Of a stretch of DNA of 64,000 nt, positions 1 to 64,000 are shown piece by piece. A program made the position numbers and the translations under genes. Origin of the DNA: Stanieria sp. NIES-3757 (lineage in GTDB: Bacteria; Cyanobacteriota; Cyanobacteriia; Cyanobacteriales; Xenococcaceae); contig AP017375.1 of assembly GCA_002355455.1 (NCBI GenBank), positions 4,021,640 to 4,085,639 of the forward strand, in the 5' to 3' direction. The first letter of the stretch is position 1. Each line of letters begins with the position of its first letter. Below the pieces are notes generated by a model. The model had not been told where the DNA came from, ran no database searches, and was given only the letters and a program-made list of their open reading frames with translations.

Positions 1-120
1 AAAGCTTTGTTCGTTAACCGAAAGAAACATTTTGTCTAAATTGTTTTATCAATAATAATTTTATCAACTTGGAATTATGCTACAACCAATTGGGATCGCC
101 TGCTACAAACTCAGAATAAA

Positions 121-837
121 TTACCAATTAACTTGAGACGTAACTTGCATTAGCCAAGGATGTCCCCACCAAACTAACAAAACAAAGCCCAAAACACCGA
201 CGTAAGCAGGACGGAGAAATTCTGATAGTTTAAGCGTTTGTCTCCCGTCCAAAATTGCTAAGAAAGGAATTACCGAAGTACGTTCTTTAACTTTGAGAAA
301 AGCATCTCCGTAACGTTTTTCTAATCTGCGATCGCCATGCCAAACTGCAAATAAATGGTGAGCAATTAATCCTAAAGATGTTACTACCATAAAAGTCGTC
401 CCAATCCACAGAGTATGTGCGATACACCAAATTACCTGCCCTACCATTTGAGGATGACGAGAGATCCGCATAATTCCAGTTTCGTAGAGATGGACTTGAG
501 GACGAGCGATCGCAGCAATTTCTAATAAGTTAAAGGTAGCAGGATAGAGGAAAATAAAAGAAATCAAGGAAAGCAGCCAAACTAAAGGTTTAATTCCTGG
601 TATTCCCTGAACTTGCCACAATTGCAAGCCATCATAACGATGATTAAAGAAATAAATAATTAGGATAGTAGCAAAAGGTATGCTAACCAAAGCAAAAAAG
701 ATGCGATATAGTCTTGCGCCAATTTTAGCTTCTCCCCACGGGCGAAGGGCAGCCAAACCACTGTGGGCAATAGCAAAACCGAAGAGTAGACTGATGATAA
801 TCCCATGACTGGGGGTAAACCAACTTGCTCCTGTCAT
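121..837 (-). CDS. NnrU family membrane protein (15-cis-zeta-carotene isomerase-like)
   Basis: A 238-residue integral membrane protein with about five to six hydrophobic segments (near residues 12-30, 42-62, 84-104, 130-155 and 207-225). The SRHPQMVGQVIW stretch near residue 127 and the HGDRRLEKRYGD stretch near residue 165 are typical of the NnrU/isoprenylcysteine-methyltransferase-like fold. The family is named after a denitrification locus, but its closest plant relative is Z-ISO, a heme-dependent isomerase of 15-cis-zeta-carotene, and cyanobacterial members are the obvious candidates for the same carotenoid step. It lies divergently from the LysR regulator across 275 bp. The family call is firm; the carotenoid role is inferred from family knowledge only. 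Confidence 0.85.
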   Translation of the reverse strand: MTGASWFTPSHGIIISLLFGFAIAHSGLAALRPWGEAKIGARLYRIFFALVSIPFATILIIYFFNHRYDGLQLWQVQGIPGIKPLVWLLSLISFIFLYPATFNLLEIAAIARPQVHLYETGIMRISRHPQMVGQVIWCIAHTLWIGTTFMVVTSLGLIAHHLFAVWHGDRRLEKRYGDAFLKVKERTSVIPFLAILDGRQTLKLSEFLRPAYVGVLGFVLLVWWGHPWLMQVTSQVNW

Positions 838-1112
838 TGATATCTAAATATATGTGTTATTTACCATACTCGATGTTAGCAACGATTTCATACAAATACG
901 ATCCCCTGATTATGATACTGTCAAGCTGAGGGAATTAATTAATTAAATACGATTTTGACGGTGGGGGACAGCGAAATTGCTTCGACAAGTCCAACCAGCG
1001 TGGTGACAGACCCTTAATTTGCCAGAAAATCATCAGTTTTTGAAGATTAATTAGGCTTTTAACCTTGGAGCAAAAATTGCTCTGTTACTAACAAAACTGT
1101 TAACAAGATTTT
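838..1112. other. Divergent intergenic region between NnrU-like gene and rbcR
   Basis: This 275-bp spacer must hold promoters for both flanking genes. It is AT-rich and has ATTAATTAATTAAAT at about 935 and a short perfect stem (GAGCAA, 3-nt loop, TTGCTC) at 1068-1082, about 30 bp before the regulator start. The stem may be a regulator site because LysR proteins often bind their own promoters, but no clear T-N11-A operator can be assigned. No ORF or RNA gene is recognised. Confidence 0.3.
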
Positions 1113-2114
1113 ATGTCTGACATTCCTTTTACTTTAGATCAACTACGAATTCTTAAGGCGATCGCAGCCGAAGGGAGTTTTAAACGGGCTGCTGACAGCC
1201 TGTATGTTTCTCAACCAGCAGTAAGTCTTCAGGTACAAAATTTAGAAAAACAACTAAATGTTCCTCTTTTTGACAGAGGAGGAAGAAGGGCGCAATTGAC
1301 AGAAGCAGGACATTTATTACTTAGTTATGGAGAGAGAATTATTGCTTTATGTCAGGAAACTTGTCGGGCAATTGAAGATTTGCAAAACCTCCAAGGTGGC
1401 ACTTTGATTGTTGGTGCTTCTCAAACTACAGGTACTTATTTGTTACCTCGCATGATCGGTTTATTTCGGCAAAGTTATCCAGATGTTTCCGTACAATTAC
1501 AAGTTCATTCTACACGTCGTACTTCTTGGGGAGTGGCTAACGGACAAGTAGATTTAGCTATTATTGGGGGCGAAGTACCAGCCGAATTACAGGAAACTCT
1601 CAAAATCATTCCCTATGCTGAAGATGAATTAGCTTTAATTTTACCTGTGTTTCATCCTTTAGCTCAGTTAGAAACAATTCAAAAAGAAGATTTATATAAA
1701 CTGCAATTTATTACTCTCGATTCTCAATCTACTATTCGTAAAGTAATCGATAAAGTCTTGACTCTTTATGAAATCGATCCCAAACGACTCAAAATTGAAA
1801 TGGAACTTAATTCGATCGAAGCAATTAAAAATGCAGTACAGTCAGGATTAGGAGCAGCTTTTGTTTCCACAACCGCGATCGAAAAAGAGTTGCAAATGAA
1901 TGTCTTACACCGAGCAACCATCAAAGATGTAATAGTTCGGCGAGTTTTATCGGTAATTGTCAATCCTAATCGTTATTGTTCTAAAGCAGCAGAAGCCTTC
2001 AGCCGAGAAATTTTACCTCAATTTTCTACTAAAGAAGAATTCAAGGTTACTGAGGGAATTTATCAAAATACCGCTAATTTTAAAGAAATTCTCTCCAACT
2101 CTCATAATGTTTGA
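1113..2114 (+). CDS. rbcR: LysR-type transcriptional regulator, RbcR-like
   Basis: A 333-residue LysR regulator. The N-terminal winged helix-turn-helix covers about residues 6-65 ([20 protein letters not shown]) and is followed by a linker helix and a two-lobed effector-binding domain from about residue 95 to 305. The text around [19 protein letters not shown] and the total length match the cyanobacterial/plastid RbcR (Ycf30) group. That group senses photosynthetic metabolites and controls Rubisco or inorganic-carbon genes. The related NdhR and CmpR cannot be excluded by eye, so LysR is certain and RbcR likely. It stands 51 bp ahead of a protein kinase in the same direction. Confidence 0.85.
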
Positions 2115-2177
2115 GATAAGCTATTGTTAAACTGGGAGGAATCTTAAACCATAAAATAAATTTGGTTGCTTGGAGAA

Positions 2178-3611
2178 ATGGAAATTCTCTGCACTCGACC
2201 TAATTGTCCGCATCCACGTAACTTTTTTAGTGACCTTGACGATGCGACTAAACTCAAAACAATCCAGGGAAAATACTGTACTAGTTGCGGTATGCCTTTA
2301 ATTCTGGCTGGTCGTTATCTTCCTTTGCGGTTACTAGGTAAAGGTGGATTTGGGGCAGCTTTCTTAGCTCGCGATCGCCATACTCCTGCTATGCGAGAAT
2401 GTGTAGTTAAGCAGTTTCAACCTGCGGGAAATCTCTCTCCTCAAGAATTAACTCTCGCCCAAAGTTTGTTTGAACGCGAAGCAGAAGTGTTAGAAAAATT
2501 GGGCAATAAACATCCACAAATTCCCGATTTATTTGCCTTTTTTCCGTTAATAGTTCCCAGTAGTACCAGCAATCAAGAAGAACAGTATTTTTATCTCGTA
2601 CAAGAATATATTGACGGACAAGATTTAGAAACTATACTAGCTAATCAAGGTACTTTTTCTGAAACTGAAGTAATAGAAATACTCACAGAAATCCTGAAAA
2701 TTCTGCAATTTGTTCACCAAAATAATTCGATTCATCGCGATATCAAACCCTCCAATATTATGCGCGATCGCTTGTCGGGGGTATTACATTTACTTGATTT
2801 TGGTGCAGTTAAACAGGTAGCAGCTAATGCCAATCATCCCACTCCAAACAGATCTACAGGAATTTATTCCATGGGTTTTGCCCCTCCCGAACAAATGGCT
2901 GGCGCACAGGTTTATCCTTCAACCGATCTCTATGCTTTAGCAGCTACTTGTATCAATTTACTTACAGGCAAACCAGCCGAACAAATGTACGATTATTACA
3001 AAAATCGTTGGCAATGGCACGATTATGCACCCCAGACAAGCGATCGCTTAACTAAGATTTTAGACCGAATGTTATTACCTACCCCTTCAGAAAGGTTTCA
3101 ATCGGCAACAGAAGTCCTAGAAGCATTAAACACTCGTCCTGTAATTCAAACTCAACCTACCGTTAATCAACCCCAAGCATTTACACTTCAACCACCAGCA
3201 CCACCACCAACAATTCCCAGTCAACCCAAAAGACAAATCCAGTTATCTTTACCTCAATTTTCTCTATTAGAAATTCTTGCTAGTGCAGCTTTTACAGGTT
3301 TTGAAGGAGCATTACTATATATTGCGTTGAGTAGTCTAGCTATTTTTAATCTCAGCCCCAATCTCATGATTGGAATTTGGGGCATGATTTTGGGCGGATT
3401 AATTTTTGCTCAAATTCGCCGAGTTATTGAAAAAGTAGACTTGTTAATTATTGCTGGAATTAGTGCTGCAATTATTTATTTTGTTCCTTTGTTACAAGGA
3501 GCTTTCGTCGTACAATCTATTTTTATGATTGGGATAATGGCAGCAGCGGGAGTAATGGGCATAGTAGCCTTATTTCGTCTAATTTATCAGCTACTTTCTC
3601 GTTTACTTTAA
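2178..3611 (+). CDS. 4-Cys Ser/Thr protein kinase with C-terminal membrane domain
   Basis: The protein opens with a four-cysteine motif (CTRPNC ... CTSCG, residues 4-38), a mark of a cyanobacterial Hanks-kinase subgroup. The kinase domain has the glycine loop GKGGFG, the ATP-anchoring lysine in CVVKQF, the catalytic loop HRDIKPSN and the metal-binding DFG. A Pro/Gln-rich linker follows (about residues 320-355), then four hydrophobic segments to the end, so the kinase is probably tethered to the membrane. ATG at 2178 is preferred to the upstream TTG at 2166, since GGAG sits just before it and the Cys motif follows at once. The substrate is unknown. Confidence 0.9.
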   Translation: MEILCTRPNCPHPRNFFSDLDDATKLKTIQGKYCTSCGMPLILAGRYLPLRLLGKGGFGAAFLARDRHTPAMRECVVKQFQPAGNLSPQELTLAQSLFEREAEVLEKLGNKHPQIPDLFAFFPLIVPSSTSNQEEQYFYLVQEYIDGQDLETILANQGTFSETEVIEILTEILKILQFVHQNNSIHRDIKPSNIMRDRLSGVLHLLDFGAVKQVAANANHPTPNRSTGIYSMGFAPPEQMAGAQVYPSTDLYALAATCINLLTGKPAEQMYDYYKNRWQWHDYAPQTSDRLTKILDRMLLPTPSERFQSATEVLEALNTRPVIQTQPTVNQPQAFTLQPPAPPPTIPSQPKRQIQLSLPQFSLLEILASAAFTGFEGALLYIALSSLAIFNLSPNLMIGIWGMILGGLIFAQIRRVIEKVDLLIIAGISAAIIYFVPLLQGAFVVQSIFMIGIMAAAGVMGIVALFRLIYQLLSRLL

Positions 3612-3766
3612 TTATTACAAGACAAAGGTTTCAAGCAGAGTAAATAAATTTACTTTACCTTCAATTTTCAGTATGAGTGAAATTCTAGAAAGATTTATGT
3701 TTTACTAAAAAGCCAAAGTATTCAGCATTGTGCTTTTAGTCTATTTAAATTAAATTTAATAAGCAA

Positions 3767-3838
3767 GCTGGTGACAGGATTTGAACCCGCGACCGGCTGA
3801 TTACAAATCAGCAGCTCTACCAACTGAGCTACACCAGC
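3767..3838 (-). tRNA. trnT: tRNA-Thr (anticodon UGU)
   Basis: The reverse complement folds into a full cloverleaf. It has a 7-bp acceptor stem GCTGGTG/CACCAGC, a D arm GCTC-AGTTGGTA-GAGC, an anticodon stem GCTGA/TCAGC around TTTGTAA with anticodon TGT, and a T arm with GTTCAAAT. It is 72 nt long, has no intron and no encoded CCA. It decodes ACA. Confidence 0.97.
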
Positions 3839-4024
3839 AACAAGAATTAATTATAACAGATATATAAAAAATAGCAAGTTATTTTATGAGCGAGCTTTTT
3901 AATTGAGAAAAAACTCCCATTTTTATCACCAACAAAGCTGGGGCAACCTCATGGTTACCCTAAAATCAGCAAGATTATCAGATAAGTTGGTTTGATTTGC
4001 CAAGAAATAACTTATGTTTTCAAT

Positions 4025-4711
4025 TTATGCCATATTACTTTCAATTGCCCAACGTGCTAACTCAGTACGGTTATTTAAGCTAGTTTTGTTGAGCATATTA
4101 GAAACGTGGCTTTCAATTGTCCGTTGACTAACGTTAAGTTGTTCAGCAATTTCACGATTAGCCATCCCTTTAGCGACTAACTGAACTACTTTTAACTCTG
4201 TTGGAGTAAGTTCGACATTATGGGGAACTTGAATAGTTGCTACTCCGTCTATGCCTCTGGCACGACCTTGCTCCCAACGCTTGATTTGATTGAGGGAAGA
4301 TTCTACCTGTGCCACTAATTCTTCTGGTTCAAAAGGTTTAACCATGTAAACATCAGCACCCTCGTTTAAACCTTTCACTCGGTCTTGACTTTGCCCTTTA
4401 GCCGAAAGAAACAGGACAGGAATTCTATTAGTCCGAGGTTCTTGTCTGATATGTTGAACCAGAGAATAACCATCCATTTCGGGCATCATAACATCACAAA
4501 TAATCATATCGGGGATGCTCTGCTCTAGCAACTCTAAAGCTTCTCTCCCATTTTCTGCTGTCATGACGTTATAGCCTCTAAATTCAAGATAATCTTTAAC
4601 CAGTAAGATTAGGTTAGGGTCATCGTCAATAAGTAGTAATTTTTTACTATCTCTTTGAGAGTTTTCTTTCATAAGTGACACTTTCGATTCGGCTGCTATT
4701 TCTGTGTGCAT
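4025..4711 (-). CDS. NarL/FixJ-type response regulator (Ycf29-like)
   Basis: A 228-residue response regulator. The receiver domain (about residues 22-140) has the acidic pair in LLIDDDP, the phosphoacceptor Asp in MIICDVMMPEMDGY, the Thr/Ser position in FLSAKG and the conserved Lys in VKPF. A LuxR-type helix-turn-helix follows (about residues 165-225: LTPTELKVVQLVAKGMANRE, then IAEQLNVSQRTIESHVSNM). This is the pattern of the plastid/cyanobacterial Ycf29 group. No histidine kinase is adjacent. The start may be the first ATG or the internal Met at residue 14. Its targets are unknown. Confidence 0.9.
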   Translation of the reverse strand: MHTEIAAESKVSLMKENSQRDSKKLLLIDDDPNLILLVKDYLEFRGYNVMTAENGREALELLEQSIPDMIICDVMMPEMDGYSLVQHIRQEPRTNRIPVLFLSAKGQSQDRVKGLNEGADVYMVKPFEPEELVAQVESSLNQIKRWEQGRARGIDGVATIQVPHNVELTPTELKVVQLVAKGMANREIAEQLNVSQRTIESHVSNMLNKTSLNNRTELARWAIESNMA

Positions 4712-5052
4712 TTTTTGTTCCCCATATTATTTATTGAAATGCGAGGGGTCTTACTGATATCTATTTTTAAGCATCTGTTAATTTAACTAGACATAAGCAA
4801 GCAAGTAATAGTAATTAAACTATAGTAATAATTGAGTCGATAATCTAATTCGATTGTTTTTTGTAAACACGGATTTGGGATCAAGCTTTATTAGGTGATA
4901 TTAACCTTAAGTTTTGATAACCGCAAAAGTACAATCAACTAATCAATAATACTCTGATTATTGTCGATCTGTCTTGTGCTATTAATCTAAGTATAATTAC
5001 TCTTAAGATATTTAACATGGGTCTTGCTGAAACAAAAAGTTAATGTTTTAAT
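4712..5052. other. 341-bp divergent intergenic region, no gene seen
   Basis: This AT-rich spacer lies between the divergent response regulator and nitroreductase genes. I see no ORF with family resemblance, no tRNA-like fold and no strong terminator. It presumably carries both promoters. Confidence 0.4.
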
Positions 5053-5637
5053 ATGTCTGATTTTACTCAACAAATTACTGAATTAATTAGAACGCGTCGT
5101 TCGACTAAACCTCGTTGTTTTAACGGAAAAACAATAGAAGACTCTATAGTTTGGGAAATTTTAGAAAATGCGAATTGGGCTCCTACTCATGGCTTAACTC
5201 AGCCTTGGAGATTTAAAGTTTTTACTGGTTCTAGTTTGGAAAAGTTGGCAAACTTTCAAGCAGATTTATATAAAAAGCTGAGTAAAAATACTAATTTTAA
5301 ACTAGAAAAGTATGAAAGAATGAAGACAAATATTCTTAAGTCTTCTCACGTAATTGTTATTTGTATGAAACGACAAATATCCGAACAAATACCCGAAATT
5401 GAAGAAATAGAAGCAGTAGCTTGTAGTGTCCAAAATATGGCTTTAACGGCTACTGCTTATGGTATTTGTAGTTTTTGGGGTTCTGGAGGAGTTACTTATA
5501 CTCAAGAATTGAAAGAGTTTCTGGGTTTGGAAAAACAAGATTATTGTCTTGGATATTTATACTTAGGTTATAGCGATCGCCCTAGCCTTACTAGTCGTCG
5601 CGATCCGATTGAGCAAAAAGTAGAATGGTTTAATTAA
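5053..5637 (+). CDS. Nitroreductase family protein (YdjA-like)
   Basis: A compact 194-residue FMN-dependent nitroreductase-fold protein. The N-terminal IRTRRSTKPR motif contacts the FMN phosphate, NANWAPTHGLTQPWRFKVF is the usual substrate/FMN-site segment, and GYLYLGYSDRPSLTSRR near the end is the C-terminal FMN-binding stretch. Its length is that of the small single-domain YdjA subgroup, which reduces nitro groups or quinones with NAD(P)H in vitro; physiological substrates are mostly unknown. It is monocistronic, with tail-to-tail ligA downstream. Confidence 0.88.
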   Translation: MSDFTQQITELIRTRRSTKPRCFNGKTIEDSIVWEILENANWAPTHGLTQPWRFKVFTGSSLEKLANFQADLYKKLSKNTNFKLEKYERMKTNILKSSHVIVICMKRQISEQIPEIEEIEAVACSVQNMALTATAYGICSFWGSGGVTYTQELKEFLGLEKQDYCLGYLYLGYSDRPSLTSRRDPIEQKVEWFN

Positions 5638-5759
5638 AATTTAGTAAAACTTAATCTAGTGATTTTTAATTAAATTCAGTACAGCTTACATTCTGATAGT
5701 TTGCTTAATTAAGTACAATTACTATTGCTTAAACCTGTAATAGTTAAAGACAGTATCGT

Positions 5760-7805
<2,046 letters not shown>

Positions 7806-7841
7806 CTAATTAACAATTACCAATCTAGTATATTAGTACTT

Positions 7842-8093
7842 TTAATAAGAGGAGTAGTAATATTTAATTGAATGTAAAAAAAAACGTCCACTGATATAAA
7901 TTCCACTGACTAATTCTGGAACAAAAAGAATATCTATTACAATTAATTTTTCGGGTTTAAGAGTTGATTTATTTAATAAACTTGTACAAGTAGAGACAGG
8001 ACGGAGATTAAGATAAAAATCAAATCTTTTTCTTAACTCTAATAATCCTCCTTGCGTAACTACACCAAATAAAATTCCATCATAATTTTTACA
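7842..8093 (-). pseudogene. Decayed fragment of a leuB-like 3-isopropylmalate dehydrogenase
   Basis: On the minus strand one open frame without any in-frame ATG translates to a stretch that lines up with the middle of LeuB. DGILFGVV corresponds to AVLFGSVG, GGLLELRKRFDFYLNLRP to ALLPLRKHFKLFSNLRP, then STLKPE, then IDILFVPELVSGIYISGR to [20 protein letters not shown]. The catalytic [10 protein letters not shown] motif is degraded to PELVSGIY, and the loop between LFG and GLL is deleted. A 9-A run (7876-7884) follows, then the frame closes at 7842-7844. The N-terminal dinucleotide/substrate region and all of the C-terminal half are absent. The alignment is from memory. Confidence 0.7.
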
Positions 8094-8196
8094 CTAATAG
8101 TTTAAATAAATTTTCTGCAAAAAGTATTTTAAGACACGATATTTTTTTTGTTTATATGATTAATTTTAGTGAGTTTGGCTCATTCTTTGAATTTAT

Positions 8197-8216
8197 TCAA
8201 GAGCGATCGCTCTTGA
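8197..8216. repeat. 20-bp perfect palindrome centred on a HIP1 site
   Basis: TCAAGAGCGATCGCTCTTGA is a perfect 20-bp inverted repeat around the HIP1 octamer GCGATCGC. It lies 94 bp before the NRPS start. HIP1 itself is abundant in this genome, but arms extended this far are uncommon in the window. Confidence 0.8.
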
Positions 8217-8310
8217 TGACAAAACCCAAATTAATTGATCTTAGATGTTTTTTTACCAAGTTAAGATAAGCTTCTTGAATTAGGAAATAATCAATTAAGA
8301 GCAAGAGCGA

Positions 8311-11300
8311 ATGTTTCATCAAAACAACTCTGCAAAACAAGTAATATTACCTGATAACTTAGGTTATTGGAAAAAACAGCTTCAAAAAGTTCCCCCAATT
8401 TTGGATTTGACTACGGACGGAATCAGAACATCCCAAACAAGCTATCAAACTGCACAGGAAACATTAATTTTTTCTCAAAAGTTAACTGAATCTCTCCAAC
8501 AAATTAGTCAACAAGAACAAGTTAGCTTAGAAATAATCTTATTAGCATCCTTCCAAACTCTCCTTTATCGCTATACTAATCAATCCGATCTTGTTGTCAG
8601 CTTAATAACTAGATTAATTAATAATCAGACTGTTAACAAACCTCAACTATTGCCAATTAAAATTAAATTTACTGAACTATTAAGTTGGCGTAATTTATTA
8701 AAACGAGTAGAACAAAAAGTTAGTGAAGCTTATGACTATAGCGATATTAAACTTGAACAATTACAACAAATTTTAATTCAAGATGGAGAAGATAGGGAGT
8801 TCTTATCTTTAACTCAAATTTTATTTTACTACCAAGCAGTTAATGCCAATTCTGCGAAAACAGCTATTAATTCGGAGGTTTGGGAGCAACAATTACTTAA
8901 GCAAGATTTACGGTTGAATCTCATTGAACAAAATAACTGTCTTTTCTGCAATTTTGAATATGCTAAAGACTTATTTGAACCAGCCACAATTAAACGCATT
9001 GCTACCCATTATCAAAAATTAATCGAAGCAATTGTAAGAAATCCCGATGAACAGATTGACCGTCTAGCTTTTTTAATTAAACCAGAAGTAGAACAAGCTT
9101 TATTCGGTTGGAATCAAACTCAAACTAATTTAGATCGACGCTGCATTCATCAGATGTTGGCATTTCATGCCGAACGTAATCCCGATGCAGTAGCCATTGT
9201 TTGTCAAGGAAAACGATTAACTTATGCTCAGTTAAACGCCAAAGCTAATCAATTAGCTCACTATCTGCAAAGTTTGGGAGTAAAACCAGAATCCTTAGTT
9301 GGTCTTTATGCAGAGCGATCGCTTGATTTAGTGGTAGGATTATGGGGTATTCTTAAAGCTGGTGGAGCTTATGTTCCTCTAGATCGTGCTAATCCTAAAG
9401 AAAGACAGGCTTTTATTGTCAACGATTCTCAAATTTCCATCTTATTAACTCAAGAACATCTCCTCAAACAAGTTCCCGAACAAATTACTCAAGTTATTTC
9501 CTTAGACCGCGATTGGCATAAAATATCCGATTATCCAGAACACGATCCTGATAGTCAGGTTAGCCACAATAATTTAGCACAGATTGTTTATACTTCGGGT
9601 TCGACAGGAAAACCTAAAGGGGTAATGCTCACTCACCAAAATTTGAGCCATTACGCTCAAGACTTACAATTAGCTCTCCAAATCACTACTAATGATGTTT
9701 ATTTACATCGAGGTTCGATTGCTTTAGTTGTTTCCGCCAGGCAATTATTAACTCCTTTAGCTTTGGGTGCTACGGCAGTTATTACCACTGAAGAGGAAAA
9801 ACGAGAACCAATTAAACTCTTTGAACTAATTAAAAGAGAAGGAGTAACTATTGTTGATCATGTTCCCTCTTTTTGGCGACATTTTGCTCAAATTTTGACT
9901 CACTTAGCACCGGAAGTCAAAGCAAATCTTTTAGATAATCAAGTGCGTTTAGTTGGTGCAGGTGGAGAACAGGTAACGGCTGAAATTTTAAAATGCTGGC
10001 GCAAATTGTTTAAACCCCAGGTCAAATTTGTCAACATCTATGGTCAAACAGAAGGAACGGGAGTAGTTACGGTTTACTACATTCCCGATAACTTGGATCA
10101 ACGCCTCAACGCAATTCCCGTTGGTCATCCGATTCCTAATATGCAAGTTTATTTACTAGACCACAATCTGCAACCAGTACCAGTAGGAGTTCCTGCTGAG
10201 TTACATATTAGCGGTGCAGGTGTAGCGAGAGGATATTTACATCGTCCACAATTAACAACTGAAAAATTTATTCCTAATCCCTATCTTTCAGGCGAAAGAC
10301 TTTACAAAACAGGAGATTTAGCTCGTTATTTAGCTGATGGCAGCATTCAATTTTTAGGTCGGATTGACCGCCAAGTCAACCTCTACGGATTGCGGATCGA
10401 ATTAGGAGAGATTGAAGCTATTTTGTCTCAACATCCTGCCGTGCGAGAAGCGGTAGTCATGCTACATGAGAATTATCTTGGTCAGAGATTGGTTGCTTAT
10501 GTCGTTCCTAATCAAGCTCAATTTTCTCAGTCTCAAGAGTTGCGTAGCTTTTTACAAACCCAATTACCAAGCTACATGATTCCTTCAGCCTTTGGATTCT
10601 TAGAGGCTTTTCCTTTAACCACTAGTGGTAAGATTGATCGTCAAGCTTTACCTTCAATTGAATCAATCCAACAATTATCAGAGCGGACTTATCTTGCACC
10701 AAGCAATCAATTAGAACAAGAACTTACTCAAATCTTTGAGGAAATTTTAAATACCAGTCCGATTGGGATTGAAGATAATTTTGTAGAATTGGGCGGTAAC
10801 TCTTTACTAGCAGCCAATCTAATTAATCAAATTGCCCAAAAATACGGTCAAAATTTGCCCTTAGCTGCTGTTTTTCAAGCTCCAACAGTCAAACAATTAG
10901 CAACTTTACTAGACCAAGAGCAAACTATTGAATTACCCCATACAATAATTCCCATTCAAGTTGATGTTGAGCTACCTAATTTATTTGCTATTCATATCCT
11001 TGGTTATGGTTTAGAATACTATCGTCCTTTAGCTAAGTATTTCGCCTCAGAAGTCAATCTTTACGGACTATCTACCGAATTTACGAGCGGTCGCGATATT
11101 CCACACCCCAGAGATATCAACGCCTTAGCCTCCTATTATGTTCGAGAATTACTTGCCTTTCAACCCCAAGGACCTTATCTATTGGTAGGAGTTTCTTTTG
11201 GCGGTGTGGTTGCCTATGAAATCGCTCAAAAACTTCTTTCCCAAGGACATCAGGTAAATTTCTTAGGATTGTTTGATAGTTACTGCCCTCATGGTAATCG

Positions 11301-11757
11301 GATTAATAAACCATTTCAAAAACGTTTGCTCGGTCATTTAAAAAACTTGAGGCAAAAAAAACTAACCTATGTCCGAGAACGATTACAAGATTGGTACTAT
11401 CTATTGAGAGATGAAACTCAATACCGTTTCTACAAAGCGATCAAAGGTCAAGACTACTTTAGAGGTAATTTATCTCAAGGTATAGAGCTAGGAGCAAAAT
11501 ACGAACGTCTCAGAAACATGCAACTGCGAAAAGAACACGGACAAGTCAATCAAAATTATCAAATCCAACCTTATCCAGGTCAGATTACCTTGTTTCGAGC
11601 CACAGAAAACCGCGACTCTAAGTTAGAGTGGCATCAATTTGCTCAAAAAGGATTAGAGATTTTTGACATACCTGGAACTCATTTAGGCATCTTCCAAGAG
11701 CCTCAAGTGCAAGTATTAGCAAAGCAACTCAAGCTTTGTCTAGAACGAATCATTTAA
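8311..11757 (+). CDS. Single-module NRPS: partial condensation-adenylation-carrier-thioesterase
   Basis: A 1148-residue stand-alone synthetase module. Residues 1-265 resemble only the C-terminal lobe of a condensation domain (YWKKQL ... LLYRYTNQSDL) and lack the HHxxxDG active site. The adenylation domain has A3 IVYTSGSTGKPKG (about 425-437), A5 NIYGQTEG, A8 NLYGLRIELGEIE and A10 SGKIDR (about 771). The carrier-protein serine lies in LGGNSL (about 830). A C-terminal thioesterase has GVSFGG (Ser about 961), Asp in LFDSY and His in GTHLG. Aligned by eye to PheA, the pocket reads V V R D V A I G V K: the Asp235 that normally holds the amino group is Val. A non-amino-acid substrate is therefore likely. 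No tailoring genes flank it. Confidence 0.9.
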   Translation: MFHQNNSAKQVILPDNLGYWKKQLQKVPPILDLTTDGIRTSQTSYQTAQETLIFSQKLTESLQQISQQEQVSLEIILLASFQTLLYRYTNQSDLVVSLITRLINNQTVNKPQLLPIKIKFTELLSWRNLLKRVEQKVSEAYDYSDIKLEQLQQILIQDGEDREFLSLTQILFYYQAVNANSAKTAINSEVWEQQLLKQDLRLNLIEQNNCLFCNFEYAKDLFEPATIKRIATHYQKLIEAIVRNPDEQIDRLAFLIKPEVEQALFGWNQTQTNLDRRCIHQMLAFHAERNPDAVAIVCQGKRLTYAQLNAKANQLAHYLQSLGVKPESLVGLYAERSLDLVVGLWGILKAGGAYVPLDRANPKERQAFIVNDSQISILLTQEHLLKQVPEQITQVISLDRDWHKISDYPEHDPDSQVSHNNLAQIVYTSGSTGKPKGVMLTHQNLSHYAQDLQLALQITTNDVYLHRGSIALVVSARQLLTPLALGATAVITTEEEKREPIKLFELIKREGVTIVDHVPSFWRHFAQILTHLAPEVKANLLDNQVRLVGAGGEQVTAEILKCWRKLFKPQVKFVNIYGQTEGTGVVTVYYIPDNLDQRLNAIPVGHPIPNMQVYLLDHNLQPVPVGVPAELHISGAGVARGYLHRPQLTTEKFIPNPYLSGERLYKTGDLARYLADGSIQFLGRIDRQVNLYGLRIELGEIEAILSQHPAVREAVVMLHENYLGQRLVAYVVPNQAQFSQSQELRSFLQTQLPSYMIPSAFGFLEAFPLTTSGKIDRQALPSIESIQQLSERTYLAPSNQLEQELTQIFEEILNTSPIGIEDNFVELGGNSLLAANLINQIAQKYGQNLPLAAVFQAPTVKQLATLLDQEQTIELPHTIIPIQVDVELPNLFAIHILGYGLEYYRPLAKYFASEVNLYGLSTEFTSGRDIPHPRDINALASYYVRELLAFQPQGPYLLVGVSFGGVVAYEIAQKLLSQGHQVNFLGLFDSYCPHGNRINKPFQKRLLGHLKNLRQKKLTYVRERLQDWYYLLRDETQYRFYKAIKGQDYFRGNLSQGIELGAKYERLRNMQLRKEHGQVNQNYQIQPYPGQITLFRATENRDSKLEWHQFAQKGLEIFDIPGTHLGIFQEPQVQVLAKQLKLCLERII

Positions 11758-11851
11758 TTAACATGATGAAAATAGTCTGTGGTTATCAAATGTTGTTGCT
11801 CTGTTTTCGGTAAAATAGCGCATTAGTCGTTGTATAGGGTTAAAAAATATT

Positions 11852-13054
11852 ATGGGTCGCGCGGAAAGAGTGGTGCTGGCATACTCTGGCGGAGTAGATA
11901 CTTCGGTCTGTATTCCTTATCTCATCAATGAATGGGGTGTTAAAGAAGTGATCACCTTAGCAGCAGATTTGGGACAAGGAGAAGAACTCAAACCAATTCA
12001 AGAGAAAGCTTTAAAATGTGGAGCGGTAGAATCTTTAGTCGAAGATGCCACAGAAACTTTTGTGAAAGATTATGCTTTTCCTGCCATTTGTGCCAATACT
12101 CTTTATGAAAATCGGTATCCGCTTTCCACAGCTTTAGCTCGTCCTCTGATTGCCAAATTATTAGTCGACGCTGCCGAAAAATATGGAGCAGATGCCGTAG
12201 CACATGGTTGTACAGGCAAAGGAAACGATCAAGTTCGTTTTGATGTAGGCATTATGGCACTCAATCCCAAGCTAAAAGTTTTAGCACCAGCGAGAGAATG
12301 GGGAATGAGTCGAGAAGAAACTATCGCCTATGGAGAAAAATTTGGCATTGAATCTCCTGTTAAAAAATCCTCTCCCTATAGTATCGATCGCAATTTACTT
12401 GGACGCAGTATTGAAGCTGGACCTCTTGAAGATCCGATGACTGAACCCCCAGAAGAAATTTATGCGATGACTAGAGCGATCGCAGATACTCCCAACGAAC
12501 CAGAATATATAGAAATCGGTTTTGAACGGGGAATTCCTGTTAGTGTTAATGGCACGATGCTCAATCCTATTGAACTGATTTCCCAACTAAACGATATCGT
12601 TGGTAAACACGGAGTAGGAAGAATCGACATGATTGAAAACCGTGTTGTCGGGATTAAATCACGAGAAATTTACGAAACTCCTGCTTTACTCGTCTTAATT
12701 AACGCCCATCGAGATTTGGAAAGTCTCACTTTAACTGGAGATGTAACTCGTTACAAACGGGGAATTGAGCAAACTTATGGTGAGTTAATTTATCAAGGAT
12801 TATGGTACAGTCCTTTAAAAACTGCTCTTGATGCTTTTATTCAAACAACCCAAGCAACGGTTTCTGGTAGTGTAAGAATCAAATTATTTAAAGGAAACGC
12901 AACTATTGTCGGTCGCCAATCGGATAATTCTATTTATGCTCCTGATTTAGCTACTTACGGTGCAGATGACGAATTCGATCACAAAGCTGCGGAAGGCTTT
13001 ATTTATATTTGGGGTCTACCTACTAAAGTCTGGGCGCAAAAAGCTAATAGATAA
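11852..13054 (+). CDS. argG: Argininosuccinate synthase
   Basis: A 400-residue cytosolic enzyme that joins citrulline and aspartate with ATP in arginine synthesis. The N-terminal PP-loop [15 protein letters not shown] (the usual SGGLDTS site), [14 protein letters not shown] and [17 protein letters not shown] are the signature segments, and the length is normal. It is followed by a strong terminator at 13075-13120, so it is probably monocistronic. Confidence 0.98.
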
Positions 13055-13074
13055 GCTTTAATCATGATTGGATT

Positions 13075-13120
13075 AAGGATGAGGTTAGGATGATTCTTTA
13101 CACCTCATCCTTCTTTTTTA
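13075..13120 (+). terminator. Rho-independent terminator of argG
   Basis: An 11-bp stem AAGGATGAGGT (13075-13085) pairs with ACCTCATCCTT (13102-13112) and runs into a T-rich tract up to 13120. It begins 21 bp after the argG stop codon. Confidence 0.85.
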
Positions 13121-13142
13121 ATCAGCTTTTTAGAACTGTTTG

Positions 13143-13754
13143 ATGATGAAAAAATGCCTAATCATTTTTAGTCGTTATCCCGAACCTGGCACAACCAAAA
13201 CTCGGATGATTCCAGTATTAGGTGCAACAGGTGCAGCGAATTTACAACGTCAAATGACAGAACATACCCTTAAACAAGTTAAACAACTGCAAGAATCTGG
13301 TTCGGTAGAAGTAGAAATTCATTTTACAGGTGGCAATCACCAATTGATGAGCAAATGGTTAGGCACCAATTTAACTTATTATTCGCAAGTTGCAGGAGAC
13401 TTAGGCAACCGAATGGAATCAGGTTTTGCTCAAGCATTTCAGAAGGGCAAACAAAAAGTAGTTACGATTGGAATAGATTGTCCAGCTCTCAATTCATCAA
13501 TCTTAAAATCCGCCTTTGATGCCCTCCAACAGCAAGATTTAGTTTTAGGTGCTGCTAAAGATGGTGGTTATTATTTAATTGGTTTAAATCGCCTCATACC
13601 TGAATTATTTCAAAATATTAGTTGGGGAAGCGATCGCGTTTTGGCACAAACTGAAGCGATTGCTAAAACGTTGGGTTTAAAGATTGCGTATCTTCCTCAA
13701 TTACGAGATGTAGACCGCCCTGAAGATTTATCAATTTGGTACAACTATCAATGA
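13143..13754 (+). CDS. DUF2064/TIGR04282-type glycosyltransferase
   Basis: A protein of about 203 residues with a single Rossmann-like nucleotidyl/glycosyltransferase fold. CLIIFSRYPEPGTTKTRM at the N-terminus is the sugar-nucleotide-binding start, GIDCPAL holds the metal-binding Asp, and GAAKDGGYYLIGL is the family signature. TIGR04282 members are often annotated as arsenosugar-biosynthesis glycosyltransferases, but no arsenic gene (arsM or similar) lies nearby, so that role is not supported here. ATG at 13143 or 13146 is preferred to the TTG at 13140. Confidence 0.82.
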   Translation: MMKKCLIIFSRYPEPGTTKTRMIPVLGATGAANLQRQMTEHTLKQVKQLQESGSVEVEIHFTGGNHQLMSKWLGTNLTYYSQVAGDLGNRMESGFAQAFQKGKQKVVTIGIDCPALNSSILKSAFDALQQQDLVLGAAKDGGYYLIGLNRLIPELFQNISWGSDRVLAQTEAIAKTLGLKIAYLPQLRDVDRPEDLSIWYNYQ

Positions 13755-13770
13755 AAGTTTGATAATTTGT

Positions 13771-13798
13771 GTAGAAACGTAACATATTACGTTTCTAC
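13771..13798. repeat. Dispersed palindrome, also a possible bidirectional terminator
   Basis: A perfect 12-bp inverted repeat GTAGAAACGTAA / TTACGTTTCTAC with a CATA loop lies between two convergent genes. Its core (ACGTAAC ... TTACGT) recurs at 44860-44879 and, interrupted by an insert, at 51481-51550. It has no T-run, so a termination role is uncertain. Confidence 0.65.
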
Positions 13799-13814
13799 TG
13801 ATAAACAGTTTCAA

Positions 13815-14171
13815 CTATTTACTATTGCCTAACCCTAAAAAATTTTTAAGCCATTCAAAAAATCTTGCTACATCTGTGGTAGAAATTTTTAGTAAAGATA
13901 AAATGCCCACGACAATTAAAATTGTGCCGATCAAAAAGTTGTTGTCGTACAAAGCCAAACCAACAATAACAATGAAATAGGGAGACGCAATTCGACTAAT
14001 TTTTTCTACTGCCAGAACTAACTCGGATTTTTCTTCTAATTCAAGTTCTTTTTCTTTTTGTAGCACAGTATCTTGTTGCATGATTACTGGTTCTGGTTGA
14101 GGGATTGAAAGTCTAATATCTTGTAAGTTAGGCTGTTCTGGTTTTTGTGGTTCACGGGGTTTTCCAAACAT
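13815..14171 (-). CDS. Hypothetical membrane protein
   Basis: A 118-residue protein I do not recognise. The first 65 residues are hydrophilic, Pro/Gln- and then Glu/Lys-rich (KEKELELEEKSELVLAVEKI), possibly a short coiled coil. Two hydrophobic stretches (about residues 66-80 and 82-98) follow, then an amphipathic tail ending in LKNFLGLGNSK. It looks like a cyanobacterial membrane-anchored protein of unknown role. It lies downstream of accD on the same strand, but a terminator at 14237-14259 separates them. Confidence 0.6.
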   Translation of the reverse strand: MFGKPREPQKPEQPNLQDIRLSIPQPEPVIMQQDTVLQKEKELELEEKSELVLAVEKISRIASPYFIVIVGLALYDNNFLIGTILIVVGILSLLKISTTDVARFFEWLKNFLGLGNSK

Positions 14172-14236
14172 TGCTCGCTCTCAATTGCTAACTGTTTAAG
14201 CTTATGGTAGCTACAAATTTGAATAGTTATACAGAC

Positions 14237-14259
14237 AAAAAAAGGCAACAACTGCCTTT
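14237..14259 (-). terminator. Rho-independent terminator of accD
   Basis: Read on the minus strand, a 7-bp stem AAAGGCA / TGCCTTT with a 5-nt loop is followed by a run of seven T (14237-14243 on the plus strand is A-run). It lies about 40 bp after the accD stop codon. Confidence 0.75.
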
Positions 14260-14297
14260 ATCAAAATCAAATCGATTAAGTTCAACTCATAATATAG

Positions 14298-15224
14298 CTA
14301 AATAGCTTCATGCATCGCTCGATGATTATCATTATTCGCATACTCCAGATGAGACATCAAAGGGTAAAAAGGTTGATGAAGACTAATTAATTGTGCCAAA
14401 GTCTTTTTCAATTGAGTACGAGGAACGATCGCATCAATAAAACCATGTTGTAATAAATATTCAGAAGTTTGAAACCCTTCAGGTAATTTTTCTCGTATAG
14501 TTTGTTCAATAACTCGTCTTCCTGCAAAAGCGATCGTTGCTTTAGGTTCAGCGATAATCAGATCGCCTAACATAGCAAAAGAGGCAGTTACACCGCCAGT
14601 AGTCGGGTGAGTCAAGACAGGAATATACAATAAATTAGCTTCTTGATGAAGATGAAGTGCGCCAGAAATTTTTGCCATCTGCATTAAACTTAACATTCCT
14701 TCTTGCATTCTTGCGCCACCAGAAGCACAAACAATGACGACAGGAAAACGTTCTGCTGTAGCCTGTTCGATCAGACGGCAAAGTTTTTCCCCCACTACAG
14801 AACCCATACTACCGCCCATAAAACGGAAATCCATGACTCCTAAAGCAACGGGCAAACCATCTAGTAAACCAGTACCAACTTTTACCGCATCAGTTAGACC
14901 AGTTTTCTTTTGATAATCAGTAATGCGATCGCGATAAGGTTTCCGGTCTTTAAATCCTAACGGATCGGTAGGGCAAATTTCTTCAGCTAGAGGTTTCCAG
15001 GTATTAGAATCGATTAACTGACGAATACGTTCGTCACTATCAACCATCGAATGATATCCGCACTCAGCACACACTAACTGATTTGCTCTCAAATCTTTAG
15101 CATAAGCAACAGTGCCACATTTTTGACATTTAGTCCAAAGTCCGTCAGCAATTTCCCGTTCTTGTTTAGTTTGAATTGCGGGTTCTGTTTTTCTAATGTT
15201 GGCAAACCAATCAAATAAAGACAT
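14298..15224 (-). CDS. accD: Acetyl-CoA carboxylase carboxyltransferase beta subunit
   Basis: This 308-residue subunit moves the carboxyl group from biotin-carrier protein to acetyl-CoA, the first step of fatty acid synthesis. An N-terminal zinc ribbon (CQKCG ... CAECG, about residues 34-57) precedes a crotonase-like carboxyltransferase domain with [23 protein letters not shown] and [15 protein letters not shown]. Length is normal. A small DUF2007-like gene begins 31 bp upstream on the same strand and may be cotranscribed. Confidence 0.97.
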
Positions 15225-15255
15225 ATTTTTAAGAGTATTTTCTCAATTTAGTTTT

Positions 15256-15462
15256 TTAATGATCTTCAGGAGAACTCAATAATAGCAAGGCTGTCCATTG
15301 ATTTTTAGCATGAACTTGTAAAGCTGCTTGACTTCCCTGTCCGAAGTATATACCTACACCAATATCAATAACACGACTGGGAATATCATAGGCTGCTAAA
15401 ATTTGTTGCATTAACTCTGCCTCCCAGCGAGCTTTGGTCATCCTTACTGTAATCCAAGACAC
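15256..15462 (-). CDS. Small DUF2007-like protein
   Basis: A 68-residue protein (MSWITVRMTKARWEAELMQQ at the start). The pattern of an early beta strand, a helix with AELMQQILAAYDIPSRV and a later GSQAALQVHAKNQWTALLLL resembles the small DUF2007 (putative signal-transducing) fold, which may bind ligands or other proteins. The function is unknown. It lies directly upstream of accD, 31 bp apart, same strand. Confidence 0.65.
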   Translation of the reverse strand: MSWITVRMTKARWEAELMQQILAAYDIPSRVIDIGVGIYFGQGSQAALQVHAKNQWTALLLLSSPEDH

Positions 15463-15753
15463 GGCTTTATCTAAATTTCAACTCTAATTAAAAAGTTATT
15501 GGTTAATGATGCGTATATTAATAGATAAGTTGAATGTAATTTAAGTTTATTTTAAAAGAAAGAGAAAACAAAAAAATCTGGTAGTCTTTTTGGACTAATT
15601 TCGTCGATTTCTGTCTTTCGTCACTTTGGCTCAAATTAACAAGCTTGCCAGGAGAAAATTTTATTGTTTTGGTTGTAGCTGCATAAAATTGTTGAGTCTG
15701 ACATAACTAGAGAGTGAAGATAAAAAATCAATTAACTTTAAAGGTCTAGAAAA

Positions 15754-16089
15754 ATGAAAAAAGCTGCTCTCATCATCTCCACCCTCGCTTTAGCTCTTGC
15801 TCCCGTAGCTGCTTTCGCTCAACAAGCTCAAAACAGCGTTCAAGCTGGTTCAAATAGCGCATTAACTCAAGGTTACGGCAATATCGTCGATCAAAATGTC
15901 TCTAACGATTTAACTCAAACTCAAGTTGGTATCGGTGGTTTTTCCGTCGATCCCCAAATTCAAACCTCTGTTCAAGCTGGTCAAAACGTTGGTGTTGCTG
16001 TTGGTGAACATAACGTAATTAACCAAAATGTTAATAACAATGCTGACCAATTCCAATCTGACTTTAATGTTCCTGCTTTTCCTTACTAA
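15754..16089 (+). CDS. Secreted curlin-like repeat protein
   Basis: A 111-residue precursor with a classic Sec signal peptide (MKKAALIISTLALALAPVAA, cleavage predicted after AFA at residue 22). The mature part is rich in Asn, Gln, Val and Gly and holds two 31-residue repeats, residues 27-57 and 71-101, each starting with SVQAG and containing N ... QNV.N ... Q.Q (14 of 31 positions identical by eye). The spacing of Gln, Gly and Asn recalls curlin/CsgA-type amyloid repeats. No Cys and no charged core are present. It is a single gene with its own terminator. Surface fibre formation is an inference. Confidence 0.8.
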   Translation: MKKAALIISTLALALAPVAAFAQQAQNSVQAGSNSALTQGYGNIVDQNVSNDLTQTQVGIGGFSVDPQIQTSVQAGQNVGVAVGEHNVINQNVNNNADQFQSDFNVPAFPY

Positions 16090-16132
16090 ATGTGAGTTAA
16101 ATATTTAACTCTAATTCTAACTCTTCCCTACC

Positions 16133-16162
16133 GAGGTCAATTAATGACCTCAATTTTTTTTT
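16133..16162 (+). terminator. Rho-independent terminator of the curlin-like gene
   Basis: A 7-bp stem GAGGTCA (16133-16139) pairs with TGACCTC (16145-16151) around ATTAA and is followed by nine T (16154-16162), 44 bp after the stop codon. A second short stem GAGTTAAATATTTAACTC lies just before it (16093-16110). Confidence 0.9.
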
Positions 16163-16307
16163 GAATCAGGAGTTAAAAATTTTTAATTGTAGATATATTT
16201 GTCTTTTCCGTGACTTCTAATTTAAAAAGTACACAATTAATTGGGCATCGGTTACTTATACGTGGCTAATTGCTACCATAAATTTTAGTTTGAATAAATT
16301 AAAAGCA

Positions 16308-16481
16308 ATGTCTGTAACTCTAAAAACGTTTATTATTTCTTCAGTAACTTTTGTCGTAGTTTATTTATTTAGAGGATTCGGTCTTTTTTCTTTCTTGCCA
16401 GGAGGAATTATTTTATTTTTGTTATTAATCACTATTGGTTCTGGTTTAACTTGGGGAATTGTCAAAACTAGAAGATTTTAA
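16308..16481 (+). CDS. Small hypothetical two-helix membrane protein
   Basis: About 57 residues from ATG at 16308 (a TTG at 16290 would add six). Two hydrophobic helices are visible (TLKTFIISSVTFVVVYLFRG and SFLPGGIILFLLLITIGSGL), joined by a short Phe/Gly turn, with a basic tail VKTRRF. No family recognised. It lies 27 bp before the flavoprotein gene on the same strand and may be cotranscribed with it. Confidence 0.55.
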   Translation: MSVTLKTFIISSVTFVVVYLFRGFGLFSFLPGGIILFLLLITIGSGLTWGIVKTRRF

Positions 16482-16508
16482 TTAATATTTTATTTCAACC
16501 AATAACTC

Positions 16509-17810
16509 ATGAATGTAATTGTAATTGGCGGTGGTGCAGCAGGCTTTTTTGGTGCCATAGCTTGTGCTAAGGCTAATCCTCATTTGAAAGTTACTTTACT
16601 CGAAGCTGCTCGTCAACCTTTGGCAAAAGTAAGAATTTCTGGTGGTGGTAGATGTAATGTAACTCATCACTGTTTCGATCTAGCTCAATTAGTGCAAAAT
16701 TATCCCAGGGGAGGGAAAGCTTTACGAGGTGCATTTGCTCGTTTCCAACCCAAAGATACGATTAATTGGTTTGAATCTCGCGGTGTTAAATTAAAAACTG
16801 AAAGCGACGGAAGAATGTTTCCGATTACGGATAATTCAGAAACTATTGTTAACTGTTTAATTGAAGAAGCTCAACAAGTAGGAGTAGTTTTAAGGACAAG
16901 TGCTGCTGTTCAAAATATTAGAAAAAATCCCAAAGATGGGCAATTTCAAATCGAACTAAATAATGGAGAAAATTTAAAATCTCATAAAGTTATAATAGCA
17001 ACTGGTAGCAATCGTTTGGGTTATCTTTGGGCAAAAAATTTAGGACATACAATTGAATCTCCTGTTCCTTCTTTGTTTACTTTTAATCTTAAAGATAGTC
17101 GCTTCCAAGATTTAGCAGGAGTAAGTGTAGATTCAGTTCGAGTTCGTTTATTAACTGCTGAAAAAAATAAATTGGAACAAACAGGAGCTTTATTAATTAC
17201 TCATTGGGGAGTTAGTGGCCCTGCCATTTTAAAATTATCTGCTTGGGGAGCTAGAATTTTAGCCGAACATAATTATCAACTTCCTTTAGAAATTAATTGG
17301 TTATCTCAAGAGAATTTAGAAACAGTTAAAGAAAAGTTTTTAACTGCAAAAACTACTCATTGCAGAAAGAAAATATTAAATTATTGTCCTTTAGGATTAC
17401 CAAAAAGATTGTGGCAAAACTTAGTTAATTACGTTGATATTAATCTAGAAAAAACGTGGACAGAGTTAAGTAAAAAACAACTTAATCAACTAGCAGAAGA
17501 AATTATTCGAGGACAATATCAAATCAAAGGCAAAGGAGTATTTAAAGAAGAATTTGTTACCTGTGGAGGTGTCAATCTCAAAGAAATAAATTTTAAAACG
17601 ATGGAGAGTAAAATTTGTCCTGGACTTTATTTTGCTGGTGAAATTTTAGACATTGATGCTGTCACAGGTGGTTTTAACTTTCAAAATGCTTGGACAACTG
17701 CTTGGATAGCTGGAAATGCCATTGCAAATCTAGAAAATCAGCCTTTACAACCAAATCTTAGTTTTTCTGAAACAAGAACTGCCAAAAACCAGCCACTTGC
17801 TTCTAAATAA
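16509..17810 (+). CDS. HI0933/YhiN-family FAD-dependent oxidoreductase
   Basis: A 433-residue flavoprotein of the HI0933-like (BaiN/YhiN, often annotated aminoacetone oxidase) family. The N-terminal VIGGGAAGFFGAIA is the FAD ADP-binding loop, KVRISGGGRCNVTH is the family hallmark, and GLYFAGEILDIDAVTGGFNFQNAW near residue 375 is the C-terminal FAD site. The true substrate of most members is unsettled. It stands 27 bp after a small membrane-protein gene and upstream of rpsO. Confidence 0.92.
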   Translation: MNVIVIGGGAAGFFGAIACAKANPHLKVTLLEAARQPLAKVRISGGGRCNVTHHCFDLAQLVQNYPRGGKALRGAFARFQPKDTINWFESRGVKLKTESDGRMFPITDNSETIVNCLIEEAQQVGVVLRTSAAVQNIRKNPKDGQFQIELNNGENLKSHKVIIATGSNRLGYLWAKNLGHTIESPVPSLFTFNLKDSRFQDLAGVSVDSVRVRLLTAEKNKLEQTGALLITHWGVSGPAILKLSAWGARILAEHNYQLPLEINWLSQENLETVKEKFLTAKTTHCRKKILNYCPLGLPKRLWQNLVNYVDINLEKTWTELSKKQLNQLAEEIIRGQYQIKGKGVFKEEFVTCGGVNLKEINFKTMESKICPGLYFAGEILDIDAVTGGFNFQNAWTTAWIAGNAIANLENQPLQPNLSFSETRTAKNQPLASK

Positions 17811-17951
17811 ATCTTTTCAAGATGTTACCTAAAGCGTAAACAGATGATTCTGAAAAACCTTCTATTTTTTCTCGCTTCAACACTCCAGTTATCAAAAAAA
17901 CGATGGTAACATAGTAGTTTGCAGTATTATATACAAACCTTAACTGAAACT

Positions 17952-18221
17952 ATGAGCCTAACTCAACAACGTAAACAAGAATTGATGTCCGAATATCAAA
18001 TTCATGAAACCGATACTGGTTCTGCTGATTTACAAGTTGCTATCCTGACCGAAAGAATTAACCAACTAACTCAACATCTCAAAAACAATGATAAAGACCA
18101 TTCATCTCGTCGTGGACTACTGAAAATGATCGGTCGTCGTAGAAATCTACTGACTTACATTCAACAACGAGACCAAGAACGTTATCAACAACTAATTGCT
18201 CGTTTAGGTATTCGCCGTTAA
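17952..18221 (+). CDS. rpsO: 30S ribosomal protein S15
   Basis: Starting at ATG 17952 this gives 89 residues, the usual S15 length; an upstream TTG at 17919 would add 11 atypical residues and is rejected. Helical segments ETDTGSADLQVAILTERINQL and DHSSRRGLLKMIGRRRNLL contain the conserved 16S rRNA-contacting residues. S15 nucleates the platform of the 30S subunit. It is followed 18 bp later by a PAM68-family gene. Confidence 0.98.
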   Translation: MSLTQQRKQELMSEYQIHETDTGSADLQVAILTERINQLTQHLKNNDKDHSSRRGLLKMIGRRRNLLTYIQQRDQERYQQLIARLGIRR

Positions 18222-18239
18222 TTATTTACCTAAAAGATT

Positions 18240-18722
18240 ATGTCTTCTGAATCAAAACGGGGTCGTCTTCCCTTTGAACCCCGTCAAAATAAGAAAAAAA
18301 AGCCTAAAAAAGAACCTGCTGCTGTGAATAATACAGTAGCAGAACAGCCCCAAAAAGTAACTAAAGCCAAAGCAACTAAATCTGAAGCTAGTATTGGAGC
18401 TATCCCCAATACAGTGAGCAAGCGCATGGCGCGTCGAATGGCTTTGTTTTGTACTGTCCCGACTGGTTTGGGAATGTTGTCCTTTGTGCTTTTTTACTTA
18501 ATAAGAACTAATAATTTATTAGAATTGCCTTCTGTCATTCCTCTAATCGTTAGCATTAGCTTTTTTGGCATAGGAATGGTTGGTTTAAGTTACGGCATTC
18601 TTTCTGCTTCTTGGGATGAAAAACGCGCAGGTACTTGGTTAGGTGTAGAAGAATTTAAAATTAATTGGCAACGAATGATTGCAGCTTGGCGAAATTCTCG
18701 TAACACTACCCAAGAAGATTAA
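18240..18722 (+). CDS. PAM68 family photosystem II assembly protein
   Basis: A 160-residue protein with a Lys-rich soluble N-terminus (FEPRQNKKKKPKKEP) and two transmembrane helices (about residues 67-90 and 98-122), then a WDEKRAGTWLGVEEFKINWQ tail typical of the PAM68 family. In plants and Synechocystis the family helps early photosystem II assembly and chlorophyll delivery to CP47. Placement right after rpsO suggests one operon, coupling thylakoid-complex assembly with translation. Confidence 0.88.
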   Translation: MSSESKRGRLPFEPRQNKKKKPKKEPAAVNNTVAEQPQKVTKAKATKSEASIGAIPNTVSKRMARRMALFCTVPTGLGMLSFVLFYLIRTNNLLELPSVIPLIVSISFFGIGMVGLSYGILSASWDEKRAGTWLGVEEFKINWQRMIAAWRNSRNTTQED

Positions 18723-18901
18723 TTTTATTGAGCCGAATTCTCCAATCCCAACTGAAAAATGACTACCATATCTTCTATAGTGAATCGATGAATCGAGAAT
18801 CGTAAAAGTTGAATTGATCCAACCTAATAATTCAAAATTCAGGCTTCATCTTTCATAAATTGAACGTTTTTTGGTCGTCTTCATCCTTAAGGAACTTAGA
18901 T

Positions 18902-19960
18902 ATGATTGTCGTAATGAAAGTTGGTTCTCCAGAATTGGAAATAGAGCGTGTCAGCACTGAACTCCAAGAATGGGGACTAACACCAGAAAAAATTATTGGT
19001 AAACATAAAGTAGTGATCGGATTAGTAGGTGATACAGCTTCTCTAGATCCTCTACAAATACAAGAAATTAGTCCTTGGATTGAAGAGGTATTACGTGTAG
19101 AAAAACCTTTTAAGCGAACTAGTCTAGAATTTCGTAACGGCGAACCTAGTGAAGTCATTGTCCCAACTCCTAATGGTGCAGTAAGTTTTGGCAAAAATCA
19201 TCCTGTAGTGGTGGTAGCTGGTCCTTGTTCGGTTGAAAACGAAAATATGATCGTTGAGACAGCCAAACGAGTTCAAGCAGCAGGAGCAAAATTTCTAAGA
19301 GGAGGCGCGTATAAACCTCGTACTTCTCCCTATGCTTTCCAAGGGCATGGTGAAAGTGCTTTAGAATTATTAGCCGCAGCTAGAGAAGCGACGGGTTTAG
19401 GAATAATTACCGAAGTGATGGATACTGCTGATTTGGAAAAAATAGCAGAAGTCGCAGATGTTGTGCAAGTAGGGGCAAGAAATATGCAGAATTTTGCCCT
19501 GTTAAAAAAAGTCGGAGCGCAAGATAAACCAGTATTATTGAAACGCGGTATGTCTGCTACTATCGATGAATGGTTGATGGCAGCCGAATATATTCTGGCA
19601 GCAGGTAATCCTAATGTCATTCTTTGTGAGCGAGGTATCCGTACTTTTGATATGCATTATGTACGTAATACTCTCGATTTGTCAGTTTTACCTGTTCTTC
19701 GTTCTTTGACTCATTTACCAGTGATGATCGATCCTAGTCATGGTACAGGTAGAGCAGAATATGTTCCTGACATGGCAAAAGCTGCGATCGCAGCAGGAAC
19801 CGATTCTCTGATGATTGAAGTGCATCCTAACCCAGCTAAAGCTCTTTCCGATGGCCCTCAATCTCTTACTCCCGAACGTTTTGACCATTTAATGCAAGAG
19901 TTGGAAGTAATGGCTAAAGTTATGGGGCGTTGGGCAAAATCACCGATAGCGATCGCTTAA
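18902..19960 (+). CDS. aroF: 3-deoxy-7-phosphoheptulonate (DAHP) synthase
   Basis: This 352-residue enzyme condenses phosphoenolpyruvate and erythrose-4-phosphate at the entry of the shikimate pathway. A ferredoxin-like N-terminal regulatory domain (residues 1-70) precedes the TIM barrel with AGPCSVE, KFLRGGAYKPRTSPYAFQG, GARNMQNFALLK, LLKRG and DPSHGTGR, as in Thermotoga-type DAHP synthases. ATG at 18902 is chosen because AAGGA lies 8 nt upstream; an upstream TTG at 18860 gives an untypical N-terminus. Confidence 0.96.
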   Translation: MIVVMKVGSPELEIERVSTELQEWGLTPEKIIGKHKVVIGLVGDTASLDPLQIQEISPWIEEVLRVEKPFKRTSLEFRNGEPSEVIVPTPNGAVSFGKNHPVVVVAGPCSVENENMIVETAKRVQAAGAKFLRGGAYKPRTSPYAFQGHGESALELLAAAREATGLGIITEVMDTADLEKIAEVADVVQVGARNMQNFALLKKVGAQDKPVLLKRGMSATIDEWLMAAEYILAAGNPNVILCERGIRTFDMHYVRNTLDLSVLPVLRSLTHLPVMIDPSHGTGRAEYVPDMAKAAIAAGTDSLMIEVHPNPAKALSDGPQSLTPERFDHLMQELEVMAKVMGRWAKSPIAIA

Positions 19961-20030
19961 AAGACTAACAGATGTAGGGGAGCTTCAGGAGCAAATAAGA
20001 GTAATCTATGTAATGATACTAGGTTTTCCC

Positions 20031-20285
20031 TTATCTCTTTTTCTCCTCTTCTTCTTCCATTGTTTCTACAATAAACAAACGAGCTAATCTGTCATAAGTT
20101 CCTGCACCGATATACTGAGGATATTTATGAGAACGGCTGTAAATCCAAATCAGTTCTTTTTCTTGATAAATCCGAATATCTGCAAATAAGCTTTTACAAT
20201 CAGGAATTAAATGTTTGGCATAATCTAAAGCTTCTGTCCAACGACTAAACTCACGCTCAATATTTTGATAAACAACTTTAAACAT
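20031..20285 (-). CDS. Hypothetical protein
   Basis: An 84-residue hydrophilic protein I cannot assign. It begins MFKVVYQNIEREFSRWTEAL, has an aromatic-rich centre (ELIWIYSRSHKYPQYIGAGT) and ends in an acidic/basic tail EEEEEKKR. A well-formed start and normal codon use support it as a real gene. It is convergent with aroF, whose stop is 70 bp away. Confidence 0.55.
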   Translation of the reverse strand: MFKVVYQNIEREFSRWTEALDYAKHLIPDCKSLFADIRIYQEKELIWIYSRSHKYPQYIGAGTYDRLARLFIVETMEEEEEKKR

Positions 20286-20347
20286 AATCAGATTAACTAA
20301 AAAATAATTGCTTTAAATATTGTTATAGATTTAATCACAAGAGGCAA

Positions 20348-20464
20348 ATGGAAAATTATCAATCGTTAGATTTATTGTTTGGTGGGATAGCTATATTTAT
20401 TGTTATTGCTGGTTTAATTATGTTATTTCAAGGTATGGCAAATTTTGGAGATAAAGAGAAATAG
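20348..20464 (+). CDS. Small single-span membrane protein (38 residues)
   Basis: A 38-codon ORF with a Shine-Dalgarno GAGG at 20341-20344, 3 nt before ATG. The product has a short polar N-terminus (MENYQSLDLLF), one transmembrane helix (GGIAIFIVIAGLIMLFQGMA) and a charged tail (GDKEK). This architecture is common among small thylakoid or transport-complex subunits of cyanobacteria. I do not recognise the family. It lies alone in a 339-bp gap otherwise free of genes. Confidence 0.5.
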   Translation: MENYQSLDLLFGGIAIFIVIAGLIMLFQGMANFGDKEK

Positions 20465-20624
20465 AATTCTTTTTGTCAAATAATTAAGATTATTTAATAA
20501 TATTTTTTCGAATAGATCGACTTGATTAAAATTAAGTTATTTTAATATTTTTTTTAAGATAAATTTAACAAAAAAAGAATAATTACTCATAAAAATTTTG
20601 ATTAATATTTATTACCTTTGAGGA

Positions 20625-21032
20625 TTAAAATTCAGACACCATTAACTCTCGGGGACTATTAGAACTGGTAAAGACAAAATAAATAATTCCACTACCTAAA
20701 AGAGTTACGATTAAACTAAAAAAAATAATCCAGCGATCGCCTGATTCATAGGTATCTTCTTCAATATTATGGCGCACAGCAAAATAATGTTGAGTTGAAA
20801 GTAAAACTGTTAATAAACCAACCACAGAAAACAGTAAACCCAACTTCCAACCATAACCAGGACGAGGAACAAGAGGCGGATGAAAAGCCCGAAGTCGAAG
20901 AATTACAACGCCAAAACCCATTAAAGCGATCGCTGTTCTCATCCAAGCTAAATAGGTACGTTCGTTAGCCAAATGATCTCTAATGCGAGAAGGATTAAGT
21001 TTTTTAATTTGTGTTGGTTTTTCTGTGTTCAA
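20625..21032 (-). CDS. YidH/DUF202 family membrane protein
   Basis: A 135-residue protein with the DUF202 signature RDHLANERTYLAWMRTAIALMGFGVVI (about residues 18-44) and three transmembrane helices (about 28-48, 65-83 and 100-122). The function is unknown; relatives are small inner-membrane proteins. It follows the TauE-type exporter on the same strand with a 78-bp gap. Confidence 0.88.
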   Translation of the reverse strand: MNTEKPTQIKKLNPSRIRDHLANERTYLAWMRTAIALMGFGVVILRLRAFHPPLVPRPGYGWKLGLLFSVVGLLTVLLSTQHYFAVRHNIEEDTYESGDRWIIFFSLIVTLLGSGIIYFVFTSSNSPRELMVSEF

Positions 21033-21110
21033 TTGAATTATTTTAAATTTTATAAGTTAAGTTAATTAAATTTTCAATATAACTTTTATCTATTTTGTTT
21101 CTATTAATTT

Positions 21111-21899
21111 TTAATATACTAATTTCCAACTTACCATTTCCAAAACTAGATAAGTAATTAATCTAAGTAGATTTTGAGGAATGATTTGACAAAGTTTAGT
21201 TCCTACTAAAATCCCAGGTATTGAACCCAACCAGATGGGAATAACTAAATGCCAATCTACTGTACCTAAACCTAGATGTCCTAAAGAAGTAAATGCTAAT
21301 AAAATTGCACCATGAACAATATCAGTACCAATTAGTTGACGAGATTCTAAATTAAAAAAAGTAATTAGTACTAAAGCAAAGATTGAACCCGAAGATACAC
21401 TAGTTAAGCCAACTAAACAACCTAAAATTGCACCTACTAGTATGGTTAAACTTCGACCTAAAGTAGTTTCTAAATCAAATTTAGGTAATGAAGGTAGCTG
21501 TATTGCCGGTAAAAAGATTGCAATTATCAAATTAATTAAAGCAATTAAACTTACCAATAATATTATTATTCCAATCGCCCTAATTAAAAAATGATCTAAT
21601 AAATATTGATCCTGTTTAATTAAATTTAAAATGCCTATTCCTATTAATGTTCCTGGAATACTCCCACAAGTCATCCATTTAATGATTTGCCAATTGAAGG
21701 TTTTTTGTTGCCAATGTTTGACTCCTCCTACCAATTTCATTAGGGTAGCGGCCACTACATCAGAACCAACTGCAACTGAGGCGGGAATATGAAAACCAAA
21801 AATTAGCATGGGGGTAATTAAAGATGCACCACCTACTCCAGTTAGACCAACTATTGTACCTACAATAAAACTTAAAGAAGACAAAATTAGATAATTCAT
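21111..21899 (-). CDS. TauE/SafE (TSUP) family sulfite/organosulfonate exporter
   Basis: A 262-residue polytopic membrane protein with about seven to eight helices and the two internal glycine-rich repeats of the family (IVGTIVGLTGVGGASLITPM near residue 12 and GAILGCLVGLTSVSSGSIFA near residue 156). TSUP proteins move sulfite, sulfonates or small organic anions; the substrate cannot be told from sequence. The YidH gene lies downstream. Confidence 0.9.
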   Translation of the reverse strand: MNYLILSSLSFIVGTIVGLTGVGGASLITPMLIFGFHIPASVAVGSDVVAATLMKLVGGVKHWQQKTFNWQIIKWMTCGSIPGTLIGIGILNLIKQDQYLLDHFLIRAIGIIILLVSLIALINLIIAIFLPAIQLPSLPKFDLETTLGRSLTILVGAILGCLVGLTSVSSGSIFALVLITFFNLESRQLIGTDIVHGAILLAFTSLGHLGLGTVDWHLVIPIWLGSIPGILVGTKLCQIIPQNLLRLITYLVLEMVSWKLVY

Positions 21900-22189
21900 A
21901 AATTAAAAGTGTGTTCTGGAACTACTTCATGCTGGTTCACTTATAAGTTGAAATTAAAATCAAAAATTTTTAAATTTGTGATTGTATTTTAAATCAATTA
22001 CATTTCAATCGCAAGTATAAATTAAGCTTGACAAGACCACAATCATTAATTTTGTTGGTATACAAATATATTGAGATTAGAATTAAATGCTTTTTTACTC
22101 AAGCTAATGAGTATTTTTACTTAGACTAAGGTATTTTTGGCAATAGTTTTTTTATTGTTAAATAATTTCAAAAAGATTTGTGTTTAATT

Positions 22190-25100
22190 ATGTCTGATTT
22201 GCTAATCAATCGAATTGCTAAAGTTTTAGAAAGATTATCAGCCTTAACTCAAATTGATGTTCAAAACAATTGGCGTTATACAACTGTTGATTTTTCATTT
22301 AAGCCTGGGTATTTAACAACATTAAATTTAAATCAGTGGCAAGATGCTGTAATCAACGAACGTAGATATATTGTTTGGGGTAAAGGACGAAATATTTATT
22401 GGCTAGCACAAAACATTATTGTTCCTTATCATTTGCAAGGTTATCCTTTACCAGGATTAAGTTTGCGTTTAGTCTTAACTTGGTGGGCAGAAGATGCCCA
22501 AATTTTTGTTAATGGAAACTTAGTTCAACAAGGAGACTTATTTGATTCTTCTAGCAGAATTTTACTAACTAACTATGCTCAGCCTGGTGAAGAATTTGTA
22601 ATTGCTATTAGATTAGTCAGTCCAGGACATGATCTTGGTGCATTAATGCGATCGCATTTGGTTTATGAAAGTAATAATCAGATCGATCCTGGTTTTGTAG
22701 CAACTGAATTATCTATTCTCTCTAAATATTTAAATCAATTTGAGCCAGAAAAATTAATTGTACTTGCTAGCGAAATTGAAAAAATAAAATGGAATTTAGT
22801 TCTTAATGCTGAGGAGTTTAATCGCCATCTCAATCATTTACGTCAGCGATTATTACCTTTAGCTAAAAATATTAAACAACGTAGTTTTTATTCTCTTGGT
22901 CATGCCCATTTAGATATGGCTTGGTTATGGACTACTAATGAAACTTATCAAGTTGCTCAACGAACTTTTCAATCTGTTTTAAAATTACAACAAAATTTTC
23001 CTCATCTTACCTTTGGTCATACTACTTCTGCCCTTTACGAATGGATTGAAAAAAATCGTCCCAATCTATTTTTAGCAATTACAAAAGCAGTTCGACTAAG
23101 AAAGTGGGAAATTTTAGGAGGAATGTGGGTTGAACCCGATGTTAATTTGGTCTGTGGCGAATCGATTATTCGTCAACTATTTTATGGACAAAAATATTTA
23201 GCAGAAAAATTTGATCAAATTGCTACAATTGCTTGGTTACCTGATAGTTTTGGTTTTAGTTGGCAGTTACCTCAGATTCTCAAAGGTGCTGGCATCGATT
23301 ATTTTGTGACAGGTAAGTTGCATTGGAACGATACAACAAAATTTCCTCATGGTTGTTTTTGGTGGGAATCTCCTGATGGCACCAAATTATTAACCTTGAT
23401 GTCTCCTCCCAATGTTACAGGTGTGATGGATACTAATCCCATTACCATGACTAATTATGCAGTCGAATGGGAATCTCAAACGGGATTGCAAGATATCTTT
23501 TGGTTACCTGGGGTAGGAGATCATGGAGGAGGCCCTACGAAAGATATGCTAGAAGTAGCAACAAAGTGGAATAATTCTCCTTTCTTTCCTCAGATTCAAT
23601 TTACTACTGCCTCTCAATATCTAGCCAAAATCAAGCAAACCAAGATTTCTTTTCCGACTTGGCAGGATGAATTATATCTAGAACTTCATCGTGGTTGCTA
23701 TACTACCCACGCGGATCAGAAGAAGTTCAATCGTTATTGTGAAGGATTACTTTATCAAGCAGAATTGTTTGCAACTCTCGCAACTACCATTGATGAGGAA
23801 AGGTTCGATTGCGGCACACTTTCCCATTATTTAAATGGTAACCCAAATTTTGTCAAGAGTCAACCCTGGCAATCATTAATTGAAATTGCCTGGAAAAAAG
23901 TTTTATTCAATCAATTCCACGACATCTTACCTGGAACATCGATTCCCGAAGTATTTGCGGAAGCAAATCAGGATTGGCAAGCAGTAATAGAGATAGGAGA
24001 AACCATCCTTAAACAAGCTTTAGCTGCGATCGCGTCTCAAATCAAATTACCTCTACCACCGCAACCGACTGCCAAACCAATTGTAATTTTCAACTCTCTC
24101 AACTGGATCAGAGATGAAGTTGTTAGTCTTGCTGCAACTAAATCTAATTGGGAAGTATACGATTTACAGGGCAATAAATTACCATCTCAACTAAGTTGCG
24201 ACAATCAATTATTATTTTTAGCCGAAGCTATTCCTTCAGTAGGTTATCGTTTGTTTTGGATAGTTGCTACCGAAGTAACTCAAGAAAACCAATTTCCCGA
24301 TTATTTCGTTCTTGAAAATCAATACCTTAAAGTAAAAGTTAATCCCACCACAGGAAATCTAGATAGTATATGTGAGAAAACTAACCAACAAGAAATACTC
24401 CAAGGCGCAGGAAATCAACTACAAGCTTATCGCGATCGCGGACAATATTGGGATGCTTGGGATATCGATCCTGATTATCAAAAATATCCTTTACCGCCTA
24501 CAGAATTAATTTCGATTGAATGGTTAGACTATGGCACAATTCAACAACGTCTGCGAGTAATCAGAAAATTAGGTTCATCAACATTTACCCAAGATTATCT
24601 TCTACAAACCAATTCTCCCCTGTTAAAAATTACCAATACAGTAGATTGGCAAGAAACTCAGGTAGTTGTCAAAGCTGCTTTTCCTCTCAATTTGACAAGT
24701 GATTATGCTACCTATGAAATTGCTTGTGGTGCGATCGCTCGTCCTACTAATCACCAAACTAAAGCAGAACAAGCAAAATGGGAACTACCAGCTTTAAAAT
24801 GGGCAGATTTAACCGATCCTCAGCAAAATTATGGTGTTAGCCTACTCAATGACTGCAAATATGGCTATGATAGTCAAAGCGATCAACTACGTTTAACCTT
24901 ACTTCGTAGTTCTTTATGGCCTGATCCCACCGCAGATAAAGGAATACACCAGTTTACTTATGCTATTTATCCTCATACAAATAGCTGGGAATTAGCAAGA
25001 ACTGTTCATAAAAGTTACGAATTAAATTTACCTCTTCAGGTAATAGATATAGATGTAATTCCTGCAAAGGAACAACAATTATCTCCTGTAGGAAGTTTTT

Positions 25101-25348
25101 TAGATTTATCAGCAGAAAATTTGATTTTAATGACACTCAAACCCGATCAAGAAACAAAAGATTTGATTTTACGTTGTTATGAATGTCATGGAAAAACAAG
25201 CCAATTATATTTACAAGGAGATTTAGATTTAAATATAAAATATCCAGTCGATTTTCTGGAGCAAAAAAAATCTAATTCTTCTTCTTTGGCTCATCCTAAA
25301 TCTTATCAAGTTCAACCTTGGCAAATTATTAGCTTTAAAATAGGTTAA
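22190..25348 (+). CDS. GH38 alpha-mannosidase
   Basis: A 1052-residue glycoside hydrolase family 38 enzyme. After an N-terminal beta domain of about 220 residues the catalytic domain opens with the zinc-site motif GHAHLDMAWLW, and AWLPDSFGFSWQLPQIL carries the zinc-binding/nucleophile Asp region. The bacterial/cytosolic C-terminal beta-sandwich domains follow. The absence of a signal peptide points to a cytosolic role, perhaps turnover of mannose-containing glycans. ATG at 22190 is preferred to the TTG at 22178. The CYTH gene follows after 41 bp. Confidence 0.93.
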   Translation: MSDLLINRIAKVLERLSALTQIDVQNNWRYTTVDFSFKPGYLTTLNLNQWQDAVINERRYIVWGKGRNIYWLAQNIIVPYHLQGYPLPGLSLRLVLTWWAEDAQIFVNGNLVQQGDLFDSSSRILLTNYAQPGEEFVIAIRLVSPGHDLGALMRSHLVYESNNQIDPGFVATELSILSKYLNQFEPEKLIVLASEIEKIKWNLVLNAEEFNRHLNHLRQRLLPLAKNIKQRSFYSLGHAHLDMAWLWTTNETYQVAQRTFQSVLKLQQNFPHLTFGHTTSALYEWIEKNRPNLFLAITKAVRLRKWEILGGMWVEPDVNLVCGESIIRQLFYGQKYLAEKFDQIATIAWLPDSFGFSWQLPQILKGAGIDYFVTGKLHWNDTTKFPHGCFWWESPDGTKLLTLMSPPNVTGVMDTNPITMTNYAVEWESQTGLQDIFWLPGVGDHGGGPTKDMLEVATKWNNSPFFPQIQFTTASQYLAKIKQTKISFPTWQDELYLELHRGCYTTHADQKKFNRYCEGLLYQAELFATLATTIDEERFDCGTLSHYLNGNPNFVKSQPWQSLIEIAWKKVLFNQFHDILPGTSIPEVFAEANQDWQAVIEIGETILKQALAAIASQIKLPLPPQPTAKPIVIFNSLNWIRDEVVSLAATKSNWEVYDLQGNKLPSQLSCDNQLLFLAEAIPSVGYRLFWIVATEVTQENQFPDYFVLENQYLKVKVNPTTGNLDSICEKTNQQEILQGAGNQLQAYRDRGQYWDAWDIDPDYQKYPLPPTELISIEWLDYGTIQQRLRVIRKLGSSTFTQDYLLQTNSPLLKITNTVDWQETQVVVKAAFPLNLTSDYATYEIACGAIARPTNHQTKAEQAKWELPALKWADLTDPQQNYGVSLLNDCKYGYDSQSDQLRLTLLRSSLWPDPTADKGIHQFTYAIYPHTNSWELARTVHKSYELNLPLQVIDIDVIPAKEQQLSPVGSFLDLSAENLILMTLKPDQETKDLILRCYECHGKTSQLYLQGDLDLNIKYPVDFLEQKKSNSSSLAHPKSYQVQPWQIISFKIG

Positions 25349-25389
25349 ATTTACCTTAAAATATGATTCAGTAATAAGACAAATTTTTT

Positions 25390-25851
25390 ATGGCTAAAGA
25401 GATAGAAAGAAAATATCTAGTTAAAGGAGAACAATGGCGTACTTTAGCAACAGGAATAATTTATCGTCAAGGATATATTCCGACAGCAGGAAACCAAACT
25501 GTTCGAGTCCGCGTGGTTGGTGAGCAAGGATATTTAACGATTAAAGGACCAAGAATTGGTATTTCCAGAACAGAATTTGAATATTTGATTCCCTTAGAAG
25601 ATGCTCAAGAAATGCTACTTAATCTCTGTGCTAAACCTTTAATCGAAAAGAAACGATATAAAATAAAATATCAAGATTTGATTTGGGAAGTTGATGAGTT
25701 TTTTGGCGAAAATGCAGGTTTAATTATTGCCGAAGTAGAATTAGAATCAGAAAATCAATTGATTCATTTACCCGATTGGATCGATTGCGAAGTAACCGAT
25801 CCAAAATATTTTAACTCTAATTTAATTAAACATCCTTACAGTAAATGGTAA
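25390..25851 (+). CDS. CYTH domain protein (triphosphate tunnel metalloenzyme)
   Basis: A 153-residue stand-alone CYTH domain. The N-terminal EIERKYLV is the ExExK metal-binding signature. Alternating basic and acidic strands follow (TVRVRVV, YLTIKGP, RTEFEYLIP, KKRYKIKYQDLIWEVDEFFG, AEVELESE), forming the tunnel that holds a triphosphate. Related enzymes hydrolyse inorganic triphosphate or make cAMP; a short cyanobacterial member is most likely a tripolyphosphatase. It is probably cotranscribed with the mannosidase. Confidence 0.92.
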   Translation: MAKEIERKYLVKGEQWRTLATGIIYRQGYIPTAGNQTVRVRVVGEQGYLTIKGPRIGISRTEFEYLIPLEDAQEMLLNLCAKPLIEKKRYKIKYQDLIWEVDEFFGENAGLIIAEVELESENQLIHLPDWIDCEVTDPKYFNSNLIKHPYSKW

Positions 25852-26281
25852 GAAAATATAATGACACTATCTCAATCATAAAATGTAGAATAGCGTTCAT
25901 GATTGATGGTAATGAAGTATTAACCAATATTTTTAAATCTTGTACCAAATCAAAGAATGTTTGTGTAGAAATGATTGGTCAATTGCCCTGACTGGATGAA
26001 TCGCATTTTTTTTATTTGGTATTATTTATTAACCAAAGATTTAGGAAAGCTATAGATGGAGTTATCCTAAATAAATCTTGTCAAATATTAAAGTAAATGA
26101 TGAACTTCAACAAAGTAATCAATATAAAAGATGAAAAACTAAAGCTTTAGTATATATCTTGGAGTTGTTATTGTTCTTTAATTATCGGAGTAAAAATCAA
26201 ATAAAGCTTTGAGTTAGATCGCTAACAATCGGTGATCTAAATATTGATAAACTCTAAAAACAAAGCAAAGCAAGATTAAAT
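25852..26281. other. 430-bp intergenic region, no convincing gene
   Basis: AT-rich spacer. A 30-codon ORF at 25899-25991 has no helpful start context and is not supported. A weak dyad around GTTAGATCGCTAAC lies near 26213-26226. No tRNA, riboswitch or terminator with a T-run is recognised. Confidence 0.4.
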
Positions 26282-27097
26282 ATGAAAAATTTTTGGGATC
26301 GAGTTTTACAATTCTGCCAAACTACAACTGAAATAATCGGCGATCGCTTGATTAATGATTTTGGAAAATTACAAGCAATTCATAAAGAAGATGGTAGTTT
26401 AGTTACTAAAGCCGATCGCTGGGCAGATAACGAAATAAGAACAGCAATTATTAATACTTTCCCCGATCATGGGGTACTAACTGAAGAAACTACCCAAATT
26501 TTTCCTGATTCTCAATGGTGTTGGATTGTCGATCCAATTGACGGCACAACTAATTTTACTCGTGGTGTACCTATTTGGGCAATTTCTCTAGGGTTATTGT
26601 ATGAAGGTACACCTGTTTTTGGTTTTGTTTATTTACCTCAACTAAGACAATTTTTTTATGGTTATTGGGGTGGTAATTCTGGACTAGAAATACCCACAGG
26701 TGCATATCTTAATAACCAACCAATTCATACCACGCACGATTCTCCTAGCAAAAGTCATCTCTTTAACTTCTGCGCTCGCAGTACTGAGGTACTTAAAAAT
26801 CCCTTTCCTTGTAAAATTAGAATGATTGGCGTTGCCAGTTACAATTTACTCTTGGTAGCTGCTGGTGCAGCGATGGGTGGAGTAGAAGCAACCCCAAAAA
26901 TCTGGGATTTAGCAGCCGTTTGGGTGATTGTTCAAGCTGCTGGGGGTAAATTTATCTTTTTAGACTCAAAACCTGTTTTTCCCCTCCAAATCGGTCAAAA
27001 TTACGGCGATCTTTCCTTGCCTTGTTTAGTCGTCAGTCGAGAAGAATTAATTACAGAGTTTTTACCTTTAGTAGAGTTTTTAGGCAAAGCTAATTAA
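26282..27097 (+). CDS. Inositol monophosphatase family protein
   Basis: A 271-residue Mg2+-dependent phosphatase of the IMPase/FBPase-like superfamily. Metal-binding motifs are EDGSLVTKADRWAD (near 37-50), GVLTEET, WIVDPIDGTTNFTRGVP (about 82-98) and WDLAAVWVIVQAAGG (about 208-222). Family members dephosphorylate inositol-1-phosphate, histidinol phosphate, PAP or sugar phosphates; the cyanobacterial substrate cannot be settled by eye. It stands alone. Confidence 0.92.
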   Translation: MKNFWDRVLQFCQTTTEIIGDRLINDFGKLQAIHKEDGSLVTKADRWADNEIRTAIINTFPDHGVLTEETTQIFPDSQWCWIVDPIDGTTNFTRGVPIWAISLGLLYEGTPVFGFVYLPQLRQFFYGYWGGNSGLEIPTGAYLNNQPIHTTHDSPSKSHLFNFCARSTEVLKNPFPCKIRMIGVASYNLLLVAAGAAMGGVEATPKIWDLAAVWVIVQAAGGKFIFLDSKPVFPLQIGQNYGDLSLPCLVVSREELITEFLPLVEFLGKAN

Positions 27098-27346
27098 GAC
27101 TTAATCGGATTTTTGAATCAATCAAAAAGATTTTTTGTATTTAGGATTAGATTATTAATACCCCGAATTTTCCAAAAGCTAAGGGCTAAAGATTAATAGC
27201 TAAAAGCTTTTTCAACATTATATCTTCATGCCTCAATTTTTTAATAAACCCAATTAGTTTTTATCGATCATGTTTATTTTGTAGCGATTTCAGGGAATTA
27301 TAAACAGTGTAAATCCTGAGATAATTTTATTCTGAAAAAATAAACC

Positions 27347-28120
27347 ATGAATATAGTAAGAGTATTTACGATTGCTAAAAACGGGTTTCAAGAAGTAATT
27401 CGCGATCGCATTCTTTATTTTGTTGGTTTCTTTTCCTTATTACTAATTCTTGCGGTTAGATTAATTCCAGAAATTGCTGCTGGTACTCACGAAAAAATTT
27501 TACTAGATTTTGGCATTGGTTCAATTGCTTTATTAAGCGTAGTAGTTGCAATCTTTGTGGGTACGAGTTTAATCAATAAAGAGATTGAAAAGCGTACTCT
27601 ACTAATGTTAATTCCTAAACCAATTAGTCGAGCCGAATTAATTGTCGGCAAACACTTAGGTTTAGTCGCCGTACTAGTTGTCATGGTAGGAATCATGATG
27701 ACAATCTATCTAGGAATGATGAGTTTCTCCGCAATTTCTTATCCTCTCGTAGCTTTAGCAATTTCTGCTGGTTACCTCTTGCTAGAGTTGTCATTATTAA
27801 TAGCAGTTGCAATACTTTTCGGTGTATTCACCAGTTCTATCTTGGCAACTCTTTTAAGTTTTGGTGTATATTTGATGGGACACTTTAGTCAAGACTTAGT
27901 AGAATTAGGTAAATTAAGCAAGAATGAAAGCATTGAAACTTTAACTACAAGTTTGTATCTAGTATTACCAGATTTATCTCGGCTCGATCTTAAAAATGAA
28001 GCTGTCTATGGCTTATTACCCAACTATACCGATTTATTTGGTCATGCTCTTTATGGTTTATTGTATACCATTTTACTTTTGATTATTGCCATGATTATTT
28101 TCTCTCAAAAAGAATTTTAA
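27347..28120 (+). CDS. ABC-2 type transporter permease subunit
   Basis: A 257-residue membrane protein with six helices, beginning with a short cytosolic segment IVRVFTIAKNGFQEVIRDRI. INKEIEKRTLLMLIPKPISRAELIVGKHLGL after the second helix is the usual coupling region of ABC-2 export permeases. The ATP-binding partner is not in the window. Substrate unknown. The histidine kinase gene follows 158 bp later. Confidence 0.87.
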   Translation: MNIVRVFTIAKNGFQEVIRDRILYFVGFFSLLLILAVRLIPEIAAGTHEKILLDFGIGSIALLSVVVAIFVGTSLINKEIEKRTLLMLIPKPISRAELIVGKHLGLVAVLVVMVGIMMTIYLGMMSFSAISYPLVALAISAGYLLLELSLLIAVAILFGVFTSSILATLLSFGVYLMGHFSQDLVELGKLSKNESIETLTTSLYLVLPDLSRLDLKNEAVYGLLPNYTDLFGHALYGLLYTILLLIIAMIIFSQKEF

Positions 28121-28278
28121 AAATCATCAAGAGCGATCAGTTTTAATAGTCCTTTTCTTAAAAAAAGATTAATATCAATCCTAAAATTTAGATCATCGAT
28201 ATCAATTCACTATAAATTATAGATAGCCTCTCGACGAGATTTACTGAACTAAGTTCAATCCTAGACCAAGTAATTTTT

Positions 28279-29499
28279 ATGTTTAATAGTTCTGGATTGA
28301 GTTTACAATTATCACCAAAACTTAATTCGATTAACAATGTGAATCTGTTAATTTTGACAGACAAAGTTACCGAGCTAGAAGCAATCATTAAAACATTAGA
28401 AACGGCAGAAGTAAATTTCACTTATGAAGCTACTAATGTTGAAGAATCTTATATTGATTTAGAGAATCAAGTCTATGATGCTATCTTATACAATTACTGT
28501 TCATCTAAAAATTATTCTATCTGTGAATCTCCCTTAGATCGAATAGATTGGTGGCTAACTAATCCTATAAAAATTCCTTTAATCTTCATCACAGATTGTT
28601 TAGGAGATGAAATAGCTACTCAATGTATTCAATCGGGTGTCAATGGATATGTTTTGAAACATAAACTTTATAAACTTCCCAGAATTTTAGAAAAAGCTTT
28701 AGTTAATTTTCATCAATATCAACAACAACTCGAACGCAAGAAACAACAAGAAGAATATATTCAAAAACTAGAGCAAGAAAAACGAGAATGGCTAGTAGCA
28801 GAAGCTGCTAAACAAGAGTTTATTTCTCATTTAAATCATGAACTTCGCAATCCCATCGCAGCTATTTTAGGGTTTGCCAGAATGTTAAAAGAAGAAATTT
28901 ACGGTTCTCTTAATCCTAAACAAATGCAATATATTAGTGGTATTGCTAGCACAGGAGAACATCTTTTAGAGTTGGTTAATGACTATTTAGATTTAGCCAA
29001 ACTAGAAGCTCAAAAAGAAGAATTATTTTTAGAAAATTTAGCAGTAGAAGATATTTGTCGTGCTTCTTTAGCCATAGTGGAAGACAAAGCTCGACAAAAA
29101 GGACTAGACTTAATTTTAAACATCAGTAAAAAAGTAGATTTTTGTGTAGCCGATAAATTACGTTTAAAACAAATCTTAGTTAATTTACTTTCTAATGCAG
29201 TGAAATTTACTCAAGAAGGTTCGGTTACTTTACAAGTACAGTTCCACAAAAATATGCTTAAGTTTGCGGTAATCGATACAGGAATTGGTATTTCTCAAGC
29301 AGACTGTCAAAAACTTTTTCAACCCTTTCAACAAATTCATACCCCTCTTCATCGCCTTCATAAAGGCACTGGTTTAGGATTAGCTTTATCCCAAAAATTA
29401 GCTAGACTACATGGTGGTGACATTACACTTACTTCAGAAGCTGGAAAAGGTAGCTGTTTTACTTTATCTATACCTCGTCTGGAAAAGAATGAATTATAG
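28279..29499 (+). CDS. Sensor histidine kinase with degenerate receiver domain
   Basis: Residues 1-150 have the layout of a response-regulator receiver (NLLILTDK, ILYNYC, PLIFITD, GYVLKHK), but the phosphoacceptor Asp position is Asn (ILYNYC), so it probably is not phosphorylated. A coiled segment (about 150-175) leads to the dimerisation/phosphorylation box LNHELRNPIAAILGFARML (His about 187) and a complete ATPase domain with N box LVNLLSNAVKF, DTGIGI and GTGLGLAL. It has no membrane helix, so it is a soluble kinase. The larE coding region starts 3-33 bp after its stop. Confidence 0.93.
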   Translation: MFNSSGLSLQLSPKLNSINNVNLLILTDKVTELEAIIKTLETAEVNFTYEATNVEESYIDLENQVYDAILYNYCSSKNYSICESPLDRIDWWLTNPIKIPLIFITDCLGDEIATQCIQSGVNGYVLKHKLYKLPRILEKALVNFHQYQQQLERKKQQEEYIQKLEQEKREWLVAEAAKQEFISHLNHELRNPIAAILGFARMLKEEIYGSLNPKQMQYISGIASTGEHLLELVNDYLDLAKLEAQKEELFLENLAVEDICRASLAIVEDKARQKGLDLILNISKKVDFCVADKLRLKQILVNLLSNAVKFTQEGSVTLQVQFHKNMLKFAVIDTGIGISQADCQKLFQPFQQIHTPLHRLHKGTGLGLALSQKLARLHGGDITLTSEAGKGSCFTLSIPRLEKNEL

Positions 29500-29531
29500 T
29501 TTTGTTAGAACCTCTTGATTATTTAGTCGGA

Positions 29532-30344
29532 ATGATTCAAGCAAAATTAACGCAACTAACCAGCTTATTTCAAGAGATGGAGCGAGCTTTAATCGCTTAT
29601 TCTGGCGGTGTAGATAGTACTTTAGTCGCCAAAGTTGCTTATGATGTTTTGGGCGATCGCGCTTTGGCAATCACAGCAGTTTCTCCTTCCTTATTACCAG
29701 AAGAATTAGAAGAAGCAAGCATCCAAGCAGCAGTAATTGGGATCAAACACGAGTTAGTTGAAACCCAGGAAATGGACAACCCCAATTACACCTCCAATCC
29801 AACTAATCGCTGTTATTTTTGTAAAAGTGAACTACATGACACCTTAAAACCCTTAGCTATAGCTAGAGGTTATCCTTACGTAGTTGATGGGGTAAATGCC
29901 GATGACTTACAAGACTACCGCCCAGGAATTCAAGCAGCTAAAGAAAGAGGAGCGCGATCGCCTTTAGCAGAATTGGGTATAACTAAAATGGAGGTAAGAG
30001 AAATTTCCCGTCATTTAGGACTTACTTGGTGGGATAAACCAGCACAACCCTGTCTAAGCTCTCGTTTTCCTTACGGAGAAGAAATTACGGTTGCTAAATT
30101 ACAAAGAGTAGGAAGAGCAGAAATTTATTTACGGCAATTAGGTTATCAAAATTTACGAGTTCGTAGTTTTGGAGATACTGCCAAAATAGAATTACCTAGT
30201 GAACAAATTCAAGAATTCATCCTCAAGGTTAATTTACCTGAATTAGTTAGCAAATTTAAAGAGCTTGGTTTTCTGTATGTCACTCTCGATCTCGAAGGTT
30301 ATCGCAGTGGTAAATTGAATCAAGTTTTAAGCTTGTCCAAATAA
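29532..30344 (+). CDS. larE: LarE-type ATP-dependent sulfur transferase
   Basis: A PP-loop ATPase of about 270 residues (AYSGGVDSTLVAKVAYD). In lactate racemase maturation LarE gives sulfur to the pyridinium dicarboxylate precursor of the nickel-pincer cofactor. TNRCYFCKSEL and WDKPAQPCLSSRFPYG are family motifs; the Cys in PCLSSR matches the sacrificial or cluster-binding cysteine. ATG at 29532 fits the usual family start; a TTG at 29502 would add ten residues. larB and larC are not in the window, so the client enzyme here is unknown. Confidence 0.88.
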   Translation: MIQAKLTQLTSLFQEMERALIAYSGGVDSTLVAKVAYDVLGDRALAITAVSPSLLPEELEEASIQAAVIGIKHELVETQEMDNPNYTSNPTNRCYFCKSELHDTLKPLAIARGYPYVVDGVNADDLQDYRPGIQAAKERGARSPLAELGITKMEVREISRHLGLTWWDKPAQPCLSSRFPYGEEITVAKLQRVGRAEIYLRQLGYQNLRVRSFGDTAKIELPSEQIQEFILKVNLPELVSKFKELGFLYVTLDLEGYRSGKLNQVLSLSK

Positions 30345-30397
30345 ACACAATATACTACAATAGATAAAGTAGTAAATTAATTTAAAGGTGAATAACT

Positions 30398-30607
30398 GTG
30401 GCACAACGACTAAAGCGATGGGAATCACCACGCCGTCAGGGTCGTAATGACAAAGGCAAAGGTGGTTCTGCTAGAGTAAGACAACTCCGTAAACAACAAC
30501 AAATGCTCCGCCAAAAATTACAAGATAACTCGCAAAACAAACAAAATAATCAATCATCTGGGAGGGAATTTAACCCTCCTTTATTTTTTGAAATAATCGG
30601 TAATTAA
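30398..30607 (+). CDS. Small basic hypothetical protein
   Basis: A 69-residue protein starting at GTG 30398, with GGTG 9 nt upstream. The first 45 residues are strongly basic (RLKRWESPRRQGRNDKGKGG, then RVRQLRKQQQMLRQKLQ), suggesting nucleic-acid or ribosome contact; the tail is Gln/Asn-rich. The last residues GREFNPPLFF are encoded by a terminator hairpin (30560-30589). The family is not recognised. Codon use and the clean start support expression. Confidence 0.6.
   Translation: MAQRLKRWESPRRQGRNDKGKGGSARVRQLRKQQQMLRQKLQDNSQNKQNNQSSGREFNPPLFFEIIGN
30560..30589 (+). terminator. Terminator hairpin inside the end of the small basic ORF
   Basis: GGAGGG (30561-30566) pairs with CCCTCC (30574-30579) around a 7-nt loop and runs into TTTATTTTTT. 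It lies before the in-frame stop at 30605-30607, so the coding frame crosses it. Confidence 0.75.
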
Positions 30608-30802
30608 AGCTAAAGTGTATCAAGAAGACTTTAATGATTTTTTTTTAATAGTTTAATAATTCTAAATTTATACCTAATTAAAATTTTTTGATTTTTATTT
30701 ATAAAGCGATCGCATTAAAAAATTTATCTACAATTTAACAAAGAGATTACCTTCTAGCAATTTAATAAACACGATCTCTAACACTAATTAAAACTTTAAA
30801 AG

Positions 30803-30829
30803 AAAAAAGGTTCTGCATAACACAGAACC
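30803..30829 (-). terminator. Rho-independent terminator of acsF
   Basis: On the minus strand GGTTCTG / CAGAACC forms a 7-bp stem with a 7-nt loop followed by a run of six T (A-run 30803-30808 on plus). It lies 34 bp after the acsF stop. Confidence 0.85.
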
Positions 30830-30862
30830 AAATTGAATCAGCCAAAGATGAAAGCTGATAAC

Positions 30863-31939
30863 TTAACGAACAGTTCCTTCAAGATGATCGACACGAATTG
30901 GATTAATCAAATACAACTTCAGAAGTTGCCAACCATTAGAAACGTAGTGAGGTAATTTGCGTAATCCTTTAATCAATTGAGGAGCGTTAGAACTATCAAT
31001 TTCTCTCAATTTTTCATTGTTGCTTACGCAAGTTTCTAAGCGGTTATAAAATTCTGGCCGATTAACATCCAGAATAACAGGGAAAACTCTGCCTGCATTC
31101 TCATTAGTTTTTTCAATGACATACTTATCGTATTCTCGCGCATCCAAACCGATAGAAGCATAAAAATCAGAACGCTGAGTATCGTTGAGATACATCGTGG
31201 CAAAAACCGATAAGAGGAAGAAGCGACACCAGAGTCTAGCTTTCCAGTCATTAAGAAACTGAGGTTGCGCTTTCATAATGGCATCAAAGAAATCTCCGTG
31301 ACGGTTTTCGTCTTGACACCAATTTTCAAAGAAACGGAAGATGGGATAAATTCTATCTTCTGGATGTTTTTCTAAATGACGATAAATAGTGATATAACGC
31401 CAGTAACCAATTTTTTCAGAGAGATAAGTAGCGTAGAAAATAAATTTGGGTTTAAAGAAAGTATATTTACGGCTTTTGGTTAGAAATCCGAGGTCTAAAC
31501 ATAAATCAAAATCAGACATCGCTTTATTGAGGAAACCAGCGTGACGGGCTTCATCTCGCGACATTAAAGTGAAAATTTCTGCAAGAAGAGGATTTTTGTT
31601 TTTTAAGCGTCTACCTAATTCTTTATAAAGTAAAAAGCCAGAGAACTCGGCAGTACAAGAACGTTCTAAAAATTCTACAAATAATTTACGAGTTTCGCCA
31701 TCTATACAATCCCAAGATTGATTAAACTCTTCATCTCGCACAAAGTGATGACGGTTGTAGTCGGTACGAAATTCTTCTAAGATAGCCCTCAACTCGTCTT
31801 CATTAGCTGAGAGATCCATTTTTGCCATCTCTTCAAAATCTGTAGTGTAGAAACGAGGAGTAAGAATTGTTTCTTGTGATGGGACTTTAATCCCAGGACG
31901 CATTTCTTCAAACTGGGGTTTTTTTAGACTATCTACCAT
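30863..31939 (-). CDS. acsF: Aerobic Mg-protoporphyrin IX monomethyl ester cyclase
   Basis: A 358-residue di-iron enzyme that uses oxygen to close the fifth (isocyclic) ring of chlorophyll. Iron ligands are visible in [20 protein letters not shown], in [13 protein letters not shown] (first ExxH) and in [14 protein letters not shown] (second ExxH). Length and sequence are those of the cyanobacterial AcsF/ChlA family. Many cyanobacteria carry two copies, one for low oxygen; which one this is cannot be told from the window. Monocistronic, with its own terminator. Confidence 0.97.
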
Positions 31940-32087
31940 TATCTTTAAATAGTTAACTCGTGGTTATTTAAATCAGACCGCTTTAATAATTGCAGTTTTA
32001 GGCTCGTAAAGTTACATTTTGCAATATTGAGAGACGATTATCGCGATTAGTTAACGAATATTAACCAGTTGGGTTTGTCAGTTATCA

Positions 32088-32136
32088 AGTGACCAGTGAC
32101 CAATTACCAGTTACCAGCTATCAGTTACTAATTATC
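32088..32136. repeat. Heptamer tandem repeat (STRR-type)
   Basis: Seven consecutive 7-bp units close to AGTTACC: AGTGACC, AGTGACC, AATTACC, AGTTACC, AGCTATC, AGTTACT, AATTATC. It lies in the spacer upstream of acsF (minus strand) and downstream of the GGDEF gene. Similar CCAGTTATC-type text is seen near 58798-58835 and flanking the palindromes at 44860 and 51481. Confidence 0.85.
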
Positions 32137-32197
32137 ACTAAACAATGAATGATGAACAATCAACTATCAAATATTAATAAAACTTAAAAGCAAAACA

Positions 32198-33034
32198 CTA
32201 TATTAATTCATGTTTAAAATTATTTTTGCCTGCTTGTTTGACTTCATACATTAACAAATCGACCTTGTGAAGCATTTCAGAAATTGAATTTAGCGGTTGA
32301 ATAAAAGTTATGGCACCCATACTTAAACCAACTAAGGATAATTCTGCTTGGGTTATTTGTTGGCAACAAAGAGAAATTCTTTTTAAGACGATTTGAGCAG
32401 ATTCGTAATTAGTTTCTGGCAATAATAAAGCAAATTCATCTCCTCCGAAACGAGCAAAAATATCGGTAGTACGAATTTCTTTTTGGATTGTTTGAGTAAT
32501 CAGTTTTAATAAATTATCTCCACAATGATGTCCATGACGATCATTGATTAATTTAAAATCATCGAGATCTAAATAAACAAGAGTTAAAGGTCTTTGGTAT
32601 CGCAAAGAACGCAAACTTTCAAGTTGTAATAATTCTAAAAAAAAGTTGCGGTTCATTAATCCCGTTAAAAAATCTGTTCTAGCTAATTGTTTTTGATATT
32701 CATAAGATTTTTTTAAGGTTGCAAGTAAAGAAACGGTGATAATAAAAAAGCCTAATCTAACTGAAACATTCCAATAAGGAAGCCACCAATAATCGTAAAC
32801 TTTAACGTGTAAATCCGCTATGAACCAACTAATACTACTCCCAACTGAGCTAATCACGCCCCATTTTTGATTCACAAACCAAGTGATGAGAGTAATGGGT
32901 ACTAAATAAAAAATGGACAAAGCAATGTCAATCTTAATTACATAATCGATCGCGCCAATCAATCCAATTAAAATTAAACTAAAAAAAAGAATTAATCTTG
33001 GTGGTAATCGATTTATAAAATTAATAATTTTCAT
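32198..33034 (-). CDS. Membrane-bound diguanylate cyclase (GGDEF)
   Basis: A 278-residue protein with four to five N-terminal membrane helices (residues about 12-110) and a GGDEF domain from about 115. LTGLMNRNFF starts the domain, FARFGGDEFALLLPE is the intact active site, and RTTD five residues before it is a proper inhibitory I-site. It should make cyclic di-GMP with product feedback. The membrane part probably senses a signal; no EAL domain is present. It is followed on the same strand after 9 bp upstream by the DUF445 gene, suggesting one operon. Confidence 0.92.
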   Translation of the reverse strand: MKIINFINRLPPRLILFFSLILIGLIGAIDYVIKIDIALSIFYLVPITLITWFVNQKWGVISSVGSSISWFIADLHVKVYDYWWLPYWNVSVRLGFFIITVSLLATLKKSYEYQKQLARTDFLTGLMNRNFFLELLQLESLRSLRYQRPLTLVYLDLDDFKLINDRHGHHCGDNLLKLITQTIQKEIRTTDIFARFGGDEFALLLPETNYESAQIVLKRISLCCQQITQAELSLVGLSMGAITFIQPLNSISEMLHKVDLLMYEVKQAGKNNFKHELI

Positions 33035-33043
33035 TAATTTGTT

Positions 33044-34273
33044 TTAAGTAAACAACATTAAAACTGTTTGTCCTAATCCAACCACAAATCCGAGAACACC
33101 ACCTAAATTTACGATCGCTTGGAGTTCATGTTTGACTATTCCTTGAACTGCTTCTTCTAATTCTTGAGGAGAAGTAGACATAACGCGGTCGATAATAACT
33201 TTATCGATTGATAAAATGGGAATAACTTGAGTAATTAAATTTTCTAAATCTTTTTCCAAATAACGCTCTAGAATTAAAGCTAATTCCTGACTAACTATTC
33301 CCAAAGAATTATTTACAGTTTCTGAAGAACGTAAACGATTAATAATTATAACTGCCACATTTTTCCAATCAACTGAATCTCCTAAACTTTGAATAAATTC
33401 TGTTCCTCGACTTTGTAAATAATTACGTACAGTTTCACGGGTAGTTTTACGAAATTGTCTAACAGTAGCTACAGGTAAATTTTGTAAAGAAAGATTTTGG
33501 AATAAGTCTCTTAAACTATTACGAATTTCCAATGAAAGAATTAATTCTTTTAAACGAGCGTTAGTAATTTCTTTTTCATCAATACAAAAAGTTCGCAAAC
33601 GAATTAAACTATTACGCAAACCAAATAGATTGGCAACTACCCAATAAGTACCACTAGATTTTTCTCGAAATCCTTCATCAATAATTTGAATATTGCGATC
33701 GGTCAAGAAATCAATAATAGCTCTGCGTAAAAGATCGGGAGGCAAAACTACTTCTAAAAGCCAATCAGAAAATTGTCTAGCTTGAGCGTCACTTAATTGA
33801 AAATCTAATAAAATCTGATCGAAAATTTGATTGATTTGCTCTTCTAAAAAATCTTCTCGACGAGCTAAAACTTTCAGAAGACGAGGTAAAGATTGTCCAA
33901 ATAAATCTTTTAAAACATTCGCTAAAACTTTAGCTGTTTTTTGTTCTTTGTCAGATTGAACTTGATCGAGAGCAAGTTTTAATAGCCATGATAAAGCACT
34001 TTCTACTCGTTCGGTTTTGAGCAATCGTTCAGCTAATTTTTGTAATTCTTCTGGGGTAAGCAACGACCCCATGATTGTATCAGAAACTTTTTGGGCTAGA
34101 CGCTCCTGATTGCTAGGAATTAATCCAGGAGTAAAAGGTAGTCTCCGCTTGCCAAAATAGATTGCTTTGTAGGGACGAAATAGCATTTTGATGGCTAAAT
34201 CATTAGTGAAGTAACCAATAATACTCCCTGCTACAGGAGGAACCATCAATAACCAGAGATTTGCAAGTTCCAA
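33044..34273 (-). CDS. DUF445 family membrane protein
   Basis: A 409-residue protein with one N-terminal ([20 protein letters not shown]) and one C-terminal hydrophobic segment ([19 protein letters not shown]) enclosing a long helical region. [20 protein letters not shown] near residue 25 and the [19 protein letters not shown] stretch are the DUF445 (YheB-like) signature. The biochemical role is unknown. It sits between menG and the diguanylate cyclase, all on the minus strand and closely spaced. Confidence 0.88.
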
Positions 34274-34311
34274 GGTCGTAATTAATCAATAATAAATTGT
34301 CGATTTTAGGA

Positions 34312-35046
34312 TTACCTATGTCTATTATCACTATTCCCTTTCGTAATGACTAATACTCCCATCATGTCACCAGCCAGAAGATAGTGAGTAGCTTGCTCAA
34401 ATCCCACTTCACGGGCGAGTTTTACTTGTTCTACTCCTGTGGGAAATCGTTCTAAACTAGGAATAAGATAAGCATACTCTTCGGTCATGCCAAACTGCTG
34501 TGCAGTAGGAATTACCAGGTTTTGTAAATACCATTGTTGAAAATTTTGCGCGATCGCTGTTGGAGGACGATGAAAATCAAGGATAGCTGCGATCGCTCCA
34601 GGTTTAAGAACTCGGTATAATTCCTGTAAACCAAGGGAGATATCAGTAAGATTACGTAAGCCGTAACCTATTGTTACACAATCGAAATAATTATCCGCAA
34701 AAGGAAGATGAAGCGCATCTCCTTCTAGCCAAGTAATTGGTAAATTAGGATTAAGTCGTTGATGTCGAGCAGACGCGATCGCAAGTTGAGAACAGGCAAA
34801 ATCTAAACCAATTACTTGACCAGTTGCACCAACTTTTTTCGCCAACATCATTGCCAAATCACCGCTACCGCAACAAAGGTCTAAAGCGTGATCGCCTGGT
34901 TGAGGATTACTCCATTTGACTGTCATCATTTTCCAAATGCGATGTTGTCCTAAGCTTAACCAGTCATTCAAGCGATCGTATATAGGCGCAATACGCTCAA
35001 AAATAGCTTTGATTTCCTTAGCCTGAGGGGCAAACTCTTGATTCAT
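34312..35046 (-). CDS. menG: 2-phytyl-1,4-naphthoquinone methyltransferase (UbiE/MenG family)
   Basis: A SAM-dependent methyltransferase of about 244 residues. APIYDRLNDWLSLGQHRIWK and ALDLCCGSGDLAMMLA (motif I) are UbiE/MenG signatures; GYGLRNLTDISLGLQELYRV is the family second signature. In cyanobacteria it performs the last methylation of phylloquinone for photosystem I. ATG at 35046 gives the usual MNQEFAPQAKEI start; an upstream TTG would add ten odd residues. Confidence 0.95.
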   Translation of the reverse strand: MNQEFAPQAKEIKAIFERIAPIYDRLNDWLSLGQHRIWKMMTVKWSNPQPGDHALDLCCGSGDLAMMLAKKVGATGQVIGLDFACSQLAIASARHQRLNPNLPITWLEGDALHLPFADNYFDCVTIGYGLRNLTDISLGLQELYRVLKPGAIAAILDFHRPPTAIAQNFQQWYLQNLVIPTAQQFGMTEEYAYLIPSLERFPTGVEQVKLAREVGFEQATHYLLAGDMMGVLVITKGNSDNRHR

Positions 35047-35172
35047 AATTCGATTACAAGACATTAACAATAGCAATACAAAAGAGTAACAATTTTAGCT
35101 AAAATTATGTTGCTAAGTATATTTTCGGAATATAAAGTAAGCTTGTTGAAAGTTGTTTAAAGTAAAGTCACC

Positions 35173-35706
35173 ATGAAACTTAAATCGACATTAACAATTT
35201 TTGCAGGATTAGCCGTAGCTTTGGGTATTACCATTGCTCATCCTGAAGCTAGTTCGGCAAAAAATAATACTTATTACTGCGCCAAACTTAATGGCGGTTG
35301 GAATACTTTTGTTAACACCCCCAGAGGTAGAGTAACTCTAATCAACTGGGTAAGAACTGTTTCTACACAATGGACTCCTCAGTCTCGTTGTTCGGCAGTT
35401 TCTGGGCGATTCCAAAAGTTTCTGGATAATGGTAGTCTGAAATACATTCGTACTGGCAATGTTAACCGTCAACCAGTAATTTGTGTTGCGGAAAATCGGG
35501 GTGGAAATTGTCCTGATAAAAACGTTTTAATTACCTTACAACCAGGAACAAATCCAGAAGAAGTACTAATTCAATTAATTGATTTTCGTCGCAGTGTCAG
35601 CGGACAAACTATTGTCCTTAGTAATGACGATGCAGGATTTTATCAAGATGGCGAATTTTACGTCGACATGGAAAAGTTTTTAGAAACAGTTCCCGTTGAT
35701 AAATAA
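35173..35706 (+). CDS. COP23 domain secreted protein
   Basis: A 177-residue precursor with a Sec signal peptide (MKLKSTLTIFAGLAVALGIT, cleavage near SSAKN, about residue 29). The mature part (TYYCAKLNGGWNTFVNTPRG, then W.PQSRC, VICVAENRGGNCPDKNVLIT) carries the Cys pairs and strands of the COP23 family, named for a circadian oscillating membrane-associated protein of cyanobacteria. Role unknown. Two trypsin-like protease genes follow on the same strand, the first after 84 bp. Confidence 0.88.
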   Translation: MKLKSTLTIFAGLAVALGITIAHPEASSAKNNTYYCAKLNGGWNTFVNTPRGRVTLINWVRTVSTQWTPQSRCSAVSGRFQKFLDNGSLKYIRTGNVNRQPVICVAENRGGNCPDKNVLITLQPGTNPEEVLIQLIDFRRSVSGQTIVLSNDDAGFYQDGEFYVDMEKFLETVPVDK

Positions 35707-35790
35707 AGCTTGAGAAGTATCTGGGAATGAAATTATGACTGATTTAAGAGCAACTTTAATAGATTAATTAGCACGATTAAGAAGCGATTT

Positions 35791-36768
35791 ATGGATTTCA
35801 AGCCCCAAGCTGTCAAGTTGTTAATTTGCTTTGCCAGCATAGGCTTACTATTACCAGGAGACGTTTCTCGATTATCCTCACAAACTCTTGCCTCGGCTTC
35901 TCCACATTTACTCCTCACTCAAATTACTCAAAACACTGCCGAAATCACTGTTAGAGTTTGGGGAAAAGAGGCACTCGGTTCGGGCATAATTATCAATCAT
36001 CAAGGGTCAGCTTATACTGTTGTTACGAATCAACACGTTTTGCGAGCGAGCAAAGCTCCCTATCAGATTCAAACTTTCGACGGCAAAATCTATCCAGCTT
36101 CCGTAGTTCAAACCTCATTGTCAAAGCAATACGATTTAGCTTTGTTACATTTTCGTAGTAACCAGAATACTTATAAAACCGCTATCTTAGGGAATTCTGC
36201 TACCCTTAAAGTAGGAGAACCAATTTTTGCTGCTGGTTTTCCTGTTCAAATAGAAACGATTACTACTCCCCGCACAAAATTACAAACATTAGCAGAATTC
36301 GCTTTTAAAACAGGGCGAATTGCCGTAATCTTAGACAAAGCATTAGAAGAAGGCTACCAAATTGGTTACACTAACGACGTAAAAAAGGGTATGAGTGGTG
36401 GACCGTTGGTTAACAGCAAAGGAGAAGTAGTAGGAATTAATGGGAAACACGCTTATCCCTTGTGGGAGGCACCTGATTTCTTTGCCGATGGTTCTCAGCC
36501 TTGTCCTCCTTTACAAAAATTAATTACTCGTTCAAGTTTAGCCATTCCAGTCGAAAAAATTACGGAAATTCAGCCTAATATACAACTAACTCATTCGGTT
36601 GAATCTTCTCTAGCTTTAGAGGATGCTGCTACACCTCCGATTATTGAAGACTCAGAAGAAAATAGCAAGAATGCCGAATTGATCTTTAAAATGCAAGCAG
36701 AAGCAGAAGCAAACAAAAATTGTAGAGAGTTACCTGGAGAATCAGACCCATCGGAGGCTAAACAATGA
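35791..36768 (+). CDS. Secreted trypsin-like serine protease
   Basis: A 325-residue S1-type protease. A signal-like N-terminal helix (AVKLLICFASIGLLLPGDVS) is followed by a single trypsin fold: His in VTNQHVLR (about 81), Asp in QYDLALLHF (about 114), Ser in KKGMSGGPLVNSKGEVVGI (about 200). The C-terminal 60 residues are acidic and unstructured and include ECR-like LPGESDP. No PDZ domain, so it differs from HtrA/Deg proteases. Its stop overlaps the next gene start by 4 bp (ATGA), pointing to translational coupling. Confidence 0.9.
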   Translation: MDFKPQAVKLLICFASIGLLLPGDVSRLSSQTLASASPHLLLTQITQNTAEITVRVWGKEALGSGIIINHQGSAYTVVTNQHVLRASKAPYQIQTFDGKIYPASVVQTSLSKQYDLALLHFRSNQNTYKTAILGNSATLKVGEPIFAAGFPVQIETITTPRTKLQTLAEFAFKTGRIAVILDKALEEGYQIGYTNDVKKGMSGGPLVNSKGEVVGINGKHAYPLWEAPDFFADGSQPCPPLQKLITRSSLAIPVEKITEIQPNIQLTHSVESSLALEDAATPPIIEDSEENSKNAELIFKMQAEAEANKNCRELPGESDPSEAKQ

Positions 36769-38573
36769 ATTTTTCTCATACAATCAGCGCAGCTTTAATG
36801 GTCGTAGCGATCGCTACTGGCTCACCCACTTTAACAGTGGCACAAACAGTTATATCTCAGGCTTTAAATCCAGAACAAATTAGTCTCCGTGCCAAACAGA
36901 TTACAGTTCGTATTGATGGTAGTAGTACTGGTTCTGGTGTAATTATCGGACAGTCGGGAAAAACTTATCAAGTTTTGACTAACTGGCACGTGGTCAAGAA
37001 TTCTGGTCAATATACAGTAGCAACAATTGATGGAAGAGTGCATCAGGTTGACACGCAATCAGTTAAACAATTATCAGGTTTAGATTTGGCTGTTTTGACG
37101 TTTAATACAGACCAAAATTATCAAACTGCTGAATTTGGTAATTCCGCTCTATTAAACGAAGGTCAAAGTATTTATTTTGCTGGTTATCCTGGAGAATTAA
37201 AGGAAGAGAGCGATCGCTATTATCGCTTTTTTACGACTAATTTAGTTGGTATTTTACCTAAACCAACCGAAAATGGTTATGCTTTGATTTACAATGGCGA
37301 AGCTTTTCCTGGAATGAGTGGAGGACCTGTTTTAGATAAAAATGGTTTGTTAATTGGCATTCATGGAGAAGCTAATATTCATGCTCGTACGTTTGGTACT
37401 TCCAACTACGCAATTCCCATTGATACTTACCAAACTGCAATGGCAAATGATTCTACTCCAGAAGCTACGGCAACTACACCGCAACAACCTCAACCTACTG
37501 CTCAACCAACAACTACGGCAACTGCACCCGAACAACCTCAACCTACTTCCCAACCAACAACGACAGCAACTACACCGCAGCAACCTCAACCTACTTCTCA
37601 ATCAGAAACAGATGTAACTGTTGCTGATACTCCTCCTAGTAATCAAACTCCTCAGGAAATTGTTATAGATATTATTCCAGACAATAATTCTAATTCCTCG
37701 TCAACAAATTCTCAATCTTTATCTGATGAACCGAAGTCACCATCAGTTACTCCACCTGTAAATAATCAACCAGCAAAACCACAGCAAAATTCAACCACTG
37801 TTTCTTCTATACCTACTTTTAGTTCTCCTACTTCTTCAGGCAATCCAATTTCTCCTGAAGTAACTAAACCAACTCAACCCACTCAAACTACTCAAACTAC
37901 TCAAACTACTCAAACTACTCAAACTACTCAACCTACTCAAACTACTCAACCAACTCAAACTACTCAACAATTTAATTCTTTAGGTACAATAGGCACTACT
38001 TTAATTTCTGCTAGAACAGGAATAGATTATGCTCCGTTGAGCGATCTTTTAGCTGCGGGAAAATGGGAAGAGGCAGATCTCCAAACCTACAAACTGATTG
38101 AACAGATTGTGAAAACAGCCAAAAATCGCAATCCCCACATGTTCATTGAATTAAAAACCATTGCCGAATTTTCTTGTACGGATATTCAAACTATTGACCG
38201 ATTATGGCGTAAATATAGCGGTGGTAAATTTGGTTTTACTCCTCAACAAGAAATTTGGAATAGTGTTAATGACCAAGGTGATTTTTCTACTGAAACTTGG
38301 CGAAGTTTTGCTACCGCAGTAGGCTGGAAAAAAGGCGATGTAGCAAGTGGTAGTGGCTATTTATTGTACGAACAATTAGACTTTGATCCTGCTCAAGCAC
38401 CAAAAGGTCATCTACCATGGTGGTTTGCCTTATCCGAAGAAGAACAAAATGTAATTAAACATTTATTTGCCCGTTGTAATTTTAATGCTGTGCCAGAAAG
38501 CAAGCCAGAGAATAATTTAAAAAAACCTCAGGCACAAACACTTACTAAACCGACCAATAGTCGTCCTCTTTAG
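36765..38573 (+). CDS. Trypsin-like protease - PT-rich linker - GUN4 fusion protein
   Basis: A 602-residue secreted protein. Residues 1-26 form a signal peptide; residues 35-210 are a trypsin fold with His in LTNWHVVKN (about 74), Asp in GLDLAVLTF (about 107) and Ser in GMSGGPVL (about 184). A Pro/Thr/Gln-rich linker (about 225-410) contains 48-bp and 9-bp tandem repeats. The C-terminus (about 420-560) is a GUN4 domain: LAAGKWEEADLQTYKLI, FSCTDIQTIDRLWRKYSGGK, FGFTPQQEIWNSV. GUN4 alone binds chlorophyll precursors and activates Mg-chelatase; in fusion with proteases it is more likely a ligand sensor. Coupled to the preceding protease gene. Confidence 0.9.
   Translation: MNFSHTISAALMVVAIATGSPTLTVAQTVISQALNPEQISLRAKQITVRIDGSSTGSGVIIGQSGKTYQVLTNWHVVKNSGQYTVATIDGRVHQVDTQSVKQLSGLDLAVLTFNTDQNYQTAEFGNSALLNEGQSIYFAGYPGELKEESDRYYRFFTTNLVGILPKPTENGYALIYNGEAFPGMSGGPVLDKNGLLIGIHGEANIHARTFGTSNYAIPIDTYQTAMANDSTPEATATTPQQPQPTAQPTTTATAPEQPQPTSQPTTTATTPQQPQPTSQSETDVTVADTPPSNQTPQEIVIDIIPDNNSNSSSTNSQSLSDEPKSPSVTPPVNNQPAKPQQNSTTVSSIPTFSSPTSSGNPISPEVTKPTQPTQTTQTTQTTQTTQTTQPTQTTQPTQTTQQFNSLGTIGTTLISARTGIDYAPLSDLLAAGKWEEADLQTYKLIEQIVKTAKNRNPHMFIELKTIAEFSCTDIQTIDRLWRKYSGGKFGFTPQQEIWNSVNDQGDFSTETWRSFATAVGWKKGDVASGSGYLLYEQLDFDPAQAPKGHLPWWFALSEEEQNVIKHLFARCNFNAVPESKPENNLKKPQAQTLTKPTNSRPL
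37485..37610 (+). repeat. 48-bp minisatellite in the protease-GUN4 linker
   Basis: Copies begin at 37485, 37533 and 37581 with CAACCTCAACCTACT, giving an exact 48-bp (16-codon) period and the repeated peptide QPQPTxQPTTTAT(A/T)P. The last copy is partial. Confidence 0.9.
37870..37968 (+). repeat. 9-bp tandem repeat encoding (TQT)n
   Basis: About ten units of ACTCAAACT or ACTCAACCT in frame, encoding TQT/TQP triplets. Such a tract is prone to slippage, so linker length may vary between strains. Confidence 0.85.
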
Positions 38574-38639
38574 TAATTTTTATAGCAGTTTTACTCTAAT
38601 AAAATCTATTTTTTAGAATGGATTTATCAAACAAATCTA

Positions 38640-39059
38640 ATGAAGCACTATCAAAAAGCACTGAGACTAAAAACTACAGGGAAAGCCCTTCATAAGATTA
38701 CAAGCCAGGTAGAACAAATAGTAGCAGAATCTGGGGTAGAAATAGGATTATGTACAGTTTTTGTCCGTCATACTTCTGCTTCCTTAGTAATTCAAGAAAA
38801 TGCTGACCCTGATGTTTTAACGGATTTATCTAATTTTTTAGCCAAATTAGTTCCAGAAGATCCGATGCGTTACATTCACAATGCAGAAGGACCGGATGAT
38901 ATGCCGGCTCATATTCGTTCTGCTTTAACTCATACTTCGGAACAAATACCAATTGCCAGAAATAGATTAGTTTTGGGTACTTGGCAAGGTATTTATCTTT
39001 GGGAACATCGTCAAAGAAGTCATCAACGAGAAATAGTCGTTCACGTTAGTGGCAATTGA
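38640..39059 (+). CDS. YjbQ family protein (UPF0047, thiamin-phosphate synthase-like)
   Basis: A 139-residue protein with the compact YjbQ fold. VRHTSASLVIQENADPDVL carries the conserved His, HNAEGPDDMPAHIRSAL the second signature, and GTWQGIYLWEHRQRSHQREI the C-terminal strand with conserved residues. Members can complement loss of thiamin-phosphate synthase weakly; the true role is unclear. It follows the GUN4 fusion gene after 66 bp on the same strand. Confidence 0.93.
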   Translation: MKHYQKALRLKTTGKALHKITSQVEQIVAESGVEIGLCTVFVRHTSASLVIQENADPDVLTDLSNFLAKLVPEDPMRYIHNAEGPDDMPAHIRSALTHTSEQIPIARNRLVLGTWQGIYLWEHRQRSHQREIVVHVSGN

Positions 39060-39199
39060 GCAGAATAATTGTTTGATTTAATCAAAATTAGGACTTACGC
39101 TTTGACATTACTAAGTATGGAAAGCATACATTTGTTAGTTATGCGTAAGTCTTGTCAGATTCCAACGGGATGCGATCGCTCTTAAATTAGATAATTTTT

Positions 39200-40684
39200 T
39201 TAATTAGATGACTGAGGTACCCAAACCGAAACTGAACCTGCTGGACAACGAAATTCTGCCCAACCTTCCTCGTTAGTTACAATAGGTTCTTCAATATGTT
39301 CGGTAAGATCAATATAAGTTTGATTAGCTTGACCAACTTCCATCCATTTAGTACCTTCTCCGCCATTACTTAACACCACAGCCATTCCTCCTGGATGTTC
39401 TTCATCGCCGAGACGTGTCCAACCGATGCAATTAGCATGATCGAAATAATCATACTGGTCACCAAAAGCATATTCTTGACGAGCAAATAAAAATTTATCA
39501 ATAATCCATTGATGCTTATCAATCCAAATTTCGTATTCTTGTCCGTCATTACCAGTATCTTTATAATGCGCGCCATAATAATCAGCATAGAAGATACAGG
39601 GATAACCGTCTCTTCTTAATAAGATTAATGCATAAGCTAAAGGTTTGAACCAACTTTCGACCACAGATTCTAGAGACTGCAAAGGTTGTGAATCGTGGTT
39701 TTCTACTAAAGTAACGGCTAAAGCAGGTTGCTGCTGTACTAGAGTTCCATCAAAGATCTGACGCATATCAAAGTTGTTACCCGCCTTGCTAGCTTCACTG
39801 AAGTTGTAATGTAAAGGTGCATCAAATAAAGCTACATCCCCCCCAGTAACATCGATAAAATGATGCAAAGCTTCAATGTGATTAGACCAATATTCACCTA
39901 CTGCAAATAGTTGTTTGCCAGCATGTTTGCGACAGTGATTGAGCCATTCCGGAAAAAATCCTGCTTTAACGTGCTTAACGGCATCGAAACGAAAACCATC
40001 AACATTGGTAGTATCCATATACCACTCACCCCAATATTTAAGTTCGTCTCTTACTTCTGGATGTTCCATATCCAGATCGCAACCCATTAAATAGTCAAAA
40101 GAACCTTGTTCTAAATCTACTTGCTCATCAAAGCCTTTATCTTTAAATAAATAAATGGCGTTAGCATCGCCATCGTAAGCATTGTAATCAACCGCATCAA
40201 AATGCCACCAATGCCACTCTAAAGACGAATATTTGCCTTGACGACCTGGAAAAGTAAAATGTGTCCATACTTTAACTTTTTGCATTTCTCCAATGGCATG
40301 ATGGCGATCATTGGGGTTAAAGGGTGTTGCTTCAACTTCTTCCTCTTTGTCTCCACCAAGTTTATGGTTTAGTACTACGTCTGCATAAACGTGTATGCCA
40401 GCGTCTTGAGCAATTTTGATTGCGTTAACGTACTCCTCTTTGGTGCCGTATTTAGTTCTTAGCGATCCTTTTTGATCGAATTCACCAAGATCGAAAATAT
40501 CATAGACACCATAACCAACATCATAGCCACCGGCTGTGCCTTTGTATGCTGGAGGTAACCATACAGCAGTAATACCTGCTTTGGCTAAGTCGGCTGCATT
40601 TTCTGCTAATTCATTCCACAGACTTCCATCAGGCTCATTGTACCAGTGGAAATATTGCATCATTACACCATTAAATTCGCTCAT
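39200..40684 (-). CDS. Cytoplasmic alpha-amylase (GH13)
   Basis: A 494-residue glycoside hydrolase family 13 enzyme of the AmyS/liquefying type. GVMMQYFHWYNEPDGSLW begins the barrel; HVYADVVLNHK, GFRFDAVKH (nucleophile Asp), VGEYW (acid/base Glu) and VENHDSQ (third catalytic Asp) are the four conserved regions, and GYPCIFYADYYG follows. No signal peptide, so it should act on cytoplasmic glycogen or maltodextrin. ATG at 40684 is preferred to an upstream TTG at 40714, which lacks family resemblance. Confidence 0.95.
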   Translation of the reverse strand: MSEFNGVMMQYFHWYNEPDGSLWNELAENAADLAKAGITAVWLPPAYKGTAGGYDVGYGVYDIFDLGEFDQKGSLRTKYGTKEEYVNAIKIAQDAGIHVYADVVLNHKLGGDKEEEVEATPFNPNDRHHAIGEMQKVKVWTHFTFPGRQGKYSSLEWHWWHFDAVDYNAYDGDANAIYLFKDKGFDEQVDLEQGSFDYLMGCDLDMEHPEVRDELKYWGEWYMDTTNVDGFRFDAVKHVKAGFFPEWLNHCRKHAGKQLFAVGEYWSNHIEALHHFIDVTGGDVALFDAPLHYNFSEASKAGNNFDMRQIFDGTLVQQQPALAVTLVENHDSQPLQSLESVVESWFKPLAYALILLRRDGYPCIFYADYYGAHYKDTGNDGQEYEIWIDKHQWIIDKFLFARQEYAFGDQYDYFDHANCIGWTRLGDEEHPGGMAVVLSNGGEGTKWMEVGQANQTYIDLTEHIEEPIVTNEEGWAEFRCPAGSVSVWVPQSSN

Positions 40685-40902
40685 ATTAAAATCTACTTCC
40701 TCCAGGAGAAGCAAAAAAGTGATGGGGTTGTAAAAATTTTATAGTAAGAAGCAAATTGCAGCGAAATTATCTTTAGCTCAATTTAGCTTAACTTTGGCAA
40801 GAAACGACAGAGTTAAACAAATAAACAATTTTTAAATCAATTTAAACAGTAATTTTAGAAAGTTTTTAGATTTTGAGTTAAAGAGTCATCAAAGAGAAAA
40901 AA

Positions 40903-41523
40903 CTATTGATTAGAATTTTCTACATTTGATTTTTGTTCTTCATTAGATTGTTCTAAATTCTCTTGCAAAATGTCGAGAACTATTTGAGGATCGGTAGCTT
41001 CCTTCATTATTTCTGCTTCCCAATCATAGCGATTCTGCACGATAGGTAAATCTTTTCGTAATTCTTCCATGAGATCGATTAATTTAGCGATTTTTTGCTC
41101 TGTTAACAAATTGATCTGTAAACTTAAATGCGATCGCTGTTCGGCTAATTTATCTTGACGAGTTTGTTTGACTAATACTCCTGTGGCAATTAGCAATGAT
41201 GCCAGATCTATTCCCATTGCTTCGAGATTGAATTTAGGAAAGTTCCAAGGTAATAGATTTGGGGCAAAATGACTAATCAGACCCCAAATCAATAGAAAAA
41301 TTAATTGTAGATATAAAAAAATAGATTTGCCAAAAAAAGAAGTTATTTTGTCGAGAATTTGCTCGTGAATTGGAATATTGAGTTCTTGTTTGGCTTGAAA
41401 ACCAATGATAGTTTCGATATTTTTAACAACTTGCTCAGATAAAGGATATTTTTTGCCGTCAATATAGATAGATGGAGGGGGTTTTGATGCGCTAGAGGAT
41501 GGTTTTTCAGATTTAGAATTCAT
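40903..41523 (-). CDS. DUF1003-like membrane protein
   Basis: A 206-residue protein. A Ser/Pro-rich N-terminus and a short IYIDGKKYPLSEQVV strand precede a membrane hairpin (GKSIFLYLQLIFLLIWGLIS about 66-85, and GIDLASLLIATGVLV about 104-118). The hairpin is followed by KQTRQDKLAEQRSHLSLQIN, the DUF1003 pattern. The C-terminus is a long coiled, charged region. Function unknown. It lies downstream of the TRAP permease genes on the same strand after 79 bp. Confidence 0.75.
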   Translation of the reverse strand: MNSKSEKPSSSASKPPPSIYIDGKKYPLSEQVVKNIETIIGFQAKQELNIPIHEQILDKITSFFGKSIFLYLQLIFLLIWGLISHFAPNLLPWNFPKFNLEAMGIDLASLLIATGVLVKQTRQDKLAEQRSHLSLQINLLTEQKIAKLIDLMEELRKDLPIVQNRYDWEAEIMKEATDPQIVLDILQENLEQSNEEQKSNVENSNQ

Positions 41524-41602
41524 ATGATTTTTATCAAAAAGTCTATAAGGCTTTAACTGTTTGATTTTTTTGAAAATTTATATATTTGACTTAAAAATTA
41601 AT

Positions 41603-42949
41603 TTAATTAATACTTGTGCTTACAGAAACATCAATTAACCAGCGTACAGTTTGAGGAAATACAATCACAATCATTAAAACAATAAACTGCAACACCATAA
41701 ATGGAATCGCACTTCTGTGAATTTCAATAGTACTAATTTCTTTAGGAGCAACACTTTGGAGATAAAATAGAGAAAAACCTACAGGCGGAGAAATAAAAGC
41801 GGTTTGTAAATTAATTGCCATTACTACCCCAAACCATACCATATCAATTCCTAAAGCTTGAGCAGCAGGAACAAATAAAGGCATAGCAATAAAACAAATT
41901 TCAATAAATTCTAGAAAAACTCCTAACAAGAAAATAGCGATATTACTAACAAATAAAAATCCCCAAAAGCCTCCAGGTAAATTAGTTAGTAAATTAGTAA
42001 TCCAAGTTTTGCCTCCCAGGGCATCAAATACCAAACTAAACAAGGAAGAACAAAAGAGAATCATTAATACTAAGGCGGTAATAACTGCCGTCGCATGGGC
42101 TGCATCTCTAAGCAATTTAGGATTAAAGCGTTGGTTCATAGCTGCTAAAAGACAAGCTCCTACTGCTCCTACTGCACCAGCTTCTGTAGGAGTGGCTAAA
42201 CCAAAGAAAATACTACCTAAAACTGCAAAAATTAACAATAACGGCGGTACAACTGCTTTAATGATCTGTTTTAATAAAGCCTTGCCTTTGGGAATAGGAA
42301 GATCTTTAGGTAAAGCTGGTACTGTTTCTGGTTTAACCATTGCCAGAATTACAACATACAACATATAAGAACCAGCAAGCATCAATCCTGGTATTAATGC
42401 TCCTAAAAATAAATCTCCTACAGAAACCCCAATTTGATCGCTGAGAATTACCAAAACCAGACTAGGGGGAATCAATTGGGCTAAAGTTCCTGAGGCAACA
42501 ATGACTCCTGAAGCTAATTGTTTATCATAGCCGTAACGCAGCATCACAGGTAAAGATAACATCCCCATGACTATGACAGTAGCAGCCACTACTCCCGTAG
42601 TAGCAGCGAGGATTGTTCCTACTAAAACTACAGCTAAAGCAAGCCCACCCTTTAATTTTCCTAAAACAATGCCAATAGTTTCTAATAATTCTTCTGCTAA
42701 CCCTGATTTTTCTAAAACTGCACCCAAAAACACAAAATAGGGAATTGCCAGCAGGGTAAAGTTAGACATCGTGCCAAACCAGACGTTGGGTAATAGCAAA
42801 AGTCGATTGAGATCAAAAGCACCAACGCCTAACCCAATTAAACCAAAGATAATCGCAGTACCAGCAAAAGAAAAGGCAACAGGATAGCCACTCATCAAAA
42901 TGAAGAAGAAGCCTACAAACATCAAAATTGCCAGCCACTCAAAGCCCAT
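41603..42949 (-). CDS. dctM: TRAP transporter large permease subunit (DctM)
   Basis: A 448-residue polytopic protein with about 12 helices and two related halves, the usual DctM length. [57 protein letters not shown] and [16 protein letters not shown] are family motifs around the substrate and sodium sites. DctM is the ion-coupled channel of a tripartite uptake system for organic acids or amino acids. It is 9 bp after dctQ. Confidence 0.95.
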
Positions 42950-42958
42950 CCTCGTCTC

Positions 42959-43615
42959 CTATTCAATATTGGTATGATCGGAAGTTTCTAAACGAATTTG
43001 TTCGGCTACTTGTTGAAAACCCAACAAGACTGCTAAATATTTAATTGCTTGGGAAATACTTTGTAACAATAACAAGATTAAACCAATGGGAATCATAGTT
43101 TTGATTGGAGCGCGGGGCAACCCATTGGCATCACCAGAAATTTCCCATGTTCCCCAACTGCCATCAGGCAAACGTCCCCAGGAGTTTAAAACAGGATTGA
43201 AGGTTACCCAAAGACCAATTAAACAAAAAGGAATTAAAAATAATACTGTACCTAAAAAATCAATAAGCGATCGCTGTCGTTCATTCAATCTTGAATAGAA
43301 AAAATCAACGCGCACATTATCGCCATGTTTGAGAATATAAGCAAATCCTAGTAAAAATAAAATTGAAAATAAATACCATTGCAACTCAATTAAAGCGTTC
43401 GAGGATAATTTAACTCCGATAAATCGCCCTAGATAACGAGCCATCACATTATAAAACCCGATGCCAACGGCTAATAAAACTAACCAGTTGAGCAAAAAGT
43501 CAAGCTTGTCAATAAAATTATCAATCGCTTGGGAAATTTTTAAGAGCGAGCTCAGCAAAGCTGAGGCGGGGTTCACTCCCTTCGGTCGTGATCGCATAAA
43601 ATCTTTTTTGGGCAT
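42959..43615 (-). CDS. dctQ: TRAP transporter small permease subunit (DctQ)
   Basis: A 218-residue membrane protein with four helices (about residues 38-58, 80-105, 118-140, 172-195). ALIELQWYLFSILFLLGFAY is the DctQ signature. The normal family start would be near LLKISQAIDNFIDK; the first 24 codons instead come from a GC-rich repeat (43542-43600). Translation may begin further in than the ATG chosen here. It is divergent from dctP across 93 bp. Confidence 0.92.
   Translation of the reverse strand: MPKKDFMRSRPKGVNPASALLSSLLKISQAIDNFIDKLDFLLNWLVLLAVGIGFYNVMARYLGRFIGVKLSSNALIELQWYLFSILFLLGFAYILKHGDNVRVDFFYSRLNERQRSLIDFLGTVLFLIPFCLIGLWVTFNPVLNSWGRLPDGSWGTWEISGDANGLPRAPIKTMIPIGLILLLLQSISQAIKYLAVLLGFQQVAEQIRLETSDHTNIE
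43542..43600. repeat. GC-rich dispersed repeat captured in the 5' end of dctQ
   Basis: A stretch of about 59 bp with a composition unlike its surroundings contains a perfect hairpin CTCAGC-AAA-GCTGAG (43551-43565) and GGGGTTCACTCCCTTCGG. Text of the type GAGTGAACCCCGC is common in dispersed cyanobacterial palindromes. It encodes RSRPKGVNPASALLS in DctQ. Confidence 0.6.
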
Positions 43616-43708
43616 TGTAAAAGAGCGTTAATTAAATAACTCATTCTACCTAAATCTCTAACCTTGACATATATATTGGAAAAAATATTTTTTTTGTGAG
43701 CGAGTGTT

Positions 43709-44839
43709 ATGAAACGCAGATCTGTTGTCAAATTTGTCTCCTCTGGAGCGGTTGCTACAACGGGAGTAGCTATTATTGGTGGTTGTCAAGCAGCACAAAA
43801 CCAATCTTCAACGGCAAATAATGAGGTAACTGATTTACCCAATCTGCAATGGCAAATGGCAACCAGTTGGCCTCCTTCTCTCGATACAATCTTTGGTGGG
43901 GCGCAGGTTTTAGCAGATCGAGTAGCAGCTTTAACTGGCGGAAAGTTTAAAATTATTCCCCGTGCTGCTGGCGAAATTGCCCCTCCTTTAGAAGTGTTAG
44001 ATGTGGTTTCCCAAGGAGCAGTCCAATGTGGACATACAGCATCTTATTACTACATTGGTAAAAGTCCTGCTTTAGCTTTTGGTACAACTATTCCGTTTGG
44101 TTTTACCGCCCAACAACAAAATGCTTGGTTATACGAAGGTGGCGGTTTAACCAAATTACAAGAAATTTATGCCCGCAAATTTAATCTAATTCAGTTTCCT
44201 GCGGGTAATACTGGCACCCAAATGGGCGGTTGGTTTCGCAAAGAAGTTTCTACCCTCAAGGATTTGCAAGGGTTAAAGATGCGGATTCCAGGGTTAGGGG
44301 GGCAGGTAATGGCAAAATTGGGCGTAACAGTCCAAACTTTAGGCGGGGGCGAAATTTTTCAAGCACTACAAACAGGCGCAATTGATGCTACAGAATGGGT
44401 AGGACCTTATGATGATGAAAAACTGGGACTAAATAAAATAGCAAAATTTTACTACTATCCAGGTTGGTGGGAACCAGGGGCAACTTTAGAAGTACAAATT
44501 AATTTAAACGAATGGAATAAACTTCCTCCCCAATACCAAGAGGCAATTAAAACCGCTGCTTACGAATCTAATGCAACTATGTTAGCTCGTTATGATGCTC
44601 GTAATAATGAAGCTCTCCAACGTCTGATTGAAGCGGGTACTCAACTACGTCCGTACAGTGAAGAAATTTTAACCGCAGCACAACAAGCTGCTTTTGATAT
44701 TTACGACCAGTTTGCTGCTAAAGATGCTGATTTCAAAGCAATTTATGGAGAGTGGCAACCATTCCGCGATCGCATTTATGCCTGGGATAAACTCAACCAA
44801 GGTAGCTTTACTAATTTTGTTTATTCTAAGATGAAATAA
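43709..44839 (+). CDS. dctP: TRAP transporter substrate-binding protein (DctP family)
   Basis: A 376-residue periplasmic binding protein. The N-terminus KRRSVVKF followed by a helix and GGC (Cys27) combines a Tat-like twin arginine with a lipobox, so it is probably a folded lipoprotein. [43 protein letters not shown] and [20 protein letters not shown] match binding proteins for 2-oxoacids or amino acids such as glutamate. It is transcribed away from the permease genes. Confidence 0.93.
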
Positions 44840-44859
44840 TAAAAAGCAGTTACCAGTAG

Positions 44860-44879
44860 AGACGTAACCTGTTACGTCT
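44860..44879. repeat. Dispersed palindrome AGACGTAAC-CT-GTTACGTCT
   Basis: A perfect 9-bp inverted repeat with a 2-nt loop, 21 bp after the dctP stop. It is related to the palindromes at 13771-13798 and 51481-51550. TTACCAGT lies on both sides (44849 and 44885), suggesting insertion into, or assembly with, a heptamer repeat. Confidence 0.7.
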
Positions 44880-45027
44880 GTACAATTACCAGTTCAACTA
44901 TAAAGAAACTGATGATTCTCTGTTTTAACTCTCAACAAATTTAACTTTTTACTGTCGATTGTCGACCTTTGACTTATAACTAAACTATTTTCTGTCAATA
45001 ATATATATAAAGCATGAAAATCGGGTT

Positions 45028-46578
45028 ATGGGTTTAAGTGAACAAATTTTAGCGCAGCGAAATGATGGCGTTTGGGAGAGATTACAAGGTGCGGATCGCT
45101 TTTGGACTGCCTTTCGGGAAGAGCAAAATAATCCTACTGAAGTTGTTACTGTGAGTAATGAATCCTTGGGTGAAACTGATTGGGATTTGGTAATTTGTGG
45201 TGGTACTTTAGGAATTTTATTGGGTGCTGCTTGTGCTAAATTGGGTTGGCGAGTTGCTCTAATTGAGCGAGGAATTCTTAAGGGAAGAGAGCAGGAATGG
45301 AATATTTCTCGTCAAGAATTACAAACATTTATTGAATTAGAATTACTAACTGAAACTGAATTGACTCAAATAATTGCAACAGAATATAATCCTGCTCGGA
45401 TTGGTTTTTTGGGTGGTGAAGAACTTTGGGTTAAAGATGTTCTTAATATTGGAGTCGATCCTGTATTTTTACTCGCTAAACTCAAGGAACAGTTTTTACA
45501 AGCTGGCGGAAAGTTATTGGAGCAAACTCCTTTTGATCGCACTACAGTTTATCCAGATGGTGTTTTAGTAGAAGCAGGAGAATTAAAATTAAAAACTCGG
45601 TTGTTAGTTGATGGCATGGGGCATTTTTCTCCGATTGTTAAACAAGCAAGAAAAGGAATCAAACCTGAAGGGGTTTGTGTAGTTGTTGGTAGTTGTGCTG
45701 AAGGATATCAAGAAAATACAACAGGTGATTTGATTTATTCTTTTACACCAATAATTAATCAATGTCAGTATTTCTGGGAAGCTTTTCCTGCTAGAGATGG
45801 ACGGACTACTTATATGTTTAGTTATTTAGATGCTGACCCAGCTAGACCTAATTTAGAATGGTTTATGGATGAGTATTTAAGATTATTACCTCAGTATCAA
45901 AATATTGAATTACAACAACTAGATTTTAAGAGATTTTTGTTTGGTTTTTTTCCTGCTTATCGTCAAAGTCCTTTGCATTTAACTTGGAACCGAATTTTGA
46001 CAATTGGTGATAGTAGCGGTAGTCAATCTCCTGTTAGTTTTGGAGGTTTTGGTGCAATGGTAAGGCATCTTCAAAGGTTAACTTTTGGCATTGATGAAGC
46101 TTTGAAAACTAATAGTTTAAATAGTAAAGATTTAGCTTTACTACAACCTTATCAACCCAATATTTCTGTTACTTGGTTATTCCAAAAAACCATGAGTGTT
46201 GGCATTCAGGAAAAAGCTAATCCTAATCAAATTAATGATTTAATGAATGGCGTTTTTGCTGTAATGAATCGTCTTGGCGATGATGTCCTAAAACCTTTTC
46301 TTCAAGATGTAATTCAATTTGCTCCTTTAGCTAAAACTTTACCTTTAGTTAATCCAAAATTAGTGTTACCAATTTTACCCAAAGTTGGCATTAATGGTTT
46401 ATTTGATTGGAGTATTCATTATTTAAATTTGGCATTGTATAGTGGTTTATATCCTATAGGAAAATCCATCCTACCTGTAGTTAATTATTTATCTCCTACT
46501 CAGCAGTATTATTATTATCGTTGGTTAGATGCTTGGAAATATGGTTCTGGTGGAGATTTCCATGCCAATAAAGACTAA
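45028..46578 (+). CDS. cruP: Lycopene cyclase paralogue CruP
   Basis: A 516-residue FAD-dependent protein. DWDLVICGGTLGILLGAACAKLGW is the dinucleotide loop, VALIERGILKGREQEWNISRQEL and GEELWVKDVLNIGV are characteristic of CruP, and LTIGDSSGSQSPVSFGGFGAM is the second FAD-contact region. CruP resembles the CruA lycopene cyclase but in plants and cyanobacteria has been linked to low-oxygen or oxidative-stress control of carotenoid (epoxide) metabolism rather than bulk cyclisation. Monocistronic. Confidence 0.88.
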   Translation: MGLSEQILAQRNDGVWERLQGADRFWTAFREEQNNPTEVVTVSNESLGETDWDLVICGGTLGILLGAACAKLGWRVALIERGILKGREQEWNISRQELQTFIELELLTETELTQIIATEYNPARIGFLGGEELWVKDVLNIGVDPVFLLAKLKEQFLQAGGKLLEQTPFDRTTVYPDGVLVEAGELKLKTRLLVDGMGHFSPIVKQARKGIKPEGVCVVVGSCAEGYQENTTGDLIYSFTPIINQCQYFWEAFPARDGRTTYMFSYLDADPARPNLEWFMDEYLRLLPQYQNIELQQLDFKRFLFGFFPAYRQSPLHLTWNRILTIGDSSGSQSPVSFGGFGAMVRHLQRLTFGIDEALKTNSLNSKDLALLQPYQPNISVTWLFQKTMSVGIQEKANPNQINDLMNGVFAVMNRLGDDVLKPFLQDVIQFAPLAKTLPLVNPKLVLPILPKVGINGLFDWSIHYLNLALYSGLYPIGKSILPVVNYLSPTQQYYYYRWLDAWKYGSGGDFHANKD

Positions 46579-46897
46579 TTTAATTAGACAAAATAAACTA
46601 CTATACACTTAATTTTCTGCCCAAAAAAAGCACTTAACATATAACAGTTTAAATGTACATCAGCTTATATAGTTGATGATGTTGAAATAGAAAATATATA
46701 CAGTTTTAATCAACTAAAAAAAAGAAAACTTTTGAATTTTAAATTTAAATTAATCTAAATTTGAGTTAAACACATTGAGATCGAGACTTGACCAAATACA
46801 GATTTCATCGCTATTTTCTGCTTAATTTTGCAATGAGCCTACTATAACTATTAAGATAATTACTAAATACTTAAACAAATTGCTTTATAAATAACCA
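46579..46897. other. 319-bp intergenic region, no gene seen
   Basis: Very AT-rich spacer between cruP and the SirB1 gene, same strand. CAACTATATAAGCTG-like dyad text occurs near 46660-46680 (CAGCTTATATAGTTGATG). No ORF, tRNA or T-run terminator is convincing. Confidence 0.35.
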
Positions 46898-47713
46898 ATG
46901 GATTATCAATTAGCTTGGCAGAGTTTTTATCAAGAAATTAATCGAGCAGATGAAGATATTAATTTAGCAAAAGCCTCACTTTATTATGCTCAGGCTGAGT
47001 ATCCAAGTCTCAATATAGAAGATTATCTCAATAAATTAGATACAATAGCAGAAGAAATTCAAGCAAGACTTCCACAAAGAAGATATCCGCTCAAAGTAAT
47101 AAATACAATTAACAATTATATTTTTGATGATTTAAAATTCAAAGGTAATCAGCAAGATTATTATAATCCTGCTAATAGTTTTTTAAATGAAGTAATTGAC
47201 TGTAGAACTGGTATTCCTATTAGTTTATCAGTTTTGTATTTAGAAATTGCTAAACGAATTGATTTCCCTATGGTAGGTATTGGGATGCCTGGACATTTTT
47301 TAATTCGTCCAGAATTTGAAGAAGCAGGAATATTTATTGATGTATTTAATCAAGGAGAAATTCTATTTCAACAGGATTGTGCTGAAAGATTGCGACAATT
47401 ATATCCACAACCAATAAAATTAGAACCTCGATTTTTAGCAGCAGTTAGTAGTAGACAAATTTTAGCTAGAATGCTGACTAATTTAAAATATATTTATTTG
47501 AATCGTAAGCAATATAGTAAAGTTTTAGCTGTAATTGATGGAATTTTAATGCTGTTTCCCGATCATCCTAACGAATTACGCGATCGCGGTTTACTATACT
47601 ATGAATTGGATCAGTGGGATAAAGCTTGTTTGGATTTGGAATACTATTTGGCTATGTTGCCTAATGCAGAAGATGCGGATATGATTCGTCTGTTACTTGC
47701 CAAAATTCGCTAA
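46898..47713 (+). CDS. SirB1 family protein (transglutaminase-like plus TPR)
   Basis: A 271-residue soluble protein. The centre (about residues 95-150) holds the transglutaminase-like pattern NEVIDCRTGIPISLSVLYLEI and GIGMPGHFLIR, with possible Cys and His active positions. A C-terminal tetratricopeptide unit (ELRDRGLLYYELDQWDKACL) suggests protein binding. Family function is poorly known. It lies 17 bp ahead of a glycosyltransferase, probably one operon. Confidence 0.88.
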   Translation: MDYQLAWQSFYQEINRADEDINLAKASLYYAQAEYPSLNIEDYLNKLDTIAEEIQARLPQRRYPLKVINTINNYIFDDLKFKGNQQDYYNPANSFLNEVIDCRTGIPISLSVLYLEIAKRIDFPMVGIGMPGHFLIRPEFEEAGIFIDVFNQGEILFQQDCAERLRQLYPQPIKLEPRFLAAVSSRQILARMLTNLKYIYLNRKQYSKVLAVIDGILMLFPDHPNELRDRGLLYYELDQWDKACLDLEYYLAMLPNAEDADMIRLLLAKIR

Positions 47714-47730
47714 TTAATCATATTAAACTA

Positions 47731-48672
47731 ATGTTTTTTAGTATTGTTATTCCTACCTATAATCGTTTACCAATTTTACAAAAGTGTTTACAAGCTTTAG
47801 AATATCAAAAGTTAACTGACAATAAAGTTGAAGGTTATGAAATTATTGTTGTTGATGATGGTTCAACCGATGAAACATTAACTTGGTTAAGCAATTCTAG
47901 TATTAATTTACCTCATGTAAAAACTTTAATTCAATCTCACCAAGGTGCTGCTGCTGCGAGGAATTTAGGGGTCAACAATGCTCAAGGCGATACAATTATT
48001 TTTATTGATAGTGATCTGGTAGTTACAGAAAAATTTCTTCAAGCTCATGCTGATGCTTTAGTAATAGGAAAAGCTAAACTTGGAAGCGATCGCATCTTTA
48101 CTTATGGTTGGGTAATTAATACTGCTAACTTTGAAAATCCTACTACTGAACCTTATAAAATTACTGATTTTTCGGCTGCTTATTTTGCTACAGGAAATGT
48201 CGCGATCGCAAAAAAATGGTTAGTAGAAGCTGGTTTATTTGATACTCGTTTTAAACTCTATGGTTGGGAAGATTTAGAATTAGGAGTTCGCTTAAAAAAA
48301 TTAGGATTAAAGTTAATTAAATGTCCTGAAGCAGTCGGTTATCATTGGCATCCACCTTTTAATTTAAATCAAATTCCTCAGTTAATTGATAAAGAAATTC
48401 AACGAGGCAGAATGGGAATTGTTTTCTATCAAAAACATCCAACTTGGGATGTTCGTATGATGATTCAAATGACTTTATTGCATCGTTTATTATGGGGAAT
48501 TTTATCTTTGGGTGGTAATTTAAATGAAAAAACAATGAAACCTTTATTGCAATGGTTAATTAATCTTGGTAAACCCCAACTTGCGTTAGAAATTGCTCGG
48601 ATTTTTTTAAACTGGTATAACGTACAAGGTGTTTATGCTGCCTATCAAGAAATGAAAAAGTTAAAAAGTTAA
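47731..48672 (+). CDS. Family 2 glycosyltransferase
   Basis: A 313-residue GT-A enzyme. SIVIPTYNRLPILQKCLQAL opens the domain, VVDDGSTDETL binds the nucleotide sugar, FIDSDLV contains the metal-binding DxD, and LYGWEDLELGVRLKKLGLKL is the acceptor/catalytic ED motif. No membrane span, so it is probably a peripheral enzyme adding sugars to lipid or polysaccharide. Its last codons (KKLKS) run into a heptamer repeat. Confidence 0.92.
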   Translation: MFFSIVIPTYNRLPILQKCLQALEYQKLTDNKVEGYEIIVVDDGSTDETLTWLSNSSINLPHVKTLIQSHQGAAAARNLGVNNAQGDTIIFIDSDLVVTEKFLQAHADALVIGKAKLGSDRIFTYGWVINTANFENPTTEPYKITDFSAAYFATGNVAIAKKWLVEAGLFDTRFKLYGWEDLELGVRLKKLGLKLIKCPEAVGYHWHPPFNLNQIPQLIDKEIQRGRMGIVFYQKHPTWDVRMMIQMTLLHRLLWGILSLGGNLNEKTMKPLLQWLINLGKPQLALEIARIFLNWYNVQGVYAAYQEMKKLKS

Positions 48673-48699
48673 AAGTCAGAAGGCAGAAGGCAAAAGGCA
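48672..48699. repeat. Heptamer repeat (AAGGCAG type)
   Basis: Four 7-bp units AAAGTCA, GAAGGCA, GAAGGCA, AAAGGCA directly at the end of the glycosyltransferase gene. The same unit recurs at 56554-56574 and, inverted, inside the MITE near 63268-63290. Confidence 0.8.
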
Positions 48700-48756
48700 A
48701 AAAATTTATACTCTTATTACCTATTACTTTTAATAAACTATATCTATCAAAAAAAT

Positions 48757-49128
48757 TTAAACATCTAAGGCATTTTGTTTTAACTCTTCGAGGCTGACAT
48801 AATTTAAGGCAGACTCTTCTGTGGCTGGTAAAATAACTGGTGGTGCTACTCCAGCATCTAACGCCTCTTTCCAACGACTAGCACACAAACACCAGCGATC
48901 GCCAGGTTGTAAACCAGGAAAATTAAACATTGGTGCTGGTGTACTCAGATCATTACCTTGTGCTTTAGTAAATTCAAGAAATTCTGTTGTCATTTCTGCA
49001 CAGATAACGTGCGCCCCGCGATCGCTAGGATTAGTTTCACACTTACCATTACGATACCATCCAGTAACAGGAGAACCACAACAAATTTCTAATTCATTAC
49101 CGAGTACATTTCGAGTAGTTGTCATCAA
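48757..49128 (-). CDS. DUF2237 family protein
   Basis: A 123-residue soluble protein matching DUF2237 throughout: NVLGNELEICCGSPVTGWYR, GAHVICAEMTTEFLEFTKAQ GNDLSTP, GDRWCLCASRWKEALDAGVAP and LPATEESAL. Several conserved Cys (two in ICCGS, one each in VICAE, WCLC) could bind metal or a cofactor. Function unknown. It is convergent with the glycosyltransferase gene. Confidence 0.92.
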   Translation of the reverse strand: MMTTTRNVLGNELEICCGSPVTGWYRNGKCETNPSDRGAHVICAEMTTEFLEFTKAQGNDLSTPAPMFNFPGLQPGDRWCLCASRWKEALDAGVAPPVILPATEESALNYVSLEELKQNALDV

Positions 49129-49224
49129 ATTTTATCCCCATTATTAATCTAAAATTTCCTTTAGTTTAAAATAGATTGCTTTAATTTAGAGTTAAGTCAT
49201 TATTTTAAATTATCAAAAGATTTA

Positions 49225-49644
49225 TTAATTTTGTAACTGCTGCCATTCTTGTTGTAAATATTTAGTCCATTGGGCAGCCAAGCTAATGTCAGTAAAAGGA
49301 ATTTTAATCGAATTATTATTATTTAAAGTAAAATTTAAGACAGGTTTTCCTTTGTTAGGGAGAGCATCTAAATCTTTGATAGAATTATTTCCTACTAATA
49401 AATCAATTTTTTGAACATCCTGTAGCGAAAAATTATTTAAATTAAGAATTCCTTTTCGAGTAGGATTTCCCCAAGTTATTTCACTACCTTTTTTTCCTAA
49501 AACTGCTAAAAGATCGTATTTAGCTTTGTCAAACTGTTCTGACCAAATTCGATAACCTTCTACCTTTTGATATTCATTCCAGCCACTCCAAACCAACCAA
49601 ATAAACACTCCTAATAAAGGTAACCATAATAAACCTCTTTCCAT
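49225..49644 (-). CDS. Membrane-anchored hypothetical protein
   Basis: A 139-residue protein with one N-terminal membrane helix (GLLWLPLLGVFIWLVWSGW, about 4-22) and a soluble remainder of beta strands (ITWGNPTRKGILNLNNFSLQ, VQKIDLLVGNN). No family recognised. It is 14 bp downstream of the K+ channel gene on the same strand, so it could be coexpressed with it. Confidence 0.65.
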   Translation of the reverse strand: MERGLLWLPLLGVFIWLVWSGWNEYQKVEGYRIWSEQFDKAKYDLLAVLGKKGSEITWGNPTRKGILNLNNFSLQDVQKIDLLVGNNSIKDLDALPNKGKPVLNFTLNNNNSIKIPFTDISLAAQWTKYLQQEWQQLQN

Positions 49645-49658
49645 AATTTCTCCTAACT

Positions 49659-50459
49659 TTAATTATTGATAACTTCGGTAGTTTGCTTCAAAACAGTTCC
49701 ACATCTTTTACAAAACATGGCATCAGCGTCGTGGTGAGACAAACCACATCCAGAACACTGGTTTTGTACCAAATTTTTATTTTTTATCAGTTGTTTGATT
49801 AATTCACCAAATTGCCAGGGAATCAATAAAACTCCTGTTAAAATCATTAGTAAAGTTACCGCTTTTCCCGAATCTGACAATGGAGTGACATCCCCATAAC
49901 CTACCGTTGTCATTGTAACAACTACAAAATAAAAAGCATCAAAAAAGTTTTCAAAGCTGTAGCTATTAACCTGATGTTCTATTTGATAAATTAAACCTGC
50001 ATATACAAAAAGTAAACAAAAAACAGTTAAAAAAATTCGAGTATAAATAATATTATCTTCAGTTTTGATACCTAATATTTTAAAACCTATATGCCAAAAA
50101 CGGATAATTCTAATAATTCTAAACCATCTGAAAATACGAAAAAATCGGAAATCTATCCATTGAATTAATAAAGGTAAGATAGAAATAAAATCTATAAGAG
50201 AAAAAAAACTAAAGAAAAATTTATAGCGATTTTCAGCAGCCCATACTCGTAAAATATATTCGCAAGTAAAAATAATTAAGATAATTGTATCTAGCCAATC
50301 TAGCTTAACTATAATTTCAGGAGCAAGAGGATAAGTTTCAAGGATAAAAATTAATGAAGAAAGTAATATTAATCCTAAAATAATTAGATTAATTACTAAT
50401 CCTGTAGTAGTTTCAACCTTGTCAAAATAAAGAGCAATCTTTTTTCTGAGTAAAAGCAT
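49659..50459 (-). CDS. Voltage-gated-type potassium channel with C-terminal zinc ribbon
   Basis: A 266-residue six-helix cation channel of the Kv superfamily. The fourth segment carries regularly spaced arginines (FRFFRIFRWFRIIRIIRFW, about 104-122), a voltage-sensor pattern, and the pore has the K+ filter TVGYGD (185-190). After the last helix the tail ends in a four-Cys ribbon (Cys235, 238, 250, 253; CSGCG ... CKRCG), unusual for this family. It should conduct K+ across the plasma or thylakoid membrane. A small membrane protein gene follows after 14 bp. Confidence 0.93.
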   Translation of the reverse strand: MLLLRKKIALYFDKVETTTGLVINLIILGLILLSSLIFILETYPLAPEIIVKLDWLDTIILIIFTCEYILRVWAAENRYKFFFSFFSLIDFISILPLLIQWIDFRFFRIFRWFRIIRIIRFWHIGFKILGIKTEDNIIYTRIFLTVFCLLFVYAGLIYQIEHQVNSYSFENFFDAFYFVVVTMTTVGYGDVTPLSDSGKAVTLLMILTGVLLIPWQFGELIKQLIKNKNLVQNQCSGCGLSHHDADAMFCKRCGTVLKQTTEVINN

Positions 50460-50544
50460 TAAAATGAGATTTTCTCTTAATTTCTTCTGAATAACTTATA
50501 TCTTTATTTTAAACAAATCAATGAATTTATGGAATTTGGTTACC

Positions 50545-51384
50545 TTAATTCAGAAATTGAGGTCGAGCTTGTTGATTAATTTCCAAAATCTGCTCTAATT
50601 TATCCCACTTTTCTTGTTCAATTATTTCAATTATTCCCTCTAAATTATGACGATACTGATAAAGCGATCGCAATAATTCTGAACGATTATATTGTGCCAT
50701 CATCATACCCAACTCAGGATTTCCACCGCCAACCCTACTCGTATCGCGAAAACCAGAACTTGCTAATTGTTGAGCTAATTCCAATACTTTTGCGTCTTCT
50801 TCTCCCATACAAGCAGTAATCAAACTAGCACTTACTATCACAGGTAAATGAGAAATCCAAGCAACAGCACGGTCGTGTTCTTCAGGAGAACAAATATACG
50901 TATTTGCCCCAAGTGATTGAGCAATTTGGGTTAATTTTTCTACAGCGGTTGATCTAGTTTGAGCAGTAGGAGTAAAAACATAAGCTGCACCTTGAAACAA
51001 ATTAGCTTGTGCTGCCTGAATGCCCTGTTCGCTTTTTCCTGCCATCGGATGTCCACCAACAAAATTAGTCCATAACTGAGAACCAGGATTTGCGATCGCG
51101 CCTTTCACAGAACCAACATCAGTAATGATCGCATTGGGATTAAGATAAGGAATAAGTTCTTTTACAGTAGGGATAATTGTAGCGATTGGTGTACAAACAA
51201 AAATTATTTCTGCTTGAGATAAAAGCTCTAAATTTGTACTAGCTCGATCAACAACACCTTTTTCTACAGCAATTAGACAAGTACTTTCCTGACGAGATAC
51301 GCCCAAAATTTCATGTCCTTGAGTTCGTAAATCTATACCCAAACAACCACCGATCAAACCCAAGCCAACAATTCCAATTTTCAT
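50545..51384 (-). CDS. tyrA: Arogenate/prephenate dehydrogenase
   Basis: A 279-residue enzyme of tyrosine synthesis, the length of the NADP-specific arogenate dehydrogenase of Synechocystis. MKIGIVGLGLIGGCLGIDL is the dinucleotide-binding loop, FVCTPIATI and TDVGSVKGAI follow, FVGGHPMAGKSEQGI is the substrate motif, and AWISHLPVIVSASL carries the catalytic His region. No ACT domain. It lies 179 bp downstream of ilvB on the same strand, with a palindromic repeat in between. Confidence 0.95.
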   Translation of the reverse strand: MKIGIVGLGLIGGCLGIDLRTQGHEILGVSRQESTCLIAVEKGVVDRASTNLELLSQAEIIFVCTPIATIIPTVKELIPYLNPNAIITDVGSVKGAIANPGSQLWTNFVGGHPMAGKSEQGIQAAQANLFQGAAYVFTPTAQTRSTAVEKLTQIAQSLGANTYICSPEEHDRAVAWISHLPVIVSASLITACMGEEDAKVLELAQQLASSGFRDTSRVGGGNPELGMMMAQYNRSELLRSLYQYRHNLEGIIEIIEQEKWDKLEQILEINQQARPQFLN

Positions 51385-51480
51385 AACTTACTGATGATCT
51401 ACATTCATTGGTTTCTTTACTACAGCAAATAAATAAGGACATAGACAAGCTACATCCTTACTGATAACTGATAATTGTAC

Positions 51481-51550
51481 AGACGTAACATGTTGCGGTG
51501 AGACCCTGCGCCACCTGCGGGCGCAAAGGAACGCTCACCAAGACACGTCT
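51481..51550. repeat. Palindrome AGACGT ... ACGTCT with GC-rich insert
   Basis: AGACGTAACATGTTGCGG begins like the palindrome at 44860 but the two outer arms (51481-51486 and 51545-51550) are separated by a GC-rich block with nested pairs GGTGAG/CTCACC and GCGCC/GGCGC. It looks like one dispersed element inserted into another. It lies between ilvB and tyrA. Confidence 0.65.
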
Positions 51551-51563
51551 ATACCGATAACTG

Positions 51564-53423
51564 TTAAAGCTTAGTACCGCATTCGGGACAAAAATGATTA
51601 GTACCGGGATTTTTTGCTCCACAATTGCTACAGTAAATTAATTCAATCGCCTGGTCTAATTTATTCTTTTGAGGTAAACCAAGCATTTGCGCGTTACTCT
51701 TACCAGGTGCAACCATTGGATAACAGTTTTCATCCCTGCGGACTCGCACATCAACTAAAACAGGCCCTTGATGGGCAATCATTTCTGCGATCGCGTCACT
51801 GAGTTGATCGCGGTTATAAATTACCATACCTTTGATGCCATAAGCTTTAGCTAAGATTTCAAAGTCGGGCATGCCAACTTCCATATTGGAACAAGAATAA
51901 CGTTCTCCGTAGAAAGCTTGTTGCCACTGACGCACCATTCCTTGCCAACCGTTATTAATAATTACGGTTTTGACATTGATACCGTATTGCGCCAAAGTTC
52001 CCAATTCTTGCAGGTTCATCTGGAAACTAGCATCACCGCTAATACAAATTACTTCTTCATCAGGTAAGGCAACTTTCGCACCCATTGCAGCCGGCATTCC
52101 ATAACCCATTGTGCCTAAACCTGCGCTAGAAATCCAACGACGAGGGCCATTTTTCAAAAATTGTGCTGACCACATCTGGTGTTGTCCAACATCAGTAGTG
52201 TAATAGGCATGGGGTGCTTGACGACCAATCTCAACAATTACTTCTTGGGGAGATAAACTATCTGCATGACGAGGAACTTCTAAGGGATAATCCTCACGCC
52301 AACGATTAATTCGCCCTAACCAAGCTTTAGTTTGTTCGCTATTATTAGGAAGGTTTAATTCCCTAACCCTCTGCAAAATTTGTTCTAATACCTGACGAAC
52401 ATCACCAACAATTGGTACTTCAGGAGTACGGTTTTTACCTACTTCAGCAGGATCGATATCGATGTGAATTACTTTAGCGCGGGAAGCAAACTCATCTAAT
52501 TTTCCTGTTACACGGTCATCAAATCTTGCTCCAACTGCGATCAACAAGTCGCATTCACTGACAGCAAAGTTAGCATAAGCTGTTCCGTGCATCCCCAACA
52601 TTCCCAGTGCAAGAGAATGGTGTTCATCAAAAGACCCAATTCCCATTAAAGTTGTAGTAACTGGAATTTGAAAACGTTCGGCTAATTCCTGGATTTGACT
52701 GTGGGCATCTGCTGCGATCGCGCCACCACCAATGTAGAGTAAAGGTCTTTCTGCTGCTTCAATTAATTCGATAGCCGCGCTAATCTGACGAGGATTTCCT
52801 TTGACCGTAGGACGATAACCTGGTAATTTTACCTTTCCTGGTTCAACGGGAATATAATCAAATTCTTCTAAACCGACATCTTTTGGTACATCAATCAAGA
52901 CTGGTCCCGGACGACCGCTTGTGGCGATATGAACAGCCTCTGCAACAATTCTTGCCATATCTTGAGGTTGCCGAACCACATAGGAATGTTTGACTATCGG
53001 TAAGGTAATACCATAAATATCCGTTTCTTGAAAAGCATCAGTACCAATTGAACTGAGAGCGACTTGTCCAGTTATGACTAACAGAGGAATTGAGTCCATG
53101 TGCGCCGTAGCAATCCCTGTAACCAGGTTAGTTGCTCCAGGACCAGAAGTACCGAAACAAACACCAATCTTACCAGTAGCGCGAGCATAACCATCGGCTG
53201 CATGAGATGCACCTTGTTCGTGTCTGACCAAGATATGCTGAATGTCTCCCCTGGCTTCAGCACGATACAATTCGTCGTAAATCGGCAGAATTGCACCCCC
53301 AGGATAGCCAAAAATATGCTTAACGCCGTGGCGACAGAGACTATCTATCAGAGCATAAGCTCCTGTACGACGTTGGGGAATGTTAGTAGAGTGTGGGCTT
53401 TGAGGAACGCTTATTGAAACCAC
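51564..53423 (-). CDS. ilvB: Acetolactate synthase large subunit with C-terminal zinc ribbon
   Basis: A 619-residue thiamin-diphosphate enzyme of branched-chain amino acid synthesis. [40 protein letters not shown] (catalytic Glu), [17 protein letters not shown], and the ThDP site [19 protein letters not shown] ... [12 protein letters not shown] are all intact. Residues 598-615 add a four-Cys ribbon (CSNCG ... CPECG) after the normal end near MLGLPQ; I do not regard it as part of the enzyme core. The small regulatory subunit (ilvN) is not in the window. Confidence 0.96.
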
Positions 53424-53743
53424 GAGGCAAACCGTCTAACTTGCTTAATTAATAATTATCTTAGAATTTGTTGTCTATGATGCAACACGAAATGAAAGAA
53501 ATTGATATATCCAAATTTTCCTAGTTTAAATGAATCTGCTATTTCTGTCGAGGGTTTAGATCGAAGAATTTTTGGGACTTTTGGCTAATGGGATTATTTT
53601 AGCTAATTGAATTTAGAAGGGGATTTATTTCACAGTTTCGTGACATTTTAGGATAAATATTATAATTAGTGAACTAGATTAGAAAATCTCCGAGATTGTG
53701 GTATTTATTCAGTTACAAGTAAGCAATCAAGATTTTAATCTCG
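53424..53743. other. 320-bp divergent promoter region between ilvB and cpeY
   Basis: No ORF or RNA gene is seen. It must hold promoters for ilvB (minus) and cpeY (plus). A candidate promoter for cpeY is listed separately. Confidence 0.4.
53640..53666 (+). promoter_or_regulatory. Candidate sigma-70-type promoter of cpeY
   Basis: GTGACA (53640-53645, 5/6 to TTGACA) and a perfect TATAAT (53661-53666) are separated by 15 bp, shorter than the 17 bp optimum. The -10 box is 77 bp before the cpeY start codon. In an AT-rich spacer this could be chance. Confidence 0.35.
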
Positions 53744-55024
53744 ATGGACAAAAGATTTTTTAATATTTTCAATTTAACCGAAGATCAAGCGATCGCGCTA
53801 TTAAAAAAGCCTTTAACTGAATTAGAAGATCAATCTGAGCGTTATGTGGCTGCTTCCCATTTAATTAATTTTCCTACCTCTAGAGCTATTAATGCTTTAA
53901 TTGAAACAATTCAAGACCCTAATCCTGAACTGTACCATCGTATTGCTAGGCGTAAAGCAGTGGAAAGTTTGGGCAGATTAAAAGCAGAAGAAGCTTTACC
54001 TATTATTCGAGCTTGTTTAGCTGATGAGGATGTTTACACTGTAGAGAATGCTGTCTGGGCAATTGGAGAAATTGGGACTGAAGATGAGTCTATTTTGGCA
54101 GAAATAGCTAATTTGTTGGATAAACCAGGACAAAATTATCGTTTAATTATTCAAACTTTAGCTAAATTTAACTATCAACCTGCTTTAGATCAGATAAAAT
54201 CTTTGACCGATTCTGAAGATGAACCAACTGCCAGTACAGCGATCGCAACTGTGGCTCGTTTAACAGGAGATTACAGTAAAATCGGGCGAGTAGTCGATTT
54301 TTTGCAACATTCCAGTGTTAATGCGAGAAGAGCTTGTATTCAAGATTTAATCGATGCTAAATATTATCCCGCCGTTAAAGATATAGCGAAATGTCCTGTC
54401 TCAATTGTGTTTCGTTTGCGAGGAATTAGACTGCTAGCAGAAGCAGGGATAGCGGAAGGTAAAATTAATTTTGCTCAAGTTGAACCCAGTTTAGATCGAG
54501 TAATACGCGATCGCCCTCAAGATTTGGAAATGGTACACGAGTACGATCAAAAACCGAGTTTAGAATTTCTCATTCGCGAACTGTATCATACGGATTTTGG
54601 GCGTTGTTATTTAGCCAGTCAAACGTTACTCAAGGAATATGCTCAACAAGCACCCGAAGCATTAATGGAAACCTATCAAGCTGAAGCCTATAATGATTAC
54701 GGAGCGCATTATCATGTCATTAAACTCTTCGGTTGGCTCGAATATCAACCCGCCAAAGAAATTATTATTGAAGCTTTACACAACACTCAACCCCAGTTTC
54801 AAAAATCCCGCGCAGCAGCAGCGATCGCTTTAGCTAATTTAGGTGCTACTGATACTATCCCTTTACTGAAAAATAATCTTACTACTCATATTTTCGATCT
54901 TAAATACGCCTGTTTATTAGCATTAGAACAATTGGGAGATTATAGTAGTTGCCAAATAGCTACTGAAGATGCAGACTTGTTAATTAAAACTAAAGCCAGT
55001 CAAATAGCTATTATTAACAACTAA
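53744..55024 (+). CDS. cpeY: Phycoerythrin alpha-subunit bilin lyase CpeY
   Basis: A 426-residue HEAT/PBS-lyase repeat protein. The start MDKRFFNIFNLTEDQAIALL, the segment RYVAASHLINFPTSRAINAL and repeated helices such as AVESLGRLKAEEALPIIRAC and AVWAIGEIG match the E/F-type bilin lyases. At this length, and paired with a gene of about 200 codons, it is CpeY rather than CpeE-like CpcE or PecE (about 250-280 residues). CpeY attaches phycoerythrobilin to a cysteine of alpha-phycoerythrin. The phycoerythrin genes themselves are not in the window. Confidence 0.85.
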   Translation: MDKRFFNIFNLTEDQAIALLKKPLTELEDQSERYVAASHLINFPTSRAINALIETIQDPNPELYHRIARRKAVESLGRLKAEEALPIIRACLADEDVYTVENAVWAIGEIGTEDESILAEIANLLDKPGQNYRLIIQTLAKFNYQPALDQIKSLTDSEDEPTASTAIATVARLTGDYSKIGRVVDFLQHSSVNARRACIQDLIDAKYYPAVKDIAKCPVSIVFRLRGIRLLAEAGIAEGKINFAQVEPSLDRVIRDRPQDLEMVHEYDQKPSLEFLIRELYHTDFGRCYLASQTLLKEYAQQAPEALMETYQAEAYNDYGAHYHVIKLFGWLEYQPAKEIIIEALHNTQPQFQKSRAAAAIALANLGATDTIPLLKNNLTTHIFDLKYACLLALEQLGDYSSCQIATEDADLLIKTKASQIAIINN

Positions 55025-55071
55025 TTACATTGGAAACATTTTGTAGACAAAGTTAATTGAGGATTAATCAA

Positions 55072-55674
55072 TTGTCTCTTGATAAAAAATATCCAGATTT
55101 GAGAAATGAAAATCCCATAGTTCGCGAACGAATTATGCAACAAATAGTTGAGGAGTACAATGCAGAAACTATTAATCAACTAGTGGAAGTTTTAAATTCA
55201 GAAGATGCAGTTTATCGACGTACAGTAGTTAAAACTCTGAATTTGATTGGTTTAGATGCTATTCCTACTTTATTACAAGAACTAAATCAAAGTAACAATT
55301 CTCTAGCTAAAGCCAGTTGTATCAATGCTTTAACTACAATTGCCCAACAAGATGAAACAGAACAATTTGCCAGCCAAATTTTAACCAGCTTACAACAAGC
55401 ACTAGAAGATCCTAATCCGATGGTACAACTATCAAGTGTCGGAGCGATCGAAACGTTTGGAGAAACAGCCTTTGATATTCTGACTGCTGCGATCGATTCT
55501 GATAATCTTTTGGTGCAGGTAGCAGTAGTTAATGCTTTAGGTTCTTTAGGAGATCCTAGAGGTTTAGATGTCTTATCTCCTCTATCTCAAGATCGAACTG
55601 TAGATCCTTATGTTCAAGAATTAGCTGTTAGTGCCTTATCTCGTTTAGAACAGGTAATTAAATTTAATAGTTAA
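55072..55674 (+). CDS. cpeZ: CpeZ, HEAT-repeat partner of CpeY
   Basis: A HEAT-repeat protein of about 200 residues (NEDAVYRRTVVKTLNLIGLD-like units, then DPNPMVQLSSVGAIETFGE and NLLVQVAVVNALGSLGDPRG). CpeZ acts with CpeY as an accessory or chaperone for phycoerythrin chromophore attachment. No in-frame ATG lies before codon 27, so a TTG start is required: TTG at 55072 is chosen because GAGG (55059-55062) stands 9 nt before it; TTG at 55057 is the alternative. It follows cpeY after 47 bp. Confidence 0.85.
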   Translation: MSLDKKYPDLRNENPIVRERIMQQIVEEYNAETINQLVEVLNSEDAVYRRTVVKTLNLIGLDAIPTLLQELNQSNNSLAKASCINALTTIAQQDETEQFASQILTSLQQALEDPNPMVQLSSVGAIETFGETAFDILTAAIDSDNLLVQVAVVNALGSLGDPRGLDVLSPLSQDRTVDPYVQELAVSALSRLEQVIKFNS

Positions 55675-55681
55675 AATCTTC

Positions 55682-56434
55682 ATGAAAGTACCTGTTTGGG
55701 CAATTCCTCCTTCTAAGCTAAATTTATCAAAAGATCAGATTCATATTTGGCGTGCTAGTTTAAATTTATTGTCTGAAGAAATAGAACAATTAGAACAGAT
55801 CCTTTCCGAAGATGAGCGATCGCGTGCTAATCGCTTTCGTTTTCCTCATCTTAAAGATCGTTTTATTGTTGCTAGAGGTAATTTAAGAAAAATTTTGAGT
55901 TATTATCTCCAAATCGAAAGCAATTCTATTAAGTTTGAATATACTTCTCGTGGTAAACCTCAATTAGCAACAAATTTAAATCAAATTGGTTTGCAATTTA
56001 ATCTTTCTCATTCTCAAGATTTGGCTTTATATGGGTTTAGCATCAATCAAAAAATTGGCATAGATTTAGAACATTTACGTTCTATTTATGATGTAGAAAA
56101 ACTTGCTCAAAGATTTTTTTCCGAGCGAGAATATAAGTTAATTACTGAAAGCGATTTCGATAAAAAACAACAAGTTTTTCTGCAATTTTGGACAGCTAAA
56201 GAAGCTTATTTAAAAGCAACTGGCGAAGGCTTAGTTGATTCTCTTTCGGAAATTGAGTTTTTAAGAAAATTAGATCAAAGCATCAGTTTACAGTCAGTTC
56301 ATGGCAATACTAAAGCTGCTCAAAATTGGTTAGTTGAAAACTTTATTCCTGCTGCTGATTACATTGCTACTCTTGCTATAGAACACCCCTTACCTAATAA
56401 AACTCAACAAAAAATTTGCTTTTGGGAGGCATGA
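55682..56434 (+). CDS. 4'-phosphopantetheinyl transferase (Sfp/HetI type)
   Basis: A 250-residue Sfp-type enzyme that moves phosphopantetheine from CoA onto carrier proteins. LQFNLSHSQDLALYGFS, IGIDLEHLRSI (Mg-binding Asp/Glu) and FFSEREYKLI ... FWTAKEAYLKATGEGL are the three core motifs. Cyanobacteria usually have one such enzyme for fatty-acid, polyketide and peptide carriers. It starts 7 bp after the cpeZ stop, so it appears to share the cpeYZ transcript. It could act on the NRPS encoded 45 kb upstream. Confidence 0.93.
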   Translation: MKVPVWAIPPSKLNLSKDQIHIWRASLNLLSEEIEQLEQILSEDERSRANRFRFPHLKDRFIVARGNLRKILSYYLQIESNSIKFEYTSRGKPQLATNLNQIGLQFNLSHSQDLALYGFSINQKIGIDLEHLRSIYDVEKLAQRFFSEREYKLITESDFDKKQQVFLQFWTAKEAYLKATGEGLVDSLSEIEFLRKLDQSISLQSVHGNTKAAQNWLVENFIPAADYIATLAIEHPLPNKTQQKICFWEA

Positions 56435-56553
56435 AAAATTATGTTCACCGATAAACGCAGATGAATGCGGATAGAGTTATCGATTGAAATTAAGTCTTAA
56501 TAGAAACAATCAACTCTATATTATATTGAGAATTTCTATAGTTATGCTAATTA

Positions 56554-56574
56554 GCAGAAGGCAAAAGGCAGAAG
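56554..56574. repeat. Heptamer repeat (GCAGAAG type)
   Basis: Three units GCAGAAG, GCAAAAG, GCAGAAG between the phosphopantetheinyl transferase and aldolase genes. About 100 bp before, ACCGATAAACGCAGATGAAT (56448-56467) resembles another dispersed cyanobacterial repeat. Confidence 0.7.
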
Positions 56575-56641
56575 AAAAACAAGAATATGCAATTTGATTG
56601 TTTAATAACTTATTACTTATTATTTTTTTGTTTCCTACACT

Positions 56642-57724
56642 TTAAGCAATCGTTACTTCCGAAGATAAATAAACATCTTGAATTAAATGAAATAATTGAA
56701 CTCCTTCTTCAAAAGGACGCTGGAAAGTTTTTCTACCAGAAATTAAACCACAACCACCAGCCCGTTTATTTATTACTGCTGTCCGTATCGCTTCGGCAAA
56801 ATCATTTTTACCAGTAGCACCACCAGAATTAATTAAACCACTGCGTCCAGCATAACAATTGAGGACTTGATAGCGAGTCAAATCAATGGGATGTTCGCTA
56901 GTTAATTCTGTATAAACTCGTTCATCAGTTCTACCGTATTTTTTCCCCGTCGCCTTAGCAACTGCTTGATAGCCTTGGTTACATTCAGGTAGTTTTTGCT
57001 TGATAATATCAGCCTCAATCGTCACTCCCAAATGATTAGCTTGTCCTGTTAAATCGGCTGCGACATGATAATCTTGGTCTTGTTTAAACACATCATTACG
57101 CAGATAACACCAGAGAATGGTAGCCATTCCTAGTTCGTGGGCGCGGGCAAAAGCACGACTGACTTCCTGTATTTGTCGAGTAGATTCTGGTGAACCAAAA
57201 TAAATAGTTGCCCCGACTGCCACAGCCCCCAAATTCCAAGCTTGTTCGACCGAAGCAAACATAATTTGGTCGTATTGATTGGGATAGGTTAGTAGTTCGT
57301 TATGATTGAGCTTAACAATAAAAGGAATCCGATGGGCGTATTTACGAGCAACCATTCCCAAAACACCTAAAGTTGTAGCAACGGCATTACACCCTGCTTC
57401 TAGAGCAAGTTTAACGATATTTTCTGGGTCGAAGTAAGTAGGGTTAGGTGCAAACGAAGCTGCTGCCGAATGTTCAATACCTTGATCGACTGGAAGAATA
57501 GAAAGATAGCCAGTATGGGCAAGTCTACCTGTAGAATAAAGTTGTTGCAAACTACGGAGAACTTGAGGATTGCGATCGCTATTGGCAAACACACGGTCAA
57601 CAAAGTCTGCCCCTGGTAAATTGAGCAAATTTTGAGATACTTTAGCTTGATAGGTTAATAAATCTTCTGCTTCATCACCTAACCAAGAGAGAAAGGATTT
57701 CTGTGGAGAAAAAGTAACAGTCAT
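56642..57724 (-). CDS. fbaB: Class I fructose-bisphosphate aldolase (DhnA/FbaB type)
   Basis: A 360-residue Schiff-base aldolase of the archaeal/FbaB type. [45 protein letters not shown] and, at the C-terminal side, [10 protein letters not shown] and [13 protein letters not shown] match the barrel and its lysine. The enzyme splits fructose-1,6-bisphosphate to two triose phosphates. Cyanobacteria usually have a class II aldolase as the main form, this one being a second isozyme. Monocistronic. Confidence 0.93.
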
Positions 57725-57826
57725 GGCAGTTTGTGATTTAGTTATTGCTGCTTATCTTTTATTGTGACTATTACTTGGATGATCTAAGTTCTGTCTCAAG
57801 ATAGTTTTCTCGTTTTAATATTTTAA

Positions 57827-58720
57827 CTAAAGTCCTATTTTAACTAGCCAGTTTAAGAGTAATTGATTAACTACCTCTGGTTTTTCATCATGAGGACAAT
57901 GACCAGCAGTAGGAATAGCATGAAATTCTACTTGAGAATTAGTTGAAGTGAGGTCTTGATAGATTTTTGCTCCTTTAATTGGTGTCCAAGGATCGTCTTC
58001 GCCCCATAAAATTAGTAAAGGATGTTGCAACTGAGATAATAAATCTTGGGGTTTTGGGCCTGCGGGTGCAGTAAGTACCGAAGCAAAAACTTGATGAGCA
58101 TTAGGATCACAAGAAGGAGTATACAACATTTCAACCAACTCATCAGTCACCGCAGCGCGATCGCGATACACTTGATATAAGGTACGACGAATCCGAGCTT
58201 TTTGACGAACATTATTAAAAATAAATTTACCAGTCACAGGTGAACTTACCAACTTGGTAAACGTACCCATGATTAATCGTAAAGGTAAATTTAATTCATC
58301 AGGACGGTGATTTAATCCTCCTGCACAATTAATTAACACTCCTCCTGCTGCTATTTCGGGATATTCCGTAATCAGCATTAAACTAATCAAACCCCCAATC
58401 GAATTACCGACAAAAACAGTGGGTTCGTTAATATGAGCTTGCCAAAAATCTTTAATTTGAGTTTGCCAAAGTTCTAAAGTGTAATCTAAAGTTGGTTTAG
58501 CTGAACCGCCAAAACCTAAAAGATCGATCGCAAACACTCGATAACCTTGCTTTGCCAAAACGGGAATATTCTTTTGCCAATGTCCAATTGAAGCTCCAAA
58601 ACCATGAATTAGCAAAAGAGGTTGTCCTTGTCCCATGACAGTATATTCAATCGAGTGACCCTGCCAAGTCCAAGCTAATTTTTCAATTTTATCCGTTAAA
58701 AAAATTTGTTTTGTAGTCAC
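57827..58720 (-). CDS. Alpha/beta fold hydrolase
   Basis: A 297-residue enzyme. LLIHGFGASIGHWQKN carries the oxyanion HGFG, FVGNSIGGLISLM the nucleophile Ser (about 107), WGEDDPWTP the acid, and PTAGHCPHDEKPE the His. HG-F-GA-S--HW and the GNSIGG elbow are typical of cyanobacterial and plastid hydrolases related to pheophytinase. A chlorophyll-linked substrate is possible but unproven. It is divergent from deoC. Confidence 0.9.
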   Translation of the reverse strand: MTTKQIFLTDKIEKLAWTWQGHSIEYTVMGQGQPLLLIHGFGASIGHWQKNIPVLAKQGYRVFAIDLLGFGGSAKPTLDYTLELWQTQIKDFWQAHINEPTVFVGNSIGGLISLMLITEYPEIAAGGVLINCAGGLNHRPDELNLPLRLIMGTFTKLVSSPVTGKFIFNNVRQKARIRRTLYQVYRDRAAVTDELVEMLYTPSCDPNAHQVFASVLTAPAGPKPQDLLSQLQHPLLILWGEDDPWTPIKGAKIYQDLTSTNSQVEFHAIPTAGHCPHDEKPEVVNQLLLNWLVKIGL

Positions 58721-58970
58721 AACTTGTAAGTTAGCTTGAGATGTTCTAGTTCTTTAGATGATACAAAAATTAATATCTTCTGGAAAGTATTTTATAGTCA
58801 CCAGTCATCAATGACCAGTTATCAATTAACTATCAACCACAAATAAAAAACTCTTCATTAATCCTCTTGAATTAATTCTGTAGTTAAATTGTCTTTTAAT
58901 TCTCTTATTGATTAAATTTTCTTAAAATTCTGCGAAAATAATAAAGAGAGTAATTTTAGGCTTTGCAGCA

Positions 58971-59657
58971 ATGCCTGTAAATGATTTAGAGATAGATATT
59001 GCTACTTATATCGATCATGCCTTGCTTAAACCCACTGCTACTACTCCAGAAGTAGTCAAGTGTTGCGAGGAAGCTTTACAATTTAATTTTCCTGCGGTTT
59101 GTATTTATCCTACTGCTGTTCGGCAAGCTGCCGAAATCCTCCATGGCCAAAAAACTCAGGTATGTACTGTCATCGGTTTCCCTACAGGGGCAACAACTTC
59201 AGCTACTAAGCTCTATGAAGCACAAGAAGCAGTAGACAATGGCGCGACAGAACTAGACGTAGTAATTAACTTAGGTTGGTTAAAGCTAGGGGAATCAGAC
59301 AAAATTTATCAAGAAATTGCTCAAATTTGTGAAGAGACAAGAAGCGTTGTTAAAGCTATTCTGGAAACTTCCTTACTGACTCCTACAGAAATAAGATTAG
59401 CAGCTGAAATCTGTATGGATGCTGGCGCAGCTTACCTTAAAACCAGTACAGGATGGGTTGGCGGTGCAACGGTAGCTGATGTGCAATTATTAAGGGAAAT
59501 CTCTAAGGGCAGAGTAGGGATTAAAGCTTCTGGAGGAATTAGAACAATTCAACAAGCAATTGAATTGATTCAAGCAGGAGCAACCAGACTAGGCACATCT
59601 CGCGGGATTGATTTAATTCGTCAACGAGAGCAGGAATTTAATAATTCTCCAACATGA
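58971..59657 (+). CDS. deoC: Deoxyribose-phosphate aldolase
   Basis: A 228-residue class I aldolase that cleaves 2-deoxyribose-5-phosphate to glyceraldehyde-3-phosphate and acetaldehyde. [38 protein letters not shown] and AYLKTSTGW with the Schiff-base Lys are all present, as is KASGGIRT. Its stop overlaps the recO start by 4 bp (ATGA), so the two are translationally coupled. Confidence 0.97.
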
Positions 59658-60538
59658 ATCAAACCTATAAAGCAACGGGAATCAATCTAAAAGGAATGCC
59701 ACTAGGGGAAACAGACCGCTTAGTGACAATTTTAACTGCTGAATTTGGTTTAATTAGTGCGATCGCTCCTGGGGCAAGAAAATATAAATCTCGCTTAAGA
59801 GGTAGAAGTGAGTTATTTGTAATTAATGAATTACTAATAGTTAAAGGACGATCTTTAGATAAGATCATTCAAGCAGACACAATTTATACTTATCCAGGTT
59901 TAAGTCAGGAACTGGGAAAATTAACTGCTGCCCAATATTTAGCAGAATTAGTTCTGAGTTTAGCTTTAAGCGAACAGTCTCAACTCGAATTATACGAACT
60001 ACTCAAAGAACATTTACGCAGAATCGAACAAATAAACAATCAATTAAATATTTATGCTTACCTAGCTCAAGCAGTATTTCATTTTTTAGCACTAGCAGGA
60101 ATTGCTCCTCAAGTTTATACTTGTTGTCTAAGTCAAAAGTTGCTTTTACCCAATTTTGTTCATTCTAATTGGCAAGTTGGTTTTAGTTTTTTGAGTGGTG
60201 GAATTGTCGATTTGTCTCTTTTAAATTTGCCTCAACAAAACGGCTCAACCAAATCTAATAATTTTAATATTATTGCTCAAAAATATCATAATAATAATTA
60301 TTTTACTCACCCAATTAACTATAAAATAAATGGATTAGAATTAAATATAATTCAGAACCTAAGTGGTGAAAATTTACCAGCTCCAGAATCAATTAATTAT
60401 CCTAATTTTTCAGTTGATTCTCTTAATTTGGCTTGGATTAGAATCGAGCGAATTTTGAGAGAATACGCTGAATATCATTTGGGTAATTCTATACGTTCTG
60501 CTAAATTAATAGATGAATTATATCTAGTAGAATTTTAA
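59654..60538 (+). CDS. recO: DNA repair protein RecO
   Basis: A 294-residue Rec[25 protein letters not shown] is the N-terminal OB fold; [23 protein letters not shown] follows. RecO loads RecA onto SSB-coated DNA with RecR. The usual zinc-finger cysteines of the C-terminal domain are not obvious (only a CC pair near residue 157). A low-complexity Asn-rich insert (about 195-218) is unusual but in frame. Coupled to deoC. Confidence 0.93.
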
Positions 60539-60589
60539 AAATCAATGGTTAGTTAATAACTGTAGTTTAACTAAGTTGAATAAAGTAGA

Positions 60590-61987
60590 ATGCGACTATC
60601 GGAATCCAATCAAAAAAATGAAAAAACTGTAAATAAAATAGCAGAAAATTCTTATCAATATTCTTCTGAACCAAATGCAAATCAAGGATTTATTCCTGTC
60701 CTCAAAAACAAACGTTTTTTAACTTTGTGGAGTGGGCAAATCTTTTCCCAACTGGCAGATAAAATTTATCTGGTTTTAATGATTGCGATTATTTCCAGTC
60801 AGTTTCAAGAACCAAATCAACCAATCGGTCGTTGGGTATCTCCAATTATGGTAGCTTTTACGATTCCTGCGGTTTTGTTTGGTTCTTTAGCAGGAGTTTA
60901 TGTAGACCGCTGGTCAAAAAAAGCTGTATTAGTTGCTTCTAATCTGCTGAGAGGAATTTTGGTATTGTTTTTACCACCCTTGTTATGGTTAGCCCAAGAG
61001 CAAAACTACAATTTAGGACAATTGCCTTTAGGATTTTTGCTGATGTTGGGGATTACTTTTTTAGTTTCGACTCTAACTCAATTTTTTGCGCCAGCCGAAC
61101 AAGCGGTAATTCCACTGATTGTCAAGCGAGATCATCTGCTAGCAGCCAATTCTCTTTATACTACGACCATGATGGCATTGCTCATTGTTGGGTTTGCAGT
61201 AGGAGAGCCTTTATTAGCAGTAACTGAAACTTTAGCCCAACATTTAGGATTACCCTGGCAAATTGGCAAAGAATTATTAGTAGGCAGTGCTTATGCGATC
61301 GCAGGAATTCTATTAATTGCTCTCAAAACAGGGGAAAAACAACAAGACCTTTCTCCAGAAACTCCTCATGTCTTTCAAGATATCTGGGACGGAATCAAAT
61401 ATTTAGGCAAAAATAGTCGTGTCCGCAATGCCTTGGTTCAGTTAGTTATCCTTTTTTCAGTTTTTGCTGCCTTGGCTGTCTTAGCGGTTAGTATGGCGGA
61501 TAAAATTCCCCAAATTGAAGCAGCCCAGTTTGGTATTTTGCTTGCTTCTGCGGGCGTAGGAATGGCTACTAGTGCTGCAATTTTAGGTCATGGAGGTCAA
61601 AAATTTACCCACACCGAATTAAGTTTAGTTGGTTCTTTTGGGGTGGCTATTTCTTTGGTAGGTTTGTCTTGGTCTACTCAAAACCTCTGGTTAGCTTTAA
61701 TTATGACAACTTTATTAGGAGGATTTGCTGCTTTAGTAGGTATTCCAATGCAAACTACTATCCAGTCAGAAACTCCTCCAGATATGCGCGGTAAAGTCTT
61801 TGGGCTACAAAACAATGCGGTTAATATTGCTTTGTCTCTTCCTTTGGTTTTAGCTGCCGAAGCCGAAGCTAGATTCGGATTAGAGTCAGTATTTTTTGGT
61901 TTAGCAGCTTTAGCTCTAGTAGGAGGGGTCTTAACCTGGTATATTTCCCATACAGGCAAAATCAATCTGAATAAAGTTGACAAATAG
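60590..61987 (+). CDS. Major facilitator superfamily transporter
   Basis: A 465-residue protein with a 45-residue polar N-terminus and about 12 helices. FLTLWSGQIFSQLADKIYLVLM begins helix 1, GVYVDRWSKKAVLVASNLLRG is the conserved loop between helices 2 and 3, and DMRGKVFGLQNNAVNIALSL a later loop. It resembles the enterobactin-exporter-like MFS group, suggesting an efflux role. Substrate unknown. It follows recO by 51 bp. Confidence 0.88.
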   Translation: MRLSESNQKNEKTVNKIAENSYQYSSEPNANQGFIPVLKNKRFLTLWSGQIFSQLADKIYLVLMIAIISSQFQEPNQPIGRWVSPIMVAFTIPAVLFGSLAGVYVDRWSKKAVLVASNLLRGILVLFLPPLLWLAQEQNYNLGQLPLGFLLMLGITFLVSTLTQFFAPAEQAVIPLIVKRDHLLAANSLYTTTMMALLIVGFAVGEPLLAVTETLAQHLGLPWQIGKELLVGSAYAIAGILLIALKTGEKQQDLSPETPHVFQDIWDGIKYLGKNSRVRNALVQLVILFSVFAALAVLAVSMADKIPQIEAAQFGILLASAGVGMATSAAILGHGGQKFTHTELSLVGSFGVAISLVGLSWSTQNLWLALIMTTLLGGFAALVGIPMQTTIQSETPPDMRGKVFGLQNNAVNIALSLPLVLAAEAEARFGLESVFFGLAALALVGGVLTWYISHTGKINLNKVDK

Positions 61988-62057
61988 CATAATAAATTGT
62001 CATTTATTAATGTTTAGTAACTTTATTTTTTGTCGCTTTTTACAAAAGAGCATCTGA

Positions 62058-63197
62058 ATGCATATCGCTTGGTTGGGAAAAAAATCGCCATTTTGTGGCA
62101 ACGTCACTTATGGTCGAGAAATAACAAACTCACTACTAGACCGAGGTCATCAGGTCAGTTTCCTGCACTTCGCTCAAGAAGAAAGTCAACAAGAAAGCTG
62201 GCCCAATTGTCCAGAAGTGTTTTTACCGTTTATTTATAAATCACAGGTTTATACCATTCCTACACTCAAATCGAGTAAAGTTTTAATGCGATCGCTCAAA
62301 GAACTAAGACCAGATTTAGTTCATGCTTCTTTGACTCTTTCGCCTCTGGATTTTTTATTACCAGAAATTTGTGAAGAACTTAACTTACCTTTAGTAGCGA
62401 CTTTTCATCCCGCCTTTGATAGCAAAATTCGCAACCTCAAATCTAGTACTCAATATCTTACTTATCAACTTTATGCCCCGTTTTTAGCCCGCTACGATTG
62501 CGTAATAGTTTTTTCTGAGATTCAAAAAGATATGTTGATTAAATTAGGAGTACCAGACAAACGAGTAGCTGTAATTCCCAATGGGGTAGACGAACAAAAA
62601 TATTCTCCTGGTTATTCTAATCTTAAGTACCAACTAAAGACCAAACATCTTTTTTTATATCAGGGGCGGATCGCAACCGAAAAAAACGTCGAAGCCCTCC
62701 TTAAAGCTTGGAAATACTGTCCGATGGGAGAGGATTGTAAATTATTAATTGTGGGCGATGGCCCTCTAAGAGCTTCTCTTCAACCTGCTTATGGCGAAGA
62801 ATATAATATTGTTTGGTTTGGTTTTGTTCCGGAAGAAGAACGTCGCATTGATATCCTTCGGGCTGCGGATGTTTTTATTCTGCCCTCTTTGGTAGAAGGC
62901 TTATCTCTTTCTCTACTAGAAGCCATGTCTTGCGCGATCGCATCTATCGCTACTGATGCAGGGGCTGATGGCGAAGTTTTAAGTGGTGGTGCAGGGATTG
63001 TGATTGACACTCAAGGAGTAACTACCCAATTAAAAACGCTTCTGCCTCTGTTTCGAGATCATCCTGAAATGACTAATTTATTGGGACAAAAGGGTAGACA
63101 ACGAGTTTTAGCTAAATATACCCTTAGTCAAAATTTAACTAGGCTAGAACATCTTTATGCGGAGGTTTTAGAAAAAAGAGAGTTTCAGCTAATCTAA
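62058..63197 (+). CDS. Family 4 glycosyltransferase
   Basis: A 379-residue GT-B enzyme. The N-terminal domain begins MHIAWLGKKSPFCGNVTYGR; the C-terminal domain has IPNGVDEQKYSPG, LYQGRIATEKNVEALLKAW and FILPSLVEGLSLSLLEAMSC with the ExxxxxxxE nucleotide-sugar motif. It resembles sulfolipid- and glycolipid-type transferases (SqdX-like group), but the acceptor cannot be told. A MITE lies 10 bp after its stop. Confidence 0.9.
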   Translation: MHIAWLGKKSPFCGNVTYGREITNSLLDRGHQVSFLHFAQEESQQESWPNCPEVFLPFIYKSQVYTIPTLKSSKVLMRSLKELRPDLVHASLTLSPLDFLLPEICEELNLPLVATFHPAFDSKIRNLKSSTQYLTYQLYAPFLARYDCVIVFSEIQKDMLIKLGVPDKRVAVIPNGVDEQKYSPGYSNLKYQLKTKHLFLYQGRIATEKNVEALLKAWKYCPMGEDCKLLIVGDGPLRASLQPAYGEEYNIVWFGFVPEEERRIDILRAADVFILPSLVEGLSLSLLEAMSCAIASIATDAGADGEVLSGGAGIVIDTQGVTTQLKTLLPLFRDHPEMTNLLGQKGRQRVLAKYTLSQNLTRLEHLYAEVLEKREFQLI

Positions 63198-63207
63198 AAT
63201 CCAATTA

Positions 63208-63425
63208 GGGCTTGCTAAAAAACTTAGATTCGATAAGATATCTCTCCAAAAGCTATTAACTATATGCTTTTAGCTTTTGGCTTTTGGCTTTCCAGAAGAA
63301 TGGGCAAAGAATCTTGTTTAAGGCAAGAAAATTTGAGCGCTCCAGGGAAAAACCTTGCACTTTTTCAAGTTAAATATCTCTCAAACTGTTTCTCAATAAT
63401 ACTTTGTGACTTATTCAGCAAGCCC
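63208..63425. mobile_element. MITE-like element with inverted repeats and target duplication
   Basis: A 218-bp element bounded by GGGCTTGCTAAAAAA (63208-63222) and its inverted partner at 63411-63425 (reads GGGCTTGCTGAATAA on the other strand; 13 of 15 match). It is flanked on both sides by the direct repeat CAATTA (63202-63207 and 63426-63431), a 6-bp target duplication. No transposase fits inside. An inverted heptamer array (TTTTGGC units) lies near 63268-63290. Confidence 0.85.
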
Positions 63426-63431
63426 CAATTA

Positions 63432-63800
63432 AATAGTTCTAAAAATAAAAATTAGAAGGCGTTTATTAGTAAACCTATCAAATTTCACGTCTCTACAACT
63501 TTAAAATAATCGATTTTTGTCAAAGGCAAAAAAACTTACTAGCGCGATCGCTCTTGTAATTATAATCAATTTTTTTGTCTTCTTCTAGACTAATTTGTTT
63601 TGTCGTGCTAATCGACTCAAATTTAAATGAATGTGTTTTATAAGTATATAAACATATAAATACTTAACACAAAATAATATTCAGACTGAGAGTTACTAGA
63701 AAAAAATAACTGAATTATAAAAAAATAGTTATATTTTTTTTGTCTCAGGGAATACTAGAGATCTACAGGTAATTTATATTGAACCTTAATAGATTTTTAA
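63432..63800. other. 369-bp intergenic region, no gene seen
   Basis: AT-rich spacer. A HIP1 octamer is at 63543-63550 and TAATTTGTTTTGTCGTG follows. No ORF, terminator or RNA gene is recognised. It presumably holds the promoter of the partial gene that follows. Confidence 0.35.
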
Positions 63801-64000
63801 ATGAGTAATTTTAACAATTCAATTCATGCTTTCAGTTCGATGCCAGAGCGATCGCAATTTAAACTTGTACAGTATTTTTCCCTAACAAATGTATTAGCTT
63901 TTCTAATTTCAATTCTGTTTTTAATTGCATTTTATCGCCACCAATCATTAATTATTTTAGTTAATAGTCTTATTTTAAATTTACTCTATTTGGTTCTTTT
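63801..64000 (+). CDS. N-terminal part of a membrane sensor protein (cut by window edge)
   Basis: An ORF opens at ATG 63801 and runs to the end of the window (66 codons, no stop). It has a polar start with PERSQFKLVQYFSLTNVLAF and two hydrophobic stretches (LISILFLIAFY and SLIILVNSLILNLLYLVLF). The SQFKLVQYFSLT ... FYR pattern is common at the start of cyanobacterial membrane sensors (HAMP plus histidine kinase or GGDEF). The class cannot be decided from this part. Confidence 0.6.
   Translation, partial: MSNFNNSIHAFSSMPERSQFKLVQYFSLTNVLAFLISILFLIAFYRHQSLIILVNSLILNLLYLVL

Follow-up and report, generated by a model that had tools for sequence, protein, structure and literature searches.

A stand-alone NRPS-like enzyme of Stanieria sp. 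NIES-3757 without Asp235, and the cyanobacterial subfamily to which it belongs

The gene and its domains

The window, which is the whole stretch of 64,000 nucleotides of Stanieria sp. NIES-3757 DNA that was analysed, contains a gene for a protein with a condensation C-lobe, an adenylation (A) domain, a carrier (T) domain and a thioesterase (TE). Its features are as follows (positions are within the window).

8311..11757, + strand: whole gene for the C-lobe-A-T-TE protein (P0001, 1148 amino acids, ATG start), exact bounds of the open reading frame
8356..9075, + strand: condensation C-lobe alone, amino acids 16-255 (positions 194-447 of the 456 in the Pfam Condensation profile; the N-lobe, and hence HHxxxDG, is absent)
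9166..10632, + strand: adenylation domain (AMP-binding 286-643, AMP-binding_C 700-774), from Pfam, alignment and model
9727..9729, + strand: Val473, at position 235, by gapless alignment; A domains for ordinary alpha-amino acids have Asp there
9739..9741, + strand: Arg477, at position 239, by alignment; invariant in the subfamily (45/45)
9856..9858, + strand: Asp516, at position 278, by alignment; invariant in the subfamily (45/45)
10045..10047, + strand: Gln579 in GQTE, facing LgrA Pro483 (the A5 proline) in the alignment; counterpart of StsA Met415 (PMC11253843)
10630..10632, + strand: Lys774, at position 517, the catalytic A10 lysine, conserved, by alignment
10717..10911, + strand: carrier (T) domain (Pfam PP-binding 803-867)
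10801-10803, + strand: phosphopantetheine Ser831 in GGNSLL, by motif and alignment
10978..11754, + strand: type I thioesterase (Pfam Thioesterase 890-1016)
11194-11196, 11275-11277 and 11680-11682, + strand: putative TE triad Ser962, Asp989 and His1124, assigned by motif position

A preliminary description, made from the sequence alone, had called this a lone NRPS module that begins with a condensation C-lobe lacking HHxxxDG and ends with a type I thioesterase. Our analysis agrees on each of these points. The gene stands alone, and we found no remnant of an N-lobe upstream of it, nor an N-lobe in those related copies whose N-terminus was read. The carrier serine, the A-domain motifs and the TE triad are invariant in all full-length copies that we aligned, and the genome encodes one PPTase-type protein (PF01648). 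As judged from sequence, the T serine, the triad and the PPTase-type gene are consistent with an active enzyme.

The top matches of the protein among solved structures are NRPS modules and A domains. It shares the order A, T, TE, as well as fold and motifs, with C-A-T-TE termination modules (SrfA-C, EntF, AB3404). In contrast to these, it has the C-lobe alone rather than a complete condensation domain with HHxxxDG, it lacks Asp235, and none of the neighbourhoods that we read contains a module upstream of it. The C-lobe is also the least conserved part of the protein (on average 32.9% identity to the orthologues, versus 62.9% for the A domain). We infer that it derives from a C-A-T-TE termination module and persists as a non-catalytic structural relic.

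The same genome encodes a second stand-alone A-T-TE protein (G000:C1:5129108-5131783, L019), which has Asp235 and the code DAEDVITVVK and lies outside the subfamily described below. That genome has a chromosome of 5,319,768 bases and a second contig of 143,540 bases; a 15-kb piece of this contig matches a plasmid of Stanieria cyanosphaera with 97.8% identity over 91% of the piece.

The adenylation pocket

The preliminary description had placed Val at position 235, where the amino group of the substrate is normally bound, and had read the pocket as V V R D V A I G V K. We obtained the same code. The A4 segment aligns gaplessly to the A domains of LgrA and to other solved A domains, with Val473 on their Asp, so the placement of this residue is confirmed at the level of alignment (pocket positions were assigned by gapless sequence alignment). 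The structural model of the A domain has a pLDDT of 93.3 and a pTM of 0.92 and matches ApnA A1 and PheA. In an independently gathered set of 79 other A domains, 78 have Asp in this column, and the lone exception belongs to the same subfamily as the window protein. Lys517 is present (Lys774); it is common to A domains of every substrate class and so does not discriminate among them.

In A domains for keto and hydroxy acids, an aliphatic residue replaces Asp235 (PMC11253843, PMC4558948, PMC10949194). Furthermore, StsA has Met in place of the A5 proline, and mutating that proline in LgrA raises the activation of keto acids (PMC11253843). We equated the StsA and LgrA residue with the A5 proline through the LgrA numbering, in which Pro483 faces Gln579 of the window protein. 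Both changes of the keto-acid type, an aliphatic residue at 235 and a replaced A5 proline, are therefore present. We rejected GQTE as a marker of keto acids by itself, because 12 of the 78 ordinary Asp235 domains have the A5 proline replaced as well (by Ile).

The same two changes are shared with the keto-acid A domains of StsA (cereulide), HctE/HctF and HapC, with Met at the proline site in StsA and Gln in the window protein. Unlike these proteins, the window enzyme has no KR domain in a Pfam scan, it combines Arg239 with Asp278, and it stands alone with a TE; also, most of its wider subfamily has Ser or Thr at 235.

Related proteins and their surroundings

The search for orthologues that the preliminary description had suggested yielded 12 copies (one of them broken) in 10 of 27 genomes from the family of this strain, with two copies in each of two genomes. 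Nine other complete copies that we aligned are 47-53% identical to the window protein, and one more (in G007) is cut by a contig end. All 12 copies have Val or Ile at position 235; because this holds for the 11 besides the window gene, Val473 reflects neither chance nor a sequencing error. No neighbouring gene is shared consistently in the neighbourhoods compared, which suggests that the enzyme does not depend on a dedicated partner from an adjacent gene. Sequence comparison also indicates that the gene is lost by deletion in a congener (G001), where the ligA-argG interval (L196, G001:C1:4858000-4867000) retains only the tail of the gene (amino acids 1111-1148, 71% identical, with three stops). 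Because the gene is patchily distributed and has decayed in a congener, it must be dispensable.

The broken copy lies in a draft genome (L040:641-3868, G024) and contains internal stops, which could reflect decay or an assembly error.

A profile of the A4-A5 region revealed a wider family: 63 of the 391 genomes from this order, or about one in six, contain a member. We inspected 45 of its A domains, and none has Asp at position 235: 29 have Ser, 9 have Ile, 6 have Thr and 1 has Val. Arg239, Asp278, Gly330 and Lys517 are present in all 45, and at the A5 proline site 43 have Gln and the other 2 have Ser. The 41 subfamily members that were placed in a tree of 84 A domains form one group (SH-aLRT 99), and the clade of the window protein nests inside it (SH-aLRT 100); neighbouring A domains outside the group carry Asp235. 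(The tree was built by a quick method with the pocket columns kept in, so its inner order is unsure.) Because the window clade is nested within a group that lacks Asp235, the loss of this residue predates the window gene, and Val/Ile is a local version. Alignments and the tree establish the domain order of the window protein, its lack of Asp235, its invariant catalytic and pocket residues, and its membership in the subfamily, as it has a residue other than Asp at 235, Arg239, Asp278, Gly330 and a residue other than Pro at the A5 site, and falls within the monophyletic group.

The subfamily is apparently cyanobacterial and undescribed so far. One member lies beyond the Cyanobacteria, in a Pyrinomonadaceae MAG (L062); it was the true relative in a scan of contigs with the subfamily profile, which otherwise returned mostly ordinary A domains. 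A contig scan with the whole window protein gave pattern matches only, none of them confirmed. We also considered a Pseudanabaena module with Ser235 (PMC11356792) as a relative and rejected it, as its code, SIFHSGICM, lacks Arg239 and Asp278.

Members of the subfamily occur in several architectures. Besides stand-alone A-T-TE proteins, there are fusions of A and T to Acyl_transf_3 (L185:3850-6624, which passes the Pfam cut-off, and L189:8545-11364 and L190:7168-9987, which fall below it), in which a membrane acyltransferase domain takes the place of the thioesterase. Others are loading A-T domains at the N-terminus of Nostocaceae-like NRPSs, terminal C-A-T-TE modules (L137, L144), and a second C-lobe-A-T-TE protein in G034 (L042). 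In one protein, two PilZ-type matches lie between A and T (A-PilZ-PilZ-T-TE, L179:2392-5763, adjoining polysaccharide genes), which raises the possibility that cyclic-di-GMP controls an NRPS-like enzyme.

Some A-T-TE genes lie next to a gene for a DltB-like MBOAT (L044, L180, L181) or for an Acyl_transf_3-GAF protein (L184), and others lie inside Wzx/Wzy/sulfotransferase loci (L178, L183). WecG and pyruvyl transferase are also among the neighbours in these polysaccharide loci (L044/L180/L181, L178, L179, L183, L184). Another A-T-TE gene is followed by a gene of the FMN alpha-hydroxy-acid dehydrogenase family (L177), and still others have ordinary chromosomal surroundings (L043, L175, L186-L188). 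Thus, the link to polysaccharides is recurrent, not universal, across A-T-TE copies. For the window clade, in which no neighbouring gene is conserved, the link is borrowed from its sister clades.

Two of these loci have other features. In L137:254-14154, a large open reading frame with a PKS-like start, the subfamily C-A-T-TE module, a TauD dioxygenase gene and a carnitine O-acyltransferase gene lie in a row. In L181:11069-16296, a family of proteins of about 370 amino acids, without a Pfam match, is represented five times in tandem, as copies or fragments, beside the DltB-like MBOAT and A-T-TE genes.

Proposed function

We propose, with moderate confidence, that the window protein is a stand-alone enzyme that activates a polar acid other than an alpha-amino acid, loads it onto its own carrier, and transfers or hydrolyses it with its TE. 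The A domain would adenylate a polar carboxylic acid with no amino group at the alpha carbon; alpha-keto, alpha-hydroxy and dicarboxylic acids are the likeliest candidates. The acid would then be loaded onto the enzyme's own phosphopantetheine carrier, and the type I TE would accept the acyl group on Ser962 and either transfer it to an acceptor (an alcohol or an amine) or release it by hydrolysis. The substrate class and the transfer to an acceptor are what we infer from the pocket and from the relatives: A-T-TE proteins, acyltransferase fusions, and MBOAT and exopolysaccharide neighbours all fit acyl transfer.

The pocket gives a hint about the acid. Module A1 of surfactin synthetase, which is specific for glutamate, has the code DAKDLGVV, with Lys239 and Asp278 (PMC10548584), and the window code (VVRDVAIG) likewise has a basic residue at 239 and Asp278. 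The likeness is weak, as Asp235 is present in surfactin A1 and other positions differ. Apart from position 235, keto-acid domains keep the code for the amino acid that corresponds to their keto acid (PMC10949194), so the likeness to a glutamate module at 239 and 278 is a hint that the substrate is a dicarboxylic acid, or some other polar acid, with no alpha-amine. Read literally, this analogy would make 2-oxoglutarate the substrate, but this is a guess, and we think that it is probably wrong.

Loss of Asp235 by itself does not settle the substrate class, because McyG combines Val at this position (Val227) with bound L-Phe and was crystallised with L-Phe-AMP (PMC11253843). By analogy, the window enzyme might activate an ordinary or hydrophobic alpha-amino acid despite Val235, and the TE would release the amino acid or its ester or amide. 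The Asp235 of the neighbouring A domains in the tree also favors this. However, Val235 is accompanied by Arg239, Asp278 and the A5 Gln, all of which are fixed or nearly so in the subfamily, and in the sister clades position 235 holds Ser or Thr rather than an acidic side chain. We therefore view an alpha-amino acid as unlikely.

It is less likely still that Asp278, the pocket Asp that remains invariant, replaces Asp235 as the ammonium anchor for an amino acid whose amino group is located anywhere from the beta to the epsilon position, with the TE perhaps cyclising or transferring this amino acid. One relative, the module in L137, does lie beside TauD and carnitine-acyltransferase genes. But next to Asp278 is Arg239, which would repel a cation, and a code that was assigned to arginine, DAEDIGTVV, pairs Asp278 with Glu at 239 instead of Arg (PMC11356792).

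The preliminary description had proposed a non-alpha-amino substrate and had drawn an analogy to synthetases that dimerise aryl-pyruvates. The first part probably holds. As for the second, fungal quinone synthetases are A-T-TE enzymes that act on aromatic keto acids (PMC10316625), and the window enzyme resembles the fungal quinone and furanone synthetases in its stand-alone A-T-TE core, in the absence of elongation modules, and in the loss of Asp235. The analogy was not supported, though: invariant Arg239 and Asp278 would give a charged pocket, the protein has an extra C-lobe, its relatives lie near polysaccharide loci and membrane acyltransferases, and we saw no genes of aromatic metabolism in the neighbourhoods read. 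A dimerising synthetase for aryl-pyruvates or aryl acids is very improbable.

It is equally improbable that the gene is what is left of a larger NRPS, decaying and functionless by itself, despite the missing N-lobe, the patchy distribution, the deleted and stop-ridden remnant in the congener and the broken copy in G024, because the same truncated architecture was found wherever the N-terminus was read, the A, T and TE motifs are invariant, and the A domains of the copies are 63-70% identical while their C-lobes are 33-43% identical.

Returning to the activation and transfer of a polar non-alpha-amino acid, some of the sister clades resemble the Dlt system (the ligase DltA, the carrier DltC and the MBOAT protein DltB), as the A domain and carrier lie beside, or are fused to, a membrane acyltransferase (L044/L180/L181, L184, L185, L189). 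In contrast, proteins of the window clade carry a TE instead of an acyltransferase, and the window protein scores 284.9 bits against the DltA equivalog TIGR01734, far below the cut-off of 559.85. We tentatively suggest, as one speculative possibility, that the subfamily carries out a Dlt-like acyl decoration in cyanobacteria: a repeatedly re-fused A-T cassette would activate a non-amino acid (hydroxy, keto or dicarboxylic), and a TE, MBOAT or acyltransferase-3 protein would place it on a glycan or other acceptor, with PilZ (cyclic-di-GMP-type) domains in one lineage. The window enzyme would be a soluble, TE-based version.

In a literature search, we found no description of a cyanobacterial link between NRPS-type activation on the one hand and exopolysaccharide loci and membrane acyltransferases on the other; the subfamily makes this connection. 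It is also a sizeable group of A domains for which the usual ten-residue code predicts nothing.
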